Below are positions 1-41,341 of a DNA stretch of 41,341 nt, in pieces. Source of the DNA: Balneolaceae bacterium. Lineage in GTDB: Bacteria > Bacteroidota > Rhodothermia > Balneolales > Balneolaceae. Both the position numbers and the translations under genes were made by a program. Positions within the stretch are counted from its first letter, which is position 1. Each line of letters starts with the position of its first letter. Under the pieces are notes generated by a model. The model had not been told where the DNA came from, ran no database searches, and worked only from the letters and a program-made list of their open reading frames with translations. The stretch covers positions 1-41,341 of the forward strand of contig SLOU01000153.1 of NCBI GenBank assembly GCA_007132385.1, given 5' to 3'.

Positions 1-97
1 CAAGAAAAAGAGCAACACCCCCCGGTAAAAAAATTTCAAGGAGCATCAGTATGATTCCTCCAGCGATAAAAACCCATGTTAAAAGATCTGCTTCCAT
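1..97 (-). CDS. NfeD-like membrane protein, N-terminal fragment (runs off the window start)
   Basis: Reverse-strand translation from ATG at 97: MEADLLTWVFIAGGIILMLLEIFLPGGVALFL..., typical of the first TM helix of NfeD family proteins; ORF open to the window edge. Confidence 0.65.
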   Translation of the reverse strand, partial: MEADLLTWVFIAGGIILMLLEIFLPGGVALFL

Positions 98-161
98 GAC
101 TCTTGAATGCGGTTATAAATTCGTTATTAGATAATCATTTGACAGGAAAAAAACTGGGATT

Positions 162-200
162 TTTTTTAAAAAACCCCCGGAAAAATCATTCCGGGGGTTT
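162..200 (-). terminator. Rho-independent terminator
   Basis: Perfect 12-bp stem AAACCCCCGGAA (171-182) / TTCCGGGGGTTT (189-200), 6-nt loop, T-run on the minus strand, just downstream of the 224..775 CDS. Confidence 0.85.
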
Positions 201-223
201 GGGAATGACCTTTTTGGGGGATT

Positions 224-775
224 TTAGATTTCGGCCATAAAATTCATCCGGTTTCCATCTTTGTCAAAATAGAGAACGGTTCCGCGATGATCTTTTTCCA
301 TAATGATTTTGTACTGAGTGGTAGCGGTATCGAAGTTTTTGATATATCTTTCATTTCCGATCATCCTCCATTCCGAAAAAGGCCCGCTGACAAGCTGTTG
401 GGTAATAAACCGGGGCATGGCTACATCTACTCTTCGATGTTCTCCTTCGATCAGGTTGCCATTTTGATCATAAGCCGCATATACGATTTCATTGGGGGAT
501 TCCCCTCGGAGTTCGTAACGTTCGTAATCATTCGTGGATTTGAAATTGATATGAAGGCCCCTTTGTTGTAATTCTTTGTTTTTTTTCAGGCAATGTATGT
601 TCTTAAAACACTCGTAATCTGCTTCCGTAATTCCATAAGAGGATCGAGTCTCCTGGTCCACCTTTTGATCTGTATCCGGTTTTGTATCGGATTGGGACTG
701 GGCCATACCGGTTGAGACAAGCATCAGGGTTAAAAACAGGGAAACTAAAGGGATAAATGTTTTGAAAGTCATCAT
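224..775 (-). CDS. Hypothetical secreted protein
   Basis: 183-aa ORF with N-terminal signal peptide (MMTFKTFIPLVSLFLTLMLVSTGMAQS). Confidence 0.7.
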   Translation of the reverse strand: MMTFKTFIPLVSLFLTLMLVSTGMAQSQSDTKPDTDQKVDQETRSSYGITEADYECFKNIHCLKKNKELQQRGLHINFKSTNDYERYELRGESPNEIVYAAYDQNGNLIEGEHRRVDVAMPRFITQQLVSGPFSEWRMIGNERYIKNFDTATTQYKIIMEKDHRGTVLYFDKDGNRMNFMAEI

Positions 776-933
776 AATAAAACCTCGAAAATTCTATTCG
801 TTAATAATTGCTTTTATATGTTGATGACTTACCCGGTAAGGTTGTTCAGATTATCAAATCTGCTCTTGGGAAGGTAGACGTACAGGAGAATGGAAAAGTT
901 TCAGTAAGCCGAAAAATTTTAACAAACGGGCTA

Positions 934-3675
934 TTATTCACCGCCCAGTTTGTCATCCAGATCGTTCATGAGCTCTCCATATCGGGTCCAGTCACGGGTT
1001 TCCATGGCATCTCTCATTTCACGCCAGAGGTTGCGTATATCTTCAAGTTCCGAGGCATCGAATTGCAGGGATTCTGTACCTTCAACCGCATCAAAAGCAT
1101 CTGCTGGAAGTTCCGAAATTAATTCCTGATCGCCAGCTGCGATGATATCCGGGACGAGGAAGTCAGCATCTGCACCAAAGATATCATAAATGGCTCCTTC
1201 AATAGTCGGTTGCATGCTGATGGATTCACCGACCGCTACAATTACCCGTTGAAGCTGTGGTATATCCACGCCATCGGCCAAAAGAAATACCGGTTCAATA
1301 TACAGGAATGAGTTTTCGATCGGAATGACCATCAGATTACCCCGGATGACACTGGATCCGCGCTGATCCCAGAGGGCGAGCTGCCGGGAGATCTCGGGAT
1401 CCTGATCGATTCGTGCTTCGATTTGGGCAGGCCCAAAAATAAGCCGGTCTTTGGGCAGTTTATAGGCCAGTAGGTCTCCGTAACTGCCGGGATCGGACTT
1501 CGCAGCCAACCAAGCTATCATGTTATCCCGGTTTTCGGGAGTCGTCGGGCTGATCAGCATAAATTCCAGGTTTTCTTCACCGGGAAGACGTGCCAAAACA
1601 TAATAGGGTTCCATAAGGGTGGTTTGGCCGGCATATTTTTCATTAGGCCGTGTCCACAAATCTTCCTGATTATAGAAGACCTGTGGGGTCGTCATATGAT
1701 AGCGGTTAAATACCTCGAGCTGAACTTCAAAAAGGTCTTGCGGATATCGGAAGTGATTTTCCATCCCCTGGGGAGCATTGTCAGCCGGCTGAAACAGATC
1801 GGGAAAGATCGACTGATAGACTTGTAAGACCGGATCTTCCTCATCCACAACATAATAGTCTACGGTTCCCTCATAGGCGTCTACAATTATTTTAACTGAA
1901 TTACGGATATAATTGAATCCTGTATGTTTACGCGCATATGGAAAATGTGAGGATGTGGTATAGGCATCCTGGATCCAGTAAAGCCGGCCATCGTTCATAA
2001 CCAGGTACGGATCACGGTCGAGTCGAAGGAAAGGAGTAATACGGTTAATCCTATCCTGAACACTGCGATATATCTGCAGGCGGCTTTCGTCATGAATCAG
2101 GTCGCTAAGCAGGATATTGATATCGCCCAGCTCCCAGGCAAACAACAGTTTTCTGAACCAGTTTGAAAACTGAAGCCCTCCCTGACCGGTATAGTGTGTA
2201 TACATGTTTTCGTCGCCGGCAGGGTAGTGCAATTCAGGAACATCTGTGTTTACGATGTAATAGCTTGTACTGTTTTCACCATAGTAAATTGCCGGATTTT
2301 CTACTCTAAGTTCAGGTGTTGATGGAATGGGAGGGATGTCACGAATCATAAACCGGGGCTCTCCCTGACTGCTGGTTTCAGTGACCGGGCTCATGACCAG
2401 TCCAAACCCGTGTGTATACTGCATGTGTCGGTTGACCCAGGTATCGGACTGACTCGGAAGCTGGCGTGCAATCTCCCTGGCCGAAAGCATGACCTGAACG
2501 GTTTCTCCGCCGATCGTGTAGCGGTCGTTGTCTACGGAGTAAAATTCGTAGTAGGACCGGATCTCCTGGAGCTGTCTGTAGGTTTGGATAAGAAGCCTGG
2601 GATCCCACAGACGGATGTTGTCAATTGCATCCTGATTGTTACGGATATCGGTGATCGTCAAGGTGTCATCGGCCTGGTATTCAATTTCTCGTACTTCATT
2701 CAATCCGTAGGCAAGGCGCGTCATCGCAATGTTATTTTCGATATATGGCCTTTCCAGGTTCAGTTCGTTCGGTTCGACGTTAAATTTCTGAACCGCACCC
2801 GGAATAACCACGCGACCAAGCACCATCACGATGAGGCCGAGAATTGCAACTGCCGGAATGGCTTTTTTCAGTTCAACCCACCGGCTTGCCAACAGCATGA
2901 CGGCTAATACTAGCGAAATGGCGGTCAGTATCCAGAGTGTGGGTAGTTCAATATTTACATGGGTATAACCGGCTCCGTAAATGAGGCCGTCTTCTCTGAA
3001 CAATAGGCTGTAACGGGCAAGGAAAAAGCCCCATGCCAGCATAACTAACCACAAAGCTGCATTCCACTTAAGATGGTTAAGGATTTTCGGATCGGCAGAC
3101 AACCCGGTTCCGGATTGTGATCCCAATAGTCCGGTGAAAATGTATGCAATCAACAGAAATGCCAATACAATAAAAGAAAGGATGGTCAGGGATGTCTGAA
3201 TCAATTGCCAGAATGGATATTGAAACATATAGAATCCGATATCTATACCAAATAAGGGATCGGTTTCACCAAATGGGACGTTCCATACGAAACGAAGAGA
3301 TTCATCCCAACTGATATAAAATCCGATTGCAAAAATAAATGCCAGAAACAGGCCGCCGAATGTGAAAAACAGCTTCAGATATTTGTGTTGCTTATCATCA
3401 GCCAGGTTGAGATTCATATTTTGAAGGGGAGTGCCGGCAAAACTCACATACCGCAGCCGGTCTGACAGGTAACGCAGGTTGCTGACCAAATACACGGCAG
3501 CGACCAGAAAAGCAGCACACGTCAGCAGAACCTGGGCACCACGTACTGTCCAGAAGACCTGGCCGTATCCCAGTTCACTCATCCAGAGCCACTCAAATAT
3601 ATAACTGGATGAGATGGTAAATAGAAATACTGGAATTGCAACAAGAACAATTAAACGTAGTGTTCTGGAATTCAT
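934..3675 (-). CDS. UPF0182 family membrane protein
   Basis: 913 aa with multiple N-terminal TM helices and a large extracytoplasmic domain; motifs such as ERPYIENNIAMTRLAYGL and FQYPFWQ are characteristic of UPF0182/COG1615. Confidence 0.92.
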   Translation of the reverse strand: MNSRTLRLIVLVAIPVFLFTISSSYIFEWLWMSELGYGQVFWTVRGAQVLLTCAAFLVAAVYLVSNLRYLSDRLRYVSFAGTPLQNMNLNLADDKQHKYLKLFFTFGGLFLAFIFAIGFYISWDESLRFVWNVPFGETDPLFGIDIGFYMFQYPFWQLIQTSLTILSFIVLAFLLIAYIFTGLLGSQSGTGLSADPKILNHLKWNAALWLVMLAWGFFLARYSLLFREDGLIYGAGYTHVNIELPTLWILTAISLVLAVMLLASRWVELKKAIPAVAILGLIVMVLGRVVIPGAVQKFNVEPNELNLERPYIENNIAMTRLAYGLNEVREIEYQADDTLTITDIRNNQDAIDNIRLWDPRLLIQTYRQLQEIRSYYEFYSVDNDRYTIGGETVQVMLSAREIARQLPSQSDTWVNRHMQYTHGFGLVMSPVTETSSQGEPRFMIRDIPPIPSTPELRVENPAIYYGENSTSYYIVNTDVPELHYPAGDENMYTHYTGQGGLQFSNWFRKLLFAWELGDINILLSDLIHDESRLQIYRSVQDRINRITPFLRLDRDPYLVMNDGRLYWIQDAYTTSSHFPYARKHTGFNYIRNSVKIIVDAYEGTVDYYVVDEEDPVLQVYQSIFPDLFQPADNAPQGMENHFRYPQDLFEVQLEVFNRYHMTTPQVFYNQEDLWTRPNEKYAGQTTLMEPYYVLARLPGEENLEFMLISPTTPENRDNMIAWLAAKSDPGSYGDLLAYKLPKDRLIFGPAQIEARIDQDPEISRQLALWDQRGSSVIRGNLMVIPIENSFLYIEPVFLLADGVDIPQLQRVIVAVGESISMQPTIEGAIYDIFGADADFLVPDIIAAGDQELISELPADAFDAVEGTESLQFDASELEDIRNLWREMRDAMETRDWTRYGELMNDLDDKLGGE

Positions 3676-3814
3676 TGGGTGGATTTAGATCGATCTTTAA
3701 TTTAAGTAAAATACAAATTCACAGAGAGGAATGCAGGGGCTGTTACAATGAAATCGATACAAAATTTGTTAATAGTGCCAGAAAACCATAATTGTAAGAT
3801 ACAGAAGCAGGACG

Positions 3815-5041
3815 ATGACGAAAGAAAAGCATGTTAACGGTGATATAAAGCCGATTAAAGTGTATGGTGAGATCGGAGTGGATATTGACCCGGAGGCTTA
3901 CGAGCAATTGGAAAAGGCGTGTTCTTTACCCGTATCGGTACGAGGCTCGCTTCTTCCCGATGCGCATGTCGGTTATGCGTTGCCTGTCGGGGGTGTAGCT
4001 GCCCTTGATAATGCGGTCTCGCCGGCATTTGTCGGTTTTGATATTGCCTGCCGAATGAAAATGAGTTTCCTGGATATTGGAGTGGATGAATTCGAGTCGG
4101 CCCGGAGTAATTTAGCCGAAATACTTGACGGAGTAACCAGCTTCGGGCTGGGTTCTGATTTTGCAGACGGGAAGCGGGATCACCCGGTTATGGAGGATCC
4201 ACGATGGAACGAAATCGATAAGGCTAAAGAGCTCAGGGATAAAGCAGCCAAACAGCTTGGAAGCAGTGGCAGCGGTAATCATTTCGCGGATATCATGACA
4301 GGTACAGTACTTGCCGACAAGGAATGGCTGCCGCTCAAGAAGGGAGAAAACTTTGTTGCACTTCTGACGCATTCGGGTTCGCGTGGTACCGGATACCAGA
4401 TCGCCAGTTATTTCAAAGATATCGCCGAATCGGAAACAAATCAAAAGGTACCAGGTATATCGAAAAATTATGCGTGGCTTTCACTAAACCATGATGCCGG
4501 CAGGGAATACTGGTCTGCCATGCAACTGATGGGAAACTATGCAAGCGCAAATCATGAGTTGATTCACAAACACTTTGCCATGTCCGTCGGTTTGGAAATA
4601 ATCGCATCACACGAAAACCATCACAATTTTGCCTGGAAAAAGAAGCTGAGTGACGGGCAGGAAATAGTGATACATCGAAAAGGCGCAACACCGGCCGAGA
4701 AAGGTGTTGTCGGGATCATTCCGGGTTCAATGGGCACCCCTTCCTATCTGGTCGAAGGGATGGGAGAGGAGGAGAGCCTTTGGAGCAGCTCACATGGCGC
4801 GGGAAGAGTCTCTTCGCGGCGGCAAGCCAAAAAAAACCATGATGAAGCGGCCTATCGGAAATTTTTAAAACAGAAGGATATTTTAACGATCGGCGTGGCA
4901 AGGGATGAAACCTACCAGTGTTACAAGGATATCGACCGTGTCATCGAACTGCAGGAAAATGAACTTGTGGAAGTTGTGGCCCGTATGGATCCCCGGGTTG
5001 TGATCATGGGCGGCGGACGCAAAAGTGACGACGGGGATTGA
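3815..5041 (+). CDS. rtcB: RtcB family RNA ligase
   Basis: Motifs LLPDAHVGYALPVGGVAA, GFDIACRM, GSGNHF, HSGSRGTG, HRKGATPA and SHGAGR. Confidence 0.92.
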   Translation: MTKEKHVNGDIKPIKVYGEIGVDIDPEAYEQLEKACSLPVSVRGSLLPDAHVGYALPVGGVAALDNAVSPAFVGFDIACRMKMSFLDIGVDEFESARSNLAEILDGVTSFGLGSDFADGKRDHPVMEDPRWNEIDKAKELRDKAAKQLGSSGSGNHFADIMTGTVLADKEWLPLKKGENFVALLTHSGSRGTGYQIASYFKDIAESETNQKVPGISKNYAWLSLNHDAGREYWSAMQLMGNYASANHELIHKHFAMSVGLEIIASHENHHNFAWKKKLSDGQEIVIHRKGATPAEKGVVGIIPGSMGTPSYLVEGMGEEESLWSSSHGAGRVSSRRQAKKNHDEAAYRKFLKQKDILTIGVARDETYQCYKDIDRVIELQENELVEVVARMDPRVVIMGGGRKSDDGD

Positions 5042-5169
5042 GTGTCTGCAAACCCCGTGAAGTCTGTATGACCTGAAAACGTAGAATTGCATAACTGCAG
5101 AAGTGTTTGAAAAGAATGAATAGTACAGGGAGATCCGTCCTGCAATCGGTACCTGCTCAGGGCAGCTCT

Positions 5170-5853
5170 TTAATGATCTCCGGTTAACTCATCGTATTTC
5201 TCTCGAAGCAATTGCACATCCTCCCATGCAGGACGTTTCCACTGCGGGTTGCGAAGCAGCGCGGCAGGGTGGTAAGTTACCATCAGCAAGCGGCCTAAAT
5301 ATGGGTGAAATTGGCCGCGCATATTTTTCAGGGAATCGTCACGGCTGAGAAGAGTGGTCGCTGAAATTCGTCCAAGACAAAGTAACAGCTTAGGGTTGAT
5401 CAGTTCTATTTGCCTTTCAAGAAAGGGGAGGCTGCGCTCACGTTCTTCCGGTTTGGGATCCCGGTTTTTTGGCGGCCGGTGTTTCAGGATATTGGCAATG
5501 TAGACTTCCTCACGCTTGAAATGAATGGCAGCCAAAATCTTGTTCAGCAACTGTCCGGCCCGGCCTACAAACGGTTCACCCTGTTGATCCTCATGATAAC
5601 CGGGAGCTTCACCGATCAGCATGAGATCGGCATTCGGGTTGCCGACACCAAATACAAGATTGGTCCCCTCCAGGTCTGTTTTCAAAACATCACTATTTTC
5701 GCAAAGTGCTTTTAATTCTTCCAGTGTGCTGCACTGTTTAAGCGGATCGGTTGTGGATCTATCAGAGGCAGGATAAAAATCTCCGTAAACATCCCTTTCG
5801 ATTTTAAGGTATGCCAGTATTTCTTCAAACAGTTGCTTTTCTTTATCGGTCAT
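5170..5853 (-). CDS. Uracil-DNA glycosylase, family 4-like
   Basis: GEAPGYHEDQQGEPFVGRAGQLLNKIL, PPKNRDPKPEE and VTYHPAALLRNP motifs; start chosen at the internal Met (MTDKEKQ), directly after the mtaB stop; the track ORF extends to 5877. Confidence 0.9.
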   Translation of the reverse strand: MTDKEKQLFEEILAYLKIERDVYGDFYPASDRSTTDPLKQCSTLEELKALCENSDVLKTDLEGTNLVFGVGNPNADLMLIGEAPGYHEDQQGEPFVGRAGQLLNKILAAIHFKREEVYIANILKHRPPKNRDPKPEERERSLPFLERQIELINPKLLLCLGRISATTLLSRDDSLKNMRGQFHPYLGRLLMVTYHPAALLRNPQWKRPAWEDVQLLREKYDELTGDH

Positions 5854-5857
5854 ACGG

Positions 5858-7231
5858 TCATTCTGTGATCGATGCAATAGAAGTTTCCATTTCCAGATAT
5901 TCCCGGTCTATTTTTCCGAACAAAAAGCCATCTTTGGATCGTTTTCCGAGTTCAACCGGAATGATACGGTTTTCCAGAACCGGGTTATAGGGTACAGCTA
6001 CCCGCACATAATTATCTGTCCAGCCTTTGATAAACCCGTTAGTATTTTCTGATTCAAACAGAACCGGTCGGACGGTATCGGAAAACCGGCTGTCGAATGC
6101 AAATCGTTTTTTTTCGGACAACCGTCGCAGTTTGTGAGTGCGCTCTTTTCGTTCCGGAACGGGGATCACAGGTTCCAGGTTCAGTGCATGGGTATCCGGG
6201 CGCTCTGAGAACGTGAATACATGCAGATAGGATATATCAAGGCTGTCGATAAACTCATAGGATTCTGCAAAGTGACCGTCTGTTTCACCCGGGTGTCCGG
6301 TGATGACATCCACACCTATACAGGCCTCGGGTATCTGTGAACGAATTCTTTCAATCCGCATCCGGTATAAGTCCGATTTGTAACGGCGGCGCATCAATCC
6401 AAGCATATGGTCGCTTCCGCTTTGAAGAGGGATATGAAAGTGAGGTTGTATTTTTTCAGAACCGGCGGCAAGATCGATGATCTCGTTGTGCAGCAGGTTG
6501 GGTTCTATAGAGGAAACGCGGATTCGTTCAAGCCCTTCAAGATGATCAAGTGACTTCAGAAGCATATAAAAGTTTTCTTCCCTGCCGGATCCAAAATCTC
6601 CGGCATTCACACCCGTTACGACTATCTCTTTGTATCCTTCCCGGACAAGCTGCTCTGCATTGCGCACGACGGTGCTGATTTTCGGGCTTCGGCTTTTACC
6701 CCTTGCGAGGGGTATGGTGCAAAAAGAGCAGCTGTAGCTGCAACCATCCTGAATTTTCAGAAATGCACGCGTACGGTCATCGGATGAAAATGCGTTGTGA
6801 AAATCGACCGCTTGATTCACATCATCCCGGTAGATTAGTGTTTTTTCCTGTTTGGTAAAGTCATCGAAATAGTCTAACAGTTTAAATTTTTCCTTGGCTC
6901 CGAGGACGACATCGACACCTTCAATAGCAGCAATTTCCCCGGGTTTGAGCTGGGCATAGCAACCGATTACGGCAACAAAAGCATCCGGATTCCTGCGCAA
7001 TGCCCGGCGAACCGTTTTCCGGCAACTGCTGTTTGCGTCGTTTGTTACCGAACAGGTATTGATGACATAAATATCCGACCGGTTATGGAAGCCTACCACT
7101 TCGAATCCTGTATTCTCAAAATCCCGTTTAATGGAAGAGGTTTCTGAAAAATTGAGTTTGCAGCCGAGGGTTTCAAAAGCGACTGTATGCATGTATTGTC
7201 GATGGTATTGAGGGTTTATTTCTTTTACCAA
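5858..7231 (-). CDS. mtaB: tRNA t6A37 methylthiotransferase, MtaB-like radical SAM protein
   Basis: TLGCKLNFSET N-terminus, radical SAM CSYSCSFCTIPLARG, and MtaB/MiaB-type domain order; the true start may be internal (MHTVAFETLGCKLN). Confidence 0.9.
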   Translation of the reverse strand: MVKEINPQYHRQYMHTVAFETLGCKLNFSETSSIKRDFENTGFEVVGFHNRSDIYVINTCSVTNDANSSCRKTVRRALRRNPDAFVAVIGCYAQLKPGEIAAIEGVDVVLGAKEKFKLLDYFDDFTKQEKTLIYRDDVNQAVDFHNAFSSDDRTRAFLKIQDGCSYSCSFCTIPLARGKSRSPKISTVVRNAEQLVREGYKEIVVTGVNAGDFGSGREENFYMLLKSLDHLEGLERIRVSSIEPNLLHNEIIDLAAGSEKIQPHFHIPLQSGSDHMLGLMRRRYKSDLYRMRIERIRSQIPEACIGVDVITGHPGETDGHFAESYEFIDSLDISYLHVFTFSERPDTHALNLEPVIPVPERKERTHKLRRLSEKKRFAFDSRFSDTVRPVLFESENTNGFIKGWTDNYVRVAVPYNPVLENRIIPVELGKRSKDGFLFGKIDREYLEMETSIASITE

Positions 7232-7366
7232 AAAGATAAAAAATATGCAAGTTATTTGTCAGGCAGGATTTTACTTCCGGGCATTCATAAAGCTGCTATT
7301 TGTTTCTTTTAGAAAACACAAGGATACTGAAATTGAAGTATGACATACTTTCAACATAGGGTGATG

Positions 7367-8626
7367 TTACAAATAGGGTTCTTCCGGATTCAAAAAAATA
7401 TTTGTAATGGACGTTCGTATCTCTCTCAAATCCGGATAGTTGCCTGTCTCATCCACATCGTAGTGCTGACGGTTGGTCAAAAATATAATGACCAGCTCTT
7501 CTTCCGGCACGACCAGCAGATTTGTTCCGGTAAAGCCGGTATGACCAAAACTGCCCTCCGGCAGGTCTTCGGCATGCAGGGAGGCTGAAGTCATCATCCA
7601 GCCCAGGCCGTGTCCGAATTCATCAGGAGTCAGAAACCGTTTGATGGTTTCAGCGCTGAACAGTTCTGTGTCATCTGCAGCGTGGTTTTGTATTCCCGGA
7701 TGCTGATCAAGAACGGGTTGGAGCAGCTTGTAAAGCTCTCCGGCGGTGGAATAGAGTCCAGCGTGGCCGGCAATTCCGTCGTGTGTATGAAAAGCATTAC
7801 CGTCATTGACTTCACCCTGAAGAATATAATTGCGCCATCCGTCCCATGTTCCGGGATCAACATTGACCGTGAACCCGAAATCATCTTCATAAACCATTTT
7901 TTTTTCAAACGGATTTCCATGAGATGTTGAAACAATATTGAATTGACCCCGAACCCCGGGATTGAAGAGTGTCATTTCAAGAGAGAGTGGAGCGAAGATA
8001 TGATCAGATAAAAAATCGTCTAGATTTTGTCCGGAAACGGTTTCGATCAGATCACCCAAAACCATAAACCCCAGATCGCTATATCTTCTTGTTTCACCGA
8101 TCTCCCAAGAAAGGGATGTTTTACCTATAAATTTTAGTCTTTCTTCTTTGTTTTCTGCATTGTAGTAAGTCGGGTGCCACTGCATAAGGCCTGAGGTATG
8201 GCTCAGTAGATGACGAATTGTGATATTCCTTTTTTCATCGCTGTCGAATGGTTCAAGATAATCACATACCCGGTCATCAATATGCAGCTGCTCGTTACTG
8301 TGCAAATACATGATGCCGTATGTTGCAGAAAAAATTTTCGTCAGTGAGGCAAGGTCAAATTGGTGTTCCGTGGTCATAAGTTCAGGGTCGGAATGCAACC
8401 TTCCCTCACGATCGTACAAGGCTGCGTGGCCATATGCACGATGGTGGATAATATCTCCCAAGTGACTTACAAGGAGTACAGATCCGGCAAACAACGAATC
8501 TTTAAGAGCCGATTGAATAAGCCGGTCGGCTTCTGCCGAATGATGCTCATACGGGTTTTTAGCGTCACTGCATGCTGTACCCCAAAGTGTACCAGCAATC
8601 AGAATAATGAGGAATGAAAATTTCAT
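7367..8626 (-). CDS. Serine hydrolase (beta-lactamase/PBP4* family), lipoprotein signal
   Basis: SxxK motif SLTKIF, YSDLGF motif, HTGFTG; N-terminal lipobox-like LWGTACSD. Confidence 0.88.
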   Translation of the reverse strand: MKFSFLIILIAGTLWGTACSDAKNPYEHHSAEADRLIQSALKDSLFAGSVLLVSHLGDIIHHRAYGHAALYDREGRLHSDPELMTTEHQFDLASLTKIFSATYGIMYLHSNEQLHIDDRVCDYLEPFDSDEKRNITIRHLLSHTSGLMQWHPTYYNAENKEERLKFIGKTSLSWEIGETRRYSDLGFMVLGDLIETVSGQNLDDFLSDHIFAPLSLEMTLFNPGVRGQFNIVSTSHGNPFEKKMVYEDDFGFTVNVDPGTWDGWRNYILQGEVNDGNAFHTHDGIAGHAGLYSTAGELYKLLQPVLDQHPGIQNHAADDTELFSAETIKRFLTPDEFGHGLGWMMTSASLHAEDLPEGSFGHTGFTGTNLLVVPEEELVIIFLTNRQHYDVDETGNYPDLREIRTSITNIFLNPEEPYL

Positions 8627-8635
8627 CTCGGCTAT

Positions 8636-8998
8636 TCAGCGACTATGATTTTCTTGCTGTGAACGCAAAATTGCTTCGCGTTCATTCTGGAGAATACTGC
8701 GTATGGAATCGGTGCGGGCGAGATGATATTCTCCCTGACGCTGATAAAACGTATGGCTGCGTTCGAATTGTTGCCGGTTAATGCCGTACTGTTCAAAAAT
8801 ATGATTGTATAGACTGTCTTCCTGTTCTTCATCGAAATCTCTCAATTCTACCTGGCTGCGAATCAGAAAAACTTCGGTAAGAAGATCCATGTAGACCGGT
8901 TCCTTGATCAGGTCTTCAGGCTTGTTGTCACCGGATTCACATGCCGATCCCACAATTAGGAAAAAAACGGTAAACAACATCAGGTAACGTAAAAGCAT
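8636..8998 (-). CDS. DUF4296-like lipoprotein
   Basis: 120 aa, lipobox-like VGSACES, helical pattern LIKEPVYMDLLTEVFLI...YNHIFEQYGINRQQFERSHTFYQ typical of DUF4296. Confidence 0.75.
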   Translation of the reverse strand: MLLRYLMLFTVFFLIVGSACESGDNKPEDLIKEPVYMDLLTEVFLIRSQVELRDFDEEQEDSLYNHIFEQYGINRQQFERSHTFYQRQGEYHLARTDSIRSILQNEREAILRSQQENHSR

Positions 8999-9002
8999 GA
9001 AA

Positions 9003-9725
9003 TTATTTATCGTTGGGAGATTTTGGGTTTAGCGGGCGCATGGTCACTTCATCAATCAAAAAGTTATCGGGGGTTTCCAGAAGGTGAATCAGGGTAGATG
9101 CGACATCCCCGGGCATCATCATATTGGGGTGAGTTCCCCCGGCATTTGCGGTATCAAAAAATTCAGTAGCTATCGAGCCGGGATACATGCAACTGACTTT
9201 GATGCCGTCGTATCTCAGTTCCTTGAAAAGTGCTTCACTAAAGCCTCTAACAGCAAATTTGGTGGTATTATACCCGGATAATTGAGGGTTTCCAACCAAT
9301 CCTGCTATGGATGAAATATTGATGATGTGGCAAACCTCAGGATTATTTTTCATGTAGGGTACAACCTTGCGAGTTATGTAAAAAACCCCGTTAACATTGG
9401 TTTTAACCATAGTATGGAATTCGGAAACCGATAACTCATCCACTTTTCCAAATGTAGACAAGCCGGCATTATTGATTAGTATATCCGGCAGATGATTATC
9501 ATTGAAAGTTCTGTCAATCCAGCCTTCAATAGCGGCAAAATCGGTAATATCCATTTGAACGGGAATAAATCGTTCGCCCAGTTCTGTTTTCAGTTCCTGG
9601 AGTTTATTCATCCGTCTTGCCAGCCCGTAAACGGTCACATCTTTGCCAACCAGTGCTTGACTGAAGGCTTTGCCGATTCCGCTGCTGGCACCTGTAACAA
9701 TAGCTGTTTTTTTACTCAGGTTCAT
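9003..9725 (-). CDS. SDR family oxidoreductase
   Basis: TGASSGIGKAF cofactor motif, NNAG, Ser...YNTTK catalytic motif. Confidence 0.93.
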   Translation of the reverse strand: MNLSKKTAIVTGASSGIGKAFSQALVGKDVTVYGLARRMNKLQELKTELGERFIPVQMDITDFAAIEGWIDRTFNDNHLPDILINNAGLSTFGKVDELSVSEFHTMVKTNVNGVFYITRKVVPYMKNNPEVCHIINISSIAGLVGNPQLSGYNTTKFAVRGFSEALFKELRYDGIKVSCMYPGSIATEFFDTANAGGTHPNMMMPGDVASTLIHLLETPDNFLIDEVTMRPLNPKSPNDK

Positions 9726-9985
9726 GGTATGTATTTAGGAATATTCATTAAAGTTTCTGATTCTGATAAATAGTTTATACTAATCAAACGTTCATTAGTG
9801 CATTTGATAGCCAGAGTGTAAATCTGAAGATTTACTTATCATTAGATCCCAAGCATACAAACATTTTTTTGTATATCAAACGTACGGTTATTCGGTGAAT
9901 TGCAATGACTTTGTTGATACACCGCCTAAGAAATCAGCCAATGGTTTAAAATAATGGATTTTATCGTTATATACAGCACTCACTC

Positions 9986-10708
9986 ATGAATACATATCTG
10001 GATATAGGCAACAGCTTTATCAAAGCAGCCAGGAAAAAAGGCCTGGAGTGGGAAACAGTTTTCAAAGACAAGGTGCAGGAGAAGGATCTTTTCTTTCGAT
10101 GGCTTAAAACGGAAGATGTTGACAAGATAATCGCATGCAGTGTGAATGCACAAGTATCCGAACAACTTGACCGAGAATATATGAGAAAAACTTTGCGATT
10201 GATTACATACAGGGATATTCCGGCAGATTACCTGTCCTATGACACACCCGGAACCCTTGGGATGGACCGATTTCTGGCCTGTTTTGGGGCTTCAAACCTG
10301 GTTTCCGATTCGGTAGTTGTCATCGATGCCGGCTCAGCGTGCACTATCGATTTAATGACTTCCGATCGTATTTACCAGGGAGGTGTCATCATGCCGGGCC
10401 TGGAAGCTGTCAGGAGCATAATTTCGGAAAAGTTGCCGGAATTGCCGGTCCCAGAGGATCAGCTACCCGGAAAATGGCCGGGCAAATCGACTCAAGAAAG
10501 CCTGCAGTGGGGGACAACCGGAGCTTTTTTCGAAGCCATAAAAGGATTTATAGGAAAATATCACCAAAAGTACGGATCATTTACCCTCTTTTTGACAGGT
10601 GGATCCTCACCTGTTTTTGAACGATATCTGCAAATCGATTATCCGGTAAAAGTGAGACCTTATCTGCTTTTCGAAGGGATGGAGGCTTTTGAAAAAGAGC
10701 TTTTGTAG
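9986..10708 (+). CDS. coaX: Type III pantothenate kinase
   Basis: DIGNSFIK, GTLGMDRFLACFGA, VIDAGSACTIDL, GGVIMPGLE motifs. Confidence 0.92.
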   Translation: MNTYLDIGNSFIKAARKKGLEWETVFKDKVQEKDLFFRWLKTEDVDKIIACSVNAQVSEQLDREYMRKTLRLITYRDIPADYLSYDTPGTLGMDRFLACFGASNLVSDSVVVIDAGSACTIDLMTSDRIYQGGVIMPGLEAVRSIISEKLPELPVPEDQLPGKWPGKSTQESLQWGTTGAFFEAIKGFIGKYHQKYGSFTLFLTGGSSPVFERYLQIDYPVKVRPYLLFEGMEAFEKELL

Positions 10709-10759
10709 ACACAATCGATGAATAACAATCGGGATGGTGAACTAAAGTGTTGTCTATAG

Positions 10760-12031
10760 CTATTCGGAACGGCTTAAATTGGCATCACCGTTTCGGCTCA
10801 ATTCATACTGATTTTTGTAGTCGCGTATAGCCCGGAAGATAGCCGATGCCATGATAGCCTGCCCATATTCACTATTCAGAAATCTGGCCTCATCAGGGTT
10901 TGACAGGAATCCCAATTCTATGAGCACAGCCGGGGTGGAAGCGTGCCAAAGAGCTTCAAGTCCGGCCTGTTTTACCCCTCTTGAACGGCGTTGGGCGCGG
11001 TTTTTGAACTGGTCTTCGATCATGCTTGCAACATGTTCGCTGATTGCCATATTTCCAGCATTGGTCAGTTCATACAACAGAAGTTCTTCTTCACTCAGTT
11101 CAAGAGTACCCCCTCCATTTTCAAGATCTACAACGCTATTTTCCCGTTTCATCACTTCAAGAGCTGATTCGGTTCTTGCGAGTCCGAGGAAAAAAGTTTC
11201 CGTGCCGGAGGCTCTGGGATTGGGAGCTGAATTGATATGGATTGAAACGAAAAGATCTCCTTTTGTCCGTGCAGCTGTTAGTCCTCGCTCACCGAGCGGG
11301 ACGAATTCATCTTCTTCCCGGGTGTAGACAACTTTTACGTCCGGCAGATACTGTTCAATATATTCGCCCAATTTGAGTGTGACGGCAAGTGCAATATCTT
11401 TCTCCATAATGCCAAGTTCACGGTTCATGGTGCCCGGATCGTGTCCTCCGTGTCCGGCATCCAGCACAATGACATTAAATTGCATATCATCCCGCAGCTC
11501 TCTTAACTGCTCATCATCTTCAAAATCAAACTGAGGTAAAGGGTCTGCCTCTGTGTCATCGACCCATGAAATGGGGATGACACCTTCGGTAATACCGGCT
11601 AATTCCGAAGATGTGATTCTTTCAAGCGCTAGTAGCAAGTGAGACCGGTTTTGGTCAGGGTAAACCGAGGTTTTAAAATAATTATCGGAGCCTAAAAACA
11701 GATCAATACCGATCCCGGTATCCAATTTATGAACATCAATTCCCCAGAACGTTTCCGATTCAGGAGGGAGCCTGAGGTCAAGGGTATCAAGTTCGTCTGC
11801 ATATAGTTTCATCTGGATCAGATCGGCAGCAGGTTGCACAACTTTGAAAGAGTCGACCAGCTCTTCAAGATGATATCGGACAACAAATCCCTTGCCGTCG
11901 CTGCGTTCGACCGCTGAAATTCTGGTCAATTCATTTTGAGCGTCAACCGAAGGAACAAACAAAAATGTAATTGCCAGACAGGCTAGTACGGTGACCAAAG
12001 CTGGCCGATAAACGCCTTTTAAACCTATCAT
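10760..12031 (-). CDS. N-acetylmuramoyl-L-alanine amidase (Amidase_3 family)
   Basis: VLDAGHGGHDPGT, SIHINSAPN, LIELGFLSNPDEARFL motifs; N-terminal signal. Confidence 0.93.
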   Translation of the reverse strand: MIGLKGVYRPALVTVLACLAITFLFVPSVDAQNELTRISAVERSDGKGFVVRYHLEELVDSFKVVQPAADLIQMKLYADELDTLDLRLPPESETFWGIDVHKLDTGIGIDLFLGSDNYFKTSVYPDQNRSHLLLALERITSSELAGITEGVIPISWVDDTEADPLPQFDFEDDEQLRELRDDMQFNVIVLDAGHGGHDPGTMNRELGIMEKDIALAVTLKLGEYIEQYLPDVKVVYTREEDEFVPLGERGLTAARTKGDLFVSIHINSAPNPRASGTETFFLGLARTESALEVMKRENSVVDLENGGGTLELSEEELLLYELTNAGNMAISEHVASMIEDQFKNRAQRRSRGVKQAGLEALWHASTPAVLIELGFLSNPDEARFLNSEYGQAIMASAIFRAIRDYKNQYELSRNGDANLSRSE

Positions 12032-12210
12032 TTTAAAACTCTGTTTTAGATGAATTACTTTGCAAATGGGTCTGTTTCATAATAACGGCTTTTTATTGCT
12101 TATAAACAAGACTGTAATAGTAGTATGGGGGCTTTTTATATATTTTTTCTATCACAGGAACATAGGTTGAATTGCATATCTTATTATTTTTGAAAATTTA
12201 CAGCTTCGGG

Positions 12211-12239
12211 TTGACAAAATGCTCGTTATGGTTTACAAT
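12211..12239 (+). promoter_or_regulatory. Sigma70-type promoter upstream of the ankyrin gene
   Basis: TTGACA (12211-12216), 17-nt spacer, TACAAT (12234-12239), 48 bp before the ATG. Confidence 0.65.
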
Positions 12240-12270
12240 TAGGGAGCTTATCTTTATTAAAACCATAACG
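12224..12270 (+). repeat. Perfect 11-bp inverted repeat (candidate operator) overlapping the promoter
   Basis: CGTTATGGTTT (12224-12234) and AAACCATAACG (12260-12270), 25-bp spacing. Confidence 0.8.
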
Positions 12271-12287
12271 TAACGGAGATCTCGCTT

Positions 12288-12665
12288 ATGAATGAAGAAT
12301 CCTTTCTGGATGCCGCTGAGAATGGTGATTTTGATACTATCAAACGCATGATTGATAATGGAATGCCGGTGGATACAAGAGATGAACATCAGCGTACAGC
12401 TTTGATGAAAAGTGCCAAATACGGACATATCGATATCGTACAGTTTCTGATAACAGAGGGTGCGGATATCAATCACCGGGATAACCGTGGCACCAATGCC
12501 CTGTATTGGGCGTGCAGCAACGGACATGAAGAGATTGTTCAATTGCTGATCAGTCATCATTGTGATGTTGACGTAATTGACGACAGGGGCTGGAGTGCCA
12601 AAGACCAGGCTGCGACGCAACATCATTCACAGATTGTATCTTTGCTTGAAAAAGCCGGTGCCTAA
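12288..12665 (+). CDS. Ankyrin repeat protein
   Basis: 125 aa, about 3 to 4 ankyrin repeats (DEHQRTALMKSAKYGHIDIVQFLITEGADINHRDNRGTNALYWACSNGHEEIVQLLI). Confidence 0.93.
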   Translation: MNEESFLDAAENGDFDTIKRMIDNGMPVDTRDEHQRTALMKSAKYGHIDIVQFLITEGADINHRDNRGTNALYWACSNGHEEIVQLLISHHCDVDVIDDRGWSAKDQAATQHHSQIVSLLEKAGA

Positions 12666-12714
12666 ATACTTGAATACTTATTTTTTTTAATTGTACATTC
12701 AGTTGAAATAACGG

Positions 12715-12738
12715 ACGCCTGATCCATATGGCGTTTTT
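12715..12738 (+). terminator. Possible Rho-independent terminator after the ankyrin gene
   Basis: ACGCC-N10-GGCGT stem followed by TTTT. Confidence 0.45.
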
Positions 12739-12798
12739 CAGATTGTTTCCTTTTTGGCATAATAAAGGAAGAATTTTTTCAGGCTGAGGGTAATATTA

Positions 12799-13485
12799 TT
12801 AACTCAGATGTCTTTCGGCTGTCAGGACGGCAATTTGAATCCGGAATGTACTTTCTTTTTCATTATTTGGCAGCTCTTTATTTAGAAACTGATCGCTGAT
12901 ATTGTTGAAAAAAGGATCATTCCTGTAAGATCTGTTTCCCACTTCATCCAAAAATTGTGTGATGGAGCTGTTTGCTTCCTGCCAGTTTCCTGTTGTGTGA
13001 GCTGAAAGGGCATTATGAAATAGCTTTAAAGCTTCATTAAAACCTTTTTCAGATAGAAGTTCTTCAAGCTCACTGGTTTTTTTCCCCGGTGAGGATACTT
13101 TCGGGATGACGTTTTTAAGTTTTCCGTTTTCGAGTTTGTAGCCGTCTCTGCTAAGGCAATTTTTCAGGCGTTCGGCCGGATCACGAAACAATTGGTTTCC
13201 CATAAATGCAGGAATATCGCCTTTGGGCTCTTTAATTTCTGAGGCGATCTGTTCGATAAACTGGTAAATATATTCCTGATTTTTTTGAGGATCTTCACCA
13301 TTTAAATGAATCAGGTGAAGAATAATATGATTAGCAAGCTGAGGACGGTTTAATTCTTTATAGGATATTTTATCTTCAAGTTCAAACCTGAGAATCAGCC
13401 TTTCAATTTTTGAAATGTCCCACTCTTCTAGTAATGTGACTGCTTCAACGAGGGTCTGACGAGAAAATTGATCTGTGGCACTCAT
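12799..13485 (-). CDS. Hypothetical protein, possible N-terminal death-like/effector-associated-type helical domain
   Basis: 228-aa ORF; alpha-helical N-terminus EAVTLLEEWDISKIERLILRFELEDKISYKELNRPQLANHIILHLI; C-terminal LKNCLSRDGYKLENGKL. Confidence 0.7.
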   Translation of the reverse strand: MSATDQFSRQTLVEAVTLLEEWDISKIERLILRFELEDKISYKELNRPQLANHIILHLIHLNGEDPQKNQEYIYQFIEQIASEIKEPKGDIPAFMGNQLFRDPAERLKNCLSRDGYKLENGKLKNVIPKVSSPGKKTSELEELLSEKGFNEALKLFHNALSAHTTGNWQEANSSITQFLDEVGNRSYRNDPFFNNISDQFLNKELPNNEKESTFRIQIAVLTAERHLS

Positions 13486-13636
13486 AGGATGTCACTGGTT
13501 GTAATTGGTCGTGTTCGGTATTGTAAAGAGAGACGGAACAGGCCATCGTTACAGTTAACAAAAACCATATGAGAAAGGCCAGCGAATTACGGATATTTTG
13601 ATGGTTGATGAGTAGAACTTCGAACGAAATAATATT

Positions 13637-14401
13637 ATGAGACCTTATATATTGGCTGAAACAAATTGGAAAGATATACAAACAAGAAATTTCGAACTCG
13701 CCATACTTCCCTGGGGAGCAACTGAGGCGCATAATTATCATCTGCCGTATGCAACGGATATTATACAGGCAGAGCACATCGCCTCAGAAGCAGCGAAAAT
13801 TGCCTGGGAGAAGGGTATACAGTTGATAGTATTACCATGTATTCCATTTGGGGTCAATACCGGGCAAACCGATATCACATTAAATATCAACATGCATCCG
13901 TCTACACAAGCTGCAGTACTGGCCGATATTATGGAAGTTCTTGATCGCCAAAAAATTCGGAAACTGTTGATTTTAAACGGGCATGGAGGCAATGATTTTA
14001 AGTCAATGCTTCGTGAGCTTGGCATCCTCTACCCGAATATGCTGATGGCGAGTTGTAACTGGTTCCAGTCGCTTGACAAGGAAGCCTATTTTGAAAACCC
14101 GGGAGATCATGCCGATGAAATGGAAACCAGTTTGATGCTATATCTGGAACGTGGGTTGGTGCTGCCTCTTTCAGAAGCCGGTGATGGAAAAGAAAAAAAA
14201 TTTCGCATAAAATCGTTTCGGGAAAATTGGGTATGGATGGAACGGAAGTGGTCGGAGGTGACTTCAGACACCGGTGTTGGATACCCTGGAGCTGCGACGG
14301 TAAAAAAAGGAGAGGAGTATTTCCGGGATGTGACTGTGAAACTGGCAGATCTTTTTATCGATTTTGCTGAGGCAGATCCGGAAAAGATGTATGAAGAATA
14401 G
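13637..14401 (+). CDS. Creatininase family protein
   Basis: LPWGATEAHNYHLPYATDI, LNGHGGNDFKSML, DHADEMETSLML motifs. Confidence 0.92.
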   Translation: MRPYILAETNWKDIQTRNFELAILPWGATEAHNYHLPYATDIIQAEHIASEAAKIAWEKGIQLIVLPCIPFGVNTGQTDITLNINMHPSTQAAVLADIMEVLDRQKIRKLLILNGHGGNDFKSMLRELGILYPNMLMASCNWFQSLDKEAYFENPGDHADEMETSLMLYLERGLVLPLSEAGDGKEKKFRIKSFRENWVWMERKWSEVTSDTGVGYPGAATVKKGEEYFRDVTVKLADLFIDFAEADPEKMYEE

Positions 14402-14492
14402 CCGTAGTATGGACCCTGCATTAATACTTGTACACGTATTCGTTAACTTGCTTTAAATTTGCTGAATGATTACGCTGACAGGGGCAGATATA

Positions 14493-14780
14493 TCAAATTC
14501 GGATGTAAAGATAAGCCAGCCAGAAAAAAGTGAGGTTGAAGCCGGGTGAATCACTAGGTTTAGCTGAGATTAAGCCAACCTGAGTTAAGCCCGGCTCCAA
14601 ACCTCTGGCCGAATGGTTTCATATACCTGTCAAATATGTATTTGCGTCCTCAATGCTTGCTCGCATAAACTCTAAGGAACCTATCAAGCTATGCTTGTAT
14701 CCCGTCGAGCTGTGAGCAGATGAATAGTCAGGGCAAAGGTAAACGCTGACAGAGAAATCTACCATCCTTCCTTTGGCCAT
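14493..14780 (-). other. Unannotated short ORF interrupted by one in-frame stop (possible pseudogene or structured-repeat ORF)
   Basis: Reverse strand: MAKGRMVDFSVSVYLCPDYSSAHSSTGYKHSLIGSLEFMRASIEDANTYLTGI*NHSARGLEPGLTQVGLISAKPSDSPGFNLTFFWLAYLYIRI*; TGA at 14619-14621. Confidence 0.35.
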
Positions 14781-14955
14781 CTCTTTTTGATCTTTGAAAA
14801 TACAGGGTCTTTGTAACTGATTGCTATATTTTGTAGATGATTTACTCTAAAGAGAGTGGCTGAAAGATTTTGTTACTATAGGATTGTAACATGAAGTATT
14901 TACTTGCGTATAGGTAAATACATAATCGATAAATTTATTCTATCAGGATCATTTC

Positions 14956-15582
14956 ATGAAGAAAACACTTTACGCTGTACTCATCCTGTCTGTTTTTTTC
15001 TTTATCAATCTGGTTTTTGGTCAAACTGCTAAGAGCCAGGATACCGAGATACTTTTAGGAAGTGAAATTCGTCATGGAGGTTATGGAGCTCCCATATTTG
15101 GAGTAACCTCGGTAAATGGTCAGCCAACATACCTGCGGGGTACCCGAGGCGCCTGGGTCATTAAATTTGACAATACCCGGTCGATAAATCTGGGATTGGC
15201 ATCCTATAGAACTCGTACTCACTTTGATCCCGTCGGCTGGAATGAAACCGGTTTAGATGAACCCGAATTGAGAACGAATTACAGTGGTTTTGAGATTGAA
15301 TATGTTCATAATACACACCGCTTGTTTCACTACAGTTTGCAAACATTGATCGGGTCCGGGACAGTACGGTTTGACGACCGTGACCTGGAGCTAGATAAAA
15401 CCAGGGATTCCTATTTTGTACTGCAGCCAGGAGTTAACATTAACTTGAATGTCACCAACTGGTTCCGCCTCAGTGGAGGTTTCTTTTACCGGTATGCGGG
15501 AAATGTAAACCTTGAAGGAACCAGTAATTCTGATTTGTCGGGTCTGGCATCTTTTTTTTCGTTGAGGTTCGGCCGGTTTTAA
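14956..15582 (+). CDS. Outer-membrane beta-barrel-like hypothetical protein
   Basis: 208 aa, signal peptide, alternating beta pattern, C-terminal aromatic strand ending FFSLRFGRF. Confidence 0.75.
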   Translation: MKKTLYAVLILSVFFFINLVFGQTAKSQDTEILLGSEIRHGGYGAPIFGVTSVNGQPTYLRGTRGAWVIKFDNTRSINLGLASYRTRTHFDPVGWNETGLDEPELRTNYSGFEIEYVHNTHRLFHYSLQTLIGSGTVRFDDRDLELDKTRDSYFVLQPGVNINLNVTNWFRLSGGFFYRYAGNVNLEGTSNSDLSGLASFFSLRFGRF

Positions 15583-15615
15583 AAGATATTTTACAGACTA
15601 ATTCCGGGTTCAAAT

Positions 15616-15641
15616 CCCGAGAGAATCGGGTAGTTATTTTT
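15616..15641 (+). terminator. Possible Rho-independent terminator
   Basis: CCCGA (15616-15620), GAGAA loop, TCGGG (15626-15630), then TAGTTATTTTT. Confidence 0.45.
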
Positions 15642-15646
15642 ACCTA

Positions 15647-17365
15647 TTACAGATTATCGGTTTTCTGGAATTCAACTTCCCAAACCCGACTGTCAGAGAT
15701 GCGAAACCCGTTAATTTGGTTTTGATCGTCGCGGCTAAAAACCAGGATTCTGCCACCGAGGTAAAATGCATCGGTAAAAACTGGACGGAGTGATTGAGTG
15801 GGCAGCTTTCTGTGATGAAACTGCAGTTCATCATTGTAAACTTCAAATCTGTATTCCGTATAGAGTTCATCCGAGTAATAGGTTCCTGCAAATAAATCCA
15901 GCTCGGAGGCTGAAGGAGACCAGGGTTCGTGGCGTTCGTAAATATCAGGGAACGACCGGCTGTTGAATAGAAGCGTTCCTCTTGTTGAATCGTTGTCGGG
16001 TATGATTTCTAGTTCAAGTTCGGACCGATCAACGACAAACTGATGATCACCAACTTGTACTAAAGGCAGGCCCGGGCCGATGTCCAGCATCAGTCGATCA
16101 TTTTCATAATATACTTGCATGATACGGTCTCCCGGCCGGGCAACATAGATTCCATGAAGTTTTTCCAGATCACCGGGAGTAAGTTCCGCCACTCCATCAT
16201 CCGAAAGGCTTCTCCTTTGCCTTTGTCCTCCTGACCCGGAACGTTGCAGATGATCATCCAGGTAGATTGTAGCTGTACGCCTGGCCAACAGGTCAGGGCC
16301 CGCCCCCGGGAAGTTGCAGAAAACAGCAATGCTCAGTTGCTGCTCCGGAAACCGAAGATATTGACTTCGATAACCGGCATCAGCACCACCATGACTCACC
16401 ATAGGAAGTCCGCCAAACTCATTTTTGATCAGCCCGTGTGCATAATCGGTTGTGTCTCCGTTTGACAGTACAAATTGTGTATGCAATTGTTCGATACCTT
16501 CTGTACCTCCAACTTCACCATTGTACATATTCCGGTCCCATGCAGCCATGTCTTCAACTGTGGTAAAAAGGCTCGATGCACCTACCACGTCAAAAACAGG
16601 GATGGAATTTCTTAGTCCGAATTCGCCATCTCTGTCTGATTCGTACGCCCAGGCCCGGTTTTTAACAATCCGCCGGTGGTCGTCCTGAAAGTGCGTGTTA
16701 TTCATACCCAGCGGTTCGAAAATCTGTTCACTTGTAAATTCACGCAGGGATTGTCCGGACACCCGCTCCACGACAACGGCAAGGAGGGTATAACCGGTAT
16801 TGGAATACAGATAGCGGGAACCGGGTTCAAAGTTCAGGTTTTTCTGGCGAGATGTGATGTCGAGTACATCGTTTTGAGTGACAACATCCGATTCCCATCT
16901 CCAGCCGGCTTGCATTAAAAGGCTCCATTGATCCCGGATACCACTTACATGATGAACAAGATGACGAAGTGAAACCGTATGAGAAAATTCAGGAACTTCC
17001 GGAATATATGTGCGAATATCGTCATCCCAGGATACTTTTCCCTCATTTACCAGGAGCTGAACAGCGAGAGCTGTAAACTGTTTGGACACGGATGCTACAT
17101 GAAAAATCGTCTCGGTACTGATTTCGACACCATACTCCAGGTTGGCCATTCCATAGCCGTTTTTGTATAGAATATCCCCGGCTTCGATTACCGACACCGC
17201 ACAACCCGGAGTAGATGCATTGTTAAAGGAATGAAACAACATATCAACCATCGCCTCCCGGTCACTTTGACGCGCTTCAAGTGAGCAAATGTTCATCGTG
17301 AACACGATGATCAGAAAGCCTGGTAAATTGAGAATGCCGGGAGTGAATTTTATTGAAGACCGCAT
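15647..17365 (-). CDS. Serine hydrolase (beta-lactamase family, extended C-terminus)
   Basis: SVSKQFTALAV (SxxK), YSNTGY, HGGADAGYRS; N-terminal signal sequence. Confidence 0.9.
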   Translation of the reverse strand: MRSSIKFTPGILNLPGFLIIVFTMNICSLEARQSDREAMVDMLFHSFNNASTPGCAVSVIEAGDILYKNGYGMANLEYGVEISTETIFHVASVSKQFTALAVQLLVNEGKVSWDDDIRTYIPEVPEFSHTVSLRHLVHHVSGIRDQWSLLMQAGWRWESDVVTQNDVLDITSRQKNLNFEPGSRYLYSNTGYTLLAVVVERVSGQSLREFTSEQIFEPLGMNNTHFQDDHRRIVKNRAWAYESDRDGEFGLRNSIPVFDVVGASSLFTTVEDMAAWDRNMYNGEVGGTEGIEQLHTQFVLSNGDTTDYAHGLIKNEFGGLPMVSHGGADAGYRSQYLRFPEQQLSIAVFCNFPGAGPDLLARRTATIYLDDHLQRSGSGGQRQRRSLSDDGVAELTPGDLEKLHGIYVARPGDRIMQVYYENDRLMLDIGPGLPLVQVGDHQFVVDRSELELEIIPDNDSTRGTLLFNSRSFPDIYERHEPWSPSASELDLFAGTYYSDELYTEYRFEVYNDELQFHHRKLPTQSLRPVFTDAFYLGGRILVFSRDDQNQINGFRISDSRVWEVEFQKTDNL

Positions 17366-17545
17366 AACAGGATGAAAAATGCGTTCGGGTAGAAGGTAAT
17401 TCCTCTTTTAATAAAAGTAGTCTGTTGTATAACTGCAATACCCGATTTTTATTTGAGTATGTTCGGCAAGGTTTGTGAAAATGACTCAAATTCGGGAACA
17501 AACAGGCAATTGCCGGAATTACTAAATCACATCTCTGAAAAACGG

Positions 17546-17676
17546 CATTCGATTGATGGAATGATGGATATGGGATCAATAAATCTCATACTCCAAGAGC
17601 TTGCATTCGATTGTCGGAATGCTGGATATGGGATCAATAAATCTCATACTCCAGAAGCCTGCATTCGATTGTCGAA
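17546..17676. repeat. 58-bp imperfect tandem repeat, about 2.3 copies, overlapping the 3' end of the THUMP methyltransferase gene
   Basis: Units 17546-17603 and 17604-17661, partial third unit from 17662; core GGATATGGGATCAATAAATCTCATACTCCA identical in both full units. Confidence 0.92.
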
Positions 17677-18779
17677 TTATATAGTGGAATTCGTTGGCTG
17701 GTTCGTAAACCAATCTGTTTGGCAAGGCTAAAATTTCCCGTGAAGACGTATCCCATTTTGTTTTTGCAACTGTTTTTTAAGAAATCTCCGATCCCTCTGT
17801 AAAGCGGTTTGAGTTTACCGGTTGTATCAAGTCGTTCCCCATAGGGTGGATTTAAGACAACGACACCGTTGCCGTCCGGAACAGGGGTTTCGTCATAATT
17901 ACACAAATCAAATTCGATCAGGTGGTCTACACCGGCTGTCCGTGCGTTCTTCCGGCATGATTTGATGGATATTCGATCCCGGTCGGTCGCAATGATCTTG
18001 CCTGAGATTTCTTTTCGGGTTTGCTTTCGGGCTTCATCTCGAATATCCTGGTAGTAGCTATCATCATATCCGAGGATATGCATGAATCCGAACTGGTGAC
18101 GCAAACTGGCAGGGGGGCGGTTTTGGGCAATGAGCGCTGTTTCAATTGCCAGGGTACCGCTGCCAGACATGGGGTTGATAAAATGCCATCCGGGGGCCCA
18201 TTGTGTGGCATGTATAATTGCCGATGCAAGGGATTCCTGCATCGGTGCCTGAACCGATTCAGTGCGATAGCCTCGCCTGGAGAGGGATTCGCCCGATGTA
18301 TCCAGAAATATTCGTGCAGTCTTGCGGTCCCAGTAGAGGAAAATGACCGTTTTATTCAGATTCGAGCCGCTGTCGGGCCGGCGTCCGGTTGCAGTACGGA
18401 TCTGATCGACAATCGCATCTTTAACCATCAGATTGGCATACTGGGTGTTGTCGATGCTTGGATGATCGATACGGGAAGTGACAGACACATACCCGTCAGG
18501 TGAAACGTATTGATCCCAAGGGAGAGATGTTAACCAGGAATAGAGAGATTCCGGATCTTTTACCTGCCGGTTTTCATTGACCAGGTAATGTACACGATGA
18601 GCTGTACGAAGCCAAAAATTGAGCCTGATGCAATCGTTTAGCGAGCCTTGTATCTCCATCCCGGTTGAACGTATGTTCACCGGTCTGTAGCCAAGTTTCG
18701 TCAGCTCACTCTGGAGGAATGGAGGAAGCCCTCTCGGACAGGTAATGGAGATCGTACTATTGGCAGAAAAATCGGCCAT
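17634..18779 (-). CDS. THUMP domain class I SAM-dependent RNA methyltransferase (RlmL N-terminal/YpsC-like)
   Basis: THUMP-type N-terminus, NPMSGSGTLAIETALIAQNRPP, VVLNPPYGERL motif. Confidence 0.92.
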   Translation of the reverse strand: MADFSANSTISITCPRGLPPFLQSELTKLGYRPVNIRSTGMEIQGSLNDCIRLNFWLRTAHRVHYLVNENRQVKDPESLYSWLTSLPWDQYVSPDGYVSVTSRIDHPSIDNTQYANLMVKDAIVDQIRTATGRRPDSGSNLNKTVIFLYWDRKTARIFLDTSGESLSRRGYRTESVQAPMQESLASAIIHATQWAPGWHFINPMSGSGTLAIETALIAQNRPPASLRHQFGFMHILGYDDSYYQDIRDEARKQTRKEISGKIIATDRDRISIKSCRKNARTAGVDHLIEFDLCNYDETPVPDGNGVVVLNPPYGERLDTTGKLKPLYRGIGDFLKNSCKNKMGYVFTGNFSLAKQIGLRTSQRIPLYNSTIECRLLEYEIY

Positions 18780-18785
18780 TCTGTT

Positions 18786-19217
18786 TTACTGGCCTACTTC
18801 AACCAGTTCAATTTCAAAAACAAGGTCCTTTCCGGCAAGTGGGTGGTTGGCATCGAGTTTAATTTCCTCTTCCTCGATTTCTGTTACACGTACAGGGATA
18901 GACTGGCCATCAGGCTGATTTACCTGTAGCTGCATACCGACCTGGGGCTCAACATCATCCGGTAATTGACTTTTGGGTACCGAAATAATGAGGTCTTCGC
19001 GAGGTTCGCCATAAGCATCGTCAGCCGGAATTTCCACTTTGGTTGAATCTCCTTTAGACATTCCCTCAACTGCTTTTTCAAATCCCGGGATCAACTGGCC
19101 TTTTCCAAGAGTAAATTCAAGTGGTTCTTTATCTTCAGAAGAATCGAAAACCGAACCGTCTTTCAGTGTTCCGGTGTAATGAACTTTAACTGTGTCTCCG
19201 TCTTTAACTTTTGACAA
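18786..19217 (-). CDS. FKBP-type peptidyl-prolyl isomerase, SlyD-like
   Basis: VKVHYTGTLKDGSVFDSS, GKGQLIPGFEKAVEGM, NHPLAGKDLVFEIELVEV. Confidence 0.93.
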   Translation of the reverse strand: MSKVKDGDTVKVHYTGTLKDGSVFDSSEDKEPLEFTLGKGQLIPGFEKAVEGMSKGDSTKVEIPADDAYGEPREDLIISVPKSQLPDDVEPQVGMQLQVNQPDGQSIPVRVTEIEEEEIKLDANHPLAGKDLVFEIELVEVGQ

Positions 19218-19332
19218 AACTTTCCTTTCCTTTAATAAAATTTAAATGTTTAATATCCTGATAGATAGAATTATCTTTATCAGTTCTCAAAATATAAGAT
19301 TTATTTAAAAGAAACGAGAATCTATTCAGTAT

Positions 19333-19767
19333 ATGGAAGGCATAGAGATCAGTGATCTGCATTTGGCAAAAAAGCTCAGGGAAACGAAGACCATCGCTGT
19401 GATCGGGTGCTCGGACAAGCAATATCGTACCAGTTATCACATCGCAAAATACCTTAAAAAAGCCGGTTATGACATATTACCGGTAAATCCCAATATTCAA
19501 AGCTCTTTGGGTGTAAAAGCGTACGGGACGATACTGGAAATTCCAAAAAACCGGCAAGTGGATATCATCGATATATTCAGAAATAAACGCTACTCGGCTG
19601 AAATGGTGGAAGAAATTGTGAAATGGTCAAAGAAAACTGGTCAAAAACCACTGATCTGGACACAGCTTGATGTGTCGACAGACCGTGCTAAAGAGATCGC
19701 TCTTAATGCCGGTCTTCCGTATGTGGAAAACCGTTGTTTAATGGTTGAACATGGGCGGCTGCTGTAG
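19333..19767 (+). CDS. CoA-binding protein (YccU-like)
   Basis: KTIAVIGCSDKQYRTSYHIAKYLKKAGYDILPVNPN, Rossmann fold; QLDVS and NRCLMVEHGRL C-terminus. Confidence 0.92.
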   Translation: MEGIEISDLHLAKKLRETKTIAVIGCSDKQYRTSYHIAKYLKKAGYDILPVNPNIQSSLGVKAYGTILEIPKNRQVDIIDIFRNKRYSAEMVEEIVKWSKKTGQKPLIWTQLDVSTDRAKEIALNAGLPYVENRCLMVEHGRLL

Positions 19768-19779
19768 TCCGAGATAAAT

Positions 19780-20505
19780 TTACAGGTGTTTTTCCGTCAG
19801 CCCAAGAAGTTGATTGCGCTCATCCCGTGCATCCTCCATTTTAGATTCCAATACAGTTTCAATCTGTGCACGATCTTCACCCGGAATCGATGTAAAAAAT
19901 TCGCGTACTTGTTCTTCCTGAGTGCCCGGCTTGTATAGATATTCAATGCATATTACGTCTTCATGATGCCAGCGCCAGGCCAGAATTTGTTTCCACGGTA
20001 TCGTTTTATCAAGGAATAATATTCCCCTTGAACGGAATTCAGGAACGATTTTAAGCGTAAAGCCAAAAAACCCGAATGCAACAAGTGACAACCCTGAAGT
20101 GATCCGTATGGCTGTGACCGGATCATCGGTAAGAATAGAGGTTCGATAGATGCCATATATCATGATCAGAACGGCAGCCAATCCGGGGGCATGATCGATC
20201 CAGAACGAGCGGTGGACGTACAAAAGATTTCCCGATGAAATTCTCAATTGAATCAAACGGTAACCATAACCTGCAAAAAACCCAGCAATAAAACTGTACA
20301 AAAAAGTCATAAACGGGGCGGCCACTGCCTGCGGGAAGTAGCCGGTTACATATCCGGTCATGAGCAGTGTAAAAATGGCAGTGATTGCCAAAAGAAGATT
20401 TAAAAGTCGTTTTTTATTTAATATCTCCAGCCTGAACCAGGGATGGTATCCGCAAAAGCCACCCGCAAGGGCGATAATAGCTGAAGCAATATATATCAGC
20501 AACAT
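19780..20505 (-). CDS. Hypothetical membrane protein
   Basis: 241-aa ORF with several predicted TM helices. Confidence 0.7.
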   Translation of the reverse strand: MLLIYIASAIIALAGGFCGYHPWFRLEILNKKRLLNLLLAITAIFTLLMTGYVTGYFPQAVAAPFMTFLYSFIAGFFAGYGYRLIQLRISSGNLLYVHRSFWIDHAPGLAAVLIMIYGIYRTSILTDDPVTAIRITSGLSLVAFGFFGFTLKIVPEFRSRGILFLDKTIPWKQILAWRWHHEDVICIEYLYKPGTQEEQVREFFTSIPGEDRAQIETVLESKMEDARDERNQLLGLTEKHL

Positions 20506-20563
20506 ATAGATTTGTTATCTTTCGATCTATTCAAGGAATTTATGTTAAATACACCAATTCGTA

Positions 20564-20908
20564 ATGGCAAACGATAATTTATATTCAGGTGATTCGGTCA
20601 AACCGGTTTCGGTGGAGGTAAGCAATGGCGAACAGGTACTTGAAATTGAATGGGCAGACGGTCATAAATCGATATATCCGCTGTTCGGATTGCGGAAAAA
20701 TTGTCCATGTGTGATGTGCCGGGGCGGGCACAGTGAAATGGGAACTTACGAGATGGAGCTCTTTTACGTCGAACCGACTCAGCACTACGAGATCGAAGAT
20801 CTGCAGACAGTGGGCAATCACGCTCTGAAAATTTCCTGGAACGACGGACACAAAACCGGGATGTATCGTTGGGAACTGCTCAGAATGATGAGCCCGAACA
20901 AGGAATAA
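20564..20908 (+). CDS. DUF971 domain protein
   Basis: LEIEWADGHKSIYPLFGLRKNCPCVMCRGG ... ALKISWNDGHKTGMYRWELLR. Confidence 0.92.
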   Translation: MANDNLYSGDSVKPVSVEVSNGEQVLEIEWADGHKSIYPLFGLRKNCPCVMCRGGHSEMGTYEMELFYVEPTQHYEIEDLQTVGNHALKISWNDGHKTGMYRWELLRMMSPNKE

Positions 20909-20944
20909 TCCGGAATGATGGTTGGAATGGATATCCTGTAAAGC

Positions 20945-21142
20945 CTATTTACTCCTGACAAGCCCTACCAATCCGACGACAGCAGCAATGGCACCCCCGA
21001 TCATCATCCACATCGAATTATCAGAGGGGGATCCGGTGATAAATTCATCCACCTCGGAAGCTAATGACTGTGATTCCTGATATCCGTAATAAAGAAGTAT
21101 TAACCCGCCAATTAAAAGACCCGCCGAAATAGCTTTTTTCAT
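20945..21142 (-). CDS. DUF3185-like small membrane protein
   Basis: 65 aa, two TM helices, GGLILLYYGYQESQSLASEVDEFITGSPSDNSMWMMIGGAIAAVVGLVGL. Confidence 0.75.
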   Translation of the reverse strand: MKKAISAGLLIGGLILLYYGYQESQSLASEVDEFITGSPSDNSMWMMIGGAIAAVVGLVGLVRSK

Positions 21143-21284
21143 GATTCTCCCACTGTATGTTTATTTGGTGATCGATCTACAGAATGCATCTGTATACCCA
21201 TTCTAATAAATAGTGGTGATATTTAAAATTATATATTTTACGGATGAATATTTTTTAATAATTCTTGATCGGGAAGCAAAACTT

Positions 21285-21303
21285 ATTTAGAATTGGTCTA
21301 AAT
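21285..21303 (+). promoter_or_regulatory. Candidate Fur/Irr-family operator
   Basis: Perfect inverted repeat ATTTAGA-ATTGG-TCTAAAT, 43 bp upstream of the iron SBP start codon. Confidence 0.55.
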
Positions 21304-21346
21304 TTAAAAAGAAGGTTCAATCTATCTCAAACATTCAAATATCTCT

Positions 21347-22366
21347 ATGCGTGCTTCTTTATTACCTGTAGTAATGCTTTTTGTTTATCTGATCCTGAGT
21401 GGTTGTACTCCCGGTGACCATATTAATATTTATTCTTCAAGACATTACGATACTGATTTGGATTTATACAACAAATTTACAGAAGAAACCGGGATTCGTG
21501 TGAACCTGATCGAAGGGGGAAGTGACGAATTAATTGAGCGGATCAAGAATGAAGGTGTGAACAGCCCGGCCGATGTAATTATAACTGTGGATGCAGGCCG
21601 GCTTTGGAGGGCAAAAGAAGCTGATGTATTGCAACCTATACAATCTGATATCCTGAGTGAACGGATTCCGCCCGAATTGCAGGACCCGGAAGGGTATTGG
21701 TTTGGATTATCCCAGCGGACCCGTGGTATTATCTATAACAAAGACAGGGTAGATCCTTCCGATTTGCAGGGATATTGGGAGTTGGGTGATGAAAAGTGGA
21801 ATGGACGGATATGCGTACGATCGTCCAATAATATATATAACCAGTCATTGGTCGCATCCCTGATTGAATCTTATGGAGAAGAAGAAACCGAGGAATGGGC
21901 CACAAAACTGGTTGGAAATTTTGCAAGATCTCCACAAGGAGGAGATACCGACCAGATCCGGGCAGTTGCTGCCGGACAATGCGATATCGCCCTGGCAAAT
22001 CACTATTATCTTGCACGTTTGATCAATTCCAATTCCCAAAGTGACCGGGATGTCGCGGCCAATGTCAGTATCTATTTCCCCCCGGCTGAGTATGGCGGAA
22101 CACATGTAAATGTCAGTGGTGCCGGGATTGCATTAAACTCACCCAATCGTGACTTTGCCATTCAGTTTTTGGAGTATCTGACCGAGGCGGAATCACAAGA
22201 TTTTTTTACCAGTGGCAACTATGAATTTCCGGTCGTTGGAAATGCACCCATTCCGGAAGTACTGGATCTATTTGGAGAGTATGAAAGCGATGCGATCAAC
22301 GTAAGTGCATATGGTAATAACAACCCTCTTGCCATACGTTTGATGGACCGGGTCGGATGGCGGTGA
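21347..22366 (+). CDS. Fe(3+) ABC transporter substrate-binding protein (FutA/FbpA-like lipoprotein)
   Basis: INIYSSRHYDTDLDLYNKFTEETGI, lipobox LSGC, GAGIALNSPNRDFAIQFLEYLTEAESQ. Confidence 0.92.
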   Translation: MRASLLPVVMLFVYLILSGCTPGDHINIYSSRHYDTDLDLYNKFTEETGIRVNLIEGGSDELIERIKNEGVNSPADVIITVDAGRLWRAKEADVLQPIQSDILSERIPPELQDPEGYWFGLSQRTRGIIYNKDRVDPSDLQGYWELGDEKWNGRICVRSSNNIYNQSLVASLIESYGEEETEEWATKLVGNFARSPQGGDTDQIRAVAAGQCDIALANHYYLARLINSNSQSDRDVAANVSIYFPPAEYGGTHVNVSGAGIALNSPNRDFAIQFLEYLTEAESQDFFTSGNYEFPVVGNAPIPEVLDLFGEYESDAINVSAYGNNNPLAIRLMDRVGWR

Positions 22367-22377
22367 TTTTATGATAT

Positions 22378-23247
22378 TCAGGATGGATCTTGTGCATGAA
22401 ATAATAGCTCAGCCAGGGTATTGCCAAGATGATATTTCATGATTCGTCTGTATTGTTCACTTTCCAGAAGCCCTTCGTTATGTTCAAAATATTCTGTAAT
22501 CATCTCTTCCCAGCTGGTTCCGGGAGGCATAATATATCCGAATTGTTCGGCTGCTTCGTCACCGGCTTCGTGTCGTTGAAGTGGTTTACCCCGTTCTACC
22601 GCCCGCCAGTAGTTATAAATATCGATGTAGGCAAAAAATTGGTCTTCAAGGCTTATTATTTCTATGATTTCATCATTGGATTGAGCCATCCGGATCCCCG
22701 CTTCCGGGAAATATTCATTGATTATCTGTCTTAACCTGGTTTCGTGCAGTGTACCCTCAAAGGCGAGAGCGTCTCTTCCCGAAAATCGATCACTTATTTC
22801 TTCCAGAGATGGAAGTTCAGGTGCATCTTCGTGGGAGATCAATGAAGCGATATTGGTCATATAAGGTGGGCTGAAAGTCAGTTCCTCTTTTCGTTCTTTT
22901 GTAATTGTTACATTGCCCATACCGATCAAGCCGTCGCTTCCTTCAACAATTCTATTGTAAAACCGGGTCCAGTCTGTTTCTTCCACAAATCGGATCTCCA
23001 GATTAATTTCATACCGTTCATAGAGGAAATCGGCAAAGCCATTAAGAAGATCTATCGTAACTCCGGTTAATTCTCCTGTCTTATCCCGATAGGCAAAACC
23101 TTCTGAAGGTACATATAAAGCATATAAAACTCCTTCTCCCTGTTGTTTCACCACCGGCCAGGAATCACCTGTATCACCATATTCAATGGATTCACTGCAG
23201 GAGACTATCAGCAGTAATATAAACGGGAGAAGACAGCAGTTTTTCAT
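22378..23247 (-). CDS. Extracellular solute-binding protein family 3-like lipoprotein
   Basis: Lipobox VSCS, YRDKTGELTGVTIDLLNGFADFL, GMGNVTITKERKEELTFSPPYM. Confidence 0.88.
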   Translation of the reverse strand: MKNCCLLPFILLLIVSCSESIEYGDTGDSWPVVKQQGEGVLYALYVPSEGFAYRDKTGELTGVTIDLLNGFADFLYERYEINLEIRFVEETDWTRFYNRIVEGSDGLIGMGNVTITKERKEELTFSPPYMTNIASLISHEDAPELPSLEEISDRFSGRDALAFEGTLHETRLRQIINEYFPEAGIRMAQSNDEIIEIISLEDQFFAYIDIYNYWRAVERGKPLQRHEAGDEAAEQFGYIMPPGTSWEEMITEYFEHNEGLLESEQYRRIMKYHLGNTLAELLFHAQDPS

Positions 23248-23283
23248 ATTCCCTGGAAATCTACATTTTCAGTAAAATTCCTG

Positions 23284-23988
23284 TTATCCCTGGATTTCAT
23301 GCAGTTTATTAATCGCACGTTCTTTTAGATTATTGAACTCCTTTAGAGGGATATCTCCGATTGTATATTTCATATGGAGCCAAACAATATATGTAGCCAT
23401 GACGTCTTCATAACAATATGTCTCGATTTGATCGAGCTGGCCATCCCGGAACATACGCAGTACTTCATTGCCTTCGCCGGTCTGTTTGAATGGTACATCA
23501 ATCAGGTGCCCGAGGTGTTTGAGTTTGGGAAAAGAACTGGCTCCATAGTTGCTGAACTCATCCATTAAATCGATATTTACCTGGCTGAACCTGTAGCGAA
23601 TATCCCGGTGATTGAGTCGGAGTGGCATTTGCAAACCATATTTCATCGATCTGTAAGTGAGCAGCGGAAGATCAAATCCCCGCCCGTTGTGATGAATCAA
23701 ACCATAATCTTTGAATGTGAGCAGGGTATCAAATATCCGGGAAAGCCCTTCTTTTTCGTCTGTTCCGTTCCAGGCTGCTTTTTGACGGGGTTTGCCATCA
23801 TTTTCGATCCAGAGCCCCACCCAGGAGACCATCCGGTGGTACATCGGTGGCAAAAAGCCGGACCTGTTCGAGCTTAATTGCTCTGCGGCAATTTCCAGAA
23901 TCTCATCTTCATTATCTTCTTTACTATCCAGAACTTTTCGTAAATATTCGAAATCCGGGATGGATTCTATATCAAATACAAAATACAT
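23284..23988 (-). CDS. Predicted 3'-5' exonuclease, PolB-like (DEDD)
   Basis: VFDIESIPD exonuclease I motif, HHNGRGFDLPLL, CYEDVMATY. Confidence 0.9.
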   Translation of the reverse strand: MYFVFDIESIPDFEYLRKVLDSKEDNEDEILEIAAEQLSSNRSGFLPPMYHRMVSWVGLWIENDGKPRQKAAWNGTDEKEGLSRIFDTLLTFKDYGLIHHNGRGFDLPLLTYRSMKYGLQMPLRLNHRDIRYRFSQVNIDLMDEFSNYGASSFPKLKHLGHLIDVPFKQTGEGNEVLRMFRDGQLDQIETYCYEDVMATYIVWLHMKYTIGDIPLKEFNNLKERAINKLHEIQG

Positions 23989-24092
23989 AAGGCGTTCAGG
24001 TCAGTGTGATTGGGTTCGTTCTCCGGCAAGTCCGGTTTGTTGAGTTCCATGGCAATCGTGCCGTCGGTTTGAATCAAATTTATTTTTTTCAT
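23967..24092 (-). pseudogene. Possible truncated asparaginase N-terminus
   Basis: 41-codon ORF MKKINLIQTDGTIAMELNKPDLPENEPNHTDLNALCILYLI*; first 15 residues match the asparaginase pattern KKI.LI.TGGTIAM with one G-to-D change. Confidence 0.4.
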
Positions 24093-24264
24093 CTTCATTC
24101 TTGAAATAATCGTTCAGGCTGATAAATTAATAATCCTGCAGTCTTCTTTCATGGCCATACTGAATTTGATTAAAAAGCGGACTTCAGGAACATACTCAAC
24201 TCTTGCTTCAAAACGTAAAAAGGGTTGGGGAAGCCGCAATTTTCTGCTAATAATTTAATCCGAT

Positions 24265-26388
24265 ATGAAAACATACAAAACCTCATCTATTCGTAATCTC
24301 TTAATCGCAGGTCACGCCGGATCCGGTAAAACAACGCTCGCCGAGACGATGCTGTTTGAATCGGGCACGATTCGACGTCGCGGCAGTATTATCGAAAAAA
24401 ACACCGTTTCAGACTATTTTGACATCGAAAAAGAGAAACAAAAGTCGGTTTTTTCATCCTTGTTGCATCTTGACTGGCGCGGAACCAAAATCAATCTCCT
24501 GGACACTCCGGGGAGTTCCGATTTTTCGGGCGAGGTGATCAGTTGTATGAGAGTGGCAGATGCCGCCCTCTTCGTTCTGAATGCTGAACAAGGTGTGGAA
24601 GTGGGAACCGAGGCTCTCTGGAAACGAGCGGCTGAATTTGGTCTCCCATCCTTGTTTGTAACGAATATGCTTGACAGTGAACAGTCTGATTTTCAAAATT
24701 GTGTGGACATGGCGAAAGAGCGATTCGGGCGTGAAGTAGTGGTTGTACAATATCCGTTCAGTGAAGGTTCTGATTTTCATGCTATTATTGATGTTCTTAA
24801 AATGACGATGTATGAATTCCCGGAAGGAGGAGGCAAACCGGATAAACTGCCTATACCCGAATCCCAGGTTGCTCAGGCTGAGCTTATGCAAAATGAGCTG
24901 GTAGAATCGATTGCCGAGAACGACGAAACATTGATGGATATCTATTTTGAAAGGGGGGAACTGGATGAATACCAGATGCGGGAAGGACTCCAAAAAACCA
25001 TTCTGAAACGTCAGATTTTTCCGATGTTCTGCACGTGTGCCTCCCGCAATATGGGTAGCGGCAGGGTGATGGGATTTATAAGTAATAACCTGCCTTCACC
25101 GGCCGATTCTCAACCTGAATTGACACTTGAGGGGGAAGAAGTACCGGTTAGCCCGGATGGCAAACCGGTTCTTTTTAGTTATAAAACTTATTCGGAATCT
25201 CATGTTGGAAACCTGAATTATATTAAGGTGATCGGGGGATCGATAAAACAGGGGATGGACCTTGAAAACAAGCGTGACGGGAATATCCAGCGTTTAGGTA
25301 CGGTTTCTATGAACCAGGGTCAAAAAAGGGTAGATATAGCTGAAGCGATGGCAGGCGATCTGGTGGTTACCGTGAAATTAAAAGATGTTTTTGCCGGTGA
25401 CACACTTGCAGAAAAAAACAATGAGGTTCAATTAAAACCGGCGGTTTACCCGGAACCAAATATTCGCAAGGCGATCAAAATCAGCGAAGGACAGGAAGAC
25501 AAGCTCGGGGCTGCACTGAATCAGCTTCAACGTGAGGATCCGGCCTTACATGTAGAACACAGCCAGGAACTCAGGCAGACGATCCTGCATGGGCAGGGGG
25601 AAGAACACCTTGCCGTCGTTTATCATCAGTTGAGTAATCGATTTGGACTGGATGTAGACTATATCACGCCACGAATTCCATACCGGGAGACAATCACCCG
25701 AACGTATAAAGCGCATTACAAACACAAAAAACAATCTGGCGGTGCCGGACAGTATGCTGAAGTGTATATGTTAATAGAGCCCTGGCAGGAAGGGATGCCC
25801 AACCCTGATGAACTGAATGTCCGGGACGTGGATGAACACGATCTGTCCTGGGGAGGGAAACTGGTATTCCAAAACTGTATCGTTGGCGGTGTCATCGATA
25901 ATCGTTTTATGCCGGCTATTCTGAAGGGAATTATGGAGAAGATGGAAAATGGCCCGATGAGCGGATGCCGGGCAAGGGATATCCGGATATCTGTATATGA
26001 CGGTTCCATGCATTCGGTTGATTCAAACGAAGCAGCTTTTAAAACGGCTGCCCTGATGGCATTTCGTGACGGGTTTATGAAAGCTTCACCACAATTAATG
26101 GAACCAATCTACGAGGTTGAAATTGTAGTCCCGGCCCGATTCATGGGGGATGTAATGAGTGATCTTAGTTCCCGCCGCGGACAGGTTCAGGGAATGGATT
26201 CAGAAGGATCGATCCAAAAAATCCACGCCCACGTTCCGCTTGAAGAGCTGGATCAGTATTCAACTAAACTAAAATCGATGACGCAGGGAAGTGGTAACTA
26301 TACAAGAAAATTCAGCCACTACGCTGCGGTTCCGAGGGATATCCAGGACCGGGTGATACGGGAAAACCTGGAAACCGAGCCGGCCTGA
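24265..26388 (+). CDS. Elongation factor G paralog (FusA2/EF-G2 type)
   Basis: AGHAGSGKTTL P-loop, LLDTPGSSDF, full EF-G domain architecture to the C-terminus (domain IV/V: VVPARFMGDVMSDLSSRRGQVQGM). Confidence 0.95.
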   Translation: MKTYKTSSIRNLLIAGHAGSGKTTLAETMLFESGTIRRRGSIIEKNTVSDYFDIEKEKQKSVFSSLLHLDWRGTKINLLDTPGSSDFSGEVISCMRVADAALFVLNAEQGVEVGTEALWKRAAEFGLPSLFVTNMLDSEQSDFQNCVDMAKERFGREVVVVQYPFSEGSDFHAIIDVLKMTMYEFPEGGGKPDKLPIPESQVAQAELMQNELVESIAENDETLMDIYFERGELDEYQMREGLQKTILKRQIFPMFCTCASRNMGSGRVMGFISNNLPSPADSQPELTLEGEEVPVSPDGKPVLFSYKTYSESHVGNLNYIKVIGGSIKQGMDLENKRDGNIQRLGTVSMNQGQKRVDIAEAMAGDLVVTVKLKDVFAGDTLAEKNNEVQLKPAVYPEPNIRKAIKISEGQEDKLGAALNQLQREDPALHVEHSQELRQTILHGQGEEHLAVVYHQLSNRFGLDVDYITPRIPYRETITRTYKAHYKHKKQSGGAGQYAEVYMLIEPWQEGMPNPDELNVRDVDEHDLSWGGKLVFQNCIVGGVIDNRFMPAILKGIMEKMENGPMSGCRARDIRISVYDGSMHSVDSNEAAFKTAALMAFRDGFMKASPQLMEPIYEVEIVVPARFMGDVMSDLSSRRGQVQGMDSEGSIQKIHAHVPLEELDQYSTKLKSMTQGSGNYTRKFSHYAAVPRDIQDRVIRENLETEPA

Positions 26389-26464
26389 TTTCATCGCAAT
26401 TATCCCGGAGAGCATTATTGTCAGATGTTAAACAGTAACGTGATGACTCATGCTGCCTGTATTG

Positions 26465-26941
26465 TCAGATTTCACCTTGCTGGGCCGCTCTGAGATATTC
26501 AAGTACATCGCGAGCCTGTTCCCGGGTCAAACCCGTTTCCGCCATTACACCGGGATACTGATCTGCAAGTTCTTGTCCAATAGGGTGGCGGTTTGTCATT
26601 TCTCTTGGGTTGAGAATGTAATTCATCACAAACTCCGGTGACCGTTTCTCCGTGATATTGCGAAGGGCAGGACCTGTAATGCCGGCATCAAGTTGATGAC
26701 AAGCTACACAGAGACGGTTGAAAATATCACTACCGCGATTAACCATTTCCAAATCAAGATCACCTATATCAAGCCGCTCGGTTACCGGGCCGATTCCGTG
26801 TTCCACTTCAAACTCGGAAAGTCCATCCTCACGCTCTTCTCCGCCACAAGCGCTAAAGGTGAAAAGAAAAAAACAGCATGCTACAAGAGTGTTTGTAAAC
26901 AATGTATGAAATGAAAGGTCTTTATTTGAAAGCATTTTCAA
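26465..26941 (-). CDS. c-type cytochrome (lipoprotein)
   Basis: CVACH heme-binding motif, lipobox FSAC, distal Met region, CCXXCH-class small cytochrome layout. Confidence 0.92.
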   Translation of the reverse strand: MKMLSNKDLSFHTLFTNTLVACCFFLFTFSACGGEEREDGLSEFEVEHGIGPVTERLDIGDLDLEMVNRGSDIFNRLCVACHQLDAGITGPALRNITEKRSPEFVMNYILNPREMTNRHPIGQELADQYPGVMAETGLTREQARDVLEYLRAAQQGEI

Positions 26942-27106
26942 AATGGTTTTGATTTTAAATTTCAGATACGGGAATAATTTTTCTCAAATCCTTTTACAGG
27001 AATGTAGCTTTTTTTGAATTTGATCTATTGCTGTAATTTAGGTTTATTTTTCCATAATTATACAACTCAAATCACCGTTATTTCCGGAATAACACTTATA
27101 TAGGTT

Positions 27107-28183
27107 TTATTCTGTAATCGTTAACTGTTTCAGGTTTTTTTCAAAGTCAGGGTCAATAACTCCTTTTTCGGTAATAAATGCGGTAATCAAATGGTTCGGT
27201 GTGATATCAAATGCAGGATTGTAAACGTCTGTTTTTGAAGGGGCAATTTCTTTATTTCCAAATGATGTAATTTCTATATCTTTCCGCTCCTCAATCGTGA
27301 TTCCCGAACCGTCGGAAAGTCCGGTATCTATACTGGAGTAAGGAGCAGCGACAAAGAATGGAATTTCGTGGGCTTTGGCAAGTACTGCCAGGCTGTACGT
27401 ACCGATTTTATTGGCTGTATCGCCATTGGAAGCAATACGGTCAGCACCGACAATAATGATATCCACCTTGTCCTGTTGCATGAGAAAGCCGGCTGCACTG
27501 TCTGTAATCAGTTGAAAGGGTATCTCTTCTTTTTGTAATTCCCAGGTAGTGAGCCTGGCACCCTGGAAAAGTGGACGTGTTTCATCAACCCAGACTTTCT
27601 CAAGATTGCCATTTTGATGGGCATGCCAAATCACCGAAAATGCCGTCCCGTATCCTGCAGTTGCCAAAAAACCGGTGTTACAGTGCGTGAGAATCTTTGC
27701 TTTTTTCGGAATAATCTGTTGCCCTTTTTCTCCTATTGACTTGCAGAGACGTAAATCTTCGTCGTGAATGGTTTTAGCTGTTTTAAGCATTATTTTTTTT
27801 AACTCATCGATCTCTTTGTCCTTATGGCCAAGCAGGGTATTTACGATCCGGTTCAAAGCCCATTCCAGGTTAACAGCTGTTGGTCGGGAAGTTGCCAGGT
27901 ATTCCTGCAAGCGTTCAATTTCAAGAAAAAAACTGTCAAAACTGCTGTCAGGCAGTTCCCTTGCTCCGAGATAAAGGCCGTAGGCTGCCGCTATTCCGAT
28001 TGCCGGAGCTCCTCTGACTTTCAAATTCCGGATGGCTTCCCAAACCTGGCCCGGATTTGTGAGATTGGTATAAATTTCACGGGAAGGCAGAAATGTCTGA
28101 TCAATCACTCTCAAATAATCATCCTTCCATTCAATCGCCCGAAATATTTCTGTATCACTATTTTGTTGGTTACTCATACACAA
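27107..28183 (-). CDS. mtnA: S-methyl-5-thioribose-1-phosphate isomerase
   Basis: VRGAPAIGIAAAYGL, HCNTGFLATAGYGTAF, DETRPLFQGARLTTWEL, GADRIASNGDTANKIGTY. Confidence 0.95.
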   Translation of the reverse strand: MCMSNQQNSDTEIFRAIEWKDDYLRVIDQTFLPSREIYTNLTNPGQVWEAIRNLKVRGAPAIGIAAAYGLYLGARELPDSSFDSFFLEIERLQEYLATSRPTAVNLEWALNRIVNTLLGHKDKEIDELKKIMLKTAKTIHDEDLRLCKSIGEKGQQIIPKKAKILTHCNTGFLATAGYGTAFSVIWHAHQNGNLEKVWVDETRPLFQGARLTTWELQKEEIPFQLITDSAAGFLMQQDKVDIIIVGADRIASNGDTANKIGTYSLAVLAKAHEIPFFVAAPYSSIDTGLSDGSGITIEERKDIEITSFGNKEIAPSKTDVYNPAFDITPNHLITAFITEKGVIDPDFEKNLKQLTITE

Positions 28184-28274
28184 TTCCTGGTTTTAAAGGG
28201 TAACAGTATTCGTATTAGCCAGTGTTAATGTATTGATCTCTATTGATTTTTAGTAATTCATAATGTGGCTGCAT

Positions 28275-29996
28275 TTAGTAACCTGCCTTGACCCCGTTGC
28301 CGCGCGGATCAGGTTCACCATAGATCAAGCCATCTTCTTCGACCCAAACCAGATGTATACGGGAAAGAGAAGGGGTTTTGTGAATCGTGTGTCCTCGTTC
28401 TGTCAGAATGTGCTCGGTATCAGGGGATAGTGCACGTGTTTCAGTCAGGATTTCATCGGGCAACCACTGATGATGAAACCGGGGTGCCGAAATTGCTTCC
28501 CGGGCATTCATATCGAACAGAACCAGATTGAGGAAAGTTTGAATGACACTGGTAATAATTTGCGACCCACCGGCTCCGCCCAGGACCATGCGTACCTCTC
28601 CGTTGCGAGTTACTATCGCAGGCGTCATATTGCTGAGCATCCGTTTACCCGGTTCGATCGAATTGGCTTCGGTGCCACTCAACCCGTGTCTGTCGATTAT
28701 TCCGGAGGTGTCTGAAAAGTTGTCCATGTCGTTATTAAGCAGGAAGCCGGCACCACTGACGGCAAGTTTGCTCCCGAAATCTCCATTGAGAGTTGTGGTG
28801 ACGGCAACGGCGTTACCCTCCTGGTCAAGTATTGAGAAGTGGGTGGTTTCGATACTTTCCAGGGCTTCGTACATTCTTCCGTGAGCGATATTCCTGCTGT
28901 TTGTAGCACGGTTTTCACGTACGTCCCGGAACCGCCGGCTCAGGTAGTTGGAGTTTATCAACCTTTGAAGTGGTATGTCGGTGTAATCAGGATCGCCGAG
29001 ATAGTAATTGCTGTCTGCAAAAGATCGCCGCATCGCTTCGCTGAGCAAATGAACATAATCAGCTGAATGGTATCCTTTGGCAGCCAGGTCCCGGCTGTTT
29101 AACATGCCGAGAACCTGACTGATTACAACACCTCCGCTGGAGGGAGGCGGCATCAAATGAAGCTGATATCCGGCATATTCGGTGGTAATCGGTTCTCTCC
29201 ATTTGCTTTGGTAAGTTCGCAGATCTTCATAATCGATGACACCTCCCTGATTGCGAATTTCCTGAACAATTCGCTGGGCTGTAATGCCGGTATAGAAACC
29301 TCGGCGGCCGCTTCTGGCGATACGCCTGAGAGTTTCCGCCAGATCTTGTTGAATGAAAACGTCATTTTCTGACCATTCCGAGTCGTTATTCTTGAGGAAG
29401 TAGCCGGAAGAAGAATCGAAATTCCGCAGTTCACCGGCAGCCCGGTTAAGTTCATTGGCCTGAGTATAGGATAAAGTATACCCTTCTTCGGCCAGGCGAA
29501 TAGCAGGTTCCATTACAACTTCAAGGGGTAAACGTCCGTAGTATTCAAGAGCATTTATCATACCGTCTACGGTTCCTGGAACGCCAACAGCCAATGGACC
29601 GGTTTTGCTGAGTTCTGGCTGATATTCACCACTGTCATTCAAATACATCTCTTTATAGGCGGCTGCAGGTGCTTTTTCACGAAAATCGAGTGCTCTTACG
29701 GTACCGTCGTTCAGGTATACCATCATAAAACCGCCGCCGCCGATGTTTCCAGCCCGGGGCAGGGTTACGGCGAGTGCAAACTGTACGGCAACAGCAGCGT
29801 CAACAGCATTTCCGCCTTTTTCTAGAATTTCCAGCCCAGCCTGTGTGGCTCTCTCTTCGGCTGTTACAATTAGGGCATGTTCGTAAGGTTTGGACCAGCC
29901 CGTTTGTGCCTGGACTGCAGGGCCGTGAACCATCAAGACAGTAATGATAACCGACGAGAGCAGTATTCCCCTCCCGTTCGCAAAAATCTTCTTCAT
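28275..29996 (-). CDS. ggt: Gamma-glutamyltransferase
   Basis: GGNAVDAAVAVQFAL, ETTHFSILDQEGNAVAVTTTLN (catalytic Thr), GGAGGSQIITSVIQ. Confidence 0.95.
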   Translation of the reverse strand: MKKIFANGRGILLSSVIITVLMVHGPAVQAQTGWSKPYEHALIVTAEERATQAGLEILEKGGNAVDAAVAVQFALAVTLPRAGNIGGGGFMMVYLNDGTVRALDFREKAPAAAYKEMYLNDSGEYQPELSKTGPLAVGVPGTVDGMINALEYYGRLPLEVVMEPAIRLAEEGYTLSYTQANELNRAAGELRNFDSSSGYFLKNNDSEWSENDVFIQQDLAETLRRIARSGRRGFYTGITAQRIVQEIRNQGGVIDYEDLRTYQSKWREPITTEYAGYQLHLMPPPSSGGVVISQVLGMLNSRDLAAKGYHSADYVHLLSEAMRRSFADSNYYLGDPDYTDIPLQRLINSNYLSRRFRDVRENRATNSRNIAHGRMYEALESIETTHFSILDQEGNAVAVTTTLNGDFGSKLAVSGAGFLLNNDMDNFSDTSGIIDRHGLSGTEANSIEPGKRMLSNMTPAIVTRNGEVRMVLGGAGGSQIITSVIQTFLNLVLFDMNAREAISAPRFHHQWLPDEILTETRALSPDTEHILTERGHTIHKTPSLSRIHLVWVEEDGLIYGEPDPRGNGVKAGY

Positions 29997-30220
29997 AGGT
30001 GCAAATTGGTTGCCGTTAAATGATATATGTGATTTTACAACGCAAAGTTTCTGAACTTAAGTGTGTAATAAAACCAGGAAATGTCTTTACCGATGATGTA
30101 TGAACCTGATTGCGACAGAGTAATATTTTTTGTCGTAAATAACTTTTTAAATACAAGAAAAATTTACCGGAAGGTGAATCACAAAGCCGTGAGTTTGTGC
30201 GAAGTTGGAATGAGCTTTTC

Positions 30221-31144
30221 CTAACTGCGCGGATGGAACTGTTTGTGAACCTGGTGAAGAAGGGAACGATCAATATGTGTGTAAATTTCGGTTGTCATGA
30301 TGGACGAATGACCAAGCATTTCCTGTACAGCGCGCAGATCAGCTCCGCCTTCCAGAAGGTGTGTGGCAAAGGAGTGCCGGAAGATATGTGGGTATACATT
30401 CTTTTGGACCTTGGCTTCATCGGCATACCGTTTGACAATGTTCCATATACTCATTCGGGTTAATGCACCACCTCTCTGGTTAAGAAATACCCTGTTTTTA
30501 GCCTTGTCCGGATTGGATGGATTCAGAAATTTCGGACGTACTGTTTCCAGGTAATGTTCGAGCGATTGTTGCGCAATTTCACCGACAGGTACGAGGCGTT
30601 CCTTGTTGCCCTTTCCGATCACACGAATAAACCCGATTTCAAAAAAAAGCCGGTCGGTTTGCAAATCGGTCAATTCACTTACTCTCATTCCAGTGGCATA
30701 AAGACACTCAAGTATGGCGGCGTCACGGATACCGGCGTCTTTTTCCCTGTCGGGTGCCTTTAAGATGAGCTCAACTTCATCAGTATCCAGAACATCAGGA
30801 AGTTTTTTTCCACTTTTAGGGAGCTCAATAAGTTCGGCAGGATTTGCATCTGCAAGATTTTCCACAACAGCATACTCATGAAAACTGCGAATGCTGGAGA
30901 TATTTCGTGCGATCGAATTGGCGGAAAGCCCGAGATCCGTAAGTTCTTTCAGATAAAGTTCGATATGATTTAGTGTGATTCCGGGAAGATCTGCAAGTTT
31001 GCACTTCCTGCCAATAAAATCGAGGTAACGTTCCAGATCGTTTCGATAAGAAATGACTGAATTTTCTGCCAATCCTTTTTCCACTTTGACAAATTGCAAA
31101 TATTGCTTTAGTGCTTTTTCAAAGCGTTCAGGTTTCACGTTCAA
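30221..31144 (-). CDS. xerD: Tyrosine recombinase, XerC/XerD type
   Basis: N-terminal SAM-like domain, catalytic R (GMRVSEL), HIFRHSFATHLLEGGADLRAVQEMLGHSSIMTTEIYTH; TTG start overlapping the upstream stop. Confidence 0.92.
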   Translation of the reverse strand: MNVKPERFEKALKQYLQFVKVEKGLAENSVISYRNDLERYLDFIGRKCKLADLPGITLNHIELYLKELTDLGLSANSIARNISSIRSFHEYAVVENLADANPAELIELPKSGKKLPDVLDTDEVELILKAPDREKDAGIRDAAILECLYATGMRVSELTDLQTDRLFFEIGFIRVIGKGNKERLVPVGEIAQQSLEHYLETVRPKFLNPSNPDKAKNRVFLNQRGGALTRMSIWNIVKRYADEAKVQKNVYPHIFRHSFATHLLEGGADLRAVQEMLGHSSIMTTEIYTHIDRSLLHQVHKQFHPRS

Positions 31145-33642
31145 TGACTATCTTGAGGCTTGTTTTCTTCCTTGGTATTTCCATTATCGTCCGTTTGTGG
31201 CGGTTGATTGGCTTCGGGACGATGTTCCTGGTTTTCGGTTTCTTTTTTGCCGGGAGAATGTTCAGGTGATTGAGAATCAGATTGCTGATCTGCCAGGTTT
31301 TTCTGAGTTTTCTGTTTGCTTTCGGCACTCTCAGAAGCATTTCTCTTCTCATCTTCAGGGTATTCCACGCGGCTGTGATAAACCCCTTTGAGTACATTCA
31401 GAAATGTTTTCTTGATGATGTCGATTTGATGGAATGTCAGCGGGCAGTGATTAAGCTGGCCTTCGTGGACATGGTCGTCGACCATCCTGTTGATCAGACT
31501 TTCCAGCTTGTTAAATGTCGGGTTTTTCATGGAACGGGAAGCTGCTTCGATTCCATCAGCCAGCAGAAGAATACCGGATTCCATGGTTTTGGGCAGGGGC
31601 CCATCATACCGGAAGTCTTCCTCACGGATCTCTTCGTTTTCCGATGCATTTTTCAATGCCCGATCGTAAAAATAACGAATCAAAGAGGTGCCGTGGTGAG
31701 TGCGGATAAAGTCGATTATATCATCCGGCAGATCATGTTCTTCGGCCATTTTAACTCCATCACTCACATGAGCCTTGATAACCAGGGCACTCATCCGAGG
31801 CTTCAGTTTATCGTGCTCATTTTTGCCGGTTTGATTTTCAATAAAATACCCCGGTTTGTTCATTTTTCCGATATCGTGGTAGAGAGCGCCAACCCTGCAA
31901 AGCAATGCATTTGCACCGATTTCAGAAGCGGCTGATTCTGCCAGGTTTGATACTTGAAGGCTGTGGTGGAATGTGCCCGGTGCTTTATTCATCAGGTCTT
32001 TGAGAAGTGGAAGATTCGTATCTGCCAGTTCGAGCAGGGTAAAGTCGGTGGTTAAATCAAAGGTCTTTTCAAAAAGCAGTATTAAGGGATAGGTAAAAAG
32101 AATAAAAATGCAATTAATAGCGATAAACACCATCTCATTGAGATAGATATCCCAACTACCGAAACGGGTAAGCATAAACCCGCTTACAATCAACAGGTAT
32201 CCGCTGAAGACAACAAGCGGGGTTGTGACGAAAAACTGGGTTCTCTTGTTAATATCGCGCACCGAAAAGATTCCGAAACTGCAGGCCATGATAGTGGCAA
32301 CCAGATATTCGAAATTGTTATCATGGTATATAGATGTAATAATTGCCAGCGTGAGTGCTGCAAGAAGTCCCACACGCGAATCAAAAATAATAGTCAGAAT
32401 CAGGGGAGCTACGGCAATGGGCACTACGTATGCTGAAATGTCTTCAAAATTATGGACTGCACTGCTGGCAATGATCACAAGTCCGAGAACTAAAAATACA
32501 AGTAGAAACATCGGCCCGTTATCGAAGATCTGACGGCGGTAAAGGAACAAATAAAACAGGAAAAAAAGGCTTGTGATGACAAGAATCAGCACTTCACCAC
32601 CAAAACGTGACCATCGTTCCAGATCGGTAGCCATGTCAGCCCGTGCATCTGCAAGACTTCGCAGCATGTTGGCTCTTTCTTCCGTTACGATATCTCCCCG
32701 GCGAATAATTACCTGTCCCTGGGAAACCGCTCCCTTGGTAGTTGAAATTTCATCAAGAGCCTCGTCCAGGCGACTTTGAGTGTCGGCCGAACTGAATGTC
32801 CAGTTGGGTACAATCACCCGATTGAAAAATTCCTTGGCTAACGGTACATATTCACTGTCAAGTTCTGATGAAAATTGTATTTCTGCAAATTCTCGTGCTT
32901 CACCGGGGTCATAGGTATTCGTGAGGCTGACATTACGTTCAGTCCTTTCACGCAGGTTGCGTACCGTCAGGTTATCGTTTGCAATATCATCTTTGCTGAT
33001 ATTGATCAAACCATCGTTCATCAGTTGCCGTGTAATATCAACAAGCAGGTTTTCAATCTGATTGCCTATGAAATTTTCAGGTATACCGTTTTCAAGCTGA
33101 ACATCTGCATAGCTCTCCAGCAGCAGTTCCCATTGCTCTTCAGTAAAATCGATGTTCGACTGTTCAAGCTCGTCAGCAAAGCGAAGACTATCACTTTCAT
33201 TTGAGACATCCGGGTCTTGTTCGGCACGTTGCCATTGAACATAACTGTCGAGAACAGGTTGTAATTGATTAAATAGTGAATCGGTTCGATTCTCAATTGC
33301 TGGTACTGCATTTTCGTTGATGTGGAAAATGGGAGGTACATTCTGTCGTACCTGTTCCCGTTCCTCTTCCAGTTCTTCCCCGCTTTTGAGCAGAGCAAAT
33401 GAGAAAGGGGCGGTAAGGTCATCGGCCCGCCAGGGCTCGCCGATAGTATAGCTGGCTATTTGCCGGTATGTCGTATCGGGCAAGGCGTAAATCATCAACC
33501 CCAGGAAGCCTAAAAATGTAACCCAGCGTATGATTTTACTTCGTTTGTTTCTAGCTTTTAGTTGCTCCTTACGTTTATTTTCCCCGATGGGGATATTTCC
33601 CTTGCTTTTATGCGCAAGGCCGAGCTTTTCAAGAAATCCCAT
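31141..33642 (-). CDS. 7TM-HD (HDIG) membrane phosphohydrolase, PgpH-like
   Basis: Extracellular 7TMR-HDED domain, TM bundle, GTFHHSLQVSNLAESAA...GALYHDIGKMNKPGYF, HHGTSLIRYFY. Confidence 0.94.
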   Translation of the reverse strand: MGFLEKLGLAHKSKGNIPIGENKRKEQLKARNKRSKIIRWVTFLGFLGLMIYALPDTTYRQIASYTIGEPWRADDLTAPFSFALLKSGEELEEEREQVRQNVPPIFHINENAVPAIENRTDSLFNQLQPVLDSYVQWQRAEQDPDVSNESDSLRFADELEQSNIDFTEEQWELLLESYADVQLENGIPENFIGNQIENLLVDITRQLMNDGLINISKDDIANDNLTVRNLRERTERNVSLTNTYDPGEAREFAEIQFSSELDSEYVPLAKEFFNRVIVPNWTFSSADTQSRLDEALDEISTTKGAVSQGQVIIRRGDIVTEERANMLRSLADARADMATDLERWSRFGGEVLILVITSLFFLFYLFLYRRQIFDNGPMFLLVFLVLGLVIIASSAVHNFEDISAYVVPIAVAPLILTIIFDSRVGLLAALTLAIITSIYHDNNFEYLVATIMACSFGIFSVRDINKRTQFFVTTPLVVFSGYLLIVSGFMLTRFGSWDIYLNEMVFIAINCIFILFTYPLILLFEKTFDLTTDFTLLELADTNLPLLKDLMNKAPGTFHHSLQVSNLAESAASEIGANALLCRVGALYHDIGKMNKPGYFIENQTGKNEHDKLKPRMSALVIKAHVSDGVKMAEEHDLPDDIIDFIRTHHGTSLIRYFYDRALKNASENEEIREEDFRYDGPLPKTMESGILLLADGIEAASRSMKNPTFNKLESLINRMVDDHVHEGQLNHCPLTFHQIDIIKKTFLNVLKGVYHSRVEYPEDEKRNASESAESKQKTQKNLADQQSDSQSPEHSPGKKETENQEHRPEANQPPQTDDNGNTKEENKPQDSH

Positions 33643-33824
33643 AAAAAGTGTTTTATGATATAATCAGAACGAAGTAAAGCGTCTGGGGAAACAGCTGTAT
33701 GCTAATATAAATAATTGAAACCGCATATACTGAATCCCCGGCAAAATAGGAAGTATAGCAACGGCTTCAAAGTGAATCAATTGTTCGGGATATACGGGTG
33801 GCTGGATAGAGGTATTATTTCACA

Positions 33825-33856
33825 CTTAAAAAATGCGAAGCCCTGATAGAGGCTTC
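33825..33856 (-). terminator. Rho-independent terminator of the blaI locus
   Basis: Minus strand GAAGCC-TCTATCAG-GGCTTC then GCATTTTTT. Confidence 0.7.
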
Positions 33857-33861
33857 CTGTC

Positions 33862-34029
33862 TTATTGCTTATCGAATACCAGAACTAAGTTATTAGATCT
33901 AATCCAGTTCTTCCACGTCAAAACCAGCATAATCACAGAAACCAGCAGGGTCTATACCAGAATCGGCAGCCAGTGAAGGCGGCTGATTCCATTCCGAATG
34001 TCGACAGTATCCTGACTGTTTAAATCTTT
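33862..34029 (-). pseudogene. Decayed BlaR1/M56-type N-terminal remnant
   Basis: Directly after the blaI stop, same-strand frame reads KDLNSQDTVDIRNGISRLHWLPILV*TLLVSVIMLVLTWKNWIRSNNLVLVFDKQ*; hydrophobic TM-like segment interrupted by TAG at 33952-33954; no plausible start codon. Confidence 0.5.
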
Positions 34030-34407
34030 TCAATCCTCTAACTGATTGATCATATTTTTTATCTCCTGACGTTCGGCATTCGTCAGGTTTTCATTTTGGA
34101 CCAATGCCTGAACCAGGTCTTTGGGCGATCCGTGGAATACTTTGTCTACAAGCCGGTTAATCAGGTTATACCGTACATCATCAGGTTTTTTCAGTGGGCT
34201 GTAAATATAACTGACACCTTCTTTACGGTATTTGAGATATCTTTTATCGGCGAGGTTTTTCATTACGGTCATAATCGTAGTATAAGCGACTTTACGATTT
34301 TCAAGGATTCGCTCCCTAACGTCGGCAACCGAAGCTTCCTCGAGTTCCCAAACGTGATGCAATACTTCCATTTCGGTTTCTCCAAGAGGAGTGAGCGCTT
34401 TTCTCAT
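34030..34407 (-). CDS. BlaI/MecI/CopY family transcriptional regulator
   Basis: PLGETEMEVLHHVWELEEASVADVRERI...KVAYTTIMTVMKNLADKRYLKYRKEGVSYIY. Confidence 0.94.
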   Translation of the reverse strand: MRKALTPLGETEMEVLHHVWELEEASVADVRERILENRKVAYTTIMTVMKNLADKRYLKYRKEGVSYIYSPLKKPDDVRYNLINRLVDKVFHGSPKDLVQALVQNENLTNAERQEIKNMINQLED

Positions 34408-34411
34408 TTTT

Positions 34412-34456
34412 CGTAGTACCTTAATTTAACTATTATTCGTGGCTTGCGTAGTACTA
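34412..34456 (-). promoter_or_regulatory. Candidate BlaI operators (paired sites)
   Basis: CGTAGTAC at 34412-34419 and again at 34447-34454 (within palindrome TAGTACTA 34449-34456), immediately upstream of the blaI start. Confidence 0.55.
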
Positions 34457-34747
34457 TGAAAATAGTTAAAAAAGAAAATATCAAAAGGAAATTCGAAATA
34501 TTATCAATTTTTTTTCATAGAATAGTAATTGTGATACCGGAAGTTCATTCAGTGGGATAAATTTAGACTTTTTCTTAATAAGCATTGTGAATGAAGGAAA
34601 ACTGTTTTCGCTTGTATTTTTACACAAAACAAACGAATTTCTGCCGGTACATCGGAACGGCAATAATACGGCAAAAGTTTGCATACGTACGACACTTGTA
34701 TGTGCAAACCCATATCAAATTGAAAAACAACTAATCATACGTAAAGC

Positions 34748-35452
34748 ATGCCATCATTTATAGAGGCGGCCCAATCACAGGTAGGGCGAAAAATTCTGAC
34801 GGGGATAACAGGATTTCTCCTTCTCTTTTTCATCATTTTTCACCTTGCCGGAAATCTGGCGATTTTTGGTGACGAACACGACATGAACCGATATTCTGCA
34901 TTTCTTCATGATATGGGAGGATTGCTTTGGTTAGCCCGGATCGGGTTGATCGTTGCTTTTGGGCTTCACGCCTGGATCGGTATTTCCATCTGGCTCAAAA
35001 AGCGTAAAGCACGTTCACAAGCTTACAATGTATACAGCAGCAAGGGCGGGGCCAGTAAACAGGGATTAAGTTCGAGAAGCATGGCGTTAACGGGGATCAT
35101 TTTATTGATTTTCCTGGTTTTTCACATTAATACGTTTGCACTGGGTGATACCGAAACGGTCATCGTGGATGGAAGGGAGATGGAAGATCTCAGATCACTT
35201 GTTATAGAAACGTTCATGAATCCGCTGTATGCATTTGGATATACATTTGTCATGATTCTTCTCGGAGCGCACCTGGGACACGGTATCTGGAGTGCCTTCA
35301 CTTCCCTGACAATGAAAAGCAAACAATTATCTGCTGCGATTTACTCGGTGGGTGTGGTGTTGGCTTTTTTGATCGCAATTGGATTTTTATTCATTCCGCT
35401 CTACATCTACTTTACGGGTGGATGTGGTGAATTGCTTGGTGGCTGTACATGA
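34748..35452 (+). CDS. sdhC: Succinate dehydrogenase cytochrome b subunit
   Basis: GRKILTGITGFLLLFFIIFHLAGNL, five TM helices, first gene of sdhCAB. Confidence 0.92.
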   Translation: MPSFIEAAQSQVGRKILTGITGFLLLFFIIFHLAGNLAIFGDEHDMNRYSAFLHDMGGLLWLARIGLIVAFGLHAWIGISIWLKKRKARSQAYNVYSSKGGASKQGLSSRSMALTGIILLIFLVFHINTFALGDTETVIVDGREMEDLRSLVIETFMNPLYAFGYTFVMILLGAHLGHGIWSAFTSLTMKSKQLSAAIYSVGVVLAFLIAIGFLFIPLYIYFTGGCGELLGGCT

Positions 35453-35526
35453 GGCTTTGTATCATATTATAATTATTAAATCTAACAGGATATAGCTCTT
35501 TACTGGCAAATCAACTTTTTTTACTT

Positions 35527-37446
35527 ATGAAATTAGATTCCAAAGTTCCGTCCGGACCGCTCGAAGAAAAGTGGAGTAAGCATTTGAATGAAATCAAGCT
35601 TCTTTCCCCCAATAACAAGAGGAAGCATTCGGTGATTGTTGTAGGGACCGGGCTGGCTGGTGCATCTGCTGCTGCAAGCCTTGCTGAACTTGGATACCAT
35701 GTGAAAGTTTTTTGTATCCAGGATTCCGGCCGGCGTGCACACAGCATTGCTGCACAGGGAGGTATCAATGCTGCCAAAAACTATCCTAATGACGGAGACA
35801 GCATCTGGCGGCTTTTTTATGATACGATCAAGGGTGGAGATTATCGCTCTCGTGAGGCCAATGTTTACCGGCTCGCAGAGGTTGCAAATGAAATTATTGA
35901 CCAGGCAGTAGCCCAAGGTGTGCCATTTGCCCGGGAATACAGTGGCCTGTTAGACAATCGTTCTTTTGGCGGAGCCCAGGTTTCCCGCACTTTTTACGCA
36001 AGGGGACAGACCGGGCAGCAGCTATTGCTGGGTGCTTACCAGGCGATGATGAAAATGGTTCATACTGGCAAAATTGACTATCACCCGAGAAAGGAGATGC
36101 TCGACCTGGTGGTAATCGACGGACAAGCACGTGGGATCATTACGCGCGATCTTGTGTCCGGGGCAATGGAGAAATGGGCAGCTGATGCTGTTGTACTCTG
36201 TACCGGGGGCTATGGCAATGTGTTTTACCTGTCAACCAATGCAAAAAATTCCAATGTAACGGCTGCCTGGCGCTGCCACAAGCGCGGAGCTGCATTTGCC
36301 AATCCCTGTTACGTACAGATTCATCCGACCTGCATCCCGGTATCAGGTGACTATCAGTCTAAACTCACCCTGATGAGTGAAAGCCTGAGAAATGACGGGC
36401 GCGTTTGGGTGCCGAAGGATCCCAAAGACGAGCGAAAAGCCGACAAGATTCCGGAAGAAGACCGTTATTATTATCTTGAGGAAAGATACCCGAGTTTTGG
36501 AAATCTGGTTCCGAGGGATGTGGCTTCCAGGAATGCAAAGATCGTCACCGATGAAGGCATGGGTGTAGGGGCAACCGGCAAGGCCGTATATCTTGATTTC
36601 AGAGATGCCATCCTGAGAGACGGAGAAGACGGCATACGAGCCAAATACGGCAATCTGTTTGATATGTATGAGAATATTACCGGTGAAAATCCATACAAAG
36701 TACCCATGCGTATTTTCCCGGCTGTGCATTACACGATGGGTGGACTTTGGGTGGATTATGATCTGATGAGTAATGTGCCCGGATTGTTTGTCGCAGGGGA
36801 AGCCAACTTCTCCGATCATGGCGCAAACCGACTGGGAGCCAGTGCGTTGATGCAGGGGTTGGCCGACGGCTATTTTGTATTACCATATACTCTCGGAAAT
36901 TTTATTGCCGATTCTGATCTTTCCAGGCCCGATACGGATCATGAAGCGTTTGAAGAAGCATTGAGTGCATCCAAAGCACAGATCGATAAGCTGCTTGCCA
37001 TCAAGGGTAATAAAACGGTCGTAGAATTTCACCGTGATCTCGGCAATATTCTGTGGGACAAGGTTGGTATATCACGGAGCAGGGAAGGACTTCAGCAGGC
37101 GATTAACGATATTCAGGTACTGCGGAAAGAGTTCTGGCAGAATGTAAGAGTACCGGGTGAGGCCGGTTACTACAACAAATATCTTGAATTTGCCTGCAGG
37201 GTAGCTGATTTCTTTGAACTGGCCGAGCTGATGGCCGAGGATGCATTGCAGCGCGAGGAGTCTTGCGGCTGCCATCTTCGGGAAGAATTTCAATCCGAGG
37301 AAGGTGAAGCTATACGCAATGATGAAAAGTATTCATATGTCGCTGCCTGGGAGTATAAAGGATTGAACGGCAAACTTGAGGAAAAGCTGCACAAGGAAGA
37401 TTTGGAGTTTGAATTCGTAGAACCGACACAGCGGAGCTATAAATAG
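35527..37446 (+). CDS. sdhA: Succinate dehydrogenase/fumarate reductase flavoprotein subunit
   Basis: [60 protein letters not shown]. Confidence 0.96.
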
Positions 37447-37532
37447 AATCGCTTGCAGTTGAAAGGGAGCCCTGATCCGCACCCTCCAAACTGTTAAACT
37501 ATTTTTTAACCATATAGACAGAGTTTTGACTT

Positions 37533-38291
37533 ATGAGTAGCAGCACCATGACCATCCATCTTAAAATCTGGCGCCAAAAAAACAGTCATTCAAAAGGCAG
37601 GTTCGAAACCTATACACTCGATCAGGTAGATGAACACATGTCGTTCCTGGAGATGCTCGATGTATTGAATGAACAGCTTATTATGGAAGATGGAGACCCG
37701 GTCGAATTTGATTATGACTGCCGTGAAGGAATTTGCGGTTCATGTAACCTCGTAATCAATGGCAAAGCACATGGCCCGAAACACCTTACAGCCGTTTGTC
37801 AGCTTCATATGCGTAATTATAATGATGGTGATACGGTGGTGATCGAGCCTGCAAGAGCAGCTGCATTTCCAGTGATTAAAGACCTGGTCGTGGATCGAAC
37901 CGCATTCGATAGAATCATAGAGGCAGGTGGCTACGTATCGGTAAAAACCGGTTCGGCACCCGAAGCCAATCTGATTCCTGTCAACCAGAAAAAAGCAAAC
38001 CAGGCGTTTGACTTTGCCACTTGTATAGGATGTGGAGCTTGTGTAGCCGCTTGCCCGAATTCATCAGCATCACTATTTACCGGGGCAAAAATTGCTCACT
38101 TGAATAAATTGCCACAGGGACAGCCGGAACGTAATGAGCGCGTGCTTGCGATGGTGGATCAAATGCAAAAGGAGGGCTTTGGGGATTGTTCCAACTTCGC
38201 GGAATGTGAAGCGGTATGTCCGGTCGGAATCAGTATATCGGCAATTGCTGAAATGAGACGGGATTATATGAAAGCTCTCTTTGACGATTAA
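37533..38291 (+). CDS. sdhB: Succinate dehydrogenase/fumarate reductase iron-sulfur subunit
   Basis: CREGICGSC, CIGCGACVAACPNSSASLF, CSNFAECEAVCP cluster motifs. Confidence 0.96.
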   Translation: MSSSTMTIHLKIWRQKNSHSKGRFETYTLDQVDEHMSFLEMLDVLNEQLIMEDGDPVEFDYDCREGICGSCNLVINGKAHGPKHLTAVCQLHMRNYNDGDTVVIEPARAAAFPVIKDLVVDRTAFDRIIEAGGYVSVKTGSAPEANLIPVNQKKANQAFDFATCIGCGACVAACPNSSASLFTGAKIAHLNKLPQGQPERNERVLAMVDQMQKEGFGDCSNFAECEAVCPVGISISAIAEMRRDYMKALFDD

Positions 38292-38368
38292 AATCAGATT
38301 GATTTATCCCGAACAGTCCTTTTCTATGGAATAATCATCACTGATGTAAACTCTCGAATGAGCCAAAG

Positions 38369-38407
38369 TTCCCTGTTACAATATATTCGTTTTACTGCAA
38401 CAGGGAA
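38369..38407. repeat. Perfect 9-bp inverted repeat between convergent genes
   Basis: TTCCCTGTT (38369-38377) / AACAGGGAA (38399-38407), 21-nt loop. Confidence 0.75.
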
Positions 38408-38435
38408 TATCATCATTCATGTAAATAATAAATGG

Positions 38436-39695
38436 TCAGCCAAGGGGGTTTATCTCTTCATCAATTACCTGTTCTTCAGCATCCCTGTCATAGAAAAAGA
38501 GCAGGAAAAAGATCATTACAACCGCAGCAAAAATGGCAGGTATCCACCAGAAATCATGCCACTGATCAAGCGTGAGGGCTGTTTGATCACCAAGAAACAG
38601 GTTATAGGTTGTTCCGGCAAGCTGGGCCCCGATTAGCATTCCCACACCATAGGTTATCAGAACGATCAGTCCCTGTGCCTGCCCCCGGATCTTGTCATTC
38701 GATTTGAGGTCGACATAGATTTGGCCGGCAACAAAAAAGAAATCGTAGCATATACCATGGAGTGCAATTCCGGCAAGAATCATCCAGGTAACTGCATCCG
38801 GGGCACCCAGTGCAAAGAGAGCGTACCGGAGTACCCAGGCAAACATACCTACGCCAAGCATCCATTTGACTCCCAGCCTGATGAAGAAAAATGGCATTAA
38901 CAGCATAAAGACCACTTCAGATACCTGTCCGATCGTCTGGGTAGCGGCGATCTGTTCAAAACCGGTGTCGCCGAGGAAAATCTGGGTAAAATTGTAATAA
39001 GCTGCCAATGGAATACAAATCAACAGCGAGCTGGCAAGAAAGACGTAAAATGATTTACTCCCAAGATGTTTCATGGCATCCAAACCGATAATACTGCGAA
39101 CAGATACCTGCTGTCCCTTCGCAGGCGGCGGGGTATGCGGCAAGCTGAAACTGTAAATTCCAAGTATGATACTGGCTGCTGCGGTTAGATACAACGGCAG
39201 GGCTGTGGCTTCGGGCTGTACGCCGTCGGCAACAAAAAGTACCAGGAAAAAACTGACCATCAAACCAGCTACAATCCAGCCAATTGTACCAAATACACGG
39301 ATCACCGGAAATTCTTTTTCCTGGTCTTCAATATTGTGGAATGCCAGAGTATTTGCCAGGCTGATTGTTGGCATGTAACAGAGATTATAGGCTAATAGCA
39401 TCAGGATGAATACGAGGGGGGATTCTACTGCAAACGGAGTCATAAACATGATGATACCTCCAATAATATGCAGAGTCCCAAGGACTTTTTCGGTCGCAAA
39501 GTACCTGTCGGCAATGAGCCCGACAAAGAATGGAGCAGCTATTGCGGCAATCGGATTTACGGTAAATGGCCAGTGTGTCAAATCACCCATTCCGCTTGCT
39601 GACATATACACAGCGATTGCAGTGTACCACGCTCCCCAAATGAAAAATTCGAGAAACATCATCAGGCTTAGTCTGGCCTGTATAAATTTCTTCAT
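38436..39695 (-). CDS. MFS nucleoside permease (NupG/XapB-like)
   Basis: 12-TM MFS; LSLMMFLEFFIWGAWYTAIAVYMSA N-terminus typical of the nucleoside:H+ symporter family. Confidence 0.9.
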   Translation of the reverse strand: MKKFIQARLSLMMFLEFFIWGAWYTAIAVYMSASGMGDLTHWPFTVNPIAAIAAPFFVGLIADRYFATEKVLGTLHIIGGIIMFMTPFAVESPLVFILMLLAYNLCYMPTISLANTLAFHNIEDQEKEFPVIRVFGTIGWIVAGLMVSFFLVLFVADGVQPEATALPLYLTAAASIILGIYSFSLPHTPPPAKGQQVSVRSIIGLDAMKHLGSKSFYVFLASSLLICIPLAAYYNFTQIFLGDTGFEQIAATQTIGQVSEVVFMLLMPFFFIRLGVKWMLGVGMFAWVLRYALFALGAPDAVTWMILAGIALHGICYDFFFVAGQIYVDLKSNDKIRGQAQGLIVLITYGVGMLIGAQLAGTTYNLFLGDQTALTLDQWHDFWWIPAIFAAVVMIFFLLFFYDRDAEEQVIDEEINPLG

Positions 39696-39831
39696 CAGTT
39701 ACTCCGTTATTTTTGGTTAGTTGATTATCTCTCGCCGGGTTTTAAAATAATGAAGTTGAATCATGACTTCATATTTCTTAAATGTAATGATCGACATCGG
39801 GACCGGGTTATTTTATTGACACATATTTCAT

Positions 39832-41341
39832 ATGGAGGAAAAGAAACAGCAAATTTTTGTAAAGGCAAAAGCAAAACTCAAAGATTATTGGGGATATGAT
39901 GCTTTTCGAACCGGTCAGGGAGAAGCGATTGAGTCGGTTTTGGGGGGCAGGGATACACTGGTTTTGTTTCCTACCGGTGGTGGTAAATCGCTCTGCTACC
40001 AGGTCCCGGCTACCCTTTTTGAGGGAACAACCATCGTTATTTCACCACTTGTCGCGTTGATGCAGGACCAGGTTGAACAACTTCACCGTGTTGGTATCCG
40101 GTCAACTTATATTAACAGTACGATTCCTTCTTTTGAGGTAGAACAGCGTTTGATCAATGCACGAAACGGAATGTATAAACTGCTCTATCTGGCACCGGAA
40201 CGCCTGGAAACGCCTTTATGGCAAAACGTGGCTATAGATCTGAATATTTCGTTGGTTGCTGTTGATGAAGCACACTGTATTTCTCAATGGGGGCACGATT
40301 TTCGGCCGAGTTATCGGACGATCCGGAAGCAGATGGAAAAATTACCCTCCAGACCTGCCTGGATGGCATTGACGGCAACAGCCACACCGGAAGTGAGGGA
40401 TGATATCATTAAAAGCCTTGAGTTCAAGGATCCAAAGATCATTGCCAGCGGATTCAAGCGTCCTAATCTGAGATGGTGGGTAAGTCACACGGATCAGAAA
40501 AAAAAACAGTTGATGCGTGCTGTACAACGGGGTGTAAAAAAGGGCAGTGGTATCGTTTATGCGGCTACACGGAAGGATTGTGAGAAAATTGCCGGTTGGC
40601 TGAACTACAGCAAGATCCCGGCGAAAGCGTATCATGCCGGATTAAGTGGCGAACAGAGGCAGGTAGTACAAAGAAGCTGGCTGGAGGGGATATTCCCTGT
40701 TGTCGTTGCCACGAATGCTTTTGGAATGGGGATCGATAAACCGGACTGCAGATTTGTGATTCATTACGCGATGCCATTTACGCTTGAAGCCTATTACCAG
40801 GAGGCCGGACGTGCCGGACGCGATGGCAACGAGGCGTATCCGGTTCTCATTTACAAGGAATCCGATTATCATCAGGCAAAGTCCAGATTGCTTCGTTCCT
40901 ATCCGGATATGGAAACCCTTAGCCGGCTCTATGATACAATTTGTGATGAACTTTCACTTGCAGTTGGATCCTGCCAGGAAGAGGCTGAACCGGTTGAAGT
41001 CGAAGCGTTAATGGTTCGTTCGAAGCTTGGACGTGGTGATATACATGCGGGATTAAAGGTGCTTGAACGTCTTGAAATTCTGGAAATTGTAAAAATGTCT
41101 GAACCGCAGCTGGGAATTCAATTTACAGTGAACCGGGACATATTGCAGCAGCGAATCGAATTGAGCCGACCGGCGAAAAGTGAATTTCTTGATACACTCT
41201 TTCGACAGTATGGCCCGGAAGCGTTTCAAAAAAAATATTATCTGCAGCTTCCCTATTTGATGGAAAAATTGAACGTAAGCAGAAACGAACTGATGAAGGC
41301 GATCCGCGTATTGGGTGATCACGACCAATTGCTCTCTTTTC
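39832..41341 (+). CDS. recQ: ATP-dependent DNA helicase RecQ (C-terminus beyond the window)
   Basis: ATG at 39832: MEEKKQQIFVKAKAKLKDYWGYDAFRTGQGEAIESVLGGRDTLVLFPTGGGKSLCYQVPA; later DEAH box and QEAGRAGRDG; open to the window end, so missing from the ORF track. Confidence 0.95.
   Translation, partial: MEEKKQQIFVKAKAKLKDYWGYDAFRTGQGEAIESVLGGRDTLVLFPTGGGKSLCYQVPATLFEGTTIVISPLVALMQDQVEQLHRVGIRSTYINSTIPSFEVEQRLINARNGMYKLLYLAPERLETPLWQNVAIDLNISLVAVDEAHCISQWGHDFRPSYRTIRKQMEKLPSRPAWMALTATATPEVRDDIIKSLEFKDPKIIASGFKRPNLRWWVSHTDQKKKQLMRAVQRGVKKGSGIVYAATRKDCEKIAGWLNYSKIPAKAYHAGLSGEQRQVVQRSWLEGIFPVVVATNAFGMGIDKPDCRFVIHYAMPFTLEAYYQEAGRAGRDGNEAYPVLIYKESDYHQAKSRLLRSYPDMETLSRLYDTICDELSLAVGSCQEEAEPVEVEALMVRSKLGRGDIHAGLKVLERLEILEIVKMSEPQLGIQFTVNRDILQQRIELSRPAKSEFLDTLFRQYGPEAFQKKYYLQLPYLMEKLNVSRNELMKAIRVLGDHDQLLSF

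Follow-up and report, generated by a model that had tools for sequence, protein, structure and literature searches.

The window analyzed here, a stretch of 41,341 nucleotides from a Balneolaceae bacterium, contains a gene for a small ankyrin-repeat protein, which is flanked on one side by a divergent N-acetylmuramoyl-L-alanine amidase gene and on the other by an open frame matching no Pfam or NCBIfam model (Table 1). Orthologues of the ankyrin protein were recovered in 36 of the 92 genomes of the family (host included) and also across the order, and the amidase gene adjoins the ankyrin gene in three other loci too (L006, L039 and L042). When the genome contigs were scanned for the ankyrin protein, the sole match was a remote one, an ankyrin protein at 27%. 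The region upstream of the gene combines a promoter with a perfect inverted repeat, whose left arm precedes the expected transcription start and whose right arm lies in the expected 5' UTR.

Table 1. Features of the ankyrin gene, its upstream region and its neighbors (window coordinates)
Feature	Position	Strand	Remarks
N-acetylmuramoyl-L-alanine amidase gene, divergent	10760-12031	-	Pfam Amidase_3
-35 hexamer TTGACA	12211-12216	+	kept at spacing 17 upstream of orthologues in many genera
Promoter spacer	12217-12233		17 bp
Left dyad arm CGTTATGGTTT	12224-12234	+	exact; not found in orthologues
-10 hexamer TACAAT	12234-12239	+	39 aligned promoters
Early 5' UTR segment AGCTTATCT	12245-12253	+	window version of weakly conserved GCYAATCTAAAT; between the dyad arms
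Right dyad arm, AAACCATAACG on + strand	12260-12270	-	exact; in 5' UTR; partly common with nearest orthologue
Probable Shine-Dalgarno AACGGAG	12272-12278	+	GGAGG or GAGG in orthologues
125-aa ankyrin-repeat protein	12288-12665	+	Pfam Ank_2, Ank_4, Ank
228-aa open frame adjoining the ankyrin gene	12799-13485	-	no Pfam or NCBIfam match

The promoter of the ankyrin gene

The two hexamers together match the sigma-70-type consensus at 11 of 12 positions, and TACAAT lies 48 bp before the ankyrin ATG at 12288, exactly as an earlier note on this DNA had described. When the upstream regions of the orthologues were oriented by locus and scored, 38 of 43 (window included) fitted TTGACA-N17-TACAAT with at most two mismatches, as against about 1% of block-shuffled regions in the same search; these regions are not independent, with several genera contributing many species, but represent at least a dozen genera. 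Spacers other than 17 gave zero or one match among the same 43 regions, placing the conserved spacing within the 16-18 bp typical of sigma-70 promoters. In the 39 aligned promoters the initial T and A and the final T of the -10 hexamer are invariant (39/39), with the intervening C, A and A present in 36, 37 and 38 cases respectively. Because the pattern is kept in so many regions across these genera, the promoter is very probably real. No further promoter-like site was found on the + strand between 12000 and 12210.

Counted from the initial T of the -10 hexamer, columns +16 to +18 are moderately conserved in the orthologues and in the window fall between the arms of the repeat. A weakly conserved element, GCYAATCTAAAT, is discernible about 6-18 bp past the -10 hexamer in several genera (window 12245-12256, L010, L011, L013, L015 and L041), a location where the ankyrin transcript is expected to begin. 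The possibility that promoter and early-UTR element form a combination common to other genes was rejected, since a search for the promoter followed by ATCTAA matched in 14 genomes, in 13 of them at the ankyrin-gene promoter itself. The remaining match, at locus L098 (G074:C440:1694-1735), is the sole one to come from a genome that lacks a close ankyrin orthologue.

The earlier note had further suggested that such a promoter would be atypical if the host used Bacteroidetes-type -33/-7 signals. For the host's order it is not atypical, as TTGACA-N17-TAyAAT is conserved before at least two unrelated genes there. The second of these cases is an exbB/tolQ-like operon, for which TTGACA-N17-TATAAT is present in the host as well as three further genomes of the order; the encoded proteins are 74-97% identical to those of the host. 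The operon loci, which come from several families of the order (L099, at G000:C223, L100, L101 and L102), carry the promoter TTGACATTTGATNCAAAATAGTCTATAAT or a sequence near it. Genome-wide, neither the exact full consensus nor TTGAC-N17-19-TATAAT was enriched over a reversed control, and most promoters in these genomes are thus presumably more degenerate than the full consensus. The Bacteroidota-type promoter pattern was likewise not enriched over a reversed control in these genomes, in what is a crude test with a control of differing dinucleotide content. A literature search on promoters in Balneolaceae found no paper.

The inverted repeat: chance rate, conservation and half-sites

The arms of the repeat are perfect over 11 bp, start 36 bp apart and leave 25 bp between them. 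The right arm is the exact reverse complement in the expected 5' UTR that the earlier note had reported. The left arm, which that note took to fill the -35/-10 spacer, is likewise exact in coordinates and sequence, but its final T doubles as the first base of TACAAT; the arm hence extends beyond the spacer, and the promoter constrains part of its sequence. When the window was shuffled 100 times with dinucleotide content preserved, perfect dyads of 11 bp or more numbered on average 0.21, 0.48 and 0.70 for loops of up to 25, 40 and 60 nt, and two such dyads are observed in the window. The second, at 171-200, pairs AAACCCCCGGAA with TTCCGGGGGTTT across a 6-nt loop in a perfect 12-bp hairpin, possibly a terminator. 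From the shuffles, a dyad like that of the ankyrin gene has a chance of P ~0.0019 for any one upstream region of 110 nt, a value that ceases to be notable when such regions are searched by the thousand: extrapolating this per-region value, itself estimated from shuffles of the window, a genome of roughly 2500 genes would be expected to contain a handful of such dyads.

Conservation was judged on orthologues of other genera, the host genus being represented in the set by its one genome. The earlier note had named absence of the repeat from close relatives as a finding that would count against its reading, and the repeat is indeed present in none of the orthologues examined at this level. The exact dyad, allowing a gap of 20-32 bp, is absent from all 128 other genomes searched in the order, and among the other family orthologues the promoter segment matches the reverse-complemented downstream segment exactly over 8 bp at most, and usually over only 4-6 bp. 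Complementarity of each spacer and UTR was also compared with that to the UTRs of other genera; the median permutation p was 0.01 with the window and about 0.12 without it, and judging by these values the signal comes mainly from the window itself. The idea that covariation maintains a diverged dyad from genus to genus was accordingly discarded, the signal not being significant once the window was removed. The orthologue nearest to that of the window, L006 (74% protein identity), has the UTR sequence TAAAACATAAAGTGAGGAG, which is close to the TAAAACCATAACGTAACGGAG of the window, and an unrelated spacer with no left arm; most of the window's right arm thus looks to be inherited from an ancestral UTR, and the left arm to be new.

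Some g4 orthologues possess 8-bp dyads of their own around the -10 hexamer, unrelated in sequence to that of the window and positioned between the -35 hexamer and the early UTR: CACCTGAA/TTCAGGTG in L041 and L046, and GATTGGCA/TGCCAATC in L048.

A genome scan for the half-site, which the earlier note had proposed, recovered it at background frequency. In the host assembly (~71% complete) there are four exact matches, two of which are the dyad itself, versus three for the control; the other two lie inside open frames 311 and 253 codons long, so that no upstream region elsewhere in the host genome carries one. Allowing up to two mismatches, the window contains 14 matches versus 13.95 expected.

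Interpretation of the repeat and comparison with known systems

Taken together, these observations are best explained by an ordinary sigma-70-like promoter driving the ankyrin gene, with a dyad that is coincidental or a recent lineage-specific change in the spacer and most likely has no dedicated function; we would give this reading a probability of about 0.8. A housekeeping (sigma-70-like) holoenzyme would initiate near 12246, the start site and sigma factor being those that the promoter predicts, either constitutively or under general regulation, and translation would proceed from the putative Shine-Dalgarno sequence. The dyad would have arisen by coincidence or recently within the lineage, in promoter spacer free to vary, and would probably be functionless. 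Related bacteria have retained the promoter of this gene and lack the repeat, which is hence most likely due to chance or specific to the species. Against coincidence one may set the placement of perfect arms exactly at the promoter (P ~0.002 for a single region) and the unrelated 8-bp dyads of some g4 orthologues.

The earlier note had favored a two-site operator, with looping or cooperative repression, a reading that the data do not support, the dyad lacking conservation in other genera and the half-site lacking enrichment. A version restricted to the genus or species, in which a repressor on inverted half-sites in spacer and UTR blocks or loops the promoter, is unlikely, although the perfect 11-bp arms do flank the -10 hexamer and the expected start, and the comparison set begins at other genera. 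Two features by which a repressor operator might be recognized are a dyad recurring upstream of orthologues and additional copies of the site before other genes of the host; neither was seen, the former among other-genus orthologues and the 128 genomes of the order. Moreover, the centers of the half-sites are 36 bp apart, or ~3.4 helical turns, which would place them on different faces of the helix. That a genus-specific regulator binds CGTTATGGTTT half-sites on either side of the start, as a recent site at this gene only, seems quite improbable.

The left arm could also have been created by template switching, with the inherited right arm copied into the spacer and no function implied. The perfect identity over 11 bp and the resemblance of the right arm, but not the left, to the UTR of the nearest orthologue are in keeping with such an event; however, the chance rate by itself suffices, and we regard such an event as very unlikely. 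An RNA hairpin from a transcript starting upstream of 12224, which would sequester sequence near the Shine-Dalgarno, is equally hard to credit: an RNA with both arms is predicted to fold at -16.1 kcal/mol (z -2.5), but with the conserved promoter the transcript probably begins past the left arm, so that the arms should not form an ordinary mRNA hairpin, as the earlier note had rightly argued; in addition, the + strand offers no alternative promoter-like site upstream, an RNA family (Rfam) search of the region gave no match, and the dyad is not conserved. The expected transcript from 12246 has no unusual predicted structure (z 0.15).

The comparison illustrates how an inverted repeat may stand out at a promoter and still be coincidental, even where the promoter is deeply conserved, and a promoter kept over so many genera should be useful for working out the rules that govern promoters and start sites in this order. 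With respect to known systems, the locus resembles two-site (palindromic or looping) repressor operators in its inverted repeats around a promoter, but differs in that the dyad is not conserved and lacks other genomic sites or an identified linked regulator. The Bacteroidota -33/-7 promoter has the pattern TTTG ... TAnnTTTG, and the ankyrin gene, with its TTGACA/TACAAT, displays no likeness to it. In contrast, the TTGACA, 17-bp spacer and TACAAT kept across genera are those of a sigma-70-type (RpoD) promoter, from which no difference is evident, the -10 hexamer of the ankyrin gene being consistently TACAAT rather than TATAAT.
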